Positions 1 through 64,000 of a stretch of 64,000 nucleotides of DNA are shown here, in pieces. Made by a program: the position numbers and the translations under genes. Source of the stretch: Rhodothermia bacterium. Its GTDB lineage: Bacteria > Bacteroidota > Rhodothermia > Balneolales > Balneolaceae. Where the stretch lies: the NCBI GenBank assembly GCA_030427885.1, contig JAUICM010000002.1, forward strand, positions 496,001 through 560,000, written 5' to 3'. Positions within the stretch are counted from its first letter, which is position 1. Every line of letters begins with the position of its first letter. The notes beneath the pieces are model-generated. The model saw nothing but the letters and a program-made list of their open reading frames with translations, ran no database searches and was not told the DNA's origin.

Positions 1-2436
1 AATAATGTTGAATGGTCCGGTGATTTCACCCAGTACCGACCAGACGACGGGGCAGCTCCTTCGCAGGAAACAGCATTTAAAATCCTCTATGATGACAACA
101 ATCTCTATGTTGCTGTTCGTGCTTTTGATACTAATCCGGAAGAGATCGTTCAACGCCTTTCCCGTCGTGATGGGTTTGAAGGCGATTTCGTTGAAATAAA
201 CATAGATAGTTATTTCGATAAGCGTACCGCCTATTCTTTCTCAGCAACCGTTTCGGGTGTTAAAGGTGATGAAGCCATAACCGGTGATGGTGATAACTGG
301 GATTCAAACTGGGACCCTCTTTGGGATTTTGAAACCACCATAGATAATGAAGGCTGGATCGCTGAAATGAGAATTCCATTCACTCAACTCCGGTTCAGCG
401 CTAATGAAAATCAGGTATGGGGTATCCAGGTCATGCGAAGGTTGTACCGAAAAGATGAACGCTCAACCTGGAAGCATATTCCTCAGGACGAAGCCGGATG
501 GGTGAGTAACTTTGGAGAACTCCACGGTATAAAAAACATCAGACCTAAAAAGCAGGTCGAGATCGCACCATATACAGTGGCTAAACTAGAGCGCTACGAA
601 TCTGATCCCAATAACCCTTATCTGGATGGCAGTGATCCTTACCTAAATGCCGGGGTTGATGGCAAGATCGGTATCACAAATGATTTCACAGTCGATTTCA
701 CGATAAATCCTGATTTCGGACAGGTTGAAGCCGACCCATCTGAAGTAAACCTTACTGCTTTCGAATCATTTTTCGACGAAAAGCGCCCATTCTTTATTGA
801 GGGAAGTAATATTACAAGTTTTCAGATCACCGGCGGAGGTAACCCGTATTCATCCGACAACCTGTTTTATTCTCGTCGGGTGGGAAGATCACCTCAGAAC
901 TATCCGAACCTGAACTCATCAAATAACGAATATGCCAAGGTTCCTGAGAACACTACTATCTTAGGGGCGATTAAACTCACCGGAAAAACACAAAACGGAC
1001 TTTCTGTTGGAGTGATGGAAAGTCTTACCGCTGCAGAATTCGCAGATGTAAACCGGAATGGCGTTACAGGGGAAGAAATAATCGAACCAACAACTAACTA
1101 TTTTCTGGCAAGTGCTCAGCAGCAGGCTAACAATAACAACACCATTTTCGGTGGTATGTTTACAGCCACTAACAGAAACCTGAGCAGCCCAACCCTTAAT
1201 AACCTGAATAAAAGCGCCTACACAGGAGGGCTGAATTTCCAGCAATTCTGGAATGATAAAAAATACTATCTCAGCTCTAATATCGTGATGAGTCACATCA
1301 CAGGAACGGCAGAAGCCATTCAATTGCAACAGGAATCATCCCGGCGATATTTTCAACGACCCGACAACGATTATACCGACTACGACCCAACACGTACTTC
1401 CCTGACCGGCCACGGAGGTATTGTTCAGTTTGGAAAGCAAAGCAGCAGTGGCTTCCGGTTTGTAAGCTGGCTTACCTGGCGGTCACCGGAACTTGAGCTC
1501 AACGACATGGGATACCTGCGCCAGAGCGATTCTATCTTTCAGGTGTTCTGGGCAAGTTACCGTTTTGCTAATCCTTTCAGCGTTTTCCGGTTTATGAACA
1601 TTAATTTCAATCAGTGGGCAGGATGGGATTTTGGAGGAACGAACACCTTTAAAGGCACTAATGTTAATTTGAATGCTCAGTTCCTGAATCATTGGTTTTT
1701 CGGAGGAGGTATTAACCTGGAGGGAGATGAGATCTCTAACACCTTCCTTAGAGGTGGTCCATCTATGAAATTACCTGGTGGCTGGAACTACTTCGTAAAT
1801 CTGGAGACCGACAACCGTAAGAAATTACAGTTTGGAGGAAGTCACAGCCAGTTCTGGAACTTTGGTAATATTGGTAATAACAAAGATTTTGGTGTTTTTG
1901 CAAGCTTCCGGCCAACCGATGCCTTGAGAGTTATACTGCGTCCGAATCTGAATCTCCGCAACCACACCCTGCAATACCTGAATACCGAAAATGTGGCTGG
2001 AGAAGATCGATACATATTCGGGTCTATCGACCAGAAAACGGTGGCCTTAACTGCCCGGCTTGATTTTACTTTGTCCCCTGATTTCACGATCCAGTACTAC
2101 GGCTCACCTTTCATCAGTGCCGTGGATTACTCTGAACCGAAATACATCACTAACCCACGTGCGGATAATTTCGAAGACCGATATGATGAGGATGTATCTT
2201 TTTCCAGCGAAGATTATGAAAACGGCTATGATTTCAATTTCCGCCAGTTCCGGTCAAACCTGGTCTTGAGATGGGAATACCGCCCCGGCTCTCTTGTTTA
2301 TCTCGTCTGGACTCAGGGTAGAACCGGCTTTGAAGAAACAGGCAGATTCTCTTATCAGGATGATTTCAATGACCTGTTTTCAGTGCACCCGCAAAACGTA
2401 TTCCTGATCAAATTCTCTTATTTGTTTGGATATTAA
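1..2436 (+). CDS. DUF5916 domain protein, 3' part (start lies before the window)
   Basis: The frame is open from the first base, so the gene begins upstream; the first ATG inside the window (367) is internal. The first about 120 codons resemble the carbohydrate-binding family 9-like sandwich found at the N-terminus of DUF5916 proteins, including a stretch with WDSNWDPLWDF. The rest, from about codon 180, is rich in alternating aromatic and polar strands (repeated GxNLNA, FxxGG patterns) and ends in KFSYLFGY, an aromatic last residue typical of outer-membrane beta-barrels. The motif FTVDFTINPDFGQVEADP is characteristic of this family. It probably sits in the outer membrane; function is unknown, though family members are often near TonB-dependent or protease genes. 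No terminator with a T-run follows. Confidence 0.85.
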   Translation, partial: NNVEWSGDFTQYRPDDGAAPSQETAFKILYDDNNLYVAVRAFDTNPEEIVQRLSRRDGFEGDFVEINIDSYFDKRTAYSFSATVSGVKGDEAITGDGDNWDSNWDPLWDFETTIDNEGWIAEMRIPFTQLRFSANENQVWGIQVMRRLYRKDERSTWKHIPQDEAGWVSNFGELHGIKNIRPKKQVEIAPYTVAKLERYESDPNNPYLDGSDPYLNAGVDGKIGITNDFTVDFTINPDFGQVEADPSEVNLTAFESFFDEKRPFFIEGSNITSFQITGGGNPYSSDNLFYSRRVGRSPQNYPNLNSSNNEYAKVPENTTILGAIKLTGKTQNGLSVGVMESLTAAEFADVNRNGVTGEEIIEPTTNYFLASAQQQANNNNTIFGGMFTATNRNLSSPTLNNLNKSAYTGGLNFQQFWNDKKYYLSSNIVMSHITGTAEAIQLQQESSRRYFQRPDNDYTDYDPTRTSLTGHGGIVQFGKQSSSGFRFVSWLTWRSPELELNDMGYLRQSDSIFQVFWASYRFANPFSVFRFMNINFNQWAGWDFGGTNTFKGTNVNLNAQFLNHWFFGGGINLEGDEISNTFLRGGPSMKLPGGWNYFVNLETDNRKKLQFGGSHSQFWNFGNIGNNKDFGVFASFRPTDALRVILRPNLNLRNHTLQYLNTENVAGEDRYIFGSIDQKTVALTARLDFTLSPDFTIQYYGSPFISAVDYSEPKYITNPRADNFEDRYDEDVSFSSEDYENGYDFNFRQFRSNLVLRWEYRPGSLVYLVWTQGRTGFEETGRFSYQDDFNDLFSVHPQNVFLIKFSYLFGY

Positions 2437-2512
2437 TGACTGTAAAGCTCTGAAAGTGATCTGAAACCTTATATCTTGCCCCGGTGCTTTACATCGGGAT
2501 GAGGCCACTTAC

Positions 2513-2941
2513 TTAATTATCATGTATAGAAAAATTGAAGGGCATTTCTTTTGTGCTTCTAACGGCTAAACCATCTTTTTTTGCAGCCTTATAAGTTGAT
2601 TCTCTTAGGAACTCAACTACAGCTTCATCAAGACAATATCCAAGACCTCGTATGATCTCGATCTTCTGAAGTTTTCCTGTTTTTGAAACCGTCACCTCTG
2701 CTATTACTTTTCCTTTAACTCCACTGGTTCTTGCCAGCCTTGGATACTTTATACCTGGAGCTGGACTACTTGCCACCTCGATTTCTTCGTCTACATCCTG
2801 AATAATCGGTGAATTATCTGTAATGGGCTCTTCCGTATAGTGGTCCTGTTCCTGAAAGCAGGAATAATTTGCTGTATTCTCTCCTGAATAACATGACACC
2901 ATTAAAAACCCGACCAGAGACAGGTATGTGAACTTATTCAT
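2513..2941 (-). CDS. TonB C-terminal domain lipoprotein
   Basis: Start chosen at 2941 rather than the ATG at 2977, because it gives a clean lipoprotein signal (MNKFTYLSLVGFLMVSC, lipidated Cys17). It also overlaps the upstream stop as ATGAATAA with GAGG just before it, implying translational coupling to the sterol desaturase gene. The mature protein has an acidic linker, then a TonB_C-like fold of about 80 residues beginning PGIKYPRLARTSGVKGK and containing VTVSKTGKLQKIEIIRGLG. At about 142 residues it has no proline-rich spanning arm and no transmembrane anchor beyond the lipid. It is therefore not a classical energy transducer; single-domain TonB_C lipoproteins are common in this phylum and their role is unclear. 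Confidence 0.7.
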   Translation of the reverse strand: MNKFTYLSLVGFLMVSCYSGENTANYSCFQEQDHYTEEPITDNSPIIQDVDEEIEVASSPAPGIKYPRLARTSGVKGKVIAEVTVSKTGKLQKIEIIRGLGYCLDEAVVEFLRESTYKAAKKDGLAVRSTKEMPFNFSIHDN

Positions 2942-3794
2942 TTTCCTCGTTTTCATTTTTATGGAATTTAGACCCAACCGGTGGGCGATATTTTTGAAAC
3001 GGGATCTTCAGCAGATTTACCACATCCTCATTTTCTTTGGGGTCCATATGAGTATCAATTCCGTACTTGAGTGACTTTGTGTCTTCTACCTCAGCGAAGG
3101 TTCCAAATACCCGATCCCATACAGCAAATATATTTCCGTAGTTGGTATCTGTTAGCGGCTGTGTATAGTGATGATGAACTTTGTGCATATAGGGCGTCAC
3201 AAACAAATAACTAAGAGCCTGATCCAGTTTTTTGGGCATTTTAATATTAGCGTGATTGAAGTGAGTAAATGCAGCCGACATCGTCTGATACAGGAATACG
3301 ATCCAGATCGGAGCGCCGGTGATCAATACACCCAAAATGGTGAACAACATTCTGAACACTGCTTCACCGGGATGATGTCGCAAACCCGTAGTCACATCAA
3401 CATTGGTATCGCTGTGATGCACCAGATGAAATTTCCACATGAATCTGACTTTATGCTCGACCCAATGAACCAGATAGGCTCCAAAGAAATCGAGAAGCAT
3501 TACTCCAACTATGACTTGAAGCCATATCGGCATCTGTATCCAGTTCAGAATGCCAAAATCATTTTCCACAGCCCAGGTTGAAGACCACAATAGTATCCCT
3601 GCAAATCCAAGTCCTATCAACACAAAAAATCCTGTAAGAACCGCATTGATAAGCGCGTGCCGGACTTTCTTATATCCAAACTCAAAAAGAGGAAATACCC
3701 CTTCAATTACCCAGAAAAGGAATATTCCGCCAATCAGAATACCCGCCCTGAAACTGGATGGTAAATTTTCAAAGAAATCTATTAATGCTTCCAT
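2934..3794 (-). CDS. Sterol desaturase / fatty acid hydroxylase family membrane protein
   Basis: This is an integral membrane di-iron enzyme of the fatty acid hydroxylase superfamily. The His clusters are H110xxxH114 (HWVEH), H123xxHH127 (HLVHH), H140-H141, H178xxH181 (HFNHA) and H204xxHH208 (HKVHH). Hydrophobic segments are near residues 17-35, 48-70, 88-110 and 150-170. Such enzymes hydroxylate or desaturate lipid chains or carotenoids using O2; the substrate cannot be read from sequence. Its stop overlaps the start of the TonB-domain lipoprotein gene by 8 bases. The C-terminus is charged (ENENEENE), which is unusual but harmless. Confidence 0.85.
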   Translation of the reverse strand: MEALIDFFENLPSSFRAGILIGGIFLFWVIEGVFPLFEFGYKKVRHALINAVLTGFFVLIGLGFAGILLWSSTWAVENDFGILNWIQMPIWLQVIVGVMLLDFFGAYLVHWVEHKVRFMWKFHLVHHSDTNVDVTTGLRHHPGEAVFRMLFTILGVLITGAPIWIVFLYQTMSAAFTHFNHANIKMPKKLDQALSYLFVTPYMHKVHHHYTQPLTDTNYGNIFAVWDRVFGTFAEVEDTKSLKYGIDTHMDPKENEDVVNLLKIPFQKYRPPVGSKFHKNENEENE

Positions 3795-3832
3795 ATCTGT
3801 ACTGACTTAACAACTTTCATCAACTATAAAAT

Positions 3833-3864
3833 AAAAAAGCCCCATGCACAAATGTCCATGAGGC
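3833..3864 (-). terminator. Rho-independent terminator after the metalloprotease gene
   Basis: Bases 3839-3846 (GCCCCATG) pair with 3857-3864 (CATGAGGC) with one mismatch. On the minus strand the hairpin is followed by six T (3838-3833). It lies 25 bases beyond the stop of the minus-strand protease gene ending at 3889. Confidence 0.75.
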
Positions 3865-3888
3865 CTCAGGATAAAAATCTAAGACTAC

Positions 3889-6366
3889 TTAGTTTTCATC
3901 AAAGATCGCATCAATACGTGATAGTGCGTCTTCAAGATGTACTCTGCTGGCACGATCAATATTTCCTGCATTTAATCTTCGGTTGATATCACGTTTCAAA
4001 ATATCAAGTTCATTCCGAACGATCGGACGGATATCAGACTGACTTACATCAACTCCACCAGCGGCAAAACCTGTGATCTCGTCATTCATCAGGTAATCCA
4101 TTCTGTCCAGATATCCACGCTGCAGATATCTGCGATGAACGTTGATATTCTGACCGGCACGAAGTTCACTCCATACACCGTTTCGAAGATCATCCATCAT
4201 CTCAATCAGAGTATAAGTATTTCCCGTCGAACGGGCTTCTGCGTCAACTAAACGACCAAGTCTTGAAGGACTAAGTACGCTGTTCAACGCTCCGACCTGA
4301 GCACTTCTGAACATTTCAACAGCTCCAGACTGATCGATCAGATTCAGGATCTCTGTATTATACGCCCAGGAAGGAGTTATGAAGGCGTGTTTATTAAGAA
4401 ACTCCATTGCACGCTTCTGATCCGATTCAGACACAACTTCATATACAGGACCTTCCTGCTCATAGGTTTTGTACGTTTGGTACACACCGCCGATGTAGGT
4501 AGTTACGTGACCAAGATACCTTCTCCACTGGGTAACTACGTTTCCGTAGATCTCTTCAAGATCATCGTAATCTTCACCTGGGGCTTCGATCCAATCAACC
4601 AGATTCTCAGTTATATTTTCAAGATTGGCTATACCGAGTTCACTTGCTCTCATTGCATCGTCACCAATCGCCTCTGTTTGCGATCTTGGATCAGCACCAG
4701 TTGAGTATCCATAAAAATATAGTGGATCATCTCCGTTGGTAACTATCCAGTCATTCAGGATCTCATTTTCATCGTCTGCATTCTCAATATCAGGAAACCA
4801 GGTATATCCCCATTTGATTGACCAGAGATCATATTCACCGATCATCGGGAAGAAATTGGTCACACCATCACCAGGCTGGGCCACATAATTGAAACGGGCA
4901 TAATCCATGATTGATGGAGCCACCCCATGAGTTGAAGTAAATTCAGGATCACGGAGTTGATCTACCGTATATCCAACACTTGATCCCATATTATGAGGCA
5001 ATCCAAGCGTGTGCCCTACCTCGTGTGCTGCTACAAAGCGAATAAGTTCCCCCATTAATTCTTCAGGGAAATTCACGGCACGGGCTTCGGGATTCGCTGC
5101 GGCTGTTTGTACAAAATACCAGTTACGAAGCAGGTTCATCACATTATGATACCACAGGATATCGCTCTCCAGGATCTGCCCTGTTCTTGGATCGTGTACA
5201 TGTGGGCCCTGTGCATTTTGAATTGGATTAGTGATATATCGGATCACAGAATAGCGCACATCCTCTGGTGAAAACTCCGGATCTTCTTCCGGGGTCGGGG
5301 CTTCTTTACCAATGATCGCATTCTTGAAACCAGCTGCTTCAAAAGCCTGGTTCCAATCCTCAATCCCCTGAATCAGATATTTTCTCCACTTCTCGGGAGT
5401 TCCTGGATCCAGGTAGTATATGATCGGTTCTACTGGTTCTACCAACTCACCTCTCAGGTATGCTTCTTTATCTTTTGGGATCAGCTTCCAACGGGTAATG
5501 AATCTGTTCTGAGCCGCTTTGTGCAGATCGGAACTGTAGTCATATTGTGAAAGTGAGAAGTATCCCACACGGGCGTCATGATTTCTAGGCATTGCCGGTT
5601 CCGCAGGAAGTAGGATCATGGATTGATTCATCTCCAGGGAAATAGTGCCTGTTTCATCATCATCAGGAGGACTTCCTGCGTCATAAGTCAAAATATGTCT
5701 TACCTCGATATTCTCAGGATAGCTCGACATCTTATCAATAAAAGAGCGGCTGCCATCAAGTCTGCGAACCTGAAAATTTCTTCTCTGACCTGAAGATAAT
5801 CCACTGATCAGTGGCACATCAGAGGTATAAAGACTGGTAACGTCGATCACAACTCCTGAACTATCTTCATTCAATGCTTCTATCTTAAATGAAGAAACAA
5901 CTGGTTCGAAATTGTTGTTGCGGACTGATTTGTAAACCGGATCATCCATATCCGCTACGCTTGAATAAGAAACATGGCGAAGAAGGATGTTATTTTCTTT
6001 TCGCTGCCATCTTACAACCTGCTGAGATCGTGCCTTTTGACCGGCACCACCAAAACTTAAGTTCTGTGTAGAACCTGCAACACGGCTCACAAGTAGCATT
6101 TCACGTTCCAGTACCGTATCTGGTATTTCGAAATAGTATTTATCGTCTACTTTGTGGACTGTAAAAAGACCTTCATCGGTCTTGGCATCTTTGGTGATCA
6201 CCTCGCTGTATTTCTTTAACTCACTCTTGGAAGCTGAAGGCTTTTTAGCGGATGGGGAAGATTGGCTTGAAGTAGCTGATTTACTGGATTGGCATCCCGC
6301 AAAGATCAATACACCAGCCAGGATCAGGGTTAATAGTTTCCCTGTAACTGATTTTCCGTAGTTCAT
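3889..6366 (-). CDS. Zinc metalloprotease lipoprotein, DUF5117/DUF5118/DUF4953 type
   Basis: An 825-residue exported protein. The signal MNYGKSVTGKLLTLILAGV runs to a lipobox at FAGC (about Cys25), followed by a Ser/Lys-rich linker. The catalytic motif H448E449VGH452TLG455LPH458 matches the metzincin consensus HExxHxxGxxH, and SIMDY downstream is the likely Met-turn. The N-terminal half has the strand-rich pattern of DUF5118/DUF5117 and the C-terminal part the DUF4953 pattern. It is thought to be a cell-surface or periplasmic peptidase; substrates are unknown. It appears monocistronic, with a terminator downstream and a 94-base gap before the preceding gene. Confidence 0.88.
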   Translation of the reverse strand: MNYGKSVTGKLLTLILAGVLIFAGCQSSKSATSSQSSPSAKKPSASKSELKKYSEVITKDAKTDEGLFTVHKVDDKYYFEIPDTVLEREMLLVSRVAGSTQNLSFGGAGQKARSQQVVRWQRKENNILLRHVSYSSVADMDDPVYKSVRNNNFEPVVSSFKIEALNEDSSGVVIDVTSLYTSDVPLISGLSSGQRRNFQVRRLDGSRSFIDKMSSYPENIEVRHILTYDAGSPPDDDETGTISLEMNQSMILLPAEPAMPRNHDARVGYFSLSQYDYSSDLHKAAQNRFITRWKLIPKDKEAYLRGELVEPVEPIIYYLDPGTPEKWRKYLIQGIEDWNQAFEAAGFKNAIIGKEAPTPEEDPEFSPEDVRYSVIRYITNPIQNAQGPHVHDPRTGQILESDILWYHNVMNLLRNWYFVQTAAANPEARAVNFPEELMGELIRFVAAHEVGHTLGLPHNMGSSVGYTVDQLRDPEFTSTHGVAPSIMDYARFNYVAQPGDGVTNFFPMIGEYDLWSIKWGYTWFPDIENADDENEILNDWIVTNGDDPLYFYGYSTGADPRSQTEAIGDDAMRASELGIANLENITENLVDWIEAPGEDYDDLEEIYGNVVTQWRRYLGHVTTYIGGVYQTYKTYEQEGPVYEVVSESDQKRAMEFLNKHAFITPSWAYNTEILNLIDQSGAVEMFRSAQVGALNSVLSPSRLGRLVDAEARSTGNTYTLIEMMDDLRNGVWSELRAGQNINVHRRYLQRGYLDRMDYLMNDEITGFAAGGVDVSQSDIRPIVRNELDILKRDINRRLNAGNIDRASRVHLEDALSRIDAIFDEN

Positions 6367-6460
6367 AATATTGATTGTTATTTAGGTCAAATAATAACCT
6401 AAATAATCTGACTACCTGAACCCGAAATCAACTGAATTCTGTAAAAAGATATCTACGGAA

Positions 6461-7336
6461 TTATCTCAGATATTCTCTGAACCATCCAATCGTCCAGTCG
6501 AGTAACTCTGCAAAAGGCTTAGGAAATTCCATTTCCTCAAAGGGATGTGCTACACCGTATGTGTGACCTGTATTAGCTACAAAACGGAGCTCTTTTTCTC
6601 TGGCTGCACAATGAATATGAAGCTCCTCTGAGTTTGTGTACGGAACACTTTCGTCATCCCTGGCATGAATAAATAATGAGGGCACTCGTACGTCTTCAAC
6701 ACGCTTGAGCGCTATAACTCTATCTTTGTTTTTAACAGCGTCCTCGTACACCACTTTATCCAGTTTCATAACTTGCTTAGTTCTGCTGTTCACAACTTCA
6801 GTAAATCCTTTGCTTTCCCAGTCTTTTTTCATCTGATCGGTCCAGAAATCAAGATAATCTGCCACAGCCGACCAGGTAACCAAACATTGTACTGCTTCAA
6901 ATTCTGCAGCGGCTGCAACTGCAACATGTCCGCCTCGCGAGTGACCTATCAACCCAACAACATCTGTATTCAGATGCGCCTGTTTATCACTGATCAGACC
7001 ACTCTGTAATGCTTTAATAACAGATTCGATATCATTAAGATCCTGCGTAAAAGTCTGACGCTCAAAAAGATCCGGTCGATCAAATTCTGTTCTCTTTTCA
7101 CCAACTCCGTTCAGAGAAAAATTCATGGCCACCACACCAAAGCCACTTCGGGCAAGGTCTTCGCATGCATCCGGAAATGCTCCCCAGTCCTTAAAGCCTT
7201 TGAAGCCATGCAGGAAAATAATAACAGGAAAATCGCGGTTTGTTCCGCTAATAGGTGAATAAAGGTCCCACTTTATGGGTAGTCCTTCAGTTGATTTTAT
7301 ACTTCCTGATGAAATTGAAATATTCTCGAATTCCAT
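6461..7336 (-). CDS. Alpha/beta hydrolase (dienelactone hydrolase / prolyl oligopeptidase-like)
   Basis: A cytosolic-looking 291-residue serine hydrolase. The nucleophile elbow is GHS133RGG. The acid is D227 or D228 in HARDDESVP, and the histidine is H258 in NTGHTYGVAH. The oxyanion strand is IIFLHGFKGFKDW near residue 40. The last hundred residues match the carboxylic-ester or peptidase lid plus core arrangement. The ATG is one base beyond the rluB stop, so it is the last gene of the rluB/scpB run. Substrate is unknown. Confidence 0.8.
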   Translation of the reverse strand: MEFENISISSGSIKSTEGLPIKWDLYSPISGTNRDFPVIIFLHGFKGFKDWGAFPDACEDLARSGFGVVAMNFSLNGVGEKRTEFDRPDLFERQTFTQDLNDIESVIKALQSGLISDKQAHLNTDVVGLIGHSRGGHVAVAAAAEFEAVQCLVTWSAVADYLDFWTDQMKKDWESKGFTEVVNSRTKQVMKLDKVVYEDAVKNKDRVIALKRVEDVRVPSLFIHARDDESVPYTNSEELHIHCAAREKELRFVANTGHTYGVAHPFEEMEFPKPFAELLDWTIGWFREYLR

Positions 7337-7337
7337 A

Positions 7338-8171
7338 TCAATTCTTTTTGAAATCTAATGCGTCCAGTTTTACTAGTTTTCTTAGGTCGTTTATTTCTTT
7401 TTGTTTCAAAAAACGCCAGCGGCCGTTACTTACATCTTTGAGATCCAGCCCGGCGTACTCCGTTCTTTTCAACTTGGTCACTTCTGTACCGTGGAATTCC
7501 ACCATTCGTCTTATCAGGCGGTTTCTTCCTTCAAACACTGAGATCAGGAATGTATTTTTCACATCTCCAAAGGGCATGATATTAAATCCTTTAGCCTTGC
7601 CATCATCAAGTTCTACTCCTTTTGCAAAAGCAGCTAATTCATCATCTGTGAGTGTTCTTTTTGTAGTCACCTCATAGGTCTTTTTCACTTTATAACTGGG
7701 GTGCATTAACCGGTGTGCAAGATCTCCATCATTGGTTAATATAAGCAGCCCGGTTGTATTTCGGTCCAGCCGGCCTACCGGATATACACGGTATCCTGTT
7801 GCATTTTCAATCTCATCGAGAACTGTATTTCGGCCTCTGTCGTCATCGGTTGTTGTAATGGTATTTTTTGGCTTATTCAGCAGTAAATAGACAAAAGGTT
7901 CCAGAGTGAGCCTCTGGCCGTCAACAACCACGGTGTCTTTGCGTTGTACTTTGTAGCCCATTTCTGTGACTACTTTTCCATTCACTTCAACTTTTCCCTC
8001 AGCAATATAGGTATCGGCTTCCCTGCGGGAACACAAGCCTGCATGAGCAATGAACTTATTTAAGCGAATATCTTCCGTTTTCGAGTAGTTCTGATCGACC
8101 TCATTCGAGTGGTTTTTCTTCTTTCTCTTATTTGGTGAACTTTTCCTTTTGTTAGGGCGCCGGTTACTCAT
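7338..8171 (-). CDS. rluB: rRNA pseudouridine synthase, RsuA/RluB family
   Basis: The protein converts a uridine of rRNA to pseudouridine. A very basic N-terminal tail (residues 1-25, many K/R/N) precedes an S4 RNA-binding domain (about 35-82, RLNKFIAHAGLCSRREAD). The catalytic domain carries the signature GRLD136RNTTGLLILTNDG with Asp136 as nucleophile. RluB modifies 23S rRNA and RsuA 16S; the family assignment between them rests only on general resemblance and on the common scpB-rluB gene order seen here. Its ATG overlaps the scpB stop (ATGA at 8171-8168). Confidence 0.88.
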   Translation of the reverse strand: MSNRRPNKRKSSPNKRKKKNHSNEVDQNYSKTEDIRLNKFIAHAGLCSRREADTYIAEGKVEVNGKVVTEMGYKVQRKDTVVVDGQRLTLEPFVYLLLNKPKNTITTTDDDRGRNTVLDEIENATGYRVYPVGRLDRNTTGLLILTNDGDLAHRLMHPSYKVKKTYEVTTKRTLTDDELAAFAKGVELDDGKAKGFNIMPFGDVKNTFLISVFEGRNRLIRRMVEFHGTEVTKLKRTEYAGLDLKDVSNGRWRFLKQKEINDLRKLVKLDALDFKKN

Positions 8172-8932
8172 TCTTCTTCATCTCCGGTTGGTTCCTCTGT
8201 TTCTCCAGGCTCTTCACTTTCGCTCTCATCCCTGGCTTCCGATTCTTCAGAATTTTCTACTATTTCCTCTTCTTTGATTTCTTCCTCCATATCTTCCATC
8301 ATCAGTTGCCGCTCTAACAATAACTGGCGATGTTCCGCCATGTCGTCATCTTTAAGGATCTCTTCGATCTCACGCGGTTTTGGAAGATCGTTCACAGAAT
8401 TCAACCCAAAATGCCTCAGAAAATGTTTGGTTGTGCGATACAATAATGGCTTTCCGGGACTGTCTGCCCTACCGGCAACCTCTATCAGTGCTTTTTCCAT
8501 CAGCTGACGAATAATATACCCCGAGTCAACACCTCGTATCTGATCAACCTCAGGCTTAGTGATCGGTTGACGATAAGCTACAATTGCAAGACTTTCAGTT
8601 GCTGACTGAGAAAGTTTCCGATAGGCATTTTCATGCTGAAATACACTCAACCAGTAGTGGAATTTCGACTCTGTTACAAATGTATAACCTCCGGCCAGCT
8701 TATCGATCCTGAAGCTCATGCCATTTTCATCATATCGTTGATTCAATTTATCAACAAAATCGGCCACCGTTTGTTCATCTATCTCGATCTGCTCTTCATT
8801 TTCGACTATGATCTCACGAATCTTATCTCCACTTATAGGCTCATCACTGGCAAATATCAAAGCCTCAATAACGGAAGAAAGTCTGCTTCCGTCGACAAAC
8901 TGATAATCATTGAATTTCTGTTTTTTACTCAC
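8168..8932 (-). CDS. scpB: Segregation and condensation protein B
   Basis: ScpB partners with ScpA and SMC in chromosome condensation. It has two winged-helix domains: residues about 15-85 (SSVIEALIFASDEPIS) and about 95-165 (LSQSATESLAIVAYRQPITKPEVDQIRG, then GKPLLYRTTKHFLRHFG). The last 60 residues are almost purely acidic (EEEIKEEEIVENSEESEA and beyond), a common low-complexity tail. The start overlaps the preceding M14 gene's end by 8 bases and the stop overlaps rluB by 4. scpA is not in this window. Confidence 0.9.
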   Translation of the reverse strand: MSKKQKFNDYQFVDGSRLSSVIEALIFASDEPISGDKIREIIVENEEQIEIDEQTVADFVDKLNQRYDENGMSFRIDKLAGGYTFVTESKFHYWLSVFQHENAYRKLSQSATESLAIVAYRQPITKPEVDQIRGVDSGYIIRQLMEKALIEVAGRADSPGKPLLYRTTKHFLRHFGLNSVNDLPKPREIEEILKDDDMAEHRQLLLERQLMMEDMEEEIKEEEIVENSEESEARDESESEEPGETEEPTGDEEE

Positions 8933-9881
8933 AATCCCTCACAATAAAAAATCCATCGTTACCCTGACTTTGGTAAAGGGGCATAAGGATGTACCCATCC
9001 GATTGAGCTGTTATCCTGCCGTGGCGATCTGTAGCCAGCCAGTCTCCTTTTTGCACAGGATCAAAGTTTTTGAATCCTTTATTCATCACGAACTCGTCGC
9101 CTTCCTCTATTACATGTTTATACTGAAAATCTACCTTATGAGGGAACCCCTCTATACGATCCATAAGGTAGGTATAATACTCACTAAATTTGTCCAGTTT
9201 TGTCGCTGGAATAAAACCAAGACTAACCATAAGTACAAAAAGCCCGGCTACAGCATTCTCTTTTGCCGCTTCGGTTCCATGGGTTCCGGTTTCGAAAGCA
9301 AAGCCAATATGACCAGCATTCTCAACATACTCCATCGATGTTCCAATGAGTGTATGTTGAATCCCAAATATCAATGGGATCTTTAACTGACTCAACAACT
9401 CAACATGTCTTGATTCATCTGGGGTGATACTGAACATTCCACCGCTGCCCGAAAAGGTATGAAGGTCGATATACACCACTTCCTGATCCGAAAATACGAT
9501 CGGATCAAGAATACTCAGTAATTCTTTTACCTCCCTGCGGTCCCGGGTTGACAATTCTTCATATGGAGTTCTTCTGATCTTATCCAGAATTGAGGTAACC
9601 CATAAACGATTCATATCCTCATCTACAAATCGTGTACTCTCATAAAGGGCGGTTAGATTACCTTTTAAGCCAATAAACCGGCCATGAATACTTTCGGACA
9701 ATGGCGATAGTACTTCCAGAACTTCTTCAATTGCACTAATACCTGTTGGCTCATTCCCGTGCATGCCAGCAATTGCGATTACAGTAGGACCGGGATTTTG
9801 CCCGTTTACTTCCCCTATTATATGATCTGCAATCCTTTCCGTATGATTTTCTTTTTCCTGCCGGACCAGCTCCATGCTCAC
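8925..9881 (-). CDS. Succinylglutamate desuccinylase/aspartoacylase family zinc deacylase
   Basis: An M14-like zinc amidase. The metal site is GMH41GNE44PTG with a second histidine at H141 in VYIDLHTFSGSGG; the probable catalytic glutamate is in FAFETGTHG. Members remove acyl groups from amino acids or small peptides. The length, 318 residues, is normal. Its ATG overlaps the stop of the upstream GCS2-CBS gene (ATGA at 9881-9878), so an amide-forming and an amide-cleaving enzyme are made together. The two may act on one small gamma-glutamyl or N-acyl metabolite; this is inference. Confidence 0.8.
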   Translation of the reverse strand: MSMELVRQEKENHTERIADHIIGEVNGQNPGPTVIAIAGMHGNEPTGISAIEEVLEVLSPLSESIHGRFIGLKGNLTALYESTRFVDEDMNRLWVTSILDKIRRTPYEELSTRDRREVKELLSILDPIVFSDQEVVYIDLHTFSGSGGMFSITPDESRHVELLSQLKIPLIFGIQHTLIGTSMEYVENAGHIGFAFETGTHGTEAAKENAVAGLFVLMVSLGFIPATKLDKFSEYYTYLMDRIEGFPHKVDFQYKHVIEEGDEFVMNKGFKNFDPVQKGDWLATDRHGRITAQSDGYILMPLYQSQGNDGFFIVRDCE

Positions 9882-11812
9882 TTTTCTTCTTTTTTCTCAG
9901 CTAATGCGCTCAGCAACCGCCTTGATATATTCATAAAATTATCTTCCGTAATGATACCAACTAATCGACTATTCTTCACTACCGGAAGACATCCTATTTT
10001 CTGTTCCTGCATGATCGTCATGGCTTCCATGATCGTGGCTTCAGGATGAATGGTGATTGGATTCGGAATCATAAAATCACTGATCGAAACAGGCACAGAT
10101 CCATCATTCTCGGATAATGCTTTGGAGTAGGCACGCAATACCATCCGCATTGAAACGAGTCCCACCAAATGCTTTTGATCGTCTTCAATTGGGATATATC
10201 TGATTCTTCTCCAGTCCATGAGATGTGCCGCAAACTCGATCAGATCATCTTTTCGCGCTGTAAAAAGGTCGGTTGTCATACATTCCTCTACCAATAAACT
10301 GGATGGCTTCCAGTTTTCCATATCCTCGATCCTTGCCAGTCCCCATTTATGAACCGGTTCCCCTTTCAGCTGATTTCTCAGCATGGATGTGGCTATGGTC
10401 GATAGCGTGTGCTCACGGTTATTCTCTTTGATCAGGTTGCCGTATGATTTAACAACCCAATATGCACCTGTCTGGGCTGATTCAACCCTGTCATGTATAA
10501 CACCAAGATAGGTATCAATATCAGGGCTATCGATATTAGCTTTGTTTAAACCGGCTTTTGCAATCGGCAGCAATTCATCTATTATCAGATCCTTGGCTGT
10601 CACCTTTCTACCCCTCGTCCATTCAAACTTGGTATCCAATCCCATCTTAGATGCCGCAAAGAAATTGAGGCGTGCGTCATCAAAATCCAGTTCTTTAGTG
10701 ATGTCAGGGTGTTCGTCCTCAAAACCATTCAGCAATCCCAGCCAGAATGCAGTATTAGCCATTTCATCAATTACTGTCGGGCCTGATGGCAATACTCTGT
10801 TCTCAATTCTAAGATGTGGCTTACCTCCCGAGACCCCATAACAAGGCCGGTTCCAGCGGTACACTGTTCCATTATGCACTTTAAGCGCATTGAGTTCGGG
10901 AGGCACCCCGTTTTTCAGAAGCTCTTCAACATTCTCCTCCACATCCGAACTTAACAGCACACGATATCGGGAAATATCTTCTTTGTAGATATCCAGAATA
11001 GAATTTTTCAGCCATTCACTACCAAAAGTAACCCTGGGACTACTATCCCGAATATGCTCTCCAACCCCTCTGGTATCAACCGACTGGTGAAATAACGCGA
11101 TCCTTGTTTCAGCCCAGAGCCGTTTCCCTAAAAAGACAGGTGAGTTCACCGCACTTGCCAACACTGGTGCTGTTATTGCTTGCGCGATATTGTACTTCGA
11201 AACAAATTGGTCTGGCTTGATCTGAAGATGAACCTGAAATCCTGTATTACAACCTTCAAGCATTGGGGTATCAAATTTCATCAGAAGTTCGTCCATTCCC
11301 TGGATCCGCAGCTCATATTCTTTTCCCCGTAGATTATCGATCGCTTCACAAAGAGCCTGATATCTGGGGATCGGAGTCAGGCTATCGATACTCACATCAG
11401 CCTTTCTGACTGTTGGCAGGATACCCGTTAAAAGAACTTCAGCTTCAAATTCCCGGGCTACTTCTCTCACCCGTGCCACATCCCGCTGTAAATTTTGCTC
11501 CATCTGAGCGAGACAGTCACCTTTGAATTCGAGGGGTGGATTTACATTGATCTCTAAATTGAATTTGGCAAACTCGGTCGTAAAATTATTGTCATCATCA
11601 AGCTTTTCAAGTACACTCATTGCCTCAAAAAAAGGTTTTGCATTACGATCGATCAGGCATAACTCTTGTTCAGCACCGATTCTTGTAATATCAGTCTCAA
11701 ACCAATCCTCATTAAGCATCTTATCAAGAGCTCTGAGGTCTTTGAGAACATTCTTCATAAATTTCTGAACCTGCTCTTGTGATTTGGCAAGCTTAACTCT
11801 GGGATCGCCCAT
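9878..11812 (-). CDS. Glutamate-cysteine ligase type 2 (GCS2) domain fused to two CBS domains
   Basis: Residues about 35-480 are a GCS2/carboxylate-amine ligase: RIGAEQELCLID, FNLEINVNPPLEF, NTGFQVHLQIKP and HLRIENRVLPSGPT supply the ATP/Mg and substrate site. Residues about 505-644 hold two CBS motifs (CMTTDLFTARKDD and FMIPNPITIHPEATIMEAM), which usually bind adenine nucleotides. The enzyme probably joins glutamate to an amine using ATP, with CBS gating by energy charge. Whether the product is gamma-glutamylcysteine or another amide cannot be told. It is co-translated with the downstream M14 deacylase. The stand-alone GCS2 is about 370 residues, so this is a clear fusion. Confidence 0.82.
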   Translation of the reverse strand: MGDPRVKLAKSQEQVQKFMKNVLKDLRALDKMLNEDWFETDITRIGAEQELCLIDRNAKPFFEAMSVLEKLDDDNNFTTEFAKFNLEINVNPPLEFKGDCLAQMEQNLQRDVARVREVAREFEAEVLLTGILPTVRKADVSIDSLTPIPRYQALCEAIDNLRGKEYELRIQGMDELLMKFDTPMLEGCNTGFQVHLQIKPDQFVSKYNIAQAITAPVLASAVNSPVFLGKRLWAETRIALFHQSVDTRGVGEHIRDSSPRVTFGSEWLKNSILDIYKEDISRYRVLLSSDVEENVEELLKNGVPPELNALKVHNGTVYRWNRPCYGVSGGKPHLRIENRVLPSGPTVIDEMANTAFWLGLLNGFEDEHPDITKELDFDDARLNFFAASKMGLDTKFEWTRGRKVTAKDLIIDELLPIAKAGLNKANIDSPDIDTYLGVIHDRVESAQTGAYWVVKSYGNLIKENNREHTLSTIATSMLRNQLKGEPVHKWGLARIEDMENWKPSSLLVEECMTTDLFTARKDDLIEFAAHLMDWRRIRYIPIEDDQKHLVGLVSMRMVLRAYSKALSENDGSVPVSISDFMIPNPITIHPEATIMEAMTIMQEQKIGCLPVVKNSRLVGIITEDNFMNISRRLLSALAEKKEEK

Positions 11813-11874
11813 AAATATTCATTTGAAATTACGACAACCGGAAATACTAACTTTCCAATGCCTATTGCAAATTT

Positions 11875-14304
11875 TTAGCGTATTGCATCCACATTAATAT
11901 TTACCCTAACTACTGAAGTACTCACCTGACTTTCAACTTCATATACTTCCATAACCTTTGTGAGTAATGCCTCAATATAATTAGCTCCCTTTTCCGGGTC
12001 TATCTTTAAAGTAACTTCCCAATAGAAATTCTTATTCATCCAGCCTATTGCCGAAGCCGAGGGCCCAAGGATTTCAGCTTCCTTTAAAATTCTCTCGAGT
12101 GTATTTCTCAAAACATGCGCAGAAGCACTAACCTGAGGTTCTTTTTTACCTTTCAAGACAAAAGTGATCAACCTGGAATAAGGTGGGTAATTTAGGGGTT
12201 TACGGAATCCCATTTCTTCCTTTGAGAATCCTTTGTGATCATGCTTCTTTGCAAACTGAATGGCTGAATTATCAGCCTGTCTGGTTTGAATAAAAACAGT
12301 ACCGGGCTTTGTACCACGGCCCGAACGACCTGAAACCTGGCTTAATAGCTGGTACATTCTTTCTGTAGATTGAAATGATGGGAATGCCTGCTCAGTATCG
12401 GCATCAATCACTCCTACCACCGTCACGTTAGGAAAGTCCAGGCCTTTAGCCACCAGTTGAGTTCCAATCAGAATATCTGCTTCCCCGGCACCAAATTTAT
12501 TCAGAATCCTTTCGTGTGCTCCTTTTCGGGTTGTGGAATCTTTATCAAACCTCAGGATTCTCGCCCCTTCAAAAAGCTCAGTTAATTCTTCTTCTATTTT
12601 CTGCGTGCCCAATCCCTGAATTTTAAGTTCTGATGATCCACAAACCTCACACTTAGTATCAGCCCTTCTGGAATATCCTGAATAATGGCACATCAGTATG
12701 TTCTTCTTTTTATGATAAGTGAGGCTTACAGAACACTCCGGACTTTGAGGTATATGTCCACATGCTTCACACTGGATGTAACTTGCAAACCCACGTCTGT
12801 TATAAAGCAGGATCACTTGCTCATTTCTGTACAATGCCTCATTTATTGCATTGTACAATGGAACCGCGAGCTCGCCTTTCATAGCCGAACGATATTGCTT
12901 CAGGTCAATAATCTTAACTTCGGGTAGTACAGCTTCAGCATGTCGCTTATTAAGCTCTATGAGTTTGCTTTTCCCTCTTGCTGACATATGCAAAGCCTGC
13001 ATACTTGGTGTTGCCGAACCCATGATCACCACCGCATTATTTAAGCTCGCTCTCATGATCGCTGTTTCTCTGGCATGATAACGTGGTGCCGGATCCATCT
13101 GTTTATAGGAAGCGTCATGTTCCTCATCAAGAATGATCAGGCCAAGGTCTTTAACTGGTGCAAATATCGCGGAGCGGGGACCGATAGCAATTTTTTTAGC
13201 TCCGGACTTAAGATCTTTCCATGCTCTTAATCGTTCACGATTGGTCATTCTGCTGTGAAGAACGGCAATTTCATCTCCGAATATTTTATAGAATCGTGAA
13301 ACAGTCTGCGGAGTTAATGCGATCTCCGGAACAAGAACTATTCCTCCTTTTCCCTTTTCTAAAACGGCTTTTAGTGCGTGGATATATACTTCAGTCTTTC
13401 CACTACCTGTTATACCATAGAGCAGATAATTCTCAAATATATTTTTATCAATGGCTGCTTTAATAATCTGAAAAGCTGACTTTTGATCCTCATTGAGTGA
13501 TTTGAGTTCCTTAGGATCATGATCCAGATCTAGCGAATCTGTTTCTGCTTCTACTTCTCTTGATTCTATCCACCCCTCATTTTCAAGTTTCTTTACTGAA
13601 TAGCTGGTAAGAACCTCATACTTCGATAATTCAGTGTGTCTTTTAGGAAGTCCTGTTTCAAGTAATACCCGGAGAGCCGTCTGCCATTTATTCTTCTTTC
13701 CCAGTTCTGATAAAAAACTTTGGGCGTCTTCTGGTTTCTTACCTTTAGACCAATTCCACTCTTTTTCAGTTTTTACAGTAACCTTCAGATCTGGCTCTTC
13801 CCATATCTCAATTGCACCGTTTTTAATCAGTGATTCTAAAACCTTATTATATGAGGTGCCTTTCCATCTTTTCTTAGCTTCATCATACCCCAGATCTTCA
13901 TGATGAATAGCGTTTATCACCTCTTTCTGTGCAGCACCCGATTTTATTTCCGAATTCTCTGAGACTTTGAGATTCTTTTTTGAAACGAAATTAAGACCGG
14001 CTGGAAGTGCTGCCTGGATTACCTCTCCCCAACCACAAAAGTAAAACTTGTGCATCCACTCAGTTAGTTTCAGCAGCTCTTCAGTAAGAACTGCTTCCTC
14101 ATCAAGGATTCTGCGTATGGGTCGAGTATTGAATTCAGGAACATTGTCATGAACACGAACCACTACTCCAATAGCATTATAGTTTCTAAGTGGCACCCAA
14201 ACTCTGACTCCGGGTTTTGTCTGATCCTCGAATTCAGGTGTAATTTCGTAGGTAAATACCGAACGAACTGCTGTAGGGAATACTATATCTGCGTACTTTG
14301 GCAA
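11875..14304 (-). CDS. priA: Primosomal replication helicase PriA with a degenerate zinc site
   Basis: PriA restarts stalled forks by unwinding the lagging arm and loading the primosome. The N-terminal 3'-DNA binding domain (MPKYADIVFPTAVRSVFTY) is followed by the helicase core with Walker A GITGSGKTEVYI and DEEHDASYKQ. Motif VI reads QVSGRSGR. The zinc region has C512, C515, C524, C539, C552 and C555, but serines at 521 (SPEC) and 542 (CHYSGY) where the family has cysteines. Both codons read clearly (AGT and TCA). The two lost ligands belong to the same zinc knuckle by the usual pairing. Length (809) is normal and the frame is intact. Confidence 0.93.
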   Translation of the reverse strand: MPKYADIVFPTAVRSVFTYEITPEFEDQTKPGVRVWVPLRNYNAIGVVVRVHDNVPEFNTRPIRRILDEEAVLTEELLKLTEWMHKFYFCGWGEVIQAALPAGLNFVSKKNLKVSENSEIKSGAAQKEVINAIHHEDLGYDEAKKRWKGTSYNKVLESLIKNGAIEIWEEPDLKVTVKTEKEWNWSKGKKPEDAQSFLSELGKKNKWQTALRVLLETGLPKRHTELSKYEVLTSYSVKKLENEGWIESREVEAETDSLDLDHDPKELKSLNEDQKSAFQIIKAAIDKNIFENYLLYGITGSGKTEVYIHALKAVLEKGKGGIVLVPEIALTPQTVSRFYKIFGDEIAVLHSRMTNRERLRAWKDLKSGAKKIAIGPRSAIFAPVKDLGLIILDEEHDASYKQMDPAPRYHARETAIMRASLNNAVVIMGSATPSMQALHMSARGKSKLIELNKRHAEAVLPEVKIIDLKQYRSAMKGELAVPLYNAINEALYRNEQVILLYNRRGFASYIQCEACGHIPQSPECSVSLTYHKKKNILMCHYSGYSRRADTKCEVCGSSELKIQGLGTQKIEEELTELFEGARILRFDKDSTTRKGAHERILNKFGAGEADILIGTQLVAKGLDFPNVTVVGVIDADTEQAFPSFQSTERMYQLLSQVSGRSGRGTKPGTVFIQTRQADNSAIQFAKKHDHKGFSKEEMGFRKPLNYPPYSRLITFVLKGKKEPQVSASAHVLRNTLERILKEAEILGPSASAIGWMNKNFYWEVTLKIDPEKGANYIEALLTKVMEVYEVESQVSTSVVRVNINVDAIR

Positions 14305-14365
14305 TAGATAAACTTAAGATTTAAAGCTTCAAAGCTTATCCATTTAATATGCTGAAATCAACCTG

Positions 14366-14455
14366 TTATAAGGTGAGCAGTAAATAAATCAGAATTAATA
14401 GTACCGGTAAACTGAAAATCAGTCCGCCCCTGTGATATGTTTTGTTATTTGTCAT
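14366..14455 (-). CDS. 29-residue single-span membrane peptide
   Basis: A short ORF in the gap between priA and comM. It starts at ATG 14455 with AAGAGGAGA upstream (AGGAG about 7 bases from the start), one of the best ribosome binding sites in the window. The peptide begins MTNNKTYHRGG, then a hydrophobic segment of about 18 residues (LIFSLPVLLILIYLLLTL) reaches the C-terminus. The layout is like KdpF, CydX and other small accessory membrane peptides, but no partner operon is adjacent and I do not recognise it. The strong SD and clean hydrophobic run make chance less likely. Confidence 0.5.
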   Translation of the reverse strand: MTNNKTYHRGGLIFSLPVLLILIYLLLTL

Positions 14456-14602
14456 AGCCGTCTCCTCTTGTAACCTTATTTACTATACCTGAGTAGGCTT
14501 GTTCCCTTAACGAACATATTAATTGAAAAATTCTCTCCCGATCACCGCATAAACATGCGAAGTATTAATTAAAAATTTTGACTTCATAATTTTAATTGAA
14601 TT

Positions 14603-16144
14603 TCACCCCAGCCAGCCTTCGCGATCCAGGCTTCTGTATTGTATTGCTTCCGCGATATGATGCGGCTGAATACTCTCTGATTTATCCAGATCGGCTACGG
14701 TTCGGGATACTTTAAGTATTCGGTCATACGCTCGCGCAGAAAGTCCCAATGAGGTGATCGCTTTCTTAAGGATCTCAGAACCAGACTCATCTAATTTGCA
14801 TACTTTTCTAACCTGGCGGGTATTCATCTGAGCATTACAATACACTCCCTTAACTCCCAGAAATCTGGTTGACTGAATAGTTCTGGCTTCTACAACTCTC
14901 TCTCTTATCTCTTTAGAGGACTCCCCCTTTGCCTTGCCTGATAATTCCTCATAACTAACTTTATTGACTTCTATATGGAGATCGATCCTGTCCAATAGAG
15001 GACCACTGATCTTGCTCAAATAACGCTGCATTTGCAATGAAGAAGATCCATTAACCTCATTCGGGTCGTACCAATCTCCTGAAGGAGATGGATTCATTGA
15101 TGCCACAAGCATCACTCTGCTTGGATAGGTCACACTCATCCTGGCACGGGATATTGAAACAAAGCCATCTTCCAGAGGTTGTCTCATAACTTCTAATGCG
15201 CTTCTTTTGAATTCGGGCAGTTCATCCAAAAACAGTACCCCGTTATGAGCCATGGATATTTCACCAGGCATTGGAATGCTTCCACCTCCGACTAATGCCA
15301 CATCTGAAACTGTATGATGAGGAGCCCTGAATGGCCGGTCTGTTATCAGTGCTTCACCTGACTTCATTAATCCTGAAACTGAGTGTACTTTGGTTGTCTC
15401 TAAAGCTTCATCCAGGGAAAGTGGTGGTAAAATAGTAGGAATCCTTCGGGCCATCATAGTTTTGCCGGAGCCGGGGGGACCAACCATAACTACATTGTGT
15501 CCCCCCGCTGCGGCTATCTCCAGCGCTCTCTTAACCGTATCCTGTCCCCTAACGTCGCTGAAGTCTAACATGTCCAGCTTTCCATTTCTGGAGAACACAC
15601 TCTGAACGTCCAGATCATAGGAGTCCATTGAACCCCTGTTCTCAAGCCAGTCTTTAACCTGATTGATATGCTCAAAGGGAAATACATCTATCCCGTCCAC
15701 AACGGCTGCTTCTGCGCCATTTTGTTTCGGAACGATCAGATTCTGAAACCCTTTCTTTTTCGCTTCCACTGCTACCGGTAAAACTCCCTTTATGGGCCGA
15801 ATCTGTCCGTCCAGTGCCAGTTCTCCCATCATCACTGTCTCATCCAATTTGTCTGTATGCAGCTGACCAGACATTCGCAACAGTCCTATTGCTATTGGAA
15901 GGTCGAATGCATTCCCTTCTTTTGGGAGATCCGCTGGTGCCAGATTTACTGTTATTCGCCCAAGCGGGTAATATGAGCCTGTATTTCTTATCGCTGCTTC
16001 AACCCTGTCTCTGGACTCTGAAACAGCCCGATCGGGCAAGCCAACCAGAAAGAATTTTACCATTCCATTGGTGTGGTGTGTCTCTACATCTATGATCCTT
16101 GCATCAACGCCTACCGTTGATGCACAATAAACTCTTGCTAACAT
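14603..16144 (-). CDS. comM: YifB/ComM family Mg-chelatase-like AAA+ ATPase
   Basis: A hexameric helicase-like ATPase; ComM of Vibrio and Haemophilus promotes branch migration during natural transformation. The N-terminal Lon-like/ChlI domain spans residues 1-170. Walker A is G222PPGSGKT229, Walker B lies in [10 protein letters not shown], and a C-terminal Mg_chelatase_C helical domain ([15 protein letters not shown]) follows. Length 513 is standard. It starts 89 bases from the divergent DUF4342 gene. The family is widespread even in bacteria not known to be competent. Confidence 0.9.
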
Positions 16145-16233
16145 TTTAATTCCGAATCTTTTTTATTTGCTTTACGTAGTTAGACCCCGCCGGAGGGAAC
16201 TCCTTACAAAAATTTTCATAAATCGCACATATC

Positions 16234-16659
16234 ATGAAGAAAGACGAGGCAAAATCAAAAGCAAAGCACATCTTTGAAGAGGTGCAGGGAGGCGTTAATG
16301 AAGTGATCGCAAAGATCCGTGAATTCATTAAAGAGGGAAGCGCACGAAGGCTTATTATCAAAAACAAAAAAGGGGAAGTCGTATTCCAGACTCAGCTCGC
16401 TTTTGGCGTTGGTGGAGCAGCACTGGTTGGTGCGATGGCTCCGGTGATCTCAGCAATTGGAATGTTCGCTATGTTCATTAACGATTACCAGATCCTGGTT
16501 GAAAGAGAGATCGATGAAGATGAGGATGAATTTTCTGTAGATGCAGAAGTGATCGAGATCACTGAAGATGAGGAAGATGATTCTTCAGAAGAAACTAAAG
16601 CAGAGGATGAAGAGCCGGAGAAAGACGAGAAGACAGTAGGCAAGAAAAAGAAGCAATAA
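16234..16659 (+). CDS. DUF4342 domain membrane protein
   Basis: The first about 85 residues match DUF4342: an amphipathic N-terminal helix (VNEVIAKIREFIKEGSARR), strand LIIKNKKGEVVFQTQ, then a hydrophobic hairpin (FGVGGAALVGAMAPVISAIG). The remainder is a highly acidic tail (EDEDEF, EDEEDDSSEE) ending in a basic patch KKKKQ. Family function is unknown. It is followed after 8 bases by the CPBP protease gene on the same strand, suggesting one transcript. Confidence 0.75.
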   Translation: MKKDEAKSKAKHIFEEVQGGVNEVIAKIREFIKEGSARRLIIKNKKGEVVFQTQLAFGVGGAALVGAMAPVISAIGMFAMFINDYQILVEREIDEDEDEFSVDAEVIEITEDEEDDSSEETKAEDEEPEKDEKTVGKKKKQ

Positions 16660-16667
16660 CTTCTTAA

Positions 16668-17357
16668 ATGATTGGAATTTTTATAATAACAGGAGCTTCA
16701 TGGCTCCTTTTTTATTATCTGCTAAAAAAGAACCTATTCAATTCATGGTTCTTACCAGTTTCCAGGATACTACATTCAACAGTAGTTGGAATTGGTATCC
16801 TTCTTTTCTCATTTGGTATTCCCCTTCTTCTCAAAGATCTGATCTATTCCCTGGAATGGATCCCTTACCCTGATGTTAATTTGAACACAGTAGCCAACGC
16901 TTTTTGGTTTTATACTAAATCAGTATTAACTGAGGAATTGATTTTCAGGGGAGCATTTTTATCCATACTCGCACATTATGTTTCAGAAAAGAAAAGTATT
17001 CTCTTCTCGGCGTTTTGTTTCGGAGTCTATCATTGGTTTTCATATGGAATGTTCGGAAGTGGATTGATCCCTATGCTCTATGTGCTACTTCTCACTGGAT
17101 CTTTTGGTCTGGTTTGGGGTTATATGTATTTAAAGACCGGTTCGATCGTATTACCCACTATTTTCCATCTGGGATGGAATTTTTCTTCCAGTCTTTTCTA
17201 TGATTACCAGCCTTTTGGTGAATTGCTTTTTAAAATTAACCGCTCCCGTGAATTTGGTGGGCTTGAAGGTTTCCTGATACAGTTCGGATTGGAGATCCTT
17301 GCCATTCTTATCGCTTTCGGTTTATTTAAGATCTACCAAACAAAAAAAGCCGACTAA
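16668..17357 (+). CDS. CPBP family intramembrane metalloprotease
   Basis: A seven-to-eight-span membrane protein of the CAAX protease/bacteriocin-processing (Abi) family. The catalytic motifs are E89E90LIFR94, FGVYH122W and PTIFH167LGWN171, all on predicted helices as in Rce1. Such proteins process peptides or act in bacteriocin self-immunity; the substrate here is unknown. The last codons overlap the trxB terminator hairpin. Confidence 0.85.
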   Translation: MIGIFIITGASWLLFYYLLKKNLFNSWFLPVSRILHSTVVGIGILLFSFGIPLLLKDLIYSLEWIPYPDVNLNTVANAFWFYTKSVLTEELIFRGAFLSILAHYVSEKKSILFSAFCFGVYHWFSYGMFGSGLIPMLYVLLLTGSFGLVWGYMYLKTGSIVLPTIFHLGWNFSSSLFYDYQPFGELLFKINRSREFGGLEGFLIQFGLEILAILIAFGLFKIYQTKKAD

Positions 17358-17369
17358 TGGAGCCGGCTT
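17342..17369 (-). terminator. Terminator of trxB
   Basis: Stem AAGCCG (17347-17352) with CGGCTT (17364-17369) and an 11-base loop. The minus strand continues into seven T (17348-17342). It overlaps the end of the convergent CPBP gene. Confidence 0.75.
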
Positions 17370-17400
17370 AATTTCATCAATCGGATAAGAGAAGTTAGAT

Positions 17401-18378
17401 TTATTTCCAGTGTTCCTCAGCGATTGCCTCTTTGCTGAGTTCATTTGTTAGGTAGTGTTCAGCATCCAAAGCTGCTTTACAACCTGTACCAGCAGCTGTA
17501 ATAGCCTGTCGATATACTGAATCCATCGCATCTCCACAGGCAAAGATACCTGGCAGATCCGTTTTCGTAGACTGGCCTTCTGTCTTGATATAACCGACAT
17601 CATCCATCGACAGTACACCTTTGAAGAGATCCGTGTTTGGTTTATGACCGATAGCAACAAACACCCCGGTCACATCATCCAAAGTAGTGATAGCTCCGGT
17701 GTTTCTGTTTTTGATGTTAACTCCTTCCACAACCATATCTCCCAGGACTTCGTCCACTTCGCTATCCCACATAAACTCTATCTTCTCATTTTCGAAAGCA
17801 CGGGTTTGCATTGCTTTGGAAGCACGTAGTTCATCACGGCGATGAACAACGGTTACTTTGCTGGCAAATTTGGTAAGAAAGGTAGCTTCTTCCATAGCTG
17901 TGTCTCCACCGCCAACTATGATCACATGCTGGTTTCGAAAAAATGCACCATCACAGGTTGCACAAGCTGAAACACCTTTACCCCTGAGTTTTGTCTCGCT
18001 CTCTAAACCGAGCCACATTGCTGAAGCACCTGTTGATATAATAATCGTATGTGACTTGATCTCCGTTTTCTCATCCACAGTAATCTTATACGGGCGGCTT
18101 TCAAAATCAATATCGGTCACATAGCCATACCGACAATCAGCACCAAATTTGGTTGCTTGTTCCCGGAAATCCTGCATCATCTGAGGGCCCATTACTCCAT
18201 CAGGGTAGCCAGGGAAGTTTTCCACATCAGTTGTAGTCATAAGCTGACCACCCGGCTCCGGCCCTTCAAACACGATAGGTTCCAGATCGGCTCGTGCTGC
18301 ATAAAGAGCTGCAGTTAAGCCAGCTGGTCCACTTCCGATAATTACGACTTTGAATGTTTTTCCTGCGATATCGTCCAT
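17401..18378 (-). CDS. trxB: Thioredoxin-disulfide reductase
   Basis: This flavoenzyme reduces thioredoxin with NADPH. FAD site IIGSGPAGLTAALYAA (residues 13-28), redox pair C139ATC142 in the ACATCDG context, NADPH site IVGGGDTAMEEA with HRRDELRASK, and the C-terminal FAD motif GIFACGDAMD. Length 325 is typical of low-Mr TrxB. It is monocistronic with its own terminator. Confidence 0.95.
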   Translation of the reverse strand: MDDIAGKTFKVVIIGSGPAGLTAALYAARADLEPIVFEGPEPGGQLMTTTDVENFPGYPDGVMGPQMMQDFREQATKFGADCRYGYVTDIDFESRPYKITVDEKTEIKSHTIIISTGASAMWLGLESETKLRGKGVSACATCDGAFFRNQHVIIVGGGDTAMEEATFLTKFASKVTVVHRRDELRASKAMQTRAFENEKIEFMWDSEVDEVLGDMVVEGVNIKNRNTGAITTLDDVTGVFVAIGHKPNTDLFKGVLSMDDVGYIKTEGQSTKTDLPGIFACGDAMDSVYRQAITAAGTGCKAALDAEHYLTNELSKEAIAEEHWK

Positions 18379-18442
18379 AATAATTTCCTTTAATTTCAGC
18401 TCTAATTATAAGGCTTTCGGAAATTAAAATGGGTCTTATTTC

Positions 18443-18459
18443 TCTATACTTTGTATAGA
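18443..18459. promoter_or_regulatory. 17-base palindrome upstream of trxB
   Basis: TCTATAC-TTT-GTATAGA is a perfect 7-base inverted repeat in the 102-base gap between the trxB start and the end of the single-module lipoprotein gene. It could be an operator for trxB or part of an end signal for the lipoprotein operon; it lacks a T-run. Confidence 0.3.
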
Positions 18460-18480
18460 TGTGTGTGATGAGAAAAAGTA

Positions 18481-18933
18481 CTATTCACAGTGAGGAACAA
18501 ATGAATCAGAAGTTTGTGCTACTTTAGAATAATTTGAAGTACTGCCTTCCCCATACTTCCTTTGAACTTTCAGATCATTGTCTTCCAGTACCATACTTAC
18601 CGTGTATTTACTTGTTAGTTGGGCCTGGTAAAAGAAAAAGATGTAATCATCACCTCTTCTGTAATCCAGAATACTTTGGTCAATCTCAACCTCATAGCAA
18701 TCTGATTCGTTATTAAACTCATCACCCCTGTAATCAAATTGATCTACTCCATCAGATTTAACTTCTATGTAGATAATATTTCCTTTATCAGATATTAACT
18801 TCCACATCCCTCTCAGCTCTACCGGAATAATTGAGTTATCAACTTCTTCGGGTCCGGTAGCAGATTTTTTACAACCACTTGCAACAAAAAGTACCAGAAT
18901 AATTATTAACCATGTTTTATTGTATTCTCTCAT
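18481..18933 (-). CDS. Lipoprotein with one WE-QGN/SC module
   Basis: A 150-residue lipoprotein (lipobox ASGC, Cys21). After the linker SATGPEEVDN it holds one copy of the module repeated in the next two genes: GMWKL near residue 42, the strand IIYIEV, C79 in SDCYE, the strand LKVQRKYG, and C149 in VPHCE at the end. The cysteine spacing (70) equals that of the other copies. It lies 41 bases after the three-module gene on the same strand. Strand-rich architecture suggests a lipocalin-like or META-like small barrel; function is unknown. Confidence 0.7.
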   Translation of the reverse strand: MREYNKTWLIIILVLFVASGCKKSATGPEEVDNSIIPVELRGMWKLISDKGNIIYIEVKSDGVDQFDYRGDEFNNESDCYEVEIDQSILDYRRGDDYIFFFYQAQLTSKYTVSMVLEDNDLKVQRKYGEGSTSNYSKVAQTSDSFVPHCE

Positions 18934-18974
18934 TTTGACTTACACTAATTTTAATTTGGAAAGTGAGATTTCAC

Positions 18975-20075
18975 TTATTCAGATATTTCGCAGACATCGT
19001 CTAATACGCCTTCCTCTATTTGTACACTAAAAAACGTCTGTACCATATCACCATCATCAATTATCAGAAAACCATTCTCGAAATCAAAGTGAACGGCAAC
19101 TTCTAATGTTTCACTAGTTAAAGGGTCGAAAAGGGTAAAATATTGTTCCTCTACAGAAATTATATTCAAAGTCTTGATATCAAAACAATCTTCTTCGGCC
19201 GGTTGAGCAGGATCACCTTTATAGAAATAAAACACAAAATGACCCGGCTCTATTTCCAAATATATATGTGGAGCTGAGTCATCTCCGTCAGTTTGTAATT
19301 GCCATTGCCCTTCTATGTTGAAGTCTTCCGGAGTGCATAGCTGATCAATATCATCAATAGATCCGGAGCTTGGTGAAAAATACTCCGTTATATCCTCTCC
19401 TTGTTCTTTGCGTTCAACCTTAAGTAGTCCATCTTCTATTGAAATCACAATACGTTGAGTACCTTTTGAGGACATCGGATCATTATCGGTAAGAGTAAAA
19501 ACAGATCCCTGTACACTTATAACGTCCAGTTTTGAGATGAAATAACAATCAATTGAACTTATATAATCAGCCACTCTGATCGAATCGGCAGAAATTTCCA
19601 CTATCGTCTTTCCATCGCCGTTATCCATTTCCCAGGCACCATAAAGATCTTCAGGAGTAGTGCATTCCGGTCCTATCGCGCTTTGGTCAGCTGTGCTCAG
19701 GAAATATGATTTAAGATGGTCCTGTGTGTTCTCAAGTTCACGTACATCCAACCGGTCGTCATTTCTGGATAAAGCTAAGGTTTTGGATTCATCTTCCCCT
19801 TCCTTTCTTATGGTATAGAATCCTAATTCGTCCACCGAAATCACCTCAAAATGATCAATAGAAAAACAATTATCGGATTTTTTATAGGTATAGAAATGAA
19901 CTTCTGTGGGTGATACCAGAAGATAATCTGTACGTCCTCCGGCTGTTCTTTCCCAAAACCCTTCCACCTGACCTCTTAAATCTCCAGTGAGATCAACATC
20001 GTCGCAGGACACAGATGATACCAATACCAAACCGAGTGCGAAAAAAAGATATGAGCAATACTTCAACAACATCAT
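18975..20075 (-). CDS. Lipoprotein with three WE-QGN/SC modules
   Basis: A 366-residue lipoprotein (lipobox SVSC, Cys24). Three modules follow: about residues 38-138, 146-247 and 256-362. Each starts with a G-x-W pair (GFWER, GAWEM, GQWQL) and has one mid cysteine in an [ED/DN/ID]C[FY] context (C70, C177, C297). A second cysteine closes each module (C138, C247, C362), giving spacings of 68, 70 and 65. The first module shares LDVRELENTQDHL with LHVRDIEKTQEEL in the first module of the ten-module protein, so the two genes arose by duplication. No catalytic motif was seen. Confidence 0.7.
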   Translation of the reverse strand: MMLLKYCSYLFFALGLVLVSSVSCDDVDLTGDLRGQVEGFWERTAGGRTDYLLVSPTEVHFYTYKKSDNCFSIDHFEVISVDELGFYTIRKEGEDESKTLALSRNDDRLDVRELENTQDHLKSYFLSTADQSAIGPECTTPEDLYGAWEMDNGDGKTIVEISADSIRVADYISSIDCYFISKLDVISVQGSVFTLTDNDPMSSKGTQRIVISIEDGLLKVERKEQGEDITEYFSPSSGSIDDIDQLCTPEDFNIEGQWQLQTDGDDSAPHIYLEIEPGHFVFYFYKGDPAQPAEEDCFDIKTLNIISVEEQYFTLFDPLTSETLEVAVHFDFENGFLIIDDGDMVQTFFSVQIEEGVLDDVCEISE

Positions 20076-20118
20076 CCTAAAACTGCTTTTTCACAGTATA
20101 CATCATAGCAACAAAAAA

Positions 20119-20136
20119 TGCCTCAAATTCTTTTTT
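20119..20136 (-). repeat. Leader repeat, copy 1 (upstream of the three-module gene)
   Basis: TGCCTCAAATTCTTTTTT differs by one base from 23772-23789 upstream of the ten-module gene. This copy also encodes the last codons and stop (KRI, TGA) of the ten-module protein, marking the joint of the gene duplication. Confidence 0.6.
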
Positions 20137-23100
20137 GAATGGAGTTAGCGCACTCCGGTATCAAAGTAGAAAAAGTAGTATCACTGGATTTAAATTTTGT
20201 ACTAACCTGAACCCCATCAATTTCCCTTTCAACCTCGAGTGTATTTCCTTTCAAAGTAATCAGGAAAATCCGGGTTTGAGAATTTTCATCCATTAACTCA
20301 AAAACATCATTATCGATGCCAATAACCTCAAATATTTCCGTATCGAAACATCCCTCGCCTTCTGAGATCCATGTTGCACTGGATTCATCTATACTGAAAT
20401 ACACTTTTGGCTTCTTAGCCTGAGAAAATTCCCAGTTGCCAGCAAATTCCAGTTCTATGGGATTTTCATTCCCTGGTTCCTCATCTTCCAGATCGGTACA
20501 ATCCGGAACCAAGCTACTAAGATCCTTACTACTTGATTTAAGCTTTATTGTATCAATTGAATTTTCAAATAACAGGCTTATACTACTTCCCTGTTTCTCT
20601 ACAGTAGCTTTGATGTCCTGCCCCCACTCATCGGTTACCGTAATAACATTTCCAGTGATTTCCTTTATCCCGAAAATGGTTGTGCTAAAACAAGAGAGTC
20701 CTTCATTTTCCTCGATCATCTTTAATTCAACCGCATCAAATACCACATACAATTTGGCTTTATTCCCCTGAAAGGTTTCCCATTTGCCTGTAATGTCTAC
20801 ATTTTCTTCCGGTTCATTAACTTCAGGTTTTTCGATGATCTCTACCGGGAAATCATCACAATCTGGTGCCAGAAAACTGAGATCCTGGTTCGAAGACTTG
20901 AATTTTATTGCGTCAGAATCCCCCTCAATTAAAATTGTAATATTATTTCCTTGCGTTGAAAATATAAAACTCAGTGAATTCCCGTTCTCATCTTCTGTTA
21001 CAAACGAATCACCCGAACGCTCAAGAATCATATAATTCGCCGAACTATAGCAGCCCTTTACCTCATCTTCTTTAGCCAAAATAATATCGTTCTCGCTTAC
21101 CTGTATATAGATCTTCGCAATATTTCCCTGTGCTGTTTCCCAGGTTCCCGAATAATCTTCCAGAGGTTCCGGCACTGGTTCAGGTTCAGGTTCCGGATCC
21201 TCAATTACTACATCATTACAATCCGGTGTGAGCGAGTTAAGGTTTTTCTTACTGGACTTGAACTTTATCATATCCGATTCTCCGGGGAAAAGAGCTGAAA
21301 TATTATTTCCCTGTTTAGAAAAAGTGATCACACCCACGTTTCCATCTGCATCCTCAACATCGAAAATATCACCTGTACGGCCCGTGATCTCATAATACAT
21401 TGAGGCGAAACAACTTCCCGATTCATCTTCCTTTACAAGCACAATATCGTCAGTACTAACCTGTACATAGATCTTTGCAATATTTCCCTGTGCCGTTTCC
21501 CAGGTTCCTGAATAATCTTCCAGCGGTTCAGGCTCAGGATCCTCAACTACCACATCCTCACAATCAGGCGTAAGTGAGCTTAGATCCGTATTACTGGGTT
21601 TTAGCTTTAAACTGCCCGACTCACCCTCAAATTGAATTGTGATGTTTTTTCCCTGCATCTCCACCGTAAAAACAGATTGTTGTTCTTCCGCGTCTTCGAT
21701 GGTAAATGATACCCCATCCACATTAACTATTGTGAATTGATCTGAGATATAGCAGGATCCCGCTTCATTCTCTTTAATAAACATGATCTCAGAATCAGAA
21801 ACATCCAAATACTGTTTTGTAACGTTTCCCTGAAAGGTCTCCCATTTTCCGGTTATATCTAATCCTTCTACGGGGTCTGTACCAGGCTCAGGATCTGTTT
21901 CATCATCACATTCCGGAGTAAGTTCTCCGGGTTTTGTATCGGAGGGTTTATACTTTGTTGTCTTTAGTTCTCCTCCAGAATTACGGCTGATCTCTATATT
22001 TTTGCCCTGCTTTTTGATCGTTATCTCTTCTGTTTCTCCTGATACATGCTCTAACTCAAAAACTCCACCAGTACTATTCTGAATTTGAGTTCCTGTAAAT
22101 ATATAGCAGCTATTTGATTCTACCTGACTTACAAAACTGACCGTATTATTAGTAATGAATACAAATTCTCTGGCCACATTCCCCTGAAAAGTTTCCCAGC
22201 CACCCGCAAAGCTCACTTCTTCATTTGGTTCCGGATCTGTAATATCAGTACCACATACAGGAGTAAGATCATCGATCTTCTTCTCTGATGCCTTATACCG
22301 TTTCTTGACCTTATTTCCATCTGGATCAGAAATGATCTCCAGTTGTTTACCACGTTGTATTATATCAACAGGAACCTGATCTCCGTTTTTGTCAACCAGC
22401 ATAACTCTTTTGTCAGAAGCAGCGGAGATTTCAAAAACTGAAGTTAAGATATAGCATTCCGATTCCTCATTGAACCCGACTGTTTTGATACTATCGGAGC
22501 TTATGAATATAAACTCCAATTCTTTATTTCCCAGGCTGGTCTCCCAGGCACCCTGAACTTTTCCAATAATTGATTCTTCTGTGGGCTCCGGTTCGGGTTC
22601 GCCCTCACACTCAGGACTCAGCTTTGGAACATCTTCTTTACTGGATTTAAATCTTGTAGTACTGTTTCCATCATCTACAGAAATATTATTTCCCTGTATA
22701 TTGATTATCAGCTCCAGTGACTCTTCTGTATCCTGATCTACTACTTTAAATACATTCCCTTCCGCATTCTCAATATAGAATCGCTTTGTACTATAACAGG
22801 AAGTTTCTTCATTAAATGTTTTATTTAAAAGTGAATCATTTGATACTGAAAGATATTCTTTTGTCTTGTTTCCCTGGATACTTTCCCAATTCCCTAAAAG
22901 TTTAATAATACCGGAATCAGGTATTTCTGCAGAGCCCTCACAAACCGGACTGAATGTATCGAAATCCTCGTTCGAGCTCTTAAACTTTTGAAGCTCTGCA
23001 ACACCGCTCACAACTTCCTCAATTTCGATCGTATTACCCTGCCTCGTAATGATCAACTCCTGACTTTCTTCTGATTCACTATCGGCTGATGATATAGTAA

Positions 23101-23716
23101 ATACATTTCCATCCTTTTCCAGGATATGAGAACTCAAACTTATAAAGCAAGAAGTGGTCTCATTAAAGGTGATCTTTGTTAATTTCTCTTCGGTTATTCG
23201 TATGAATAACTTTTTTGTATTCCCCTGAGCAGACTCCCAGTCCCCAAAAACTTCTTCATTATTCCCGTTATCATTTCCATTATTTGAAGCTTTATCTGCA
23301 CATCCGATCTGGAGAGAATCTGCACTTATAGCCGCTCTGTCATATACATCCAGTTCCTCTTGTGTTTTTTCAATATCCCGGACATGAAGTTTATTCTCAT
23401 TTTCAGAGATAGCAAGAACCATTTCTTTTCCTGACTTAGCTTCTTCCAGAAAATAAAAGCCACCATCTTCTACTCTATTCAACTTATACTTTGCAGGCGT
23501 TACACATTCACGAACGGTGTGATAGTTGTAGAAATTCAGGCTATCAGATGAAATGTACAGGTAGGTAGTGAATACACCATTTCCATCAAGTTTCCATGTA
23601 CCATCAACCCCGGCATCATCGACACCACTAAGATTGATCCCTTCACAAGAAACAGAACCCAGAATAACTAAGAAGACGAACCCAGAAAACCATGGGTTGC
23701 TGAATAATGTTTTCAT
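20123..23716 (-). CDS. Lipoprotein with ten tandem WE-QGN/SC modules
   Basis: A 1197-residue lipoprotein (lipobox SVSC, Cys24). It contains ten modules at about residues 38-139, 158-259, 275-370, 388-488, 504-603, 622-719, 736-833, 856-953, 976-1073 and 1091-1189. The consensus is GxWExxQGNxxKxY near the start, NExxSC[YF] in the middle, [KQ]QGNNI, then KFKSSxxDLxxLxPxC at the end. Cysteine pairs are 71/139, 190/259, 307/370, 421/488, 537/603, 655/719, 769/833, 889/953, 1009/1073 and 1123/1189; one disulfide per module is likely. Linkers are Glu/Pro/Asp-rich (EDPEPEPEPVPEP). This looks like a long surface-exposed stalk or adhesin; I do not recognise the family. Confidence 0.75.
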   Translation of the reverse strand: MKTLFSNPWFSGFVFLVILGSVSCEGINLSGVDDAGVDGTWKLDGNGVFTTYLYISSDSLNFYNYHTVRECVTPAKYKLNRVEDGGFYFLEEAKSGKEMVLAISENENKLHVRDIEKTQEELDVYDRAAISADSLQIGCADKASNNGNDNGNNEEVFGDWESAQGNTKKLFIRITEEKLTKITFNETTSCFISLSSHILEKDGNVFTISSADSESEESQELIITRQGNTIEIEEVVSGVAELQKFKSSNEDFDTFSPVCEGSAEIPDSGIIKLLGNWESIQGNKTKEYLSVSNDSLLNKTFNEETSCYSTKRFYIENAEGNVFKVVDQDTEESLELIINIQGNNISVDDGNSTTRFKSSKEDVPKLSPECEGEPEPEPTEESIIGKVQGAWETSLGNKELEFIFISSDSIKTVGFNEESECYILTSVFEISAASDKRVMLVDKNGDQVPVDIIQRGKQLEIISDPDGNKVKKRYKASEKKIDDLTPVCGTDITDPEPNEEVSFAGGWETFQGNVAREFVFITNNTVSFVSQVESNSCYIFTGTQIQNSTGGVFELEHVSGETEEITIKKQGKNIEISRNSGGELKTTKYKPSDTKPGELTPECDDETDPEPGTDPVEGLDITGKWETFQGNVTKQYLDVSDSEIMFIKENEAGSCYISDQFTIVNVDGVSFTIEDAEEQQSVFTVEMQGKNITIQFEGESGSLKLKPSNTDLSSLTPDCEDVVVEDPEPEPLEDYSGTWETAQGNIAKIYVQVSTDDIVLVKEDESGSCFASMYYEITGRTGDIFDVEDADGNVGVITFSKQGNNISALFPGESDMIKFKSSKKNLNSLTPDCNDVVIEDPEPEPEPVPEPLEDYSGTWETAQGNIAKIYIQVSENDIILAKEDEVKGCYSSANYMILERSGDSFVTEDENGNSLSFIFSTQGNNITILIEGDSDAIKFKSSNQDLSFLAPDCDDFPVEIIEKPEVNEPEENVDITGKWETFQGNKAKLYVVFDAVELKMIEENEGLSCFSTTIFGIKEITGNVITVTDEWGQDIKATVEKQGSSISLLFENSIDTIKLKSSSKDLSSLVPDCTDLEDEEPGNENPIELEFAGNWEFSQAKKPKVYFSIDESSATWISEGEGCFDTEIFEVIGIDNDVFELMDENSQTRIFLITLKGNTLEVEREIDGVQVSTKFKSSDTTFSTLIPECANSIQKRI
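20858..21511 (-). repeat. Modules 7 and 8, a recent tandem duplication
   Basis: Modules 7 (21511-21218) and 8 (21151-20858) share SGTWETAQGNIAKIY without change and the preceding linker PLEDY. The DNA around both linkers is also close, for example CCTGAATAATCTTCCAG with one substitution. The repeat period is 120 codons. Other modules are far more diverged. Confidence 0.7.
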
Positions 23717-23771
23717 CTTAAAAACCGAGCAACCATTATTTTATATTAAGATAATTTAATAAAACTAAAAT

Positions 23772-23789
23772 TGCTTCAAATTCTTTTTT
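23772..23789 (-). repeat. Leader repeat, copy 2 (upstream of the ten-module gene)
   Basis: TGCTTCAAATTCTTTTTT, 17 of 18 bases identical to 20119-20136, about 55 bases before the ATG at 23716. It fits a duplicated 5' leader. Confidence 0.6.
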
Positions 23790-23958
23790 TTATGGCTTTA
23801 CCCCGATCGTGCTTCACTATTTTCCTGAAATTCATCATTACTTCATACTCAGGAAAGACATTTATAAACATTTGAAATGTCATCTACTACCAAAAAAGCG
23901 CTCCCAGTTTTATTTGTCTAAATGATGTATTTCATTAAGTTGCCTGAAACTTAAAGTT

Positions 23959-23963
23959 GGAGG
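23959..23963 (+). promoter_or_regulatory. Shine-Dalgarno that fixes a TTG start for pntAA
   Basis: GGAGG, six bases before TTG at 23970. No in-frame ATG or GTG lies nearby, and the encoded IIAVPKETEEHEQR is the expected N-terminus of the family. Confidence 0.8.
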
Positions 23964-23969
23964 TTAAAA

Positions 23970-25091
23970 TTGATTATTGCTGTTCCAAAAGAAACTGAAG
24001 AACACGAGCAGCGGGTAGCAATCACCCCAGATGTTGCTGCCCAGCTTATTAAAAAAGAACTCGAGGTCTGGATCGAAAAAGATGCTGGACTTAAATCCAA
24101 TTTCCTTGATGCACATTATAAAGAAGCCGGAGCTAAAATTGTAGCAGACCGCAAAGCTCTTTTTGAAGGGGCCGATGTTCTGCTTGCGGTTCAAACTCCT
24201 TCTGCTGAGGAATTAGGATACTTAAGAAAGAACGCAACTCTTGTATGCTTCTTATGGGCTTTACAACATCCCGATCTGGTTGATACCCTGAAAGAACTTG
24301 GTATTTCTGCCTTGGGAATGGATGCCATTCCACGTATTTCAAGAGCACAAAATATGGATGCTTTATCCTCAATGAGTTCCATTGCGGGATATAAAGCTTC
24401 ACTGATTGCTGCCAACAATCTTGACAAATACTTCCCCATGATGATGACTGCGGCAGGCACCATCCCCCCGTCAAAAGCCTTGATACTTGGTGCCGGTGTA
24501 GCGGGACTGCAGGCTATTGCTACCTGTCGTAAACTTGGGGCTGTTGTTGAGGCCTACGATGTTCGTCCTGTAGTTAAAGAACAGGTTGAAAGTCTCGGGG
24601 CTAAATTTGTTGAAGTACCACTTGAGGAATCTGATACAGAAACCAAAGGTGGTTATGCCAAAGAACTTTCTAAAGACAGCCAGGAACGACAAAAGCATGT
24701 AGTGCACGAACATGTCAAAAAATCTGATATTGTAATCACAACCGCACTTATTCCCGGACGGCCGGCTCCTCTTCTTGTAACAAAAGAGATGGTTGCAGAT
24801 ATGAAGCCCGGATCTGTGATCGTTGATCTAGCTGCTGAAAATGGTGGAAACTGTGAGCTTACTGAAGCGGGTAAAACCGTTGTAGTAAATGAGGTTAAGA
24901 TCATTGGTCCGGTTAATCTGCCCAGCCAGCTTTCGAACCATGCCAGTTTGCTGTATGCTAAGAATATGATGAATCTGCTTAATCTTCTTATCAAGGAAGG
25001 CACCCTGAATTTCGACTTTGAAGACGAAATTCTGTTGAATACCACAATTACTCATAACGGGGAAGTTGTTTCACCAATGATCAAAAACTGA
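23970..25091 (+). CDS. pntAA: NAD(P) transhydrogenase alpha subunit, part 1 (NAD-binding)
   Basis: Domain I of the proton-translocating transhydrogenase that passes hydride between NADH and NADP+. The N-terminal signature is VPKETEEHEQRVAITPD, the NAD-binding site is ILGAGVAGLQAIATCRKLGA, and the RQD-loop region follows MDAIPRISRAQNMDALSS. The start is TTG with an ideal SD. The gene lacks the membrane helices of a fused PntA; they are in the next gene. It is first of three genes. Confidence 0.93.
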   Translation: MIIAVPKETEEHEQRVAITPDVAAQLIKKELEVWIEKDAGLKSNFLDAHYKEAGAKIVADRKALFEGADVLLAVQTPSAEELGYLRKNATLVCFLWALQHPDLVDTLKELGISALGMDAIPRISRAQNMDALSSMSSIAGYKASLIAANNLDKYFPMMMTAAGTIPPSKALILGAGVAGLQAIATCRKLGAVVEAYDVRPVVKEQVESLGAKFVEVPLEESDTETKGGYAKELSKDSQERQKHVVHEHVKKSDIVITTALIPGRPAPLLVTKEMVADMKPGSVIVDLAAENGGNCELTEAGKTVVVNEVKIIGPVNLPSQLSNHASLLYAKNMMNLLNLLIKEGTLNFDFEDEILLNTTITHNGEVVSPMIKN

Positions 25092-25143
25092 TTTGAATTA
25101 GAACTACAGCCTAAACTAATTCTAAATACATAACTAACTACTT

Positions 25144-25434
25144 ATGTCTGCCTTAATATTTTCACTTTTTATTTTTGTTCTGGCCTGTTTTATCGGGTTT
25201 GAACTCATATCAAAAGTTCCCCCTACTCTGCATACCCCGCTTATGAGTGGTGCAAATGCAATTTCGGGAATTACAATCGTTGGAGCATTAATCGTAGCAG
25301 GAAGTGTGGGCGGTCAGCTTGCACAATGGATCGGCTTTGTTGCTATTGTATTCGCCACCATTAATGTGGTGGGCGGATTTATGGTTACCGACCGAATGCT
25401 TGAGATGTTCAAAAAGAAGGAGGATGACAAATGA
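25144..25434 (+). CDS. pntAB: NAD(P) transhydrogenase alpha subunit, part 2 (membrane)
   Basis: A 96-residue membrane subunit with three predicted helices: about 4-24, 36-55 and 60-80. The motif FELISKVPPTLHTPLMSGANAIS is conserved in this family and lines part of the proton channel. The stop overlaps the pntB start by 4 bases (ATGA at 25431), so the two are translationally coupled. Confidence 0.93.
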   Translation: MSALIFSLFIFVLACFIGFELISKVPPTLHTPLMSGANAISGITIVGALIVAGSVGGQLAQWIGFVAIVFATINVVGGFMVTDRMLEMFKKKEDDK

Positions 25435-26852
25435 GCCAGTTTTTGCCAGAATCCATTCTTACATGGCTGCCAGATACCATTCAATTGCTCTACCTGGTGG
25501 CTACCGCATACTTTATTCGGGGTCTGAAATTATTGAACTCTCCACAGACTGCCAGAAAAGGTAATATGTATGCCGCCGTTGGTATGCTGATCGGTGTTGT
25601 TGTTACTTTGTTCGACCAGCATATTGTATCATTTGAATACATAATTGCAGGTGTCCTTTTAGGAGGACTGATTGGAGCTGTAGCTGCAAAAAAAGTTGCT
25701 ATGACCTCCATGCCGGAACTTGTTGCTATCTTCAACGGATTTGGAGGTGGCGCATCTGCCCTGGTAGCCTGGGGTGAGTTATCCCGTACAGCTGATGTGA
25801 CAGGAATCGATCCAACTGGTTTAGTAACAACCGGTTTGAGTATTTTTATCGGTGCTCTCACTTTTACGGGTAGTTTTATTGCCTTTGGTAAATTGAAGGG
25901 ATTCATCTCCGGTAATGCCATCACATTCCCCGGACTCAATATCATCAATATTGGTTCCATGGTCGGGGTTCTTGTATTGATCGGGTTCTTCACCTTCGAT
26001 CCCACCAATACAACTATCTTTTGGATAATCCTGGGTATTTCACTCCTAATTGGTGTTACCTCCGTTATTCCAATTGGCGGTGCTGATATGCCTGTTGTGA
26101 TCTCTCTCCTGAACTCTTATTCAGGTTTAGCTGCTTCGATGGCAGGTTTTGTACTCGGTAACAATCTTCTCATTGTTTCAGGTGCACTTGTTGGCGCTGC
26201 GGGGCTTATCCTCACACAGATCATGTGTAAAGCGATGAACCGTTCGCTGGCCAATGTCATCTTTGGATCCTTCGGCGGTGATGGTGCCTCTGGCGGTGGT
26301 GGTGGAGCTGATGGTGATAAAACCGTCCGTGAAACTTCTGCTGAAGATCTCGCTATTCAGGTTGCCTATGCCTCAAAAGTTGTAATTGTTCCTGGTTATG
26401 GCCTTGCAGTAGCACAAGCACAACATATCGTTAAAGAAGTGGCCACTAAACTGGAAGCGAAAGGAGTACAGGTTAAATATGGTATCCACCCGGTAGCAGG
26501 CCGAATGCCTGGCCACATGAATGTTCTGCTTGCAGAGGCGGATGTGCCTTATGACCTGTTGTACGATATGGACCAGATCAATCCTGAATTTGCCAGTACG
26601 GATGTGGTGCTCATTATTGGTGCAAATGACGTGGTGAACCCAATGGCAAAAACATCTCCAGGCAGCCCGATCTATGGCATGCCTATTCTCAATGTTGATG
26701 AAGCCAAGCGTACTATTGTTTTCAAACGTAGCTTAAGTGTTGGATACGCCGGTATCGATAACCCGTTATTCTATGAAGAGAAAAACCAGATGTTCTTCGG
26801 TGATGCCAAAAAAAGTCTGCAGGCGTTAAATGAAGCCTTGAATGAGGTCTGA
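25431..26852 (+). CDS. pntB: NAD(P) transhydrogenase beta subunit
   Basis: Contains about eight or nine membrane helices (residues 10-265) and the NADP-binding domain III from about 300 (VIVPGYGLAVAQAQH, GRMPGHMNVLLAEA, IGANDVVNPMA). With pntAA and pntAB it forms the complete enzyme, which uses the proton gradient to make NADPH. Length 473 is normal. A strong terminator follows. Confidence 0.95.
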   Translation: MSQFLPESILTWLPDTIQLLYLVATAYFIRGLKLLNSPQTARKGNMYAAVGMLIGVVVTLFDQHIVSFEYIIAGVLLGGLIGAVAAKKVAMTSMPELVAIFNGFGGGASALVAWGELSRTADVTGIDPTGLVTTGLSIFIGALTFTGSFIAFGKLKGFISGNAITFPGLNIINIGSMVGVLVLIGFFTFDPTNTTIFWIILGISLLIGVTSVIPIGGADMPVVISLLNSYSGLAASMAGFVLGNNLLIVSGALVGAAGLILTQIMCKAMNRSLANVIFGSFGGDGASGGGGGADGDKTVRETSAEDLAIQVAYASKVVIVPGYGLAVAQAQHIVKEVATKLEAKGVQVKYGIHPVAGRMPGHMNVLLAEADVPYDLLYDMDQINPEFASTDVVLIIGANDVVNPMAKTSPGSPIYGMPILNVDEAKRTIVFKRSLSVGYAGIDNPLFYEEKNQMFFGDAKKSLQALNEALNEV

Positions 26853-26874
26853 AAACTGTCTTATATTTAGAGTT

Positions 26875-26907
26875 AAAAGCTCCGGTAATTTTTGCCGGAG
26901 CTTTTTC
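26875..26907 (+). terminator. Terminator of the pnt operon
   Basis: GCTCCGG (26879-26885) pairs perfectly with CCGGAGC (26895-26901), followed by TTTTT; preceded by AAAA. Confidence 0.9.
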
Positions 26908-26934
26908 GTTTAAACATCTCCCATTTTCAGATAC

Positions 26935-27435
26935 ATGTTCAAATCCAGACATTTTTTAATTCTCCTGATCTGCTCCGCATTCACTTTATTTTCAGCCTGT
27001 AATAAAGACTGCGAAAAAGAACCTGATCTCGATGTAGACCAGGAACAACTCGCTAAAGACATCAAAGCTATTGATAGCTTTCTAGAGGACAACGGTATCA
27101 CGGCCGAGAAACATCCATCGGGCATCCGTTATATAATAAAGAGAGAAGGTGATGGCGCACGTCCAGCCGTTTGCAATAATATTTATTTAACTTATGAAGG
27201 TAAATTGCTAAACGATCAGAGAACCATCTTTGACAGTGAAGCCGACCCTGTTGGGTTTAACCTTGGAGGATTGATTACAGGCTGGCAGATCGGTGTTCCG
27301 CTTATCCAAGAAAATGGCCGCATTACCCTGTATATACCTTCCGTTTATGGATATGGGACTTCTGGGTCAGAGTCTGGAAATGTTCCTCCTAATACTAACC
27401 TTGAATTTGAGATCGTACTTTTTCAGGTGAACTAA
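26935..27435 (+). CDS. FKBP-type peptidyl-prolyl isomerase lipoprotein
   Basis: A 166-residue lipoprotein (lipobox FSAC, Cys22) whose last 100 residues are an FKBP fold: IYLTYEGKLL, IFDSEADPVGFNLGG, ITGWQIGVPLI and PPNTNLEFEIVLF. The key Trp of the active site is kept, as is YGYG near the end. It assists proline isomerisation in the cell envelope. Two further cysteines (in NKDCE and AVCNN) are also present in the next gene's product, suggesting a conserved disulfide from linker to domain. Confidence 0.85.
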   Translation: MFKSRHFLILLICSAFTLFSACNKDCEKEPDLDVDQEQLAKDIKAIDSFLEDNGITAEKHPSGIRYIIKREGDGARPAVCNNIYLTYEGKLLNDQRTIFDSEADPVGFNLGGLITGWQIGVPLIQENGRITLYIPSVYGYGTSGSESGNVPPNTNLEFEIVLFQVN

Positions 27436-27503
27436 CAGAATATTCTACCTTTTTGAATGTTATATTCCGAGATGCTTTAGCATTTCCGAATAATCCCCTT
27501 TGC

Positions 27504-28031
27504 ATGAATAAACATATACTTTCTTTTACCGTTGTTATACTCACTGTTCTGATCATAACCGTTGGTTGTGAAGAAAAAGCACCGTGTGAATTAGACCTGA
27601 ATCCATCTGTACGACAAACTCAATTCCGGGCTGATCAGGATTCTATCACCCAGTATCTTTCTGATAATGGTATTGATGCACAAACTCATGAAAAAGGTAT
27701 GCGTTATGTGATTCATGATAAAGGTTCCGGAAGTACCGTTTATCCCTGTAGTGCGATCATCGTTACTTTTGAAACCCGTCTTATGGCTTCAGGTGCTATT
27801 GTTGATAGTGCATCCACACCAGTTGGTTACAATCTTCCGCAAATGCCTTATGCATGGCAGTTTATTATGCCTCTAATAAAAGAAGGTGGTAGTGTTACAA
27901 TGTACGCACCTTCTGATTATGGATATTCGGATTATGAGTTTCCTAATATTCCAATCAACTCGAATCTGATCATAGATGTTGAATTGGTTGAAACTTATAC
28001 TCCAAGAAACGGTTCCTTTTACGCCAGATAG
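27504..28031 (+). CDS. Second FKBP-type isomerase lipoprotein
   Basis: Start taken at ATG 27504, not 27453, because it gives a lipoprotein signal (MNKHILSFTVVILTVLIITV then GC). FKBP elements are IIVTFETRLMASG, IVDSASTPVGYNLPQ, YAWQFIMPLIKEGG and INSNLIIDVELVE. It is a diverged paralogue of the gene before it, 68 bases downstream. Active-site residues are less well kept, so isomerase activity is less sure. The two cysteines APCE and YPCS match those in its neighbour. Confidence 0.8.
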   Translation: MNKHILSFTVVILTVLIITVGCEEKAPCELDLNPSVRQTQFRADQDSITQYLSDNGIDAQTHEKGMRYVIHDKGSGSTVYPCSAIIVTFETRLMASGAIVDSASTPVGYNLPQMPYAWQFIMPLIKEGGSVTMYAPSDYGYSDYEFPNIPINSNLIIDVELVETYTPRNGSFYAR

Positions 28032-28044
28032 GCATCAGGAAAAA

Positions 28045-28887
28045 TTAAGCCTTACCAAATCGGTGGAACAGAGGATTATCCAGAATAGCGATCTCTTCTT
28101 CTGTTAATGCCGGGTTCCAGGTATCCACAATAAGTACCACTCGGTACTCATCTCCCTCATGAACTACTTCATGTTCGAATGAATCATCAAAACCAAAAGC
28201 TTTACCAGTTTCCCACTGCTGCCATTGTCTGGCTACCCTGAGCTTCACTTTATCGGGTTCCGGGATATCCAGGCCAAGATGATATCTGAATCTCAGATTA
28301 CTGGAACCGCAATGAGGCAAAATATGTGTACCGGGCTTCAATCTCGAAATAAGCACAAATCCAAAATTTTTGGAGATCGGAAGTTTATCGATCACTTCAT
28401 AGGTTTTGGGGAAGCCTTCCTCAAATTTTGTATTCTTTTTCCCTCCTACCCCATAAAGAAAAATACCAGACCACTCTCCGTTCTTGGCCAGGTCAGCATT
28501 ATCCGGATGTACTGTAATATTCTTAAGGTTTTTGCGGTATTCTTCAATAATTACATCACTTGCTTCTTCCAGAATCCTGCAGGTTTCGTCTCCTTTAATA
28601 ACAGGATCGTTCTCCAGCTTCACATAATTCCAGGTTGTAGCCCCGCTTTGCTGAAGCCCGTCACCCACCGGTTTTCCGAAATAAAGAGGTTTTATATCAT
28701 AATTCTCAGAAATACCGTCTTTCTCATTACTCTTCCTGAATTCCATAAATTTCTTAATCCCTTTGAAACCCAGAAATTCATTCAGAGGTTTGTCATACCA
28801 ATACAGATCTGATGTAAGGTTTGTGCCCTTAAGGAGCTCTCTTATTTTTTTTGACACCCTGAGATGCCCGATCAAACTGCGAATCAT
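28045..28887 (-). CDS. Aspartyl/asparaginyl beta-hydroxylase family dioxygenase
   Basis: A 280-residue Fe(II)/2-oxoglutarate enzyme of the LpxO/AspH type. The metal histidines are H192 (ILPHCGSSN) and H239 (DDSFEHEVVH), with the 2-oxoglutarate arginine R249 before VVLIVDTWNP and the H203LGLDIP strand. As in AspH relatives the first motif is HxG rather than HxD. Bacterial members hydroxylate lipid A acyl chains or proteins; the target is unknown. It is convergent with the FKBP pair and divergent from katG. Confidence 0.82.
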   Translation of the reverse strand: MIRSLIGHLRVSKKIRELLKGTNLTSDLYWYDKPLNEFLGFKGIKKFMEFRKSNEKDGISENYDIKPLYFGKPVGDGLQQSGATTWNYVKLENDPVIKGDETCRILEEASDVIIEEYRKNLKNITVHPDNADLAKNGEWSGIFLYGVGGKKNTKFEEGFPKTYEVIDKLPISKNFGFVLISRLKPGTHILPHCGSSNLRFRYHLGLDIPEPDKVKLRVARQWQQWETGKAFGFDDSFEHEVVHEGDEYRVVLIVDTWNPALTEEEIAILDNPLFHRFGKA

Positions 28888-28957
28888 TTGTGTAATCAGA
28901 ATTTAGTTTAATGCCCTACCCGCTTTAGCAAAGCATATCTTTAAAAAAGGACCCTAT

Positions 28958-28969
28958 TTATAATAATTA
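28958..28969. promoter_or_regulatory. Possible PerR/Fur-like half-site upstream of katG
   Basis: TTATAATAATTA matches the first 12 positions of the PerR box TTATAATNATTATAA; the last three bases are CCC. It lies about 130 bases before katG. PerR control of katG is known in Gram-positive bacteria, but the region is AT-rich, so chance is possible. Confidence 0.25.
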
Positions 28970-29093
28970 CCCGTACAATAAATTTTATTGATTTGAATGC
29001 TCGTTAAGAGAATCCGATTTTCATTAACAAGCTGAACTTACCTGTATTCATTATCCAAAGAAAATTCTTTTAAAATGAGTCGAGCGGAATTAG

Positions 29094-31331
<2,238 letters not shown>

Positions 31332-31354
31332 ATGAAATTCTATTTCATGAATGA

Positions 31355-31389
31355 AAGCCTCCTGTTCGAAAGAATGGGAGGCTTTTTTT
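31355..31389 (+). terminator. Terminator of katG
   Basis: GCCTCC (31357-31362) pairs with GGAGGC (31377-31382), then seven T. It sits between convergent katG and the MFS gene. Confidence 0.88.
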
Positions 31390-31403
31390 AATTTCCCAGA
31401 GGT

Positions 31404-32642
31404 TTACTCAACAATATCCCTGGGGTAAGATTTCATTGCCAGTAAAAAGAACACTGTCGCCAATACTCCACAAACAGTGAATACCAGCATCAAAGCTTCG
31501 TTGGCAGACATATAGTTATCGATCAACCAGCCGGTTAGCGGCGGGCCGATGCCAAATCCAACAATGCTTACCACAAATAAATAGATCGCCCCGGCCATCC
31601 CTCTCATATCCGGCTTTACGAAGTATTGAATGAGCGCGGCAGCTACTCCGTTATAGCTGGATGAAAGTACATTCCCGATCCCGATCAACATGAATGCAGT
31701 TGCTGCTGAACCTGCAAAAAAGCCAAAGTAGTAAAAAGGCAGCCCGGCTAATGCTGCTACAATTCCCATCACAAATCTCTTTTCATCTCCAAACTTTACA
31801 GCCAGTTTATCGGCCATCCAGCCTGATACGTTTACACTCACACCTGTGGCCAACATGAACCAGCCATAGGAGGATATCTTCTCCGGTGCATCAAATACAT
31901 CGGTAAGTACGGTGCTTATGAATGCAAGGATGGTATATCCACTCAGTGCCAGAAGTGAAAATCCCGCCAGATAATATTGAACCGTTCTTTTTTTAAGAAT
32001 GAAGGATAATACTTCAATAAATGCAGATGTCTTTTTTCCAGATGCCTGAGCTGTTCGCATCGGTTCTTTTATGATGAACATAGCGACCAGTGCAAGTACC
32101 AGTCCAGGGAAACCCACCGTTTTTAAAGCTACCCGCCAGTCATAAGCCTGGGCAACAGATCCCCCGATCAAAAAAGACAAACCAACCCCAATAAAGATCC
32201 CGGAAGCATAAATAGAGAAAACCGTTGCCCTTTGTGAGGGCTTGAAATAATCGGACAACAACGAATATACCGCCGGACTCAGGGCCGACTGACTCACTCC
32301 CACAAAGATCCTTGCAGTAATCAAAAAGGCCAGTGAAGAAGCAAACCCACTGGCAACTGTCATCACACTCCAAACAACCAGACCGGTGATGATCACCCGC
32401 TTCCTTGAAAACTGATCGGCCATTCGTCCCATGAAGATCCCACAAATAGCATATATCCAGGAGAACGTGGGACCGTATAAAACCCCGATCTCTGTGTTGG
32501 TTAATCCAAGAGCTTCTCTGATCTGCGTGGCCAGCACAGCAATGATCTGTCGATCAACAAAACTGGAAATATAGATCAGCACTAATACTCCCAGTACCGA
32601 CCAGGACAATATCCTGCTTATTTTCTTATTTGAGTGGTTCAT
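31404..32642 (-). CDS. MFS transporter, spinster-like
   Basis: A 412-residue, 12-helix major facilitator. DRQIIAVLATQI in the first loop, the GRMADQFSRKRVI motif A between helices 2 and 3, and a second-half counterpart (GWMADKLAVKFGDEKR) support the call. The resemblance is to spinster-like or sugar-phosphate-type antiporters; the substrate is not readable. It is divergent from nth. Confidence 0.85.
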   Translation of the reverse strand: MNHSNKKISRILSWSVLGVLVLIYISSFVDRQIIAVLATQIREALGLTNTEIGVLYGPTFSWIYAICGIFMGRMADQFSRKRVIITGLVVWSVMTVASGFASSLAFLITARIFVGVSQSALSPAVYSLLSDYFKPSQRATVFSIYASGIFIGVGLSFLIGGSVAQAYDWRVALKTVGFPGLVLALVAMFIIKEPMRTAQASGKKTSAFIEVLSFILKKRTVQYYLAGFSLLALSGYTILAFISTVLTDVFDAPEKISSYGWFMLATGVSVNVSGWMADKLAVKFGDEKRFVMGIVAALAGLPFYYFGFFAGSAATAFMLIGIGNVLSSSYNGVAAALIQYFVKPDMRGMAGAIYLFVVSIVGFGIGPPLTGWLIDNYMSANEALMLVFTVCGVLATVFFLLAMKSYPRDIVE

Positions 32643-32723
32643 TTGCTGAAGTTAGAAACTATTGCCAACATAAATTCCTTCTGTGAGTCACAATCTTTAT
32701 GTTTAGCAAAATTTAAAGTTGAT

Positions 32724-33425
32724 ATGCCAGAAACTACCAAATCTAAATTACCACGAAAGTCAGACCAGCAAAAAGAAAGGGCTTCAGAAATACTAAAAGA
32801 GCTCTATCATTATTACCCCAACCCCCACTGCGAACTAAATCATCGAAATCCTTTTGAGCTACTTATAGCTACTATATTGAGCGCACAGTGTACTGATGTA
32901 CGGGTCAATAAAGTAACTCCTGCCCTATTTGAAACTTACCCCACTCCAGAACTAATGGCCGAAGCGCCTCTGGAGGAGCTGGAGGAATTGGTCAAAACAA
33001 CAGGGTTCTATCGCAATAAGGCTAAATCGCTCAAAGAATCATCTAAACGTATTACGGAAGAATTCGGGGGCGAAGTTCCATCCAACATGAAAGACCTTCT
33101 CACACTCAGAGGAGCTGCCCGAAAAACGGCCAATGTGGTTTTAGGCAATGCGTTTAATAAAAATGTGGGCGTGGTGGTAGATACTCATGTTAAACGATTC
33201 TCAAACCGATACGGACTTACCCGTGAGAAGAAAAATACTGATAAGATTGAGCGCGATCTGATGGCCTTGTTTCCACAGGAAAGCTGGACTGATTTGTCGC
33301 ACATGATGATCCATCACGGAAGAGGTCCCTGCAAAGCCAGGATCTCGAAAGCTCCCGATCATCCCCTATGTGTTAAATACGGTAAGAACTGCGAATGCCA
33401 GAAAATGAGAGAACGAGCCGATTAA
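32724..33425 (+). CDS. nth: Endonuclease III with unusual Fe-S loop
   Basis: A base-excision DNA glycosylase/AP lyase. Start set at ATG 32724; the in-frame ATG at 32634 would run into the divergent MFS gene and adds a non-conserved tail. Catalytic residues are K134 in RGAARKTANVVL and D153 in VVDTHVKRFSNRYG. The hairpin is LRGAARK where most Nth have LPGVGRK. The iron-sulfur cysteines are C203, C216, C223 and C225, with spacing x12-x6-x1 instead of x6-x2-x5. The cluster may be altered or absent. The MEMO gene follows closely. Confidence 0.88.
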   Translation: MPETTKSKLPRKSDQQKERASEILKELYHYYPNPHCELNHRNPFELLIATILSAQCTDVRVNKVTPALFETYPTPELMAEAPLEELEELVKTTGFYRNKAKSLKESSKRITEEFGGEVPSNMKDLLTLRGAARKTANVVLGNAFNKNVGVVVDTHVKRFSNRYGLTREKKNTDKIERDLMALFPQESWTDLSHMMIHHGRGPCKARISKAPDHPLCVKYGKNCECQKMRERAD

Positions 33426-33431
33426 GTACGA

Positions 33432-34670
33432 ATGGATAAGCTTTTCAATTCATACGATTCTCCTATTCCTCCACTCAGGTATGATGTTCAACGAATTCCA
33501 CTGGATCAAAACGGACATTCTCTGATCTACTTTTACGACAGTCTGGGATATGCCACTCCTGAATTTGCTATTCCTTCTGATGCTAATGTTATTTTGTCTT
33601 TGATTGATGGGATTCGTAGTGTGGAAGACATCATGAATTTCAGTTCCGAGGATGTAACTAAGGAACAGATCCTCGGCTATGTTAGGTTTCTGGATGAGCA
33701 CGGACTACTTGATTCCGAGCATTTTAAGGAACACTCCGGGCTGATCGAGTCGGAGTACGAAAAATCTGAATATCACCCATGTACTACATCTGGTGTAAGC
33801 TATCCCGCAGATCCTGATGAGTTGAATGAATTCCTTACTAAAGCTTTCCTGGAAAATAAGCAAAGCGATCCCGTTGAGACCGTAAAAGCTTTATATGCTC
33901 CCCATATTGATCCTCGAGTGGGCATGAGTAGTTATGTGAAAGCTTTCTCTTCGATACGAGACCTGAAGCCAGGGAAAGTGGTTATCCTGGCTACTTCTCA
34001 TTATTCCGGACTATACGGAAAGATGTATGAGGATCACCCTTTTATCTTGTCTGATAAGACTTTTTCTATGCCTAATGGTGATGTATCCAGCCATAAAGGT
34101 TCCATCGATATAATCCGGAATTCAATTCAGGATCTCTCCAAAGTTGGTATCTCAGATCATTCCCGCGCGCATCGTATCGAACATAGCATTGAATTACACC
34201 TTCTTTTTCTCAATCATATCTGGAAGCATGACTTCGAAATTATTCCGGTTCTCGTCGCCGATATGGACGAATTGATGTATTCCAGAAATAATCACAGAGA
34301 AGAACAATTGGATGCTTTTGCCTCCCTCTTACGTACAAACTTTGATGACCCTGATACTTTTTTTCTGATAAGCGGGGACCTTTCTCATTTCGGTAAAAAA
34401 TTTGGCGATATCCGTCCCGCCCATAAAATGCTGAATGAAGTAAAGAGTAATGACCGGCGGTTTCTAGAGGTGGGCTCAAAAGCAGATCCTGATAAAATGA
34501 TCAAACTAATGAGTGAGGAATACGATCCCTACCGAATTTGTGGATTTCCTCCCCTCCTTACCTACCTTAAAGCATTTCCGGATAGTAAAGGAGAAATTCT
34601 AAGCTACGATATCTGGGATGAGAGCGAACGCGAAAGTGCGGTTAGCTTTGGAAGTATTCTTTATCAATGA
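33432..34670 (+). CDS. MEMO1 family protein with N-terminal PqqD/RRE-like domain
   Basis: Residues about 140-412 are a MEMO (AmmeMemoRadiSam protein B) domain: H158 in YAPHIDPRVGMSSY, H190 in LATSHYSGLYGKMY, C370 in YRICGFPPLLTYLKA, and GDLSHFGKKFG. These correspond to the metal-binding residues of human MEMO1. The first about 110 residues hold LSLIDGIRSVEDI and VTKEQILGYVRFLDEHGLLDSE, the pattern of a PqqD-like winged helix. MEMO is usually about 270 residues, so this is a fusion. The AMMECR1 and radical SAM partners are not in the window. Function is likely redox- or copper-linked; unproven. Confidence 0.82.
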   Translation: MDKLFNSYDSPIPPLRYDVQRIPLDQNGHSLIYFYDSLGYATPEFAIPSDANVILSLIDGIRSVEDIMNFSSEDVTKEQILGYVRFLDEHGLLDSEHFKEHSGLIESEYEKSEYHPCTTSGVSYPADPDELNEFLTKAFLENKQSDPVETVKALYAPHIDPRVGMSSYVKAFSSIRDLKPGKVVILATSHYSGLYGKMYEDHPFILSDKTFSMPNGDVSSHKGSIDIIRNSIQDLSKVGISDHSRAHRIEHSIELHLLFLNHIWKHDFEIIPVLVADMDELMYSRNNHREEQLDAFASLLRTNFDDPDTFFLISGDLSHFGKKFGDIRPAHKMLNEVKSNDRRFLEVGSKADPDKMIKLMSEEYDPYRICGFPPLLTYLKAFPDSKGEILSYDIWDESERESAVSFGSILYQ

Positions 34671-34673
34671 TTC

Positions 34674-34718
34674 AATTATCAATTAAGAATGTTTCAATGT
34701 ATGTCTTAATTGATAATT
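34674..34718. repeat. AT-rich 15-bp perfect hairpin
   Basis: AATTATCAATTAAGA (34674-34688) is perfectly complementary to 34704-34718, with a 15-base loop. It is flanked by further TTAATTGAATC copies. It may end transcription from the MEMO gene and convergent gldC. It resembles the hairpin after recN at 45821-45872. Confidence 0.6.
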
Positions 34719-34735
34719 CTTAATTGAATCATTGA

Positions 34736-35065
34736 TCACTGTTTGATCTCCATTTTTTCGGCGAAGTAATCACAGAAATCCATCATATCTCCGGAAATAC
34801 GCTCATCATTGGTGGAGCGCTTCAAGGTATCTGCCATTGAAACCAGCGTTTGGTGGAAAAAGATCTTCATTTCATCTACGGTCATGTCTTTGGTCCACAG
34901 ATCCAGCTTCAGGGTGTCTTTGTTGTGCGCATCCCAAAGTGAAAGCAACATTGCACGACAATGTGCATGATCTACACCATACATATCATCAGCTTTCCAC
35001 AGAATGTTTTGCGGAATGTTCTTGTCGTCGAGTTCTACCGTAATATTAATGTCTTTTTTCTGCAT
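34736..35065 (-). CDS. gldC: GldC-like gliding motility protein
   Basis: A 109-residue cytosolic protein. The run LKLDLWTKDMTVDEMKIFFH is the hallmark of GldC, followed by QTLVSMADTLKRSTNDERISG and DFCDYFAEKMEI. GldC supports gliding and is found widely in Bacteroidota, including non-gliders. No gldA, gldB or other gld gene is adjacent here. Start at 35065 is the only ATG consistent with the family. Confidence 0.88.
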   Translation of the reverse strand: MQKKDINITVELDDKNIPQNILWKADDMYGVDHAHCRAMLLSLWDAHNKDTLKLDLWTKDMTVDEMKIFFHQTLVSMADTLKRSTNDERISGDMMDFCDYFAEKMEIKQ

Positions 35066-35341
35066 GCAATTCGTTTGATTTGATTCGGCATCAAAGATAA
35101 GGGGATTTGGGTTGTGATGCTTTCTTTACCCTCTTAAAACCACTCCGACGCAGAGCATCGGAGCGAGGTAATCGAAAGGATGTAGAAATTCACCAATGAC
35201 CCCTTCTATATCACAAACCTCTATGATCTTTCCTCTGCATTCATCCCTATCCTCTGTTTATCCGGGGGGCCTCTTTGCTCCCTGCTCTCTATTCTCCCTC
35301 GTTCCGCACGCTCCGCGTCGGAAAGAACATCCTCAGGTAGC
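35066..35341. repeat. Intergenic repeat element, copy A
   Basis: A 276-base gap with no gene. A 21-base core (35147-35167; includes GCATCGGAGCGAG) differs by one base from 38026-38046. A pyrimidine-rich stretch (35237-35285) aligns with 38101-38149. Bases 35297-35319 (CCCTCGTTCCGCACGCTCC) are close to the reverse complement of the core, so the element is bounded by inverted ends. Confidence 0.6.
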
Positions 35342-36487
35342 TTATTTTGCTTCCGTTTGCAGTTTGTTCTCGATCGTCATTTTTAACACATTATACCCGC
35401 TGGCGTCTTTAGTTCCTTCCCGAACATACACCGTCCCTTCTTTATCTATCCCCATTATATTCCAAATAATGGTATTTAATGGTTCATTAGTAATGGGGAT
35501 AGATTTTAGTTTTTTAAAGCCTATGAAATTCCAGTTCTCATCGTATACCTCCAAGCCAAGCACCCGTTCCTCTTCTATATCCCGTAAAATTAGGTGATAA
35601 AAAAACCCATCATATTGAACTAGCCCTCTGCTTCGGCTTTGAACTAGCAACATCATATCACCTCCCGGTACATCCGGGCCTTGTGATCGGATATCGAATT
35701 TTCGACCACGATCATTTTTCAGGATCGTGTAAATTTCATCGGTATGTCCAGCTTCTATCTTGCGGGTTTGTTCATAGGTTTCTATTTCTTTTGAATACGT
35801 ATATTCATAAATAATGCCACTGAAAATAGTGGGTGCAAAATATATGTCGTCATTATGTACTAGAAGGCTTCCGTGTAAAGCACGTATCTCTCCCACTACT
35901 TCTTCAATGCCATCATCAATCTCTTCAATGGTCATGAAGCTGGATTCCAGTTCAAAGTTCTCATCGTATATATGCCCCATTCCTACTTCTTTCAACGGGT
36001 TTGGATTTGCGTGAATTAACACTTGCCCGTGAGTCGTTTTTAGAAAGCGAACAGAAGAATTAATATCTTTCATGTTATAAGTTTCTTTATAACTCCCATC
36101 CAGGCCAAATTCGGTTATCCTCATCTGATAGCGGTCAAAAATAAACACAGAGCCTCTTTGCTCATCCAGTCCAAAACCTTTAATACTGATCAGTTCTCCA
36201 GGTCCCCGGCCCCGGAGCCCAATTTCGGTTAATTTTTTTCCTTGTGTGTCAAACACGCGTACCAGTAATGATGCATCGTCCGCAATATAGATATTACCAT
36301 TCTTATCCACTTCAATATCCCGAATGCTGTAAAAGGAAGCCTCTTCTGAATAAGGCTCTTCAAATTCCATTCTTTCATAGCTTATGACAATTTCCTCATC
36401 GCTCAACATGGGGAGGGGTTTCTCCCGCTGGCAGGCAAGGGTTGCAAGTACCAGGCTCATAGTAACAAACCGAATGACCATTTTCAT
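35342..36487 (-). CDS. 6-bladed beta-propeller lipoprotein
   Basis: A 381-residue lipoprotein (lipobox LATLAC, Cys19) with NHL/6-bladed propeller strands such as RDIEVDKNGNIYIADDAS, GLRGRGPGELISIKGFGL and QRGSVFIFDRYQMRITEF. Such proteins are common in Bacteroidota beside small exported peptides and TlpA-type proteins. It is the last gene of the run that also holds a Cys-rich peptide and a CxxC protein. No enzyme motif was seen; a binding or scaffold role is likely. Confidence 0.82.
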   Translation of the reverse strand: MKMVIRFVTMSLVLATLACQREKPLPMLSDEEIVISYERMEFEEPYSEEASFYSIRDIEVDKNGNIYIADDASLLVRVFDTQGKKLTEIGLRGRGPGELISIKGFGLDEQRGSVFIFDRYQMRITEFGLDGSYKETYNMKDINSSVRFLKTTHGQVLIHANPNPLKEVGMGHIYDENFELESSFMTIEEIDDGIEEVVGEIRALHGSLLVHNDDIYFAPTIFSGIIYEYTYSKEIETYEQTRKIEAGHTDEIYTILKNDRGRKFDIRSQGPDVPGGDMMLLVQSRSRGLVQYDGFFYHLILRDIEEERVLGLEVYDENWNFIGFKKLKSIPITNEPLNTIIWNIMGIDKEGTVYVREGTKDASGYNVLKMTIENKLQTEAK

Positions 36488-36516
36488 TGTATCAAGAATT
36501 GGAGTTGTGTTTAACC

Positions 36517-36545
36517 AAAAAAGAACCGTGTAACACGGCTCTTTT
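36517..36545 (-). terminator. Terminator after the Cys-rich peptide gene
   Basis: Bases 36523-36530 (GAACCGTG) pair with 36534-36541 (CACGGCTC) with one mismatch and a 3-base loop. The minus strand continues into six T (36522-36517). Confidence 0.75.
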
Positions 36546-36569
36546 AATCGTTAGAATTAAGAGTGTGTA

Positions 36570-36773
36570 TTAGCAGGGTGTTCCATCTTCGCAGTGTCCG
36601 TTCACCCACTTGCATCCATATCCAATGGTTACTTCATCACAGGATTCAGTTGGATATGCGCCCGCACAGGTAACACATGGATTAGGATCAAACGCAGAAA
36701 CTACTCCGCTAAGAGAAAATAAAAGAGAGAGTGTAAATAACGATAATGCTAAATATACTTTTAGATTTTTCAT
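36570..36773 (-). CDS. Small exported cysteine-rich peptide
   Basis: A 67-residue peptide. A signal sequence (MKNLKVYLALSLFTLSLLF to about VVSA) is followed by a mature part of about 40 residues with six cysteines: NPCVTC, ESCDE, YGCKW, GHCED and the last residue of GTPC. It resembles in layout the NVEALA peptides found near 6-bladed propeller genes in Bacteroides, but without that motif. It may be a disulfide-bonded secreted effector, signal or bacteriocin-like peptide. The next gene encodes a CxxC protein that could form or reduce its bonds. Its own terminator suggests high expression. Confidence 0.65.
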   Translation of the reverse strand: MKNLKVYLALSLFTLSLLFSLSGVVSAFDPNPCVTCAGAYPTESCDEVTIGYGCKWVNGHCEDGTPC

Positions 36774-36786
36774 AGTACTTTATTAT

Positions 36787-37356
36787 TTAATTATGGTTTA
36801 AGAGTGAGAAAAGAGCTTCATTAACCAGATTTTTCTTAAAGAAAGGTTCTGTGGAATAATTCAAAAGCTTAATTCTGGCTAATACCGCAGAAGTTTCGGC
36901 ATCGTAAAAGAGAATCTGATTGTTTAGTATTTGATTTTTACTCCAGGTTGTTACTTCATCTAGAAAAGCAGCCGAATCTGAAACATGAAGAACCGGGCCT
37001 GCGGGTTTTATGAGTTTTTCAAAGCTACTGGTATTGTCATAATGTGTAATAATCATGGTTCGTACATTCACATCACTTGCTTCCTGATCTGGCATTTCCC
37101 TTAGTATATCGCCATACTCCACGATCTCGTTCAAACAGGTTGTGCAAACCTGATCTTGTGTTAACAAAATCACATAAAACTTTGCACTATCATCTAAAAT
37201 TTCAGGGATTGTCAAATTCCTTTTCGTTAAGTCTAAATAATCCAGCTTTAAACTCTCTTTCAGATCTTCCTTTTCGTTCATAGAACTATAAAAGGTGTAC
37301 CACACTATTGAGATACTTGCCACTATCAAAATGGATACAATTATATTCTTACTCAT
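36787..37356 (-). CDS. Membrane-anchored thioredoxin-like protein with CTTC motif
   Basis: A 189-residue protein with one N-terminal helix (IIVSILIVASISIVWYTFY) and a periplasmic thioredoxin-like domain holding QVCTTCLNE. The CxxC is placed after the first long strand (FYVILLTQD), as in TlpA-like proteins. It lies 13 bases before the Cys-rich peptide start on the same strand, so it may act on that peptide. The rest of the sequence is too diverged for a firmer name. Confidence 0.6.
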   Translation of the reverse strand: MSKNIIVSILIVASISIVWYTFYSSMNEKEDLKESLKLDYLDLTKRNLTIPEILDDSAKFYVILLTQDQVCTTCLNEIVEYGDILREMPDQEASDVNVRTMIITHYDNTSSFEKLIKPAGPVLHVSDSAAFLDEVTTWSKNQILNNQILFYDAETSAVLARIKLLNYSTEPFFKKNLVNEALFSLLNHN

Positions 37357-37444
37357 ATTAACTTTTAGATATTCTTTAACTCTCGTTTAAGGAACTCTAC
37401 ATACTCATGAATATTCCTACCCTTGTTGAAGAATCCAAAAACTT

Positions 37445-37795
37445 CTACCCCCTAATTTTCCCTTTGAATTTTACTCCTGATTTTTCCACCAAGTGGGGGT
37501 GATGTCCGGTGTGGTAACGGATATATTCGTTAAGTTCTCTTTCGCCGCCCAGCCCAAGTTCGATTCCTAATTCAAAGCAACTTATTTCAGGATGCTCTTT
37601 GATAAGCGTATGAAATCTTTCAAGCCTGAGAACAATTAATACTGATTTCGGTGACTTTTTGTAATGTTTCTTAAATACTTCTGAGAACTTCTTTGTGTCT
37701 CCATAGCCCATTTGCTGTCCCCATTCTACCACTGTTCGTATTTGTTGTACGTTTTCTAGAACCACTTCCAGCGCCTTTTCCATTGGTTGTTTCAT
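37445..37795 (-). CDS. AraC-type DNA-binding protein, single domain
   Basis: About 116 residues from ATG 37795 (an upstream ATG at 37831 gives an added hydrophobic piece and is less likely). The helix pair MGYGDTKKFSEVFKKHYKKS matches the second HTH of AraC proteins. A further helical stretch (ISCFELGIELGLGGERELNEY) follows that may be a second HTH. There is no sensor domain. Lying upstream of the CxxC, peptide and propeller genes, it may regulate them. Confidence 0.6.
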   Translation of the reverse strand: MKQPMEKALEVVLENVQQIRTVVEWGQQMGYGDTKKFSEVFKKHYKKSPKSVLIVLRLERFHTLIKEHPEISCFELGIELGLGGERELNEYIRYHTGHHPHLVEKSGVKFKGKIRG

Positions 37796-37831
37796 ATATA
37801 TATATAGGGTTAACATTAAAATACTAACCAC

Positions 37832-38185
37832 CTATTTCAGGCAGCTTTATCAATCTGTTTCAATGTCCTTCCAATAGATGAGCTGTACCCACCCGGGCAA
37901 AACGCCTCTCTATTTTCCATATTCACGATTTAAGAGTTTACGCGCAAGTAATTGTTACACTATAGTTTTTTTTTATTATTTGATTACCCCTCGTTCTGTA
38001 CGTTCCGACCTGCCTGCGGCAAGCAGACGCAGGGCATCGGAGCGAGTTGGAATTGAACACGGATGACCCCGATACCACAGATTGGCATAATCCCTCATTC
38101 GCATTTATCCCTTCCTCCGTGTTATCCGCGTTCCTCTTTACTCTCTGAATCGAAACAAATCCCCTCCTCAATAACTCTCAAGAAA
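37832..38185. repeat. Intergenic repeat element, copy B
   Basis: No gene is seen between the AraC-type gene and arsR. Bases 37988-38007 (CCCTCGTTCTGTACGTTCCG) match 35297-35316 at 17 of 20. The core 38026-38046 matches 35147-35167 at 20 of 21. The segment 38101-38149 aligns with 35237-35285. Parts are in a different order than in copy A. A hairpin CCTGCCTGCGGCAAGCAG region lies between. Confidence 0.6.
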
Positions 38186-38190
38186 AATAA

Positions 38191-38238
38191 TTTGCGCAAC
38201 TGTTTAGTTGCATGTATATTTGCAACCGTTCGATTGCA
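38191..38238 (+). promoter_or_regulatory. arsR promoter between two operator dyads
   Basis: A Bacteroidota-type -33 TTTG (38191-38194) is 20 bases from TATATTTG (38215-38222), a perfect TAnnTTTG -7 box. Dyad 1 GCAACT-GTTT-AGTTGC (38196-38211) is perfect. Dyad 2 TGCAACCGTTCGATTGCA (38221-38238) has one mismatch pair. Centres are 26 bases apart. ArsR binding at either would block RNA polymerase, so autorepression is likely. Confidence 0.6.
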
Positions 38239-38254
38239 TTTAAATACTGATCCT

Positions 38255-38581
38255 ATGAAACGAGACATATTTCAAGCCATAGCTGACCCAACCCGAAGAG
38301 CCATTCTGGTGTTAATTGCTGCACACGCGATGACTCCTAATGCCCTGGCTGAACATTTTGATATCAGCCGGCAGGCCACCTCAAAACATATTCAGATATT
38401 GAATGAATGCGAATTGCTGGAGCAGGAAAAAGATGGCCGGGAGATCTACTACCAACTTAAGATCGAAAAAATGAAGGAGGTTGATGTGTGGTTAGAGCAA
38501 TTCAGAAAAATATGGGAAAGCCGGTACAGCCAGCTGGACGATCTTTTATCAAAATTAAAATCAGAAAACAATGAGCAATGA
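38255..38581 (+). CDS. ArsR family transcription regulator
   Basis: A 108-residue winged helix. Start taken at ATG 38255 just after the operator dyads; an in-frame ATG at 38063 lies inside the repeat element. The family signature is [19 protein letters not shown], then [19 protein letters not shown] and [15 protein letters not shown]. No metal-binding cysteines are seen. Members of this subgroup lie before SRPBCC genes and repress them. Its stop overlaps the first SRPBCC start by 11 bases. Confidence 0.88.
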
Positions 38582-39071
38582 CCTTCTCTTCGACTTCATC
38601 GTCGATAAACAAAACAATACGCTTAGCATAAAGCGAGAATTTGCAGCAAATCGCCAGCTGGTGTGGGATTGCTTTACAAAAAGTGAACTGCTTGCCCAAT
38701 GGTACGCTCCAAAACCACATAAGAACAAGACCAAATCAATGGATTTTCGGGAAGGTGGCCATTGGCATTACGCGATGGTGGATCCGGATGGAAACGAATA
38801 TTGGGGGTACACCAACTATGTGACCATCTCGCCCATCGATGAATATACTGCGCTCGATGGCTTTGCAGATGAACATGGTGAAATCAATAACGACCTGCCC
38901 AAAGCACAATGGGTGGTACGGTTTAAAGATTATGGAGAGCATACCATAGTTGAGACTCAGGTTACTTATCACTCACTGGAAGACATTAAAAAGGTACTCG
39001 ACATGGGAATGGAAGCAGGTATGACCCTGACCTATGAATCACTGGACGAATTATTACCAAGCTTAAAATGA
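38571..39071 (+). CDS. SRPBCC (AHSA1-like) protein 1
   Basis: A 166-residue START/AHSA1-type helix-grip protein: [20 protein letters not shown], [28 protein letters not shown], with a C-terminal long helix. Such proteins bind a hydrophobic ligand or act as chaperone cofactors. It is the first of three tandem paralogues under the ArsR gene. Start overlaps arsR. Confidence 0.85.
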
Positions 39072-39078
39072 GAATACA

Positions 39079-39579
39079 ATGAAAACTTCACTTCTATTTG
39101 ATTTTACTGTCGATAAGAAAAACCACTCTGTTAAGGTAACCCGTGAATTCTCTGCTAACAAAAACCTTGTCTGGAGAACATGGACTGAAGAGGAATTATT
39201 GGATCAGTGGTGGGCACCAAAACCTTATGCTTCCATAACCAAAAGCATGGAATTTAAACCCGGAGGCAGGAGACTTTACAAAATGCAGGGGCCGGAAGGC
39301 GACGAACACTGGTGTTTCGCCCATTATTCTTCCATTGATCCGAAAGATAGCTTTAGTTATAGCGATGGATTTTGTGACAGCGAAGGTAACAAATCTGATT
39401 TCATCGCCGGATCAGACTGGACGGTTAATTTCAGTGAATCAGAAGGAATAACCACGGTGTTTGTTGAGATACAGCACCAGTCTCTGGAGGACCTTGAAAA
39501 GATCATAGAAATGGGCTTCAGAGAAGGATTCACCACCTGCATTGATCAACTTGCGGAACTCGTAAAACAAAACAACTAA
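39079..39579 (+). CDS. SRPBCC (AHSA1-like) protein 2
   Basis: A 166-residue paralogue of the preceding gene: VTREFSANKNLVWRTWTEEE, LLDQWWAPKPYASITKSMEF, GGRRLYKMQGPEGDEHW. Length is the same and spacing is 7 bases. The shared DFTVDKK start shows a recent duplication. Ligand unknown. Confidence 0.85.
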   Translation: MKTSLLFDFTVDKKNHSVKVTREFSANKNLVWRTWTEEELLDQWWAPKPYASITKSMEFKPGGRRLYKMQGPEGDEHWCFAHYSSIDPKDSFSYSDGFCDSEGNKSDFIAGSDWTVNFSESEGITTVFVEIQHQSLEDLEKIIEMGFREGFTTCIDQLAELVKQNN

Positions 39580-39589
39580 TTTCAGAACC

Positions 39590-40006
39590 ATGAATACCCA
39601 AAAAGTAACCATTGAAGCAACAATTGCTGCCAACACCGAACAAGTCTGGAACTATTATACTTCTCCGGAACATATCACCGGATGGAATTTTGCAAATGAG
39701 GAATGGTACTGCCCTTCTGCGGAAAATGACCTGAAAGTGGGCGGTAAATATAAAGCCCGAATGGAAGCCAAAGACGGAAGTTTCGGATTCGATTTCGAGG
39801 CGGTGTATGATGAGGTGATTCCCCTGAAGAAGATCACATATACCCTTGAAGACGGAAGAGTTGTTACTACTGATTTCGAAGATCTCAATGGAAGTACCAA
39901 AGTAAGCACCGTCTTTGATGCAGAAACGGAGAATGATATCGAGATGCAAAGAAATGGCTGGCAAGCTATATTGAATAACTTTAAAAAGTATACTGAAACA
40001 AACTAA
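39590..40006 (+). CDS. SRPBCC (AHSA1-like) protein 3
   Basis: A shorter (138-residue) member: IEATIAANTEQVWNYYTSPE, HITGWNFANEEWYCPSAEND, and EMQRNGWQAILNNFKKY at the end. This end motif is typical of the AHSA1 proteins next to ArsR regulators. It is 10 bases after protein 2 in the same operon. Confidence 0.85.
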   Translation: MNTQKVTIEATIAANTEQVWNYYTSPEHITGWNFANEEWYCPSAENDLKVGGKYKARMEAKDGSFGFDFEAVYDEVIPLKKITYTLEDGRVVTTDFEDLNGSTKVSTVFDAETENDIEMQRNGWQAILNNFKKYTETN

Positions 40007-40021
40007 CCGATAACTCTTCCT

Positions 40022-40528
40022 ATGAGTGAATCTCTGGAACTGGTTTTAGCTAAATACCAGAAAGCTGCTATGCTGGAATACATGGCAGCTCATCCGGAGG
40101 AATTTGAGACAGCGCTGACTATTGCTACCGGCGAAGAGACACATGCTAACTGGAGGGCAGCCTGGTTGATCACCAACTGCATGGAGGATAATGACGAAAG
40201 AATAAAGCCGCATCTCGACAAACTGGTTAGTGCCGTTTCAGACAAAGAAGATGGACATCAAAGAGAACTTCTGAAGATCCTGCTACGAATGGAGCTGAAA
40301 GAGGATCATGAGAGTTTTTTATTTGATCATTGTGTGATGTTGTGGGAATCCGTTAAAAGAACCCACTCTGTGCGTTATATAGCTTTTCGGATGATGGTTA
40401 AAGTGGCAGAACATTATCCTGAATTGAAGCGCGAGATCCTTGAGCTCACCCAGCCTCAGTATGTGAATTCCCTCTCCCCGGGAATTCGTAATTCTATTCA
40501 GAAAATGATCCGGGCACTTGAAGATTGA
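40022..40528 (+). CDS. Small helical protein of unknown function (HEAT-like)
   Basis: A 168-residue, almost all-helical protein, with no signal peptide. The pattern of pairs such as HANWRAAWLITNCMED, RIKPHLDKLVSAV and RYIAFRMMVKVAEHYPEL resembles HEAT/adaptin-type repeats. It is last in the ArsR-SRPBCC operon, 15 bases after it, so may act in the same process. I do not recognise the family. Confidence 0.6.
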   Translation: MSESLELVLAKYQKAAMLEYMAAHPEEFETALTIATGEETHANWRAAWLITNCMEDNDERIKPHLDKLVSAVSDKEDGHQRELLKILLRMELKEDHESFLFDHCVMLWESVKRTHSVRYIAFRMMVKVAEHYPELKREILELTQPQYVNSLSPGIRNSIQKMIRALED

Positions 40529-40590
40529 TTTGTACCCATCCCCCAAATAGAATAAAATAGGCTGGTCGTTAATGGAATAAACTCATTGTT

Positions 40591-41544
40591 ATGAAAATCA
40601 GCCTTTTTCTCTTTTTATTATTTCTATCGATCTCAGTTTTTGCTCAGGAACCACTTCAGATCAGAACAGATGTGGAACTGACGGAAGATCACTTCCCACA
40701 GGATGGAGTTCCCAAAGGCGAACTGAAAGGCCCGTTCGAATTTCATAGTAAGATCATAGAAGGAACCGTCCGACAATACTGGCTTTTTATTCCTGCTCAA
40801 TATGATGGATCAGAACCGGCGAGTGTACTGATTTTTCAGGATGGTCACCGGGCTACTAATCCCGAAGGATCTATCCGTGCCCCGCAAGTGCTGGAGAATT
40901 TGATCGCTAAAGGTGAACTCCCCGTAACCATCGGGATCTTCATCACTCCGGGAAACACCTCCGAACATTATCCCGATAATCTCGGCTGGGGAAATCCAAA
41001 CCACCGAGCCCAGGAATATGATGCCATGGACGACCGCTATGCCCGGTTCATCATCGAAGAAATGCTCCCTGAAGTGGAAAAGGAATACAATCTCACCCAC
41101 GATCCTGATCAGCGTGCCATTGGAGGAACCAGCAGCGGGGCTATCGCCGCCTTCACCGTGGCCTGGCATTATCCCGATCAGTTCCGAAAGGTGTACAGTA
41201 CCATTGGCAGTTATGTGTCTATTGGATTTCGTCCGGATGAAGACCCCGTTAAACTGGGTGGTCAGGATTATCCAGCCCTGATCCGGAGAGAACCGATCCG
41301 TCCCATCAAAATTTTTCTGCAGGATGGCATCAATGATCTGGATAATGAATGGGGAAACTGGTTCCTGGCTAACCAGCAGATGTATAAAGCGATGTTATAC
41401 GCCAACCGCATCGCAGACCGGGGCAATGTGGAAGGACCAAGATATCAGGTCAAAACTGTCTGGACGGATGGCGAACATAACGACCAGCATCCCGGAGCTT
41501 TGTTACCGGAAGGGTTGAGGTGGTTGTGGGGAACATATAAATGA
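40591..41544 (+). CDS. Exported esterase, enterochelin esterase/S-formylglutathione type
   Basis: A 317-residue secreted alpha/beta hydrolase with signal MKISLFLFLLFLSISVFAQ. The nucleophile is S181 in GGTSSGAIAAF; the region VLIFQDGHRA and ITPGNTSEHYPDN belong to the Fes/esterase D fold, and the histidine is near WTDGEHNDQH. It hydrolyses esters at the periplasm or surface. Its stop overlaps the nuclease gene start (ATGA), although the two products seem unrelated. Confidence 0.83.
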   Translation: MKISLFLFLLFLSISVFAQEPLQIRTDVELTEDHFPQDGVPKGELKGPFEFHSKIIEGTVRQYWLFIPAQYDGSEPASVLIFQDGHRATNPEGSIRAPQVLENLIAKGELPVTIGIFITPGNTSEHYPDNLGWGNPNHRAQEYDAMDDRYARFIIEEMLPEVEKEYNLTHDPDQRAIGGTSSGAIAAFTVAWHYPDQFRKVYSTIGSYVSIGFRPDEDPVKLGGQDYPALIRREPIRPIKIFLQDGINDLDNEWGNWFLANQQMYKAMLYANRIADRGNVEGPRYQVKTVWTDGEHNDQHPGALLPEGLRWLWGTYK

Positions 41545-42620
41545 AAGAAGAAGGTGAACTGGTCAATATTAAGTTTAATACAACTCAAGAGCATTTAATG
41601 AGTATTGGATTGACAATCGAGGGACTTAAAGAAGAGATTAAATGGATTATGGAAGCTACTGGCCAAGTATTAAGAACATTACTTCAACTAAGCCAACGAG
41701 AGAAAGTTTTAACACTTGACGCACAAAAAATTAATCAAGTAATTCGCTTTAATAAGACTTTTAAAGCTGTCCACTCCTTCAAAGGATTCAATAGGCACCT
41801 TTTAGAATACACCAAAAACAATATTGAGGATATATTCTTTAATGCTAGAGTTGCAAGTTGGTTATCCCAACAGGGATATGAAATAGAATTCGAACCTTCT
41901 AACCCAGATAAGCTAAAACATCCTGATTTATTAATAAAAAAAGCTGATTTAAAAATCGCAATTGAATGCAAGAATCCGAATATAAAAGACTTCTATCAGA
42001 GAAGTACAAAACGTAAAATTGCTGATTTTGTATTTAAAAAGATTGATACACTAAGTCAGTTCAATTTTTATTTTCTTGAAGAACCCAATCAAAGTGAATT
42101 TGAAGCATTATTCACTGATGACTTTGTTGATTATTTATTAGAACTCGGAAATAAGGGACAAGAAACACGGTTCCAGCACTCAAAAAACCTTGAAATTAGT
42201 GTAATTCCAAAAAGAGATTACATTAATATTGAGGAATATCAACTCGTTTCAGAAATGTCTGGCATAAGTGTAAATGTTAATAGCGGTCTTCGCTTACCAG
42301 CATTCACATTTATGGAAAATGCTCGTTCAATCCAAGTCCATGGCCCGGTTCGAAACTTCAACAACCGTTGGAATAATTTTCGAAAAAAGAGCAAAGAACA
42401 AGGTATTGATGGACTACCTTTAATTGTAGTAGTAAATGGAGACCATGTTCTTGGAGACCCGGAATCTCACCTCGAATATTTTAGAAATGTGTGGCTCACG
42501 GACAAAAACAAGTCTGTTAGTGGTTTAGGCTTAATTACCTTCGCGACACTAGATGGAAGTACTTCATTGGAATATCATTCAAATTCTGAATCGGATATTC
42601 CTATAAATTTCTTTCCTTAA
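41541..42620 (+). CDS. Putative PD-(D/E)XK nuclease, AT-rich
   Basis: A 359-residue protein. The core is HPD129LLIKKADLKIAIE142CK144NP, a D-x(n)-ExK nuclease pattern, preceded by a helix (FNARVASWLSQQGYEIEFE). The N-terminal 60 residues look like a coiled coil. The DNA is visibly richer in A/T than the genes on both sides, suggesting horizontal gain. It could be an anti-phage or DNA-repair nuclease. No methyltransferase or helicase partner is next to it. Confidence 0.55.
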   Translation: MKEEGELVNIKFNTTQEHLMSIGLTIEGLKEEIKWIMEATGQVLRTLLQLSQREKVLTLDAQKINQVIRFNKTFKAVHSFKGFNRHLLEYTKNNIEDIFFNARVASWLSQQGYEIEFEPSNPDKLKHPDLLIKKADLKIAIECKNPNIKDFYQRSTKRKIADFVFKKIDTLSQFNFYFLEEPNQSEFEALFTDDFVDYLLELGNKGQETRFQHSKNLEISVIPKRDYINIEEYQLVSEMSGISVNVNSGLRLPAFTFMENARSIQVHGPVRNFNNRWNNFRKKSKEQGIDGLPLIVVVNGDHVLGDPESHLEYFRNVWLTDKNKSVSGLGLITFATLDGSTSLEYHSNSESDIPINFFP

Positions 42621-43633
42621 TACTCTGCCTTACACTTCTCCCTAAGGGTTTCCAGAACGTGGCTGAAATCATCCGGTAATTCGGAGTCGAAGCTGATCAT
42701 TTCCCCTGTTGTCGGATGTTCGAAACCTAGGGTTTTGGCGTGAAGGGCTTGTCGTCCCAGACCTATAATGAGTTTATGGAACATGGTTTTGCGGGCGCCG
42801 GTGTTGGGTCCGTAGCGAACGGAAGTTCCACCATAAGTTGGATCCCCAAATACATTATGCCCGATATGTGCCATATGCACGCGGATCTGATGCGTTCTTC
42901 CTGTTTCCAGTTTTACTTCTACCAGACTCAGGTAATCGAAATACTCTAATACTTTATAATGTGTTACCGCTCTTTTTCCTTTGCCTTCCGGAAGTACGGT
43001 CATCAGTTTGCGATCGTGACGGGATCGACCAATGTCTCCTTCTACCGTCCCCTCTTCTTTTGGCGTTCCCCAGACAATTGCCCAATAGGTTCGTTCCACA
43101 TCTTTTTCGGCGAATTTTGCGGAGAGCGCCGCAAGTGCTTCATCGGTTTTAGCTACTACCAATAAACCGCTGGTGTCTTTATCTAATCGGTGTACAATAC
43201 CAGGACGTATGTTTTCATCATCCTCCTCACCGGCCAGTTCATCCACATGATGCATGAGTCCGTTTACCAGCGTCCCGCTCCAGTTTCCATAAGCCGGATG
43301 TACCACCATTCCTGCTTCTTTGTTCACCAGAATGATATCATCGTCTTCGTACACAATATTGAGATCGATCTCTTCGGCCTTGGCTTCGGGTGGCGGAGCT
43401 TTGGGCAGTTCGATAAAGATCTCATCGCCGGGCATCATTTTATACGATGACTTCTCTTTCTTTCCGTTTACAGTTACATAACCAGATTTGATGGCATCCT
43501 GTACTTTATTCCGCGTGGCGTTCTCTACAAATCCTGTGATATACACATCCAGTCGTATCGACTCCTGTTGCCCGTCCGGCACTTTGAATTCGTAGATAGT
43601 GGTTTTTTTTTCGCTGTTCTCTTCCTTACTCAT
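42617..43633 (-). CDS. rluD: 23S rRNA pseudouridine synthase RluD-like
   Basis: A 338-residue pseudouridine synthase with S4 domain at residues about 27-72 and the RluA-family signature PGIVHRLD151KDTSGLLVVAK, with Asp151 as nucleophile. The later motif EVKLETGRTHQIRVHMAHIG is also conserved. RluD modifies helix 69 of 23S rRNA. It is convergent with the nuclease, overlapping 4 bases. Confidence 0.92.
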   Translation of the reverse strand: MSKEENSEKKTTIYEFKVPDGQQESIRLDVYITGFVENATRNKVQDAIKSGYVTVNGKKEKSSYKMMPGDEIFIELPKAPPPEAKAEEIDLNIVYEDDDIILVNKEAGMVVHPAYGNWSGTLVNGLMHHVDELAGEEDDENIRPGIVHRLDKDTSGLLVVAKTDEALAALSAKFAEKDVERTYWAIVWGTPKEEGTVEGDIGRSRHDRKLMTVLPEGKGKRAVTHYKVLEYFDYLSLVEVKLETGRTHQIRVHMAHIGHNVFGDPTYGGTSVRYGPNTGARKTMFHKLIIGLGRQALHAKTLGFEHPTTGEMISFDSELPDDFSHVLETLREKCKAEY

Positions 43634-43714
43634 TCACTAAAGATAGGCAGTTTGTAAGGACTTTGCTCTTTAATGGTCTTACTTAGTGATTTAAAATAAA
43701 AAATTTAAGATACG

Positions 43715-44077
43715 ATGAGTGTTAAAAAGAACCTGATACAAGAAAAGAGTTTCCAGTTTTCACTTACGATCATTTCATTCTATCAACAATTGCAAGATGA
43801 ACGTGAGTATGTAATATCAAAGCAGCTTTTGAGATCTGCCACAAGTGTTGGGGCTAATATCGAAGAAGCCATCGCCGGTCAATCAAAAAAAGATTTCCTT
43901 TCAAAGCTTTCTATCTCTTTAAAAGAAGCAAGAGAAACCAGATATTGGCTGAGTTTACTGAGCAAAAGTGATCTTACTGAAATTGATGTAACTGAATATC
44001 AGAAAGAGGCTCTGGAAATTGTAAACATTCTTTCTTCTATTGTAAAAACAACTCGTTCCAATCTGGGACTATTTTGA
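43715..44077 (+). CDS. Four-helix bundle protein (S23 / 23S rRNA intervening-sequence protein family)
   Basis: A 120-residue helical protein: KSFQFSLTIISFYQQLQ, QLLRSATSVGANIEEAIAG, DFLSKLSISLKEARETRYWL. This is the widespread family also related to the Avd accessory protein of diversity-generating retroelements. Most copies, as here, are stand-alone with unknown role. AT-rich repeat sequence follows it (44079-44102) and reappears after recN, which fits a small mobile unit. Confidence 0.8.
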   Translation: MSVKKNLIQEKSFQFSLTIISFYQQLQDEREYVISKQLLRSATSVGANIEEAIAGQSKKDFLSKLSISLKEARETRYWLSLLSKSDLTEIDVTEYQKEALEIVNILSSIVKTTRSNLGLF

Positions 44078-44078
44078 A

Positions 44079-44102
44079 TTTTTCATTTTAAATTTTGAAT
44101 TC
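44079..44102. repeat. AT-rich intergenic repeat before recN
   Basis: The segment ending in TTTTAAATTTTGAATTC recurs, with small insertions, at 45861-45887 downstream of recN (TTTTGAATCTTAAATTTTGAATTC spans it). It lies between the four-helix gene and recN. Confidence 0.5.
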
Positions 44103-44104
44103 GA

Positions 44105-45811
44105 ATGATCCAATCATTGTACATAAAAGATTTTGCGCTTATTGATGAACTTGAGGTTTCCTTCGGGGAGGGTTTGAATATTCTCACAGGGCAGACGGGC
44201 GCTGGTAAGTCGATCATCATCGGGGCATTGAATATGATTCTTGGTGAACGCGCAGATACGGATGTCATTCGTCAGGGATCTGAAAAAGCAATCTCCGAAG
44301 CTACCATCCGTGTGGGTGATGATCCTGAACTCAAGACCTTGCTTTCAGAAAATGAAGTTGAGTTCGGGGAGTACCTGATCCTAAGAAGAGAGATTCGTCA
44401 AACCGGAAGCCGTGCTTTCATCAACGACACCCCTGTTAACATCGGAGTTCTTAAATCTGCCGGGGATCTGTTGGTGGATCTTCATGGTCAGCATGATCAC
44501 CAGCTCCTTCTCAAAGAAGAAAATCACCGTGGAGTGATCGACAGTTTTGGAGAAATAGAGCCCGTACTACTAACCTATCAAAAAGAATATCAAAAAATGA
44601 AGGAGCTTCAGAAAGAACTGAGCTCCCTTAAAAAGAGAGAATCAGAACTGCAGGAGAAAACAGAGCTCTACCGTTTCCAGGTTAAGGAGCTGGAAGAGGC
44701 ACGATTATCTCCAGAAGAAGAAACGGAACTTGAATCAGAAATGAACCTGCTGGATAACGCAGAAGTGCTGGATCAGAAAGCAGCTTCGATCGCAGAATTG
44801 GCAGAAAGTGACGACGCCAGCATCATTCAGCTTTTGAACCACCTTAAACTCAATCTTGAGGACCTGGCGCGAATTGAACCCGAATTTGAAAACTATCTGG
44901 AAGAAATAAATGCCGCACGTGTTAGCGTGAACGAAGCAGTTCAGTTTGCTGAGCGATATCGTAACAATATCGAGTTTAATCCATCCCGACTTGAAGAACT
45001 CCGCCAGCGACAGTCGGAGCTGAACCGTCTTCAGAAAAAATATCAGCGGGATATTCCAGAACTGATCAATTATCTCGGCGAGATCCAGAGAGAACTTTCC
45101 ATTGCGGATAACTTCGATCTTGAGATCGCGAAAATTGAGAAAGCCGTATCAGATCAGGCAAGCATTTTGTCAAAATCAGCTGTTCAACTTCACAACGCGC
45201 GTGTTAAGGTTGGAACAGAACTGGCTGTTCAAATCCAGCAGGAGTTATCCAAACTTGGGATCGGCAATTCGAAAATGGATGTACGGGTGGACTGGCTTTT
45301 TGACAACAACGGCTGGATCATGGTTGATGGTCAACCCGTTGACTGTACCGAGATTGGTGCTGACGACATCCGTATCTTCATCTCCACCAACAAAGGCGAA
45401 GAGCCTAAACCGTTAGCAAAAATCGCATCCGGTGGTGAAATCAGCCGTGTTATGCTGGCCCTAAAATCCATACTTGCCAAGGAACAGCATCTTCCTGTCA
45501 TGATCTTTGATGAGATCGATACGGGTATCAGTGGCGAGATCTCTGAAAAAGTAGGTAAGGCAATGCGGTCTTTATCTGAACAATGTCAGATCGTGGCGAT
45601 AACCCATCAACCACAGATCGCGAGCCAGGCACATCATCACTATAAAGTAGCTAAAGTGGAAGATGATGCCCGTACTACCACGCAGATCATTCCACTATCG
45701 CAGGAAGAGCATATTCGTGAAGTAGCTGGTCTTATGAGCGGAGCGGAAATCTCGGAATCAGCACTAAATTCTGCTAAAGAGCTGATCGAACGGAATACGT
45801 ATACCAATTAA
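44105..45811 (+). CDS. recN: DNA repair protein RecN
   Basis: An SMC-like ATPase in double-strand break repair. Walker A is LTGQTGAGKSIIIGAL (usually GETGAGKS), the long coiled coil occupies about residues 150-370, and the C-terminal half holds KIASGGEISRVMLALKSI and IFDEIDTGISGE. The length of 568 is normal. No LexA box is evident in the short upstream gap. Confidence 0.94.
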   Translation: MIQSLYIKDFALIDELEVSFGEGLNILTGQTGAGKSIIIGALNMILGERADTDVIRQGSEKAISEATIRVGDDPELKTLLSENEVEFGEYLILRREIRQTGSRAFINDTPVNIGVLKSAGDLLVDLHGQHDHQLLLKEENHRGVIDSFGEIEPVLLTYQKEYQKMKELQKELSSLKKRESELQEKTELYRFQVKELEEARLSPEEETELESEMNLLDNAEVLDQKAASIAELAESDDASIIQLLNHLKLNLEDLARIEPEFENYLEEINAARVSVNEAVQFAERYRNNIEFNPSRLEELRQRQSELNRLQKKYQRDIPELINYLGEIQRELSIADNFDLEIAKIEKAVSDQASILSKSAVQLHNARVKVGTELAVQIQQELSKLGIGNSKMDVRVDWLFDNNGWIMVDGQPVDCTEIGADDIRIFISTNKGEEPKPLAKIASGGEISRVMLALKSILAKEQHLPVMIFDEIDTGISGEISEKVGKAMRSLSEQCQIVAITHQPQIASQAHHHYKVAKVEDDARTTTQIIPLSQEEHIREVAGLMSGAEISESALNSAKELIERNTYTN

Positions 45812-45820
45812 GAATGAAGA

Positions 45821-45872
45821 ATTTAAAATGAAAAATAGGGTTCTTGATGATCACCTATTTTTCATTTTGAAT
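45821..45872. terminator. AT-rich hairpin after recN
   Basis: AAAATGAAAAATAGG (45825-45839) pairs perfectly with 45854-45868; pairs extend further with two wobbles. It lies between recN and the convergent cytochrome gene and could end both. It lacks GC-rich stem character, so it may instead be a dispersed repeat. Confidence 0.45.
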
Positions 45873-45906
45873 CTTAAATTTTGAATTCATGCCTTTGGCA
45901 TGATAA

Positions 45907-46563
45907 TTACTTAATTAGCGTCATTCTTCCGGTTCCGATCAGTTGGTCAATTCCATTAACCTGAGCATTTACCCTGTAGATATAAATTCCGGATGGATTC
46001 TTAGCCATGTTTAAAGTTGCCCTTACTAAACCCGGATTAGCATTTCCAACCTGCTCTGATAGCAATTGTCCATGAACTGAATAAACGGTAATGGTATATC
46101 TGGTTGAAACCGGAACTTCAAACCTTATCTGTGTAGAGGGGTTGAAAGGATTTGGATAATTACCGATCAACTGAAAACCATCCGCGATCAGATCTTCCTG
46201 TTCATTTGATGTCACTACTTCATTGGCTCCTTCCGAGATCCATTGACGGATCAAAGCGATAGAAGAATCAGGTAGTACTCCACCTTGCGGCATTCGTGAA
46301 CCATGGTCTGGACTTGGCTCGATCTTATCTACCAACGGACTGCCATCAGCATCACCAGCAATCACAACATTCGTCCCATACTGGGATCCTACACTTGCCA
46401 TTGTGGAACTGTAATCAGTAAGTATAACCCCACTGGTTCCACCATGACAGCTGGTACAATTGGCATTAAAAATAGTTTGAATCTGGGTGGCATAATCAAC
46501 CTGTGCAAAAACAGATGTACCGCTAAGAACAAACAGCACAAAGAAATAGTAACTTTTTTTCAT
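45907..46563 (-). CDS. Secreted c-type cytochrome with C-terminal sorting domain
   Basis: A 218-residue exported protein (signal MKKSYYFFVLFVLSGTSVFA). A single haem site C36TSC39H40 is in a small cytochrome c domain, with a candidate Met in SRMPQGG. The last about 85 residues start YPNPFNPSTQIRFEVP and end MTLIK, the type A sorting or FlgD-like domain used by the type IX secretion system. It is thus a surface-attached or secreted electron carrier. No secretion genes other than gldC are in the window. Confidence 0.85.
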   Translation of the reverse strand: MKKSYYFFVLFVLSGTSVFAQVDYATQIQTIFNANCTSCHGGTSGVILTDYSSTMASVGSQYGTNVVIAGDADGSPLVDKIEPSPDHGSRMPQGGVLPDSSIALIRQWISEGANEVVTSNEQEDLIADGFQLIGNYPNPFNPSTQIRFEVPVSTRYTITVYSVHGQLLSEQVGNANPGLVRATLNMAKNPSGIYIYRVNAQVNGIDQLIGTGRMTLIK

Positions 46564-46671
46564 GACCTAATAATATTATTTGATGAATTACTTAATACCT
46601 AACATCAAATAATTTAACACTAAACTAATTTAATGCAATTAAAATTTATACGTTTTAAATAAATATTTAGT

Positions 46672-49518
46672 CTAGGCTAATTTATTCAGTATCAGGTGGG
46701 CAGGGTGCTTAGCTGATTTGCCGGTTCCATCTTTTATCTGATGACGGCAGGAAAACCCCGGAGCACAGATTTCGGTCGTTTCAGGAACTGCTTTTACAGC
46801 CGGAAATAATCGCTGTTCACCCATATTTATGGATATGGGATAGGTTTCCTGTTCATACCCAAAACTTCCGGCCATACCACAGCATCCGGAATCTACTACC
46901 TCAACTTTATAACCCACCAATTCCAGAGCTTCGATCGTCGGATCGTTTCCTATCAAGGCCTTTGCATGACAATGACCATGCAACAATACTTTACCACTGG
47001 ATTTCACCGAAGGCAGATATGATTTATTCAATGAAATGAATTCTTCAAAAGTGAAGGTACTTTTTGCCACCTTCTGCACTTTTACTGTCCATTCATCGTC
47101 CAGAAGATCAAGATATTCGTCCCGAATAGTCAGCACGACAGAAGGTTCTATACCCACCACAGGAATTCCTTTATCGATATAGCCATATAACTCGCGAACT
47201 ACGTTCAATGCAGCTTTTTTGGCGTGATCCATTAGTCCCTTGGTAAAATAAGGACGACCCTCTTCATGAACCTTCGGTATCAGTACCTCATACCCCATTT
47301 TCTCCAAAACCCTGACAGTATCCATCCCATTCGACGTGTCATGGTAGTTGGTAAAGATATCGATGAATAAAGCTACTTTTTTGTCTGACCTGAACGACTC
47401 TCTTTTTCTGAACCACTTTATGAATGTCTGAGGAGCGAATTGAGGCAAGGTTCTCTCAGGTGTGATCCCAAACAACTTATTAAATATGAATTTTCCGAAA
47501 GCAGATCTGATCATCAGATTACTAAGGCCCGGAGATATCATCGCGAATGGATAAATATCTGATGCCTGCCCAAAAAAACGTTCCCTTAATGTGATCCCAT
47601 GCTTCTGATGCCAGCCGTGCATAAACTCAGATTTCATCTTAGCCATGTCCACATTAGCCGGGCATTCACTTTTACAGGCCTTGCAGCTCAGGCACAGATC
47701 TAAAGCCTCCTTAAGTTCTTCTGATTCAAACCCCCGTGGATCTTCTCCTGAAAAAACCTGCCGGAATACATTAGCTCTCCCCCTCGTAGAATCCTTTTCA
47801 TCGCTTGTTGCCATATAGGACGGACACATCGTTCCACCGCTTTCAGCCAGTTTCCGACATACACCTGCCCCATTGCATAATTCTATGGCATCATTAAATG
47901 AACCTTCTTTGCGCCACTGAAAAACGGTATCCACTTTTAATGGTTCATAGTCTGGCGAATATCTCAGATCCTGTTCAATTGGTTTAGGGCTTACAATCTT
48001 ACCGGGATTGAAAATATAATTGGGATCCCAGATCTCCTTCACTTGTTGCAACACAGGCAGCAATTCCTCTCCCAACACTTTCCCGATATACGGAGCCCGG
48101 GCTCTTCCATCCCCGTGTTCTCCCGACAGTGAGCCTTTATATGTACGAACCAGACCTGCGATCTCATCGGCCATGGTTCTCATTTTTTGAATTCCCTGAT
48201 CAGTGGTAGTGTCAATCATGGGGCGCAGATGCAACTCTCCCACCGAAGCATGTGCATAGAACACACAGCTGGTATCGTGCTTGTCCAGAATCTTCTGAAA
48301 ATCTTTCACATAATCCGGAAGATCCTGCACCCGAACCGCAGTGTCCTCACAAAAAGCCGGTGTCCGTGATTCTTTCCCCAGGCCCATCAACAAACCCAGG
48401 CCTGCTTTACGTAACTCCCAGACCTGAGCCATTCGTCCGGGATCTGAAAGTTCAGAATGAGTGAAACCAAGTCTCTTCTCAACCAGCGATTGCTTCAATG
48501 CATCTGAGCGTTGCTGAAGATCTGAAAGCTCATTCCCTTCAAACTGAATAATGAGAATACATTTTGGCTCACCTTCCAGAAAAAACCGATTCTTTGATTG
48601 TTCAATATTTCCTTTGGTTGCATTCAGAATAACATCATCAACCAGTTCCACAGCGGAAGGAGAATACTTTACGGCTTCCACTGCTGTAAGCATAGCTTCA
48701 TCCAGAGATTTGAATTGAGGGATCAGCAACTGTTGATATTTGGGCTTGTCTACAATATTCAGTTTTGCTGCAGTTGTCAAAGCCAGGGTTCCCTCACTTC
48801 CACATAACAATTCGCATAAATTAAACTCACGTCCACCGGGTGTGACCGGATGCATTTCACATAATTTATCCAGGGCATATCCGGTATTGCGGCGTATGAT
48901 CTCAGCATGAGGATAGTTCTCCAGAATGAGCTTTTTATTCCGCTCCAGTAATGAGATCATAGAACGGTAAATATGGCCTTCCAGCGTTTGAAGGCTTCTC
49001 TTTTTCTCAAGCTCCTGCTCATTCAATGCTTTGAATACAACCTCAGACCCATCGCTCAAAACAGCTTCTATTTCAAGAGTATGCTCACGGGTGCTTCCGT
49101 ATTTAATGGAATACGAGCCTGCAGAATTATTACCGATCATGCCACCGATCATGCACCGGTTTGTTGTAGCCGTATCCGGGCCGAACAATAAATTAAATTT
49201 TGCGGTTTTCCGGTTCAGCGAATCCCGGATCACTCCCGGCTGGAGCTGAACCCATTTTTCCGACGCATTAATCTCTGTGATCCCCGTCATATAGCGCGAG
49301 ACATCCATGACCACCCCGTTTCCGGTTGCCTGCCCTGCCAGGCTGGTACCGGCACTTCTCGGCGTTATTGTAAATCCCTCTGAATTCGCCTTCTGAACCA
49401 GTTCACTGATATCCGACTTATTCTCTGGAAATGCGACCCCTTCCGGAAGCTCCTGATACATTGATGCATCCTGAGCATAGAGTTTGCGAAACAGGCCTGT
49501 CTTTTGTACTTCGATCAT
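46672..49518 (-). CDS. D-2-hydroxyacid dehydrogenase: FAD domain fused to Fe-S domain
   Basis: A 948-residue fusion. The N-terminal FAD_binding_4 part holds ITPRSAGTSLAGQATGNG and MIGGMIGNNSAGSYSIKYG. FAD-oxidase_C follows (GEHGDGRARAPYIG), then ferredoxin-like motifs CLSCKACKSECP and CRK...MCPSY, and a cysteine-rich GlcF-type domain with DSGCCGMAGSFGYE. The architecture matches Dld-II/YdiJ or GlcD-GlcF fusion enzymes that oxidise D-lactate, glycolate or D-2-hydroxyglutarate and pass electrons to the quinone pool. Substrate choice among these is open. Confidence 0.88.
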   Translation of the reverse strand: MIEVQKTGLFRKLYAQDASMYQELPEGVAFPENKSDISELVQKANSEGFTITPRSAGTSLAGQATGNGVVMDVSRYMTGITEINASEKWVQLQPGVIRDSLNRKTAKFNLLFGPDTATTNRCMIGGMIGNNSAGSYSIKYGSTREHTLEIEAVLSDGSEVVFKALNEQELEKKRSLQTLEGHIYRSMISLLERNKKLILENYPHAEIIRRNTGYALDKLCEMHPVTPGGREFNLCELLCGSEGTLALTTAAKLNIVDKPKYQQLLIPQFKSLDEAMLTAVEAVKYSPSAVELVDDVILNATKGNIEQSKNRFFLEGEPKCILIIQFEGNELSDLQQRSDALKQSLVEKRLGFTHSELSDPGRMAQVWELRKAGLGLLMGLGKESRTPAFCEDTAVRVQDLPDYVKDFQKILDKHDTSCVFYAHASVGELHLRPMIDTTTDQGIQKMRTMADEIAGLVRTYKGSLSGEHGDGRARAPYIGKVLGEELLPVLQQVKEIWDPNYIFNPGKIVSPKPIEQDLRYSPDYEPLKVDTVFQWRKEGSFNDAIELCNGAGVCRKLAESGGTMCPSYMATSDEKDSTRGRANVFRQVFSGEDPRGFESEELKEALDLCLSCKACKSECPANVDMAKMKSEFMHGWHQKHGITLRERFFGQASDIYPFAMISPGLSNLMIRSAFGKFIFNKLFGITPERTLPQFAPQTFIKWFRKRESFRSDKKVALFIDIFTNYHDTSNGMDTVRVLEKMGYEVLIPKVHEEGRPYFTKGLMDHAKKAALNVVRELYGYIDKGIPVVGIEPSVVLTIRDEYLDLLDDEWTVKVQKVAKSTFTFEEFISLNKSYLPSVKSSGKVLLHGHCHAKALIGNDPTIEALELVGYKVEVVDSGCCGMAGSFGYEQETYPISINMGEQRLFPAVKAVPETTEICAPGFSCRHQIKDGTGKSAKHPAHLILNKLA

Positions 49519-49666
49519 AGGTCTAAATATGCAGAATCATCACTAATAGTTAACATATTTTAAGTCAGAATAAGCCAAATAAGTTCTTAACTTTCATGTT
49601 GATTCATGTTAACGAATCTAGCCGCTTTTTAATAACCGGGTTCCCTCGAAATAAACTCCCATAATT

Positions 49667-50587
49667 ATGACTTCATTGAACCACGCTCTGGTTGTAATTG
49701 AACTTAACGAACACGATGATGTAGTATTCGAATATGTGAATCGAATGGCTGAGATCATTGATTTTAAGTCTATCACTTTCATTCACGTTGCCGAAAATGC
49801 TGAAGTACCGCAGGAAATTCTTGACAAATATCCGGGGCTTGTAGTACCAGCCGATCAGTCACTTAAATCTGTTATCAAAAGTAAGATAACTTCCCATACG
49901 TATCTTTCAACTTTCAAGAAGGTTAACATCGAGATCCTTGAAGGAAATAAGATACAAACCATAGCCAAATATGTACGCGAGCATGACATTGATCTCACGT
50001 TCTTAAGTCGCTGGAATAATGATCCTGAACTGATCTATACGCTCAAAAAAATCGCAAGAAATCTGTCGTGTTCATTCTCACTTGTTCCCCCGGCAGTACC
50101 AGAAAAAATCAATAAGCTGTTAGTTCCGGTAGATTTTTCGAAGCACAGCATTATGGCTTTGGACTTCGCACTATCTCTGGCTTCAAAACGGGAAGGCGTG
50201 GAAGTACACGGCCTGTATGTTTACAGGGTTCCGTCAGGTTACACCAAGATGGGACTTTCTTTCGATGAATTTGCAGCTGAAATGGTTAAAAGCGCCAAAG
50301 AGCAAACCAATCTCATCCTGCGTGAGAACAATATGGATGCCTCAAAGGTGATCATGCATTATGTGCTCAAAAAAGATGATCAGATCCCTTATATGATCAA
50401 CCGGTTTGCCTTCATGAATCAGGTTGATGCCATTGTGATGGGATCAAGAGGACGAAATACGCTTTCCTCGTTTGTGCTGGGAAGTATTACCGAAGCATTG
50501 ATCAACCGTGATCAGTATCTGCCGCTGATCGTTGTTAAAAATAAAGGCGAGATCATGAAGGTATGGTCTGCTTTACTGGAACTATAA
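49667..50587 (+). CDS. Universal stress protein, tandem Usp domains
   Basis: A 306-residue protein with two UspA folds. The second (residues about 147-295) has LLVPVDFSKHSIMALDFAL and ends with VMGSRGRNTLSSFVLGSITE, the ATP-binding GxxG pattern. The first half is diverged and lacks this glycine loop. Its end overlaps the convergent lhgO gene by 6 bases. It is probably induced by stress or low oxygen. Confidence 0.85.
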   Translation: MTSLNHALVVIELNEHDDVVFEYVNRMAEIIDFKSITFIHVAENAEVPQEILDKYPGLVVPADQSLKSVIKSKITSHTYLSTFKKVNIEILEGNKIQTIAKYVREHDIDLTFLSRWNNDPELIYTLKKIARNLSCSFSLVPPAVPEKINKLLVPVDFSKHSIMALDFALSLASKREGVEVHGLYVYRVPSGYTKMGLSFDEFAAEMVKSAKEQTNLILRENNMDASKVIMHYVLKKDDQIPYMINRFAFMNQVDAIVMGSRGRNTLSSFVLGSITEALINRDQYLPLIVVKNKGEIMKVWSALLEL

Positions 50588-51784
50588 TCCGAATTCAGTC
50601 CTCACTTTTTTAACGATCTCATCTCCGATAGCCAGTCCGGCAGTAGCTGCAGGGCTAGGTGCATTCAGTACATGGATCTGATTCTCGATGATCTCGTAAT
50701 AGAAGTCGTCCAGAATTTCGCCATTGGGTTGCAAAGCCATCGCTCTAATTCCCGGGGGTGAAACTTTAAGATGCTCTTCTCTGACTGAAGGGATCAGTTT
50801 CTGAAGTCCTTTTACAAATGCCTTTTTAGAGAACGAGCGTTTGTACTCATCCATACCCATGCGCCAGTGCTGTGCCGCCATCTTCCAGAACCCTTTGAAA
50901 GTGAGTGATTCCAGAGATTCTTTAAAACTGAACGCGAGTTTACCATAACCTTCTCTTTTAAATACAAATACAGCATTTGGACCACATTCTATTCCACCCA
51001 GAGCCATACGGGTAAAATGGACACCCAGAAATGGAAATTCAGGATTTGGCAAGGGATAGATCAGGTTGTTTACCAGGTATTCTGCTTCGGGCCTGAGTTC
51101 ATAATATTCTCCTTTAAACGGAACGATCTTAACCGGCGACTTAATACCTGCAGCCCTCGCCACATGATCACAATAAAGTCCTGCACAATTGATCAGATAT
51201 TTTGTTTTAAAAACCGAACTTTTGGTTTTAACCAGGATCTCATCCCCCTCTTTTTTGATCTGCCTGACCTCCTGGCCAAACTCCACTTTTCCGTTGCCTG
51301 ATTCCAGCAGCTCTCTCAGCTTCACACACATTCCCCCGAAATCAACAATGCCTGCACAAGGCACTTTAATAGCTGCAATTCCCTTTACATGAGGTTCAAT
51401 CTGCTTTAGTTCTTCCGGGCCGATCTTTTCAATTCCTTCGATCTCATTTTCCACCCCTCGTTCATAAATTGCTTCCAGTCGTGGAATCTCGTCCTCATCG
51501 GTAGCAACAATCACCTTGCCACAGATATCCATCGCAATACCGTGCTCCGTACAAAATTCAACCAGCTGATGGCGGCCGTCCTTGCAATTTTTTGCCTTAT
51601 AGCTTCCGGGCTTGTAGTAGATCCCTGAATGGATCACTCCCGAGTTCTTTCCCGTTTGATGAGCTGCTACTTTGTTTTCTTTTTCCAATACCAGAATATG
51701 TGCTTCCGGAAAAGAAAGTGAAAGCTTATATGCAGTTGATAACCCTACTATCCCTGCTCCCACAATGATGAAATCCTGACTGAT
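50582..51784 (-). CDS. lhgO: L-2-hydroxyglutarate oxidase, probable ATC start
   Basis: An FAD-dependent enzyme that oxidises L-2-hydroxyglutarate. The N-terminus extended to ATC 51784 reads (M)SQDFIIVGAGIVGLSTAYKL, a complete FAD Rossmann strand. The later GTG 51763 would cut that strand. AAGGAGG (51796-51790) is 5 bases from ATC. Other motifs are KNSGVIHSGIYYKPGS, CAGLYCDHVAR and APSPAATAGLAIGDEI. The length of 400 residues is usual. It lies near a D-2-hydroxyacid dehydrogenase. Confidence 0.85.
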   Translation of the reverse strand: MSQDFIIVGAGIVGLSTAYKLSLSFPEAHILVLEKENKVAAHQTGKNSGVIHSGIYYKPGSYKAKNCKDGRHQLVEFCTEHGIAMDICGKVIVATDEDEIPRLEAIYERGVENEIEGIEKIGPEELKQIEPHVKGIAAIKVPCAGIVDFGGMCVKLRELLESGNGKVEFGQEVRQIKKEGDEILVKTKSSVFKTKYLINCAGLYCDHVARAAGIKSPVKIVPFKGEYYELRPEAEYLVNNLIYPLPNPEFPFLGVHFTRMALGGIECGPNAVFVFKREGYGKLAFSFKESLESLTFKGFWKMAAQHWRMGMDEYKRSFSKKAFVKGLQKLIPSVREEHLKVSPPGIRAMALQPNGEILDDFYYEIIENQIHVLNAPSPAATAGLAIGDEIVKKVRTEFGL

Positions 51785-51789
51785 AACCG

Positions 51790-51796
51790 CCTCCTT
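51790..51796 (-). promoter_or_regulatory. Shine-Dalgarno AAGGAGG that points to the ATC start of lhgO
   Basis: Spacing of five bases to ATC (51784-51782); no ATG, GTG or TTG is in frame between them. Confidence 0.7.
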
Positions 51797-51907
51797 GATT
51801 TAAATTCCGCTTAAGATACGGTTCCGCATAGAAAAAGACAGTCAGGTTTTGGCTTTTCTATCACCTTATTAGACAAGCCTTATTAAGATTTATTCGGTAC
51901 AATGCCT

Positions 51908-51915
51908 TATCTTTG
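51908..51915 (+). promoter_or_regulatory. -7 box of the tlpA-ahcY promoter
   Basis: TATCTTTG matches the Bacteroidota TAnnTTTG box, 13 bases before the ATG. No clear -33 TTG was found at the right distance. Confidence 0.45.
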
Positions 51916-51928
51916 TTGCGATTGAAAA

Positions 51929-52495
51929 ATGAAGAGCTCCATGAAAAAAATTTCTGTTGTTTTACTGGCTGTCACAATTGCTGTAACCACTCTTTCCTGC
52001 GGCGGCAATAAATCGATGAATCCCCGTGAATTAAGTGAAGAAGATGCCCGGATCGAATCGGTGATGAAAAAAGCCGTTTTTGAAGATACTGATGGTAATG
52101 AGGTCACAATTCAGGATTATGCCGGTAAAGTGGTACTTATTGATTACTGGGAAACCTGGTGCAGCCCCTGTCTTCAGGTCTTTCCTGCGATGGATTCATT
52201 GCGAGCAGAATATGGAAATGATTTCGAGGTTCTTACCGTTAACCTGCAACAATCAGACAACAGAGATGATGTGATCGCCTTTAAGGAAGAAATGGGCTAC
52301 GACTTCACGTACCTTCTGGATGTAAATGAGGTAGCCGCAGATATTATTACACTCGGCATCCCATTTAAGATATTTTTTGACCCTGATGGATTTCTGATCA
52401 AAACTGAACTTGGATCAGCCGGAACGGAAGGCGATTACCTGAAGGCAAAAACGATCATTGACGATAACAAAGCAATTAAACAAACTACCGAATAA
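51929..52495 (+). CDS. TlpA-like thioredoxin-fold lipoprotein
   Basis: A 188-residue periplasmic redox protein; signal up to the lipobox TLSC (start could also be ATG 51941). The active site is [17 protein letters not shown], in the usual place after VVLIDYWE. Its stop shares a base with the ahcY ATG (TAATG at 52493-52497), so the two are co-translated. It may reduce or form disulfides in cytochrome c or envelope proteins. Confidence 0.85.
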
Positions 52496-53805
52496 TGGCA
52501 CAAGTAGAGGAAAAATTAGCGTACAAAGTTAAAGACATCAGTCTGGCAAAATATGGCCGGCAGGAAATTGAGCTTGCGGAAGCCGAGATGCCCGGCCTGA
52601 TGGCCATCCGTGAAGAATACAAAGCTGAGCAGCCTCTTAAAGGTGCACGAATCGCTGGTTGTCTTCATATGACCATCCAAACAGCGGTTCTCATCGAAAC
52701 ACTGAAAGAACTTGGAGCAGAAGTAACCTGGTCATCATGTAATATTTATTCTACCCAGGATCACGCTGCAGCTGCAATAGCTAAAGCAGGAATTCCAGTT
52801 TACGCATGGAAAGGTATGAACGAAGAGGAATTCGACTGGTGTATTGAGCAGACATTGTTCTTCCCAGACGGACAGCCTCTTAACATGATCCTTGATGACG
52901 GTGGTGACCTCACCAATATGGTGCTCGATAAGTATCCTGAACTCGTTGATGGCATCAACGGTATTTCAGAAGAAACTACCACTGGAGTGCTTCGACTGAT
53001 CGAACGCGAACGCAAAGGAACACTTCCAATTCCTGCGATCAATGTGAATGACTCTGTTACCAAATCGAAGTTTGATAACAAGTATGGATGTAAGGAATCT
53101 GCAGTAGATGCGATTCGTCGTGCAACCGATGTTATGATGGCCGGTAAAGTTGCTGTTGTAGCAGGCTATGGTGATGTAGGAAAAGGAACGGCCGCTTCAC
53201 TGAGAGGTGCCGGTGCCCGGGTTATCGTTACTGAGATCGATCCGATCTGTGCCCTGCAGGCTGCAATGGATGGTTATGAAGTTAAGCGTATGGTTGATGC
53301 AGCCCCACGTGCTGATATTGTTGTAACCGCCACTGGTAACAAAGACATTGTTCGTGCCGAACATTTTGAAAGCATGAAAGACAAAGTGATCGTGGGTAAT
53401 ATCGGCCACTTTGATAACGAGATTGATGTGGCATGGCTGAAAGCCAATGCAGAAGAAGAGAACATCAAACCACAGGTTGATATCTTCACACTGAAATCAG
53501 GCAAGCAGGTTGTGTTATTATCACAGGGACGCCTTATGAACCTGGGAAATGCGACCGGCCATCCTTCTTTTGTAATGAGTAACAGCTTCAGTAACCAGAC
53601 GCTGGCTCAGATCGCTTTATGGAATCGTCCTGAAGAATTCGAATCAGGAAAAGTGCACACCCTTCCAAAATCACTGGATGAAAAAGTAGCAAGACTTCAC
53701 CTCTCCAAGATCGGAGCTGACCTTGAAACTCTGTCACAGGAGCAGGCAGATTATATCGGTGTTCCTATCACCGGACCGTATAAATCTGACGAATACAGAT
53801 ATTGA
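52495..53805 (+). CDS. ahcY: Adenosylhomocysteinase
   Basis: It splits S-adenosylhomocysteine to adenosine and homocysteine in the methyl cycle. Conserved blocks are [55 protein letters not shown] and the NAD site [18 protein letters not shown]. The C-terminus KSDEYRY is also typical. Length 436 is normal. A strong terminator follows. Confidence 0.97.
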
Positions 53806-53825
53806 TCTTCAACAGATCGAAAATT

Positions 53826-53860
53826 AAAAGCCCCTTACAAATTTGTGAGGGGCTTTTTTA
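53826..53860. terminator. Bidirectional terminator between ahcY and the STAS gene
   Basis: GCCCCTTAC (53830-53838) pairs with GTGAGGGGC (53845-53853) with further A-T pairs at the loop. Six T follow on plus; AAAA precedes for the minus strand. Confidence 0.88.
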
Positions 53861-53867
53861 TATCCTG

Positions 53868-54209
53868 CTATTCTTCGTATGCCTTTATGGCTTCATCCAA
53901 AGTTCTGTAGTGATCGAACACGGAGATCAGCTGCGTGACCATCAGGAGACTTTCGATTCTTTTATCGGCCTGGCAGATCTTGAGATCACCACCTGCATTT
54001 TTCATTGTAGTTAAGCCACCAATGATAAGCCCCAGCCCCGATGAATTCATAAAGGTTACTTTGCCCAGGTCTACGATAACCTCTTTCTTGCCGGCTTCGA
54101 TAAGTTTGTGAAGATCATCCCGAAAACTTTCCGCAAGCGGACCGCCCATTATTTTTCCCTTAAACTCAATTACTACACAGTTATACTTCTCAGATATTTT
54201 ATAGCTCAT
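53868..54209 (-). CDS. STAS domain anti-sigma factor antagonist
   Basis: A 113-residue RsbV/SpoIIAA-type protein. The phosphorylation loop is FMNSSGLGLIIGG with Ser56/Ser57; the usual aspartate before the serines is asparagine. In this family, serine phosphorylation by an RsbW-type kinase turns the protein off and a PP2C phosphatase turns it on. A receiver-PP2C phosphatase lies 8 kb away in the divergent operon. No RsbW homologue is seen in the window. Confidence 0.85.
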   Translation of the reverse strand: MSYKISEKYNCVVIEFKGKIMGGPLAESFRDDLHKLIEAGKKEVIVDLGKVTFMNSSGLGLIIGGLTTMKNAGGDLKICQADKRIESLLMVTQLISVFDHYRTLDEAIKAYEE

Positions 54210-54372
54210 TACTCTTCATTTGTTAATAAATATCACCAATAGACTTAAAATTATTTCATAAAGTCCAGTTTTTCCCTGTTTTGATATAACTTTTTTTCTA
54301 TTAGCTTAGATGGCTAACATCATACGAGGTTTTTTTTGGGTTTCATACTAATATAAATAAGTGATTTAGGCT

Positions 54373-54385
54373 TATTCGGCGAATA
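54373..54385. promoter_or_regulatory. 13-base palindrome before the kinase operon
   Basis: TATTCG-G-CGAATA, ending 13 bases before the ATG at 54399. It could be an operator or an mRNA hairpin near the ribosome site. Confidence 0.3.
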
Positions 54386-54398
54386 GCTTCTCTTTACA

Positions 54399-57300
54399 AT
54401 GACTAAAAAGGATAAAATTTCTTTAGCTGATGCATATGAGCATTTGGTAAGTATCAGTCTTAATCAGGTTCCTATCGATGGGCTTGAAGATCTGGTTCAC
54501 CCCCAAATAATGGGTTGGGGTACTACATTAGCTGAAGAGGTTAATAGTATCGAAGGCTATGTCAATTTGATCAAACATCAGGAGACTTCGGCACGTGAAT
54601 TTGGCCTTGAATTCAACTTCGACCGTCAGAAAATATCCGGGCATATCTCCGAGAGTGAAGACACCGCTATCTTTATTGAAAAGATAAACACTACGATCAA
54701 AACCAATGGGATCGTAAATCAATTCATGTTCCGGTTTTCGGCGGTAATGACACTGGATGGTGATGATTGGAAATTAATCCACTGGCATGGATCCATCCCT
54801 ACCGATGCTGATGACGATGTCTGGCATATCAATGAATTGCAGCGCCGTAATGAAGAACTTGAGGAACTGGTAAAAGAGCGGACGCGTCAGCTTGAGCGCA
54901 AAAACCGTGATATGGAGATCGAAGCGGCATTAGAGCATGTCCGGGCACGATCTCTGGCGATGAAGAATACCAGCGAATTACAGGAAGTAGTCCTCACCGT
55001 TTTTAATAAGATGCAGGATCTCGGAATCAATATGGATTCAGTGAGCCTGAATATCATCGACCGGGAAAACCACCAGATGGATCTCTGGACTGGAGCACCG
55101 GAGCTGGCCAGCTCTGTTAACATCAAGCTGGACTATTTCGACCATCCAATCCTGACTGATTACTTCAAAGCCGTGGAAAAAGGCCAGGACCTCATGATCA
55201 AGACCTATTCACCTGAGGTCAAAAGAAGTTATTTTGAACAGTTATTCCGGACACCGAAACTCAGGCGTACCCCCGAAGCACGCAAGCAATTGGTTCTGCA
55301 GGATGCTCCGTTTACTCTTACCGTTTCTATTGGCGAGTACTCCTCACTCCATCTTAATAGCTACACTGGCAAAGGGTATACCGACGAGCATCATGACATC
55401 CTGAAGAGATTCAATAAAGTTTTTGATCAGGCTTACACCCGTTACCTGGATCTGGAGAACGCAGAAAAACGAAATTTTCAAGCTCAGGTTGAAAACACCC
55501 TCGAAAGAGTTCGTGAATTAGCCATCACCATGAACCATAGTGAGGATATCTATCAGGTGGCAGGCCGCATTCTTGATGAACTCGACATCCTGCATATAAG
55601 CGGTAACCGCTCTGGAATTGCAATCCTTAACAAAGCGGATGAATCTCTCGAAACCTGGACTTCCACCCTCGACAAAAGTAATACGGTCATAAAGTCAAAG
55701 ACCATTCCTGTTTCTATACACCCTATGCTTGAAAAAGGTTTTAAAGCCTGGGCTAAGAATGAAGTGGGATATCAGTATGAACTCAGCGGAAAGGAACTCA
55801 CCGATTTCTACGACAACATAATCAAGTACGGTCCTGACATCCCTCATTACAAACTACCCGGTGAGATAAACCAAACCCAGTTCTGGTACTCCACAATCTT
55901 TAAATCAGGGATGCTTTATTACCTGTCTGATAATGAAGAAGAGGAAAGTACCCTGGCAATGCTTGAACGCTTCGGAGATGTATTCCAATTAGCATACACA
56001 CGTTATGAGGATCTTCAAAAATCAGAGGAGCAGGCAGCGGGAGCCCTGCGGCAGGCATCACTTGACCGACTCCGTGCCGAGATCACTTCCATGAGGACAA
56101 CTAAGGATCTTGAGCGAATCACCCCGCTGATCTGGAAAGAACTCACCATGCTTGATGTCCCCTTTTTCAGGTGTGGAGTTTTCATTATTGATGAAGAAGA
56201 ACAGATCATCAATACTTACCTGTCTGACCCGGAAGGTAAACCACAGGCTGTTCTGAATCTCCCTATTGATAGTAATGAGCTCACAAAAAACACTTATAAG
56301 TACTGGAAAACCCAGACCATATATTTTGAAAAATGGGGAAAGGAAGAATTTATAAACTGGGTGCGTTCATTGGTCGTTGGCGGTCATATTCCATCCTCTG
56401 AACATTATGGCGGATCCCAGACCCCACCCGAATCACTTGCACTGCATTTTATTCCATTCGAGCAGGGCATGCTTTATGTTGGAAGCGCCGACAAGCTGAA
56501 TGATGAACCCATCAAACTGGTGAAACAACTTGCCAATGCATTTGCTGTTGCTTATGCCCGTTACGAGGATTTCAAAAATCTGGACAATGCCCTGACCCGT
56601 CTTAAAGCCACTCAGAATCAGATGGTGCAACAGGAAAAATTAGCTTCCCTTGGACAACTTACCGCCGGAATTGCTCACGAGATCAAAAACCCACTGAACT
56701 TCGTGAATAACTTTTCTGAATTGAATATCGAGCTGGTTGATGAGCTCAAAGAACTAATAGAAGAAGCACTTCCTGAAAGAAATGACGATACCGAAGAAAT
56801 GATCGATCTGCTCGGAGACATCAAATCAAACCTTCAAAAAGTGTTTGAACATGGCTCGAGAGCGGATGGCATTGTGAAATCGATGTTACTACACTCGCGG
56901 GGTGGAAGTGGCCAAAAGCAGCCCACTAACCTGAATGCTCTTGTTAAGGAATATGTGAATCTGGCTTTTCATGGGATGCGGGCCAGTAAAACTCCATTCA
57001 ATACCGATATTGAATTTGATTTTGATGAGAACATCGGTACGCTGCCTCTTATTGTGGAAGACTTCAGCAGGGTGATCCTGAATCTTACGAATAATGCCTT
57101 CGATGCCATGAGGGATAAATTGAATGCCCTTAAACAGGATTCAGATTCCAACGATTATAAGCCAAAATTAACGGCCCGTTCAAAAAAGACGAACGGAACT
57201 GTTATTGTTGAAATAGAAGACAACGGGCCCGGAATTCCCCAGGCACAAATTGAAAAAGTACTTCAGCCTTTTTTCACCACAAAAAAAGGAACCGATGGAA

Positions 57301-57419
57301 CCGGACTTGGTCTGTCGATCACCAACGATATTATTAAAGCGCACGGCGGAGAGCTTAGTGTGAGCTCTAAAGAAGATGAAGGTGCCTGCTTTACCATCCA
57401 ACTTACGTTAACCAGGTAA
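54399..57419 (+). CDS. Soluble sensor histidine kinase with NTF2-like and repeated GAF-like domains
   Basis: A 1006-residue kinase with no signal or membrane helix. Residues 8-135 look like a SnoaL/NTF2-type fold. A coiled coil (ELEELVKERTRQLERKNRD) is followed by three GAF-like blocks, each starting with a related helix (ALEHVRARSLAMKN, TLERVRELAITMN, LDRLRAEITSMRTT). The H-box is H760 in TAGIAHEIKNPLNFVN, and the ATPase has NLTNNAFDAM, EDNGPGIP and GTGLGLSI. It is followed after 4 bases by the second kinase, with related transmitter sequence. Confidence 0.9.
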   Translation: MTKKDKISLADAYEHLVSISLNQVPIDGLEDLVHPQIMGWGTTLAEEVNSIEGYVNLIKHQETSAREFGLEFNFDRQKISGHISESEDTAIFIEKINTTIKTNGIVNQFMFRFSAVMTLDGDDWKLIHWHGSIPTDADDDVWHINELQRRNEELEELVKERTRQLERKNRDMEIEAALEHVRARSLAMKNTSELQEVVLTVFNKMQDLGINMDSVSLNIIDRENHQMDLWTGAPELASSVNIKLDYFDHPILTDYFKAVEKGQDLMIKTYSPEVKRSYFEQLFRTPKLRRTPEARKQLVLQDAPFTLTVSIGEYSSLHLNSYTGKGYTDEHHDILKRFNKVFDQAYTRYLDLENAEKRNFQAQVENTLERVRELAITMNHSEDIYQVAGRILDELDILHISGNRSGIAILNKADESLETWTSTLDKSNTVIKSKTIPVSIHPMLEKGFKAWAKNEVGYQYELSGKELTDFYDNIIKYGPDIPHYKLPGEINQTQFWYSTIFKSGMLYYLSDNEEEESTLAMLERFGDVFQLAYTRYEDLQKSEEQAAGALRQASLDRLRAEITSMRTTKDLERITPLIWKELTMLDVPFFRCGVFIIDEEEQIINTYLSDPEGKPQAVLNLPIDSNELTKNTYKYWKTQTIYFEKWGKEEFINWVRSLVVGGHIPSSEHYGGSQTPPESLALHFIPFEQGMLYVGSADKLNDEPIKLVKQLANAFAVAYARYEDFKNLDNALTRLKATQNQMVQQEKLASLGQLTAGIAHEIKNPLNFVNNFSELNIELVDELKELIEEALPERNDDTEEMIDLLGDIKSNLQKVFEHGSRADGIVKSMLLHSRGGSGQKQPTNLNALVKEYVNLAFHGMRASKTPFNTDIEFDFDENIGTLPLIVEDFSRVILNLTNNAFDAMRDKLNALKQDSDSNDYKPKLTARSKKTNGTVIVEIEDNGPGIPQAQIEKVLQPFFTTKKGTDGTGLGLSITNDIIKAHGGELSVSSKEDEGACFTIQLTLTR

Positions 57420-57423
57420 TACA

Positions 57424-60400
57424 ATGAATACAGTGAAATACCGGTATATTTTCAGCATCTGCCTTTCTGCATTGGCTCTTTTTGTTAGCAGTTCACTGGT
57501 CTATGCCCAGGATGAACTTATCCCCGAAAAAGTGATCCTGACCAATGAAGCGCCCAGTCTGCGTTTTGAGCATACCAAGATCGAAGACGGACTGAAACAG
57601 GGATCTGCCAACTCCATTTACCAGGATAGTAAAGGCTATATGTGGATCGCCACCCAAAGCGGGCTACACCGGTATAACGGATATGATTTCAAAGTATATA
57701 CTTCCACTCCATTCGACTCCACTTCACTGTCGAGTGCATGGATCTGGGGAGTGGATGAATCCAAAAACGGAGACCTCTGGATAACCACTGAAACCGGTGG
57801 ACTGAACAAATTCAATCGTAAAACAGAAACCTTCACTCATTACCGGCACGATCCGGATGATTCCACTTCCATTTCAACAGATCGGCTGGCATTCCCTTTT
57901 GAAGATAGCAGGGGAAACCTATGGGTAAGCACCCCCGGATCAGGCCTTAACAAAATGCCTGCTGGTCAGGATGGCTACTTTAAACGATTTCCTCATATTC
58001 ATGATGATTCCACGACCATCAGTTCTCATAATACTTTTTTCGTAGATGAAGACGAAGAAGGCATCATCTGGGTAGGCTCGGCAACAGGCCTGAACCGCAT
58101 CGATCCTGAAACAGACGAGATAACACGCTTACTCTTTGACCCGGATAGTCCTGAGTATTATGGCGCTCCAAGAAACGTATTGACTAATTATTTTGACCCG
58201 AATGATAAAGATCATATCTGGTTGGGTACCGGAAATGGCCTCCTTCACTTTAACAAATATGATCACAGTTTTGAGCGCTATCTGATCGAACCCAATGAAG
58301 GAGATCAGATTAACCCACTCAATTTCATTCAGCAGATCGTACCCGATCCTAATCTGTCAAACATACTATGGGTGTCCGGCCCGGGTACCGGTGTTGCCCG
58401 CTTTGATAAACGAACCGGGGAATTCACAAGCTACCGCCATGATCAGACAGACCCGAATAGTTTATCCGAAGATTATGTGCAGTCTCTGTATGCTGATGAT
58501 ACCGGAACCATCTGGGTGGGATATACCGTTGAAGGGATCAGTGCTTTCAACCCAGGGGCCGTAAATTTTGCGAACCTCAAGCACGACCCGAATGACCCCA
58601 AAAGTCTTTCACCAGGTTTGGTATGGGGTATCTATGTGGATAAGGAAGGAACGGTTTGGGCCGGTACTGACGATGGCCCCACCAGTAACTACCTTACCCA
58701 GTACAATGAAAATCAGAATGTATTCAAATGGCACACCTTCGATCCTAATGATGAGAATACTCTTCTACCCGGTAACTACCGCGTTTTTGCGGAAGATGCC
58801 AAAGGCCGGTTCTGGGTAGGTGGTAACGTTGGGCTGAATGAACTGGATCGCAAGACCGGAAAAGTAAACCGGTATCGCCACCCTGAGGAAAGACGCCGAA
58901 GTGCGCTCTTTAAGATCAAACCCACCTTAGACGACCCCAATAAACTCTGGATAGCCTCCGTCGGTGGAATCGATATCTTTGATACCGATACCAGGGAATT
59001 TACTCCGCTGCTGCTGGCACCTGAAGGTGAAGACGAGCCCTTCGTGTTAAGCATGTTGGAGGATAAGAGAAATAATCTGCTGTGGGTTGCCACCTTCAAT
59101 GGCCTGTTGAAATATGATTTTGAGACCGAAACATCTACCGCTTTCCGGTATGATATCAACGACACCACCACTATCTCGGATAATGTAATATTTGAAATAA
59201 TTGAACGGGAGGAAGAACCAGGTATTCTATGGCTGGCCACACAAACTGCAGGCCTCAACCGCTTTGATACCAAAACCAATACAGCCACCCACTTCAATGA
59301 AGAAGACGGACTGGCAGACGGACATGTGTACGGCATCCTCGAAGACAGTAATGGCGATCTCTGGATGAGTACCAACAACGGTATCAGCAGTTATGATCCC
59401 GATGAAAAGACCTTCCGTAATTATGGCCTGGATGAAGGACTTATGGCTCTCGAATACAATCAGAATGCCTATTTCCAGGATGACGACGGCGTACTCTATT
59501 TCGGTAGCGGTAAAGGAGTCACGGCTTTTGTTCCGGAGGAACTCCATATCAATGAAATTCCCCCAACCGTGGTGCTGTCTGATCTTAAGTTGTTCAACAC
59601 CACCGTAAAACCGGGAACAGGCTCTGTGCTTTCAGAACCACTGGCTGATACCAGATCTCTAACCCTGAAACACAATCAGAACGAGATCTCTATCAACTAT
59701 GTGGCCCTGCATTATGCTAATTCCAAAAACAACACTTATGCCTATCAGCTGGTTGGATTTGATAAAGACTGGATTCAGGCCGGCAATCAGCGTACCGCAA
59801 CCTACACAAACTTGTCTCCGGGTGAATATACTTTCCAGGTAAAAGCAGCCAATGCTGATGGAATATGGAATGAGACTCCGACAACGGTTGATATCACTAT
59901 TCTCTACCCATGGTATCGAAGCTGGTGGGCCTATAGTGTATTCGCAGTTATGATCGGGTTCATAGGTTTTGGAGTAGACCGTGTACAGCGTCACCGAATC
60001 TCTAAAAAAGAAACCGAAAAAGCGGCTCTCCGGGAAGCTGAATTCAGAGCAGAAGCCGAAAACAAACGCCGCGAAGACACTGAGCAGCTCAGTCAGATCG
60101 GTAAAGCCATCACCTCCACCCTTTCCGTGGATGATATCATCGAAACGGTATACGAAAATGTGAATGCCCTTATGAGTGCTTCTGTATTTGGTGTGGGGAT
60201 CTACAACAAACGCACCGACCGTCTGGAGTTTCCTGCCACCAAAGAAGAAGGCGAGATGCTTCCACCCTATTTTTATAATGTAAGTGATGAGAACCGGCTT
60301 GCCGTGATCTGTTTCAAAAATAAAAAAGACATTGTGATCGGGGATTTCTCGACAGAGCACAAAAAGTATATCAAGGAATACTCGCAGCCGGTGGAAGGTA

Positions 60401-61452
60401 AATCACCTGCTTCTATCCTCTATCTGCCTCTTGTATATCAGAACAGAGTGATCGGGGTTATAACCACACAGAGTTTCAAAAAGAACGCCTACGACGAATA
60501 CCATATTAACCTGTTGCGTAACCTGGCTACCTATGCTGCCATCGCACTCGATAATGCTTCGGCATACCGCAAACTGAATAACACGCTCAGTGAGTTGCAG
60601 AATATGCAGCAGCAGCTGGTACAGCAGGAAAAACTGGCATCTCTTGGTCAGCTTACCGCTGGTATCGCTCACGAGATCAAGAATCCGCTGAACTTCGTAA
60701 CCAACTTCTCCGATCTTTCCATTGAACTGCTGGAAGAAGCAAAAGAAGAAATCGAGGCTCTAAAAAAGTCCCCCTTTGAAGGGAGTGCTGGAGCGGATGC
60801 GAAAGCGGGGGATGTCGAAACAGGGTTTGACTTCTCCGGTATTGAAGAGCTGCTGAATGACATTGAAGTGAATCTCCAGAAAATACACGAACACGGTTCA
60901 CGGGCTGATTCCATCGTGAAATCCATGCTCCAGCACTCCAGAGGTGGAAGCGGCAAGAAAGAGCCGGTTGATCTGAATGCCATGCTCAAAGAATATGTGA
61001 ATCTCACCTTCCATGGAATGAGAGCCGGTAAGAATCCGATCAATGTGGATATCGAATTCAAGCTGGAAGACAATCTGAAGCCGATACAGCTTATCGCCGA
61101 AGATTTCAGCCGGGTGATCGTGAATCTCTGTAATAACGCTTTTGATGCAATGAGGGAAAAGCTGATCAGTGAGGACAGTGAATCTTCCGATTCTCCATAC
61201 AAAGCAAAACTTACCGTTATCACTTCACAAAAGGATGGGAAGACCGCACTTGAAATTCAGGATAACGGCCCCGGAATACCGGAGAATATCAAGAATAACA
61301 TCATGCAGCCGTTTTTTACCACCAAGAAAGGAACTGAAGGAACCGGACTTGGCCTTAGTATTACCAACGATATCATAAAAGCACATGGTGGTGAGCTGGA
61401 TATCCAAACTAAGGTCAACGAGTTTACGCGGTTTATTATATATTTAACTTAA
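57424..61452 (+). CDS. Membrane histidine kinase with two-component propeller, Y_Y_Y, GAF
   Basis: A 1342-residue kinase. A signal (MNTVKYRYIFSICLSALAL) is followed by many reg_prop blades with the pattern GLNRFD/GLNKFN and DSKGYMWIATQSGL. The Y_Y_Y domain lies at about 769-819 (YAYQLVGFDKDWIQAG), one membrane helix at about 833-855, GAF at about 892-1045, then H-box H1083 (AHEIKNPLNFVTNF) and an ATPase with NLCNNAFDAM and DNGPGIP. The transmitter carries an insertion of about 20 residues (SPFEGSAG...) absent from the first kinase. It lacks the receiver and AraC parts of true hybrid HTCS proteins. Confidence 0.9.
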   Translation: MNTVKYRYIFSICLSALALFVSSSLVYAQDELIPEKVILTNEAPSLRFEHTKIEDGLKQGSANSIYQDSKGYMWIATQSGLHRYNGYDFKVYTSTPFDSTSLSSAWIWGVDESKNGDLWITTETGGLNKFNRKTETFTHYRHDPDDSTSISTDRLAFPFEDSRGNLWVSTPGSGLNKMPAGQDGYFKRFPHIHDDSTTISSHNTFFVDEDEEGIIWVGSATGLNRIDPETDEITRLLFDPDSPEYYGAPRNVLTNYFDPNDKDHIWLGTGNGLLHFNKYDHSFERYLIEPNEGDQINPLNFIQQIVPDPNLSNILWVSGPGTGVARFDKRTGEFTSYRHDQTDPNSLSEDYVQSLYADDTGTIWVGYTVEGISAFNPGAVNFANLKHDPNDPKSLSPGLVWGIYVDKEGTVWAGTDDGPTSNYLTQYNENQNVFKWHTFDPNDENTLLPGNYRVFAEDAKGRFWVGGNVGLNELDRKTGKVNRYRHPEERRRSALFKIKPTLDDPNKLWIASVGGIDIFDTDTREFTPLLLAPEGEDEPFVLSMLEDKRNNLLWVATFNGLLKYDFETETSTAFRYDINDTTTISDNVIFEIIEREEEPGILWLATQTAGLNRFDTKTNTATHFNEEDGLADGHVYGILEDSNGDLWMSTNNGISSYDPDEKTFRNYGLDEGLMALEYNQNAYFQDDDGVLYFGSGKGVTAFVPEELHINEIPPTVVLSDLKLFNTTVKPGTGSVLSEPLADTRSLTLKHNQNEISINYVALHYANSKNNTYAYQLVGFDKDWIQAGNQRTATYTNLSPGEYTFQVKAANADGIWNETPTTVDITILYPWYRSWWAYSVFAVMIGFIGFGVDRVQRHRISKKETEKAALREAEFRAEAENKRREDTEQLSQIGKAITSTLSVDDIIETVYENVNALMSASVFGVGIYNKRTDRLEFPATKEEGEMLPPYFYNVSDENRLAVICFKNKKDIVIGDFSTEHKKYIKEYSQPVEGKSPASILYLPLVYQNRVIGVITTQSFKKNAYDEYHINLLRNLATYAAIALDNASAYRKLNNTLSELQNMQQQLVQQEKLASLGQLTAGIAHEIKNPLNFVTNFSDLSIELLEEAKEEIEALKKSPFEGSAGADAKAGDVETGFDFSGIEELLNDIEVNLQKIHEHGSRADSIVKSMLQHSRGGSGKKEPVDLNAMLKEYVNLTFHGMRAGKNPINVDIEFKLEDNLKPIQLIAEDFSRVIVNLCNNAFDAMREKLISEDSESSDSPYKAKLTVITSQKDGKTALEIQDNGPGIPENIKNNIMQPFFTTKKGTEGTGLGLSITNDIIKAHGGELDIQTKVNEFTRFIIYLT
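60769..60816 (+). repeat. In-frame insertion with REP-like sequence in kinase 2
   Basis: The stretch starts TCCCCCTTTGAAGGGAG and ends GCGGGGGATGT; it contains the near-palindrome CCCTTTGAAGGG. It encodes SPFEGSAGADAKAGDV. The aligned part of kinase 1 (EEALPERNDDTEEM) has no such piece. Confidence 0.5.
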
Positions 61453-61469
61453 AAGTAGGGGTTGAAGCA

Positions 61470-61847
61470 ATGAAGTTTTTAGTTGTAGACGATGAAAGGG
61501 ATGTTGAAATGCTATTTCGGCAAAAATTCAGGAAGGAGGTCCGCCAGGGATTACTGGAGCTGGAGTTCGCATTTTCCGGGAATGAAGCCCTGGAGCTGCT
61601 GAAAAGCAAACAACCACCGGATGTGGTGTATATCTTCTCGGATATCAATATGCCGGGAATGACCGGCTTTGATCTGCTTGAAGAGGTAAAAGAACATTTT
61701 CCGCAGATCAAGGTGAGTATGATCTCCGCCTACGGCGATAATGACAACTACGAACGGGCGATAAATTCCGGTGCCAAAGAGTTCTTCACCAAGCCCATCG
61801 ACTTCGATTCTTTAAAAGAAGAACTCCATCAGATGCTCGGCAACTGA
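61470..61847 (+). CDS. Single-domain response regulator
   Basis: A 125-residue receiver domain with acidic pair D7D8, phospho-acceptor D58 (FSDINMPGMTG), and FTKPIDFDSLKE with the conserved Lys. It has no output domain, so probably relays phosphate or acts by protein contact. It is 17 bases after kinase 2. Confidence 0.92.
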   Translation: MKFLVVDDERDVEMLFRQKFRKEVRQGLLELEFAFSGNEALELLKSKQPPDVVYIFSDINMPGMTGFDLLEEVKEHFPQIKVSMISAYGDNDNYERAINSGAKEFFTKPIDFDSLKEELHQMLGN

Positions 61848-61875
61848 TCAATAACGAAAGAAACCTTCGGGACCC

Positions 61876-63048
61876 ATGAGACAGAATAAAATAATGGTGG
61901 TTGACGACGAACCGGATCTGCAAATGCTGATCCTTCAACGTTTCCGCAAACAGATCAAAAACGATATTTACGATTTCTGCTTTGCTGAAAACGGTGAGGA
62001 AGCTCTGAATATGCTGCAGGAGGCTGACGATATCTCCCTGGTGCTATCCGATATCAATATGCCTAAAATGGACGGGCTCACCTTTTTATCCGAAGCTCAG
62101 AAACTCAACAACCCGATCCTGAAAACCGTGATCGTCTCCGCCTACGGCGATATGGATAACATCAGGACCGCCATGAACCGCGGTGCTTTCGACTTCGTTA
62201 CCAAACCCATCGACTTTAAAGACCTCGAGACCACCATCGAGAAAAGCCTGTCTGAGATCCAGTATATTTTTGAGGCGCAATCACAGATGAAAGCCTTCAA
62301 GATGGTGCAAAGCGATCTGGAAACCGCTGCACGCATCCAGCAGAAGATCCTGCCGCAGGACTTCCCGCCTTTCCCCCACCGCACTGAATTCGATCTGTAC
62401 GGGGAGATGCACACCGCCAAAGAAGTGGGCGGTGATTTCTACGACTTCTTTATGCTGGACGAGCACCGCGTTGGTTTTGTGATTGGTGATGTATCCGGTA
62501 AAGGCGTTCCAGCTTCCATCTATATGGCCGTTTCCCGAACCATGCTTAAAGCCATTGCCTCCCAAATTGACGACCCGGCCACCTGCCTCTCCACTGTGAA
62601 CACCATGCTGATCCCGGAAAGTGACCTCACTACTTTTGTGACCATTTTCTATGGCGTACTCGACACCCGGACCGGCAAAGTACGCTACTGCAACGGCGGA
62701 CATAATCTCCCTTATGTGGTTTCTCCTGACGGTACGGTTACCGAGGTTCCGAATACCTCCGGCCTGCTGCTCGGTAAGATCGAGCCGATAGAATACGAGA
62801 CCAAGGAACTCACACTCAGGCCCGGTGATAAGATCATGATGTTCACGGATGGTGTAACGGAAGCCATGGACATCAACGAAGATATGTACGAAGAACCCCG
62901 CCTCGAAGCCTTCCTCGAGAAACATGCAGCCGATGATATCACCAAGATGGTTCGCAACCTGCTGGTGGATGTGCTTAAATTCGTGGGCAAAGCTGAGCAG
63001 TCCGACGACATCACCATTCTCTCCCTCGAATACAAAGGGCAGGGATAA
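61876..63048 (+). CDS. Response regulator with PP2C (SpoIIE/RsbU-type) phosphatase domain
   Basis: A 390-residue protein: receiver at 1-125 (D59 in VLSDINMPKMDG, VTKPIDFKDLE), a helical linker (FKMVQSDLETAARIQQKIL), then a PP2C domain with KEVGGDFYDFFML, IGDVSGKGVPASIYMA and MMFTDGVTEAMDIN for the metal site. Such proteins dephosphorylate STAS proteins when activated by phosphorylation. The STAS gene at 53868 is the obvious substrate candidate. Confidence 0.93.
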   Translation: MRQNKIMVVDDEPDLQMLILQRFRKQIKNDIYDFCFAENGEEALNMLQEADDISLVLSDINMPKMDGLTFLSEAQKLNNPILKTVIVSAYGDMDNIRTAMNRGAFDFVTKPIDFKDLETTIEKSLSEIQYIFEAQSQMKAFKMVQSDLETAARIQQKILPQDFPPFPHRTEFDLYGEMHTAKEVGGDFYDFFMLDEHRVGFVIGDVSGKGVPASIYMAVSRTMLKAIASQIDDPATCLSTVNTMLIPESDLTTFVTIFYGVLDTRTGKVRYCNGGHNLPYVVSPDGTVTEVPNTSGLLLGKIEPIEYETKELTLRPGDKIMMFTDGVTEAMDINEDMYEEPRLEAFLEKHAADDITKMVRNLLVDVLKFVGKAEQSDDITILSLEYKGQG

Positions 63049-63168
63049 GCACATCTTATAAAAAAGAACTTCATTTAAAAAACGAAGGAAAAACTATCTT
63101 TGTTAACCTGAGAACTATGTCTTAATTCAAAGCAAAATTAGTTCATTTTGGTTTGAAGACTTACAGAG

Positions 63169-63918
63169 CTACCAGTTATAAGAGGGGAAATAACTTAAAT
63201 CAACGGACTCCATTTGAGTGGCGAAAGCCGATTTAAATCCATGTTTCGTCTCAATATTGTGGACATACCAATTACCATAATTTTGTCTATTTGGGACCTC
63301 CCAAAGTACTTTCCCATTGCAGTTGGTAACATCGAACTCTTGAAGCGGAATGCTCAATCCTTTTCCGATCCCTTTTATCAAAGATTCTTTTTTAGTCCAT
63401 ATTTCAAAAAACGCTTCGATTCTTTCAGGCTCCGTACAACTCATTATTTTTTGAAATTCAATCTCAGAGAAATGACGTTTCCCAACTCTTTCTATATCAA
63501 CCGCAGGATTATTCCACTCAATATCTACGCCAATTTCCGATTTTGAGAAACCCAGAAGCAACTGGTCTCCGGAGTGAGAGATATTAAAAAAAAGATCTGA
63601 GTCACATTTCGGTTTACCAAATGAATCGGGTATAATTTTCACGTTTTCAGGAGTGCACCCATTGTAATAAGCAAGCAATATTCTGGTGATGTACCTTCCA
63701 ATCACAAACATATCATGCTGTTTCCGAAACCGGAATCTCCGTGCCCGGTTTTGTTCATCCTCATTCAACACATATTCCGAACAGCTTTTTAGATCATTAT
63801 ACATACTCCTGCTTATTCCCCAAATTTGCACCTCCTTATCTCCAGGCTTTTCAAGCTTAGTTGATAACATAAGTGAACTGAATATATTTACTGGATTATG
63901 ATGATATCTTGTAAGCAT
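63169..63918 (-). CDS. 4'-phosphopantetheinyl transferase, Sfp type
   Basis: A 249-residue protein that attaches phosphopantetheine to carrier proteins. The signatures are FNISHSGDQ, GVD132IE134W and WTKKE178SLIKG, the Mg-binding acids; the substrate basic patch is near RFRFRKQHD. The start might instead be ATG 63870. An upstream gene's last codons end 10 bases before this start. The Sfp class suggests service of NRPS, PKS or other carrier proteins. Confidence 0.88.
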   Translation of the reverse strand: MLTRYHHNPVNIFSSLMLSTKLEKPGDKEVQIWGISRSMYNDLKSCSEYVLNEDEQNRARRFRFRKQHDMFVIGRYITRILLAYYNGCTPENVKIIPDSFGKPKCDSDLFFNISHSGDQLLLGFSKSEIGVDIEWNNPAVDIERVGKRHFSEIEFQKIMSCTEPERIEAFFEIWTKKESLIKGIGKGLSIPLQEFDVTNCNGKVLWEVPNRQNYGNWYVHNIETKHGFKSAFATQMESVDLSYFPSYNW

Positions 63919-63928
63919 GTACTCAGGA

Positions 63929-64000
63929 TTACGTTGCTATATTTTCCAGTTGCCTCTGCTTTTCAAACTCCACAACTGAAGATGTATCCTTGTCCGGTAT
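63929..64000 (-). CDS. C-terminal end of an upstream gene
   Basis: The minus-strand frame is open from the window edge to TAA at 63931-63929: 23 residues ending VVEFEKQRQLENIAT. It is 10 bases before the PPTase start, so in one operon with it. The family cannot be told from this piece; a carrier-protein enzyme would fit the neighbour. Confidence 0.5.
   Translation of the reverse strand: MPDKDTSSVVEFEKQRQLENIAT

Follow-up and report, generated by a model that had tools for sequence, protein, structure and literature searches.

What is a module of about 100 residues that recurs one, three, and ten times in three adjacent lipoproteins, and what might so many copies do? The window—the whole 64,000-nucleotide stretch analyzed here—carries three co-directional lipoprotein genes on the minus strand at 18481–23716, encoding proteins of 150 (18481..18933), 366 (18975..20075), and 1,197 residues (20123..23716), whose modules sum to 1 + 3 + 10 = 14. 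A signal peptide closed by a lipobox cysteine opens each ORF. The mature proteins are all acidic (pI 4.1–4.5), the largest having a mass of 130 kDa and a pI of 4.2. Downstream on the same strand lies a trxB-like thioredoxin reductase gene (17401..18378), and a pntA-like gene for an NAD(P) transhydrogenase alpha subunit diverges on the plus strand (23970..25091). The genes are closely spaced (intergenic gaps of 47, 41, and 102 bases), and trxB is followed by a terminator-like hairpin, both features being compatible with one putative transcript joining the lipoprotein genes to trxB. A 38-base leader repeat precedes both larger genes on the minus strand: The copy 5′ of the 1,197-residue gene (23763..23800) is 82% like the copy 5′ of the 366-residue gene (20110..20147), which overlaps the end of the 1,197-residue gene. 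This repeat is likely a trace of gene duplication.

All 14 modules read on the minus strand. Modules 1–10 of the 1,197-residue protein occupy 23300..23614, 22940..23257, 22607..22906, 22253..22564, 21908..22216, 21560..21862, 21218..21520, 20858..21160, 20498..20800, and 20150..20452; module 10 extends to the C-terminus, and there is no separate head domain. The 366-residue protein carries modules 1–3 at 19662..19973, 19335..19652, and 18990..19322, and the single module of the 150-residue protein lies at 18487..18822. Pairwise identity among the modules ranges from 8 to 60%. The preliminary description, made from the letters alone, had proposed that every copy opens with G-x-W[EKQ] and contains a cysteine pair 63–70 residues apart, and both features hold in 14/14 modules, each with exactly two cysteines; the only cysteines outside the modules are those of the lipoboxes and one in the signal peptide of the 366-residue protein. 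Its sequence consensus was too general: The C[YF] context is found in 13/14 modules, module 1 of the 1,197-residue protein having CV, and the QGN...KSS pattern describes modules 2–10 of that protein, not the remainder. Likewise, the Glu/Pro-rich linkers it described are present in the 1,197-residue protein from the third linker onward, within a set of linkers that is acidic throughout, whereas those of the 366-residue protein are tight (9–10 residues).

On profile evidence, the 14 modules are homologous rather than chance resemblances, because leave-one-out profiles recover every one (E 3e-6 to 1e-28, scaled to 4,000 proteins), which bears out the 1, 3, and 10 copies first read from the letters. 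When the profile was built solely on the ten-copy protein, it recovered three of the four remaining modules (E 2e-7 to 4e-14); the fourth, module 3 of the 366-residue protein, reached only E 0.024 and belongs to the most divergent class. Across the 4.1-Mb genome, the search returned exactly these 14 modules and none elsewhere. When 25 modules including those of relatives were aligned, the tryptophan and both cysteines were invariant and the glycine of G-x-W was missing in a few relatives; exactly two cysteines were present in each of the 35 modules compared.

The modules had been called undescribed, and with respect to database families they are: In Pfam and NCBIfam, no model exceeded its cut-off. 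The closest Pfam model, DUF3471, matched part of module 8 at E 4e-5 with 24.3 bits against a cut-off of 29.3; Pfam lists it as of unknown function, but it is known as a lipocalin-like end domain. Lipocalin_4 scored 13.1 bits on module 7 against a cut-off of 22.4, and two modules touched this model at E 0.01–0.2. With a cut-off of 169 bits, the YedD equivalog of NCBIfam reached 12, on the 150-residue protein only. The META domain (PF03724), which the preliminary description had named as a possible known identity for the module, gave no profile match anywhere in the genome when searched at E 0.001. Sequence searches of solved structures returned no matches with the whole protein as query and, with the 25-module profile, weak fatty-acid-binding-protein matches that were not significant (best E 0.0095). 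These matches agree in direction with a lipocalin-like fold.

Structure prediction placed the module more precisely. AlphaFold2, run on module 7 of the 1,197-residue protein with the 14-row alignment, gave a pLDDT of 91.5 and eight strands (residues 5–8, 17–21, 25–32, 37–49, 52–57, 62–70, 73–77, and 85–89) followed by a short C-terminal helix of three residues (94–96). Lipocalin-type chains dominate its structural matches. Foldseek ranked the Streptococcus pneumoniae lipocalin lipoprotein SP_0198 (5cyb, 3ge2) first at E 4e-3, with no match below E 0.001; VIA-align gave its best Z of 9.1 to Bacteroides lipocalin-like proteins (4gzv, 4i95, 4iab; rmsd 3.1–3.4 over 91–92 residues), 8.5 to nitrophorin 4, and 8.3 to YedD (rmsd 2.4 over 84). 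Structural Z values of 8–9 are close to what common arrangements score. For the 366-residue protein, the eight-strand pattern was predicted three times at moderate confidence (pLDDT 77), and this three-module model used as a query gave weak matches (Z up to 6.3).

Sequence conservation follows the predicted strands. In 14/14 modules, the strands show an alternating pattern of conserved hydrophobic positions, and G-x-W sits on predicted strand A, the position of the calycin signature (PMC3367933). The basic residue that this signature places on strand H is a lysine at position 88 in nine of the 14 modules and differs in the others. In the predicted module, the first cysteine stands where the fourth strand begins, and the second lies shortly past the terminal helix. 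G-x-W, the predicted barrel, and the cysteine positions are consistent with a minimal calycin (lipocalin superfamily), an eight-stranded up-and-down beta-barrel. Lipocalins commonly have a disulfide that joins strand D to the C-terminus, and each barrel here is probably stapled by one such bond. Being short, with about two conserved core residues in each strand, the barrel need not form a deep ligand pocket. The module is thus undescribed as a family but not as a fold: The predicted fold is already known, and what is new is the family of minimal cysteine-paired barrels and the ten-barrel architecture.

Comparison with characterized barrels separates the familiar from the unusual. SP_0198 offers a barrel of about 90 residues within a lipoprotein, but it has one barrel in the solved construct, shares 14–16% identity, and comes from a Gram-positive bacterium. 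LptY (YedD) of Escherichia coli is likewise a lipoprotein in which a small eight-stranded lipocalin-like barrel is followed by a C-terminal helix, and its two conserved cysteines could form a disulfide (PMC12644819); it is a single barrel, and its first cysteine lies on strand 3 rather than at the start of strand 4. The C-terminal lipocalin domain of Pab87, which resembles the module by subthreshold DUF3471 sequence matches and a structural match (2qmi), differs in that it terminates a serine hydrolase, and the Bacteroides proteins are chains of about 133 residues with no significant sequence match. Most structural matches from bacteria had a single barrel, in some cases as a domain of a larger protein, and no bacterial multi-lipocalin or ten-barrel string was found in the open literature. 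The closest architecture is that of the lepidopteran polycalin (pentadecacalin, a chlorophyllide-binding protein), in which about 15 lipocalin-like domains stand in tandem on one membrane-associated chain (PMC10145054). The likeness is one of architecture only—ten predicted lipocalin-like modules and a lipobox here, about 15 domains in an insect protein there.

The history of the locus was read from relatives. Among 129 genomes of the order, the family is present in 17, every one in Balneolaceae, including the MAGs HXMU1428-16 and ih13. A search of named genomes with the 1,197-residue protein as query returned no relative. Sixteen of the 17 carriers have their gene or genes between pntA and trxB, oriented like trxB. 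In G011, the exception, this site is empty and a one-module gene is found at another location; the site is also empty in many other genera. Where occupied, it holds one gene of three modules in genus g6, one gene of two modules in g5 and g11, and one gene of one module in two g17 genomes; a third g17 genome (L080) has a row of three one-module genes. Here the same site holds 10 + 3 + 1 modules, against 1–3 modules per gene in other genomes.

The three-module genes of relatives share about 35% identity with the 366-residue protein, which is likely their ortholog and the probable descendant of the ancestral gene. In the module tree, the first modules of the 366- and 1,197-residue proteins cluster with the first modules of the orthologs (support 91/85), third modules form a separate class (100/99), and the module of the 150-residue protein clusters with the G011 gene (98/95). 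The tree leaves the origin of modules 2–10 of the 1,197-residue protein unsettled, and scores favor first- or second-module types over third. More distantly, other families of the class have lipoproteins with one module that keep this cysteine pair, and a genome of another class (G204) encodes a three-module lipoprotein adjoining a shorter related one; tandem multiplication of the module therefore probably occurred more than once. In the present lineage, we infer growth from an ancestral gene of two or three barrels next to trxB, the order of duplications being reconstructed.

The preliminary description had read this copy series as a family under expansion and suggested an adhesin, phase-variable coat, or stalk. 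Growth in this lineage stands, the copy number being far above that of relatives, but ongoing expansion is not supported: The closest module pair is 62% identical in DNA, and synonymous sites are saturated between modules. By these sequence measures, the copies are old. The locus contains no tandem array of near-identical copies, and the repeat finder reported no simple-sequence tract of note. Because the copies are old and form no such array, phase variation is not supported, and no other variation mechanism was seen at the locus. Some encouragement for a surface coat comes from the residues following the anchored cysteine, which are acidic here (CEGINL, CDDVDL) and in orthologs (CEDLDL, CDEVDL) and resemble the surface export signals of Bacteroidota lipoproteins; the published motifs, K-(D/E)2 or SDDDD (PMC5080379), are nevertheless unmatched. 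Surface exposure may be guessed at from this likeness, and an actively expanding adhesin or coat strikes us as very unlikely.

We propose instead that each module folds, over its roughly 100 residues, into a minimal eight-stranded calycin barrel with one probable disulfide, and that these barrels are borne on envelope lipoproteins in which a lipid anchor would be followed by one, three, or ten of them. An ancestral two- or three-barrel gene placed between pntA and trxB would have been duplicated together with its leader in this lineage, and one duplicate would have been extended to ten barrels on acidic, proline-rich linkers. The product may serve multivalent display: Numerous flexibly linked barrels, each differing slightly from the others, would bind a ligand or partner either within the envelope or extracellularly. 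Related barrels bind hydrophobic ligands or dock onto partner proteins, and a string of this many diverged barrels, joined by flexible acidic linkers, favors multivalent envelope binding; the proteins are likely envelope-anchored multivalent binders, in an arrangement resembling that of the insect polycalins. Taken as a whole, this account of minimal calycin barrels, duplication history, and multivalent binding has, in our judgment, a somewhat better than even chance of being right. A stronger form would make the 1,197-residue protein a true bacterial polycalin, with ten ligand-binding calyces on the surface capturing a hydrophobic molecule or partner at high avidity; this analogy is tentative, and we think it probably goes too far.

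Other roles for a string of barrels were weighed against multivalent binding. The module shares its barrel, size, lipid anchor, and cysteine pair with LptY, which binds the beta-taco of LptD (PMC12644819), and YedD appears among its structural matches. The proteins could accordingly face the periplasm as accessory lipoproteins whose barrel docks on and steadies an envelope machine such as LptD or BamA, extra barrels being tolerated or serving several machines. We regard this role as unlikely: The YedD sequence match is negligible, LptY acts as a single barrel, a ten-barrel string is ill suited to a core assembly factor, and, unlike such a factor, the family is missing from most Balneolaceae. 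A passive stalk, in which the barrels are rigid beads that lift or space something and bind nothing, would account for the acidic Pro/Glu linkers, the N-terminal anchor, and the many copies. That explanation is in turn improbable, given a free C-terminus at which module 10 ends the protein with no distinct head to raise, a three-barrel relative whose tight linkers give no stalk shape, and first and third modules that have been maintained as distinct classes.

The genomic neighborhood raises a further role, in which the cysteine pairs form a disulfide buffer or relay tied to the trxB and pntA products. Thioredoxin reductase and NAD(P) transhydrogenase genes do flank the site in the 16 Balneolaceae genomes that carry the family there, and two cysteines occur in every module. 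The pairs are nonetheless 63–70 residues apart, at the positions of a structural lipocalin disulfide rather than in a CxxC motif; TrxB and the NADPH of the transhydrogenase are cytoplasmic; and, in the flanks read, relatives with one module from other families of the class do not adjoin trxB. Because the cysteines look structural, a redox role is possible but extremely unlikely.

Multivalent binding by minimal barrels thus remains our preferred reading. With this locus, minimal lipocalin-like barrels with a cysteine pair come to light as an unlisted family, found in Balneolota and more widely in Bacteroidota, and the locus indicates that bacteria can string ten such predicted barrels in one lipoprotein. 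If the polycalin analogy were true, the protein would be a bacterial parallel to the polycalins of the moth midgut. A single genomic slot holding 0, 1, 2, 3, or 14 barrels across related genera also offers a natural series in which the growth of domain number, and the multivalent roles that lipocalins may take on, can be followed.

A 38-base leader repeat lies upstream of two of the three lipoprotein genes in the window (20110–20147 and 23763–23800), the copies being 82% alike; besides a likely trace of duplication, it may represent a common promoter or regulatory element. Two neighboring lipoprotein genes at window 26935–28031 (plus strand) resemble FKBP-type peptidyl-prolyl isomerases. Synteny with relatives is kept for the first gene of this pair.

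Within the pntA–trxB slot, genome G063 carries three consecutive, separate lipoprotein genes with one module apiece (L080:1224–2778). The same slot is a site of gene multiplication in G063 and of domain multiplication in the window's genome. In genome G023, ~2 kb containing an additional ORF separates the lipoprotein gene from pntA (L031:8245–10246), whereas relatives show a short gap.

A genome from another class of the phylum, G204, encodes a 353-aa lipoprotein with three modules, adjoined by a 272-aa lipoprotein with a related module (L108:167–2208); genes resembling recF and DUF721 neighbor the pair. Tandem multiplication of modules in G204 was apparently an independent event.

What the first reader, a model, noticed from the sequence alone, without database searches (positions are those of the whole stretch)
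35342..37831. Cassette of AraC-type regulator, CxxC membrane protein, Cys-rich peptide and propeller lipoprotein
Four minus-strand genes run in the order regulator, thioredoxin-like membrane protein, six-cysteine exported peptide (with its own terminator) and 6-bladed propeller lipoprotein. A CxxC enzyme beside a six-cysteine peptide suggests it makes or edits the peptide's disulfides, and the propeller may bind or display it. In Bacteroides, propeller genes lie near NVEALA peptides, but this peptide lacks that motif. It may be an uncharacterised secreted peptide system.
Basis: partly seen in the sequence, partly recalled or inferred. Interest (0 to 1): 0.68.

Follow-up and report, generated by a model that had tools for sequence, protein, structure and literature searches.

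The report
Mobile disulfide-rich secreted peptide cassette
A bacterium of the Balneolaceae carries a small gene block that appears to make, fold and bind a secreted cysteine-rich peptide, and the same block with very different peptides recurs in many related bacteria, although no description of what it does was found.

Summary
Four minus-strand genes (single-domain AraC-type regulator, membrane thioredoxin-fold CxxC protein, exported six-Cys peptide with its own terminator, 6-bladed propeller lipoprotein) lie at 35342-37795. The unit is conserved: a short exported Cys-rich ORF follows the CxxC gene in 25 of 28 cassettes, versus 16 of 2800 shuffles; the misses are a frameshift, an in-frame stop and a contig end. 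Mature peptides have an even Cys number in 24 of 25, and all 25 carry an N-terminal CxxC; of 14 peptides in sister loci without the enzyme only 2 do. Sister loci use MauE or VKOR redox proteins instead. NVEALA-peptide loci hold related CxxC proteins and propellers, but these peptides are not NVEALA members. In two relatives the cassette's site is empty, and 21-bp direct repeats flank it here. Best reading: a mobile, diversifying module for a disulfide-rich secreted peptide with a dedicated thiol-disulfide maturase and a cognate propeller. Its role (antagonism, signalling or other) remains open.

The parts
37445..37795 (-). Single-domain AraC-type (HTH_18) regulator, about 116 aa; the open frame runs back to GTG 37831
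   Evidence: Pfam HTH_18 40.0 bits, cut-off 33.6; small-AraC profile gives 6 short hits in own genome at E<=2.5e-29, then a gap to the next hits at E>=6e-13; homologues start at MKQP
36787..37356 (-). Membrane-anchored thioredoxin-fold protein, 189 aa, C71-T-T-C74-L-N-E motif
   Evidence: AF2 pLDDT 84.3, helix 2-40 then thioredoxin fold; Foldseek best hits TlpA/ResA/StoA type; first Cys invariant in 20 of 20 aligned homologues, second in 18 of 20
36570..36773 (-). Exported cysteine-rich peptide, 67 aa; predicted mature part about 40 aa with six Cys, first pair CVTC
   Evidence: leader read from sequence; same position and Cys pattern in relatives
36517..36545 (-). Intrinsic terminator between peptide and propeller
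   Evidence: 12-pair hairpin followed by U-run, -13.9 kcal/mol, z -3.7; hairpins of -10 kcal/mol or better before a T-run after the peptide in 8 of 24 loci scanned, 11 of 24 none
35342..36487 (-). 6-bladed beta-propeller lipoprotein (DUF5128-like), 381 aa, lipobox TLAC
   Evidence: PF17170 E 1.1e-15; lipobox scan
35147..35167 (.). Left 21-bp direct repeat flanking the cassette
38026..38046 (.). Right 21-bp direct repeat flanking the cassette
34736..35065 (-). gldC, left neighbour (not part of the cassette); in two relatives it lies 146 bp from the arsR-like gene with no cassette between
   Evidence: TIGR03515 140.1 bits, cut-off 102.15; empty site in L198, L201
38063..38581 (+). ArsR-like regulator, right neighbour (not part of the cassette), followed by two further genes (38571-39579)
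   Evidence: matched next to gldC in L198 and L201; the ArsR name is mine, from sequence

Best explanation
This is a compact module, gained or lost as a block, for a Sec-exported disulfide-rich peptide. The small AraC-type protein (MarA/SoxS-like in layout: DNA-binding domain only) switches on enzyme and peptide; the terminator after the peptide keeps the propeller at a lower level. The peptide is exported, its leader removed, and the membrane thioredoxin-fold enzyme docks on its N-terminal CxxC and forms or reshuffles its three disulfides. The folded peptide is then bound by the lipid-anchored propeller encoded next to it, which is its cognate partner (receptor, carrier or immunity protein). 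Relatives keep the enzyme and leader and vary the mature peptide and propeller. Shown by computation: gene anatomy, conserved order, predicted fold of the enzyme, even Cys number, CxxC link between enzyme and peptide, empty site. Inferred: export, disulfides, enzyme action, binding, regulation. The end role is not established; diversification suggests competition or recognition between strains.
For: Exported Cys-rich ORF after the CxxC gene in 25 of 28 cassettes against 16 of 2800 shuffles, propeller beyond in 26 of 28; 0 of 8 weak, ordinary TlpA-like profile hits have the peptide and propeller. Thioredoxin fold. Even Cys count in 24 of 25 (enzyme-linked) and 13 of 14 (others), pooled p about 5e-9 after removing near-duplicates; N-terminal CxxC in 25 of 25 against 2 of 14. 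Sister loci swap the enzyme for MauE-like (4 loci) or VKOR-like (3 loci) proteins, both thiol-redox families. Small HTH upstream on the same strand in 9 of 18 strong loci: AraC type in 5, GerE/LuxR type in 4. Own genome: 5 of 6 small-AraC genes lie beside a Cys-rich exported ORF. Tandem copies in L080: enzyme and peptide leader about 95-100% identical, mature peptide and propeller mostly 22-85%, both with dN below dS. Enzyme and propeller distances correlate, r 0.75, n 21, 0 of 5000 permutations as high. Empty site in two relatives.
Against: No experiment. The enzyme reaches no Pfam cut-off. Two homologues (L095, L097) lack the second Cys, which does not fit an oxidase, though it fits an isomerase. 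The CxxC link may partly reflect common descent of cassette types. The enzyme-propeller correlation may be plain vertical descent. 9 of 18 strong loci showed no small HTH within 1.3 kb upstream on the same strand. 13 of 21 propellers gave no lipobox in my crude scan (it missed some plausible ones), so lipid anchoring is not general. The peptide model was poor (pLDDT 62.7). Only 21 of 128 genomes of the order hold the enzyme.
Confidence: 0.6

Rival explanations
1. Bacteriocin-type system: the disulfide-rich peptide inhibits close relatives and the propeller is the immunity protein that traps it. (A special case of the best explanation.)
For: Mature peptide and propeller vary while enzyme and leader stay constant in L080; cassette turnover with frameshifted, stopped or interrupted copies; cassette absent from its site in relatives; one cassette lies beside a GG-leader-like peptide with LanC-like and HlyD-like neighbours (L089, names by eye).
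Against: No dedicated outer-membrane exporter in most loci; dN below dS in the variable part, so no sign of an arms race; no match to a known bacteriocin family in Pfam or NCBIfam.
Confidence: 0.3
2. Signalling system: the peptide is a secreted pheromone, the propeller its receptor, and the small regulator responds to it.
For: A small DNA-binding regulator heads many cassettes; several divergent peptide-propeller pairs within one genome.
Against: No gene in the cassette could obviously carry a signal across the inner membrane to a regulator that has no sensor domain.
Confidence: 0.2
3. Redox or metal homeostasis: the peptide is a periplasmic thiol buffer or metal carrier kept reduced by the CxxC protein, as ResA or Sco proteins keep their clients reduced.
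For: Enzyme fold closest to ResA/StoA/TlpA, several of which act as reductases (function recalled); CxxC also in the peptide; one-Cys enzyme variants.
Against: Nearly strict even Cys number points to paired cysteines; great peptide diversity is unlike a metal carrier.
Confidence: 0.18
4. Chance neighbours: unrelated genes side by side.
For: The single-protein search found no close match in genome contigs; 107 of 128 genomes of the order lack the enzyme.
Against: Recurrence and empty site.
Confidence: 0.02

Closest known systems
NVEALA loci (Pfam PF14055)
   Same: Exported short peptide next to 6-bladed propellers, with a CxxC protein found by our enzyme profile (E 3e-9 in L128, 3e-5 in L186, 1e-5 in L188)
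   Different: Peptides here lack the NVEALA motif and do not match PF14055; the L128 enzyme carries a DUF1573 domain, ours does not; a small AraC or GerE regulator heads many cassettes here; no NVEALA hit in the window genome
TlpA/ResA/StoA-type membrane thiol-disulfide oxidoreductases
   Same: N-terminal membrane helix, thioredoxin fold, CxxC
   Different: No Pfam match above cut-off; CxxC-[LIV]-N-[EN] instead of the usual WCxxC (the latter recalled); fixed position beside a peptide gene
MarA/SoxS-like single-domain AraC regulators
   Same: HTH_18 domain only
   Different: No NCBIfam cut-off reached; a family of its own around peptide cassettes
GG-leader bacteriocins / RiPPs of Bacteroidota (TIGR04149 and others; partly recalled)
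   Same: Short diverse peptides beside maturation genes
   Different: Sec-type leader with AxA-like cleavage site instead of a GG leader; no radical SAM, ATP-grasp, LanC or peptidase-ABC gene in the cassette (sequence)

Membership tests
NVEALA peptide family (PF14055) | Match to the PF14055 profile | tested here: not met
   No match for the window peptide at E<=1, none among 10 aligned peptides or 7 cassette peptides; three peptides of L128 do match
NVEALA peptide family (PF14055) | NVEALA motif before the mature part | tested here: not met
   Absent from the window peptide and from the aligned relatives
NVEALA-type locus | Peptide beside propellers and a CxxC protein | tested here: met
   Window and relatives; NVEALA loci L128, L186, L188; L187 has an NVEALA peptide without a profile match to enzyme or propeller
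TlpA/ResA-type oxidoreductase | Thioredoxin fold | tested here: met
   predicted model and fold search
TlpA/ResA-type oxidoreductase | CxxC active site | tested here: met
   C71/C74; second Cys lost in 2 of 20 homologues
TlpA/ResA-type oxidoreductase | Curated family score | tested here: not met
   Only thioredoxin-type Pfam hit among 11 members: AhpC-TSA, E 0.02, in one
TlpA/ResA-type oxidoreductase | Thiol-disulfide exchange activity | not testable with these tools
   needs the protein
DUF5128 propeller (PF17170) | Score above gathering cut-off | tested here: met
   58.1 against 22.9 bits
AraC regulator | HTH_18 above cut-off | tested here: met
   40.0 against 33.6 bits
AraC regulator | Ligand-binding partner domain | tested here: not met
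   116-128 aa, HTH only; single-domain AraCs such as SoxS also lack it (recalled)
GG-leader RiPP | Double-glycine leader and modifying enzyme | tested here: not met
   Leader read from sequence; no such gene in the cassette

The most novel reading that the evidence does not exclude
A Bacteroidota-wide class of exported disulfide-rich peptides, of which NVEALA loci are one branch, built from exchangeable parts: a small HTH switch, one of three thiol-redox maturases (thioredoxin-fold CxxC, MauE-like or VKOR-like), a hypervariable peptide and a co-varying propeller partner. The CxxC enzyme recognises an N-terminal CxxC handle in its peptide. The module inserts as a block and serves recognition or warfare between strains.
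Probability: 0.35. Interest if true: 0.85.

Novelty: new variant of a known kind. Interest (0 to 1): 0.64.

Why it matters
Dedicated disulfide-rich secreted peptides are familiar in animals and plants but little described in Gram-negative bacteria (general knowledge). If the reading is right, a reservoir of such peptides with matching maturases and binding proteins sits unannotated in Bacteroidota genomes, and the function of the uncharacterised NVEALA and DUF5128 families becomes testable through one small, well-bounded four-gene unit.

Tried and rejected
The single-protein scan of genome contigs with the window enzyme gave no relative; a scan with a relative's enzyme gave two named Balneolaceae records, L189 and L190, whose contig lengths equal those of G064 and G059, which places the family. 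The peptide alone as a query gave only weak matches, mostly with stops or in unrelated frames. AlphaFold2 of the peptide was too poor to read disulfide pairing (pLDDT 62.7). Promoter-like sites in the cassette are no more than shuffles give (10 against 8.8).

Positive selection on the peptide was considered and rejected: dN is below dS in the tandem pairs compared, though dS is near saturation. RND efflux pumps as exporters were considered: pump genes lie near several loci (L082, L091, L092, L096, L135, L146, L150, L154, L170), but I ran no background rate, and none was found near the window cassette. The flanking 21-bp repeat as a mobile-element end was considered: it is a short palindromic dispersed element (7 sites in the genome with up to 2 mismatches), so its role in moving the cassette is unproven.

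Literature: NVEALA gave 0 papers; BF3164, DUF5128, TIGR04149 or NVEALA anywhere gave 3 papers; of these I read found passages in PMC8939145 and PMC4573289, neither of which mentions propellers; of PMC1887533 I saw the listing only. Further combinations listed nothing that describes such a cassette; of PMC10434189 I saw passages, which did not help. Preprints and most subscription papers are not in that library.

Full report
Observation. The four genes exist as described. On the minus strand, in order, lie an AraC-type regulator, a membrane CxxC protein, a 67-residue peptide with six cysteines, and a propeller lipoprotein. Pfam names the first (HTH_18) and last (PF17170) above cut-off; the middle two reach no cut-off in Pfam or NCBIfam. 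The regulator probably starts at ATG 37795 (homologues). A 12-pair hairpin with U-run follows the peptide.

The enzyme. AlphaFold2 with 20 homologues gives one N-terminal helix and a thioredoxin fold, closest in the PDB to TlpA/ResA/StoA-type oxidoreductases (best E 2.8e-5). The first active-site Cys is invariant in 20 of 20, the second present in 18 of 20. Retention of the first Cys alone is what a disulfide isomerase can tolerate (general knowledge; inference).

Conservation. A profile of 11 enzymes found matches in 21 of 128 genomes of the order, one of 20 enzymes in 16 of 394 genomes drawn from the phylum. In 28 cassettes with enzyme E<=1e-9, I looked in the 900 bases after the enzyme for a short exported ORF with at least four Cys: 25 have it, against 16 of 2800 dinucleotide shuffles. 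The three misses are L080 copy 2 (frameshift), L087 (in-frame stop) and L122 (contig end). In 26 of the 28 a propeller follows on the same strand; in the other two, L122 and L123, the contig ends soon after. In L085 the propeller is displaced by what looks like a transposase (by eye). Eight weak profile hits, ordinary TlpA-like genes, have neither peptide nor propeller (L072-L079). Two matches in another family (L130, L131) also lack them. Two loci are named Balneolaceae.

Regulators. A small single-HTH gene lies upstream on the same strand in 9 of 18 strong loci examined: AraC type in L098 (window), L082, L086, L087, L096 and GerE/LuxR type in L083, L089, L091, L092 (GerE checked by Pfam for L083 only, the others by eye). 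A profile of the AraC type finds six short genes in this genome, clearly set apart from the remaining hits; five of six lie beside a Cys-rich exported ORF (and the window), the sixth (L142) does not. In the family it occurs in 45 of 89 genomes, 71 places. Of these I examined the 30 loci returned plus five own-genome regions: 17 of 35 distinct genes have a Cys-rich exported ORF within 1.3 kb downstream (L143 repeats L141 and was dropped; flanks are only about 1.5 kb for the 30).

Exchangeable redox helpers. In sister loci without the CxxC enzyme, a gene next to the small regulator is MauE-like in L148, L149, L160, L161 and VKOR-like in L151, L153, L158. Both are thiol-redox families (general knowledge), so the recurrent theme is thiol chemistry, not this one enzyme. 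In the three VKOR-like loci I found no Cys-rich exported ORF in the short flank.

Cysteine evidence. Mature-region Cys number is even in 24 of 25 enzyme-linked and 13 of 14 other peptides; after removing near-duplicates p is about 5e-9 for the pool. A CxxC that involves one of the first three cysteines is present in 25 of 25 enzyme-linked and 2 of 14 others. Shared descent of cassette types could give part of this. The sets were defined by locus content, but I had noticed the motif by eye before counting.

Diversification. In L080 three tandem cassettes share about 95-100% identity from roughly -260 to the end of the peptide leader and then fall to 22-85% across mature peptide and propeller. 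The variable part has dN below dS: 0.18 and 1.12 for the propeller. This fits an old set of peptide-propeller pairs with an enzyme kept uniform by recombination. It is one locus. Enzyme and propeller distances correlate across 21 cassettes, which vertical descent alone could explain.

Mobility. In G001 and G004 the gldC and arsR-like genes that flank the cassette here lie 146 bp apart with nothing between, 2 of 29 other loci; in the other 27 the arsR-like gene was not seen there. Two near-identical 21-bp repeats in the same orientation stand outside the cassette; the element has 7 sites in the genome with up to two mismatches.

Relation to NVEALA. NVEALA matches above cut-off occurred in 2 of 394 genomes sampled. 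In these, NVEALA peptides stand with propellers and a CxxC protein found by our enzyme profile at E 3e-9 (L128), 3e-5 (L186) and 1e-5 (L188); the fourth locus, L187, shows neither by profile. The L128 enzyme carries a DUF1573 domain. Signal-peptidase-like genes stand in L186 and L188 and beside one of this genome's peptide loci (L139) (by eye). The peptides here are not NVEALA members. NVEALA has no paper in the held library. I therefore file the cassette as a new variant of a known but unexplained kind.

Verdict. That these genes form one module is very likely. That the module makes a secreted, disulfide-bonded peptide matured by the CxxC protein is likely. What the peptide is for is open; I rank competition first, signalling and redox roles next.

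Noticed in passing
L171, L172 (G011, G075): The same small AraC-type regulator lies directly upstream of a Pvc16_N (extracellular contractile injection system) gene in L171 (Pfam) and, by eye, L172, so this regulator family may control more than peptides.
   Followed up: partly
L089:5906-11001 (G068): Next to a CxxC cassette: a GG-leader-like Cys peptide with its own weak propeller match, a LanC-like gene and a HlyD-like gene (names by eye).
   Followed up: no
L150, L154, L135, L096, L082, L091, L092: RND efflux pump genes lie close to several peptide cassettes or directly behind the small AraC gene; a possible export route.
   Followed up: partly
L139:2054-3800 (own genome C1): Small AraC, Cys peptide, a signal-peptidase-like gene and a single-TM thioredoxin-like gene lie together, with the propeller on the other strand.
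   Followed up: no
L097 (G047:C122): A CxxC cassette lies about 3 kb from the same nth-like and Memo-type genes that neighbour the window cassette, though cassette type and gap differ; may be a recurrent insertion region.
   Followed up: no
window 35147-35167 and 38026-38046: Palindromic 21-bp dispersed repeat, 7 sites in the genome with up to 2 mismatches, otherwise unexplained.
   Followed up: partly
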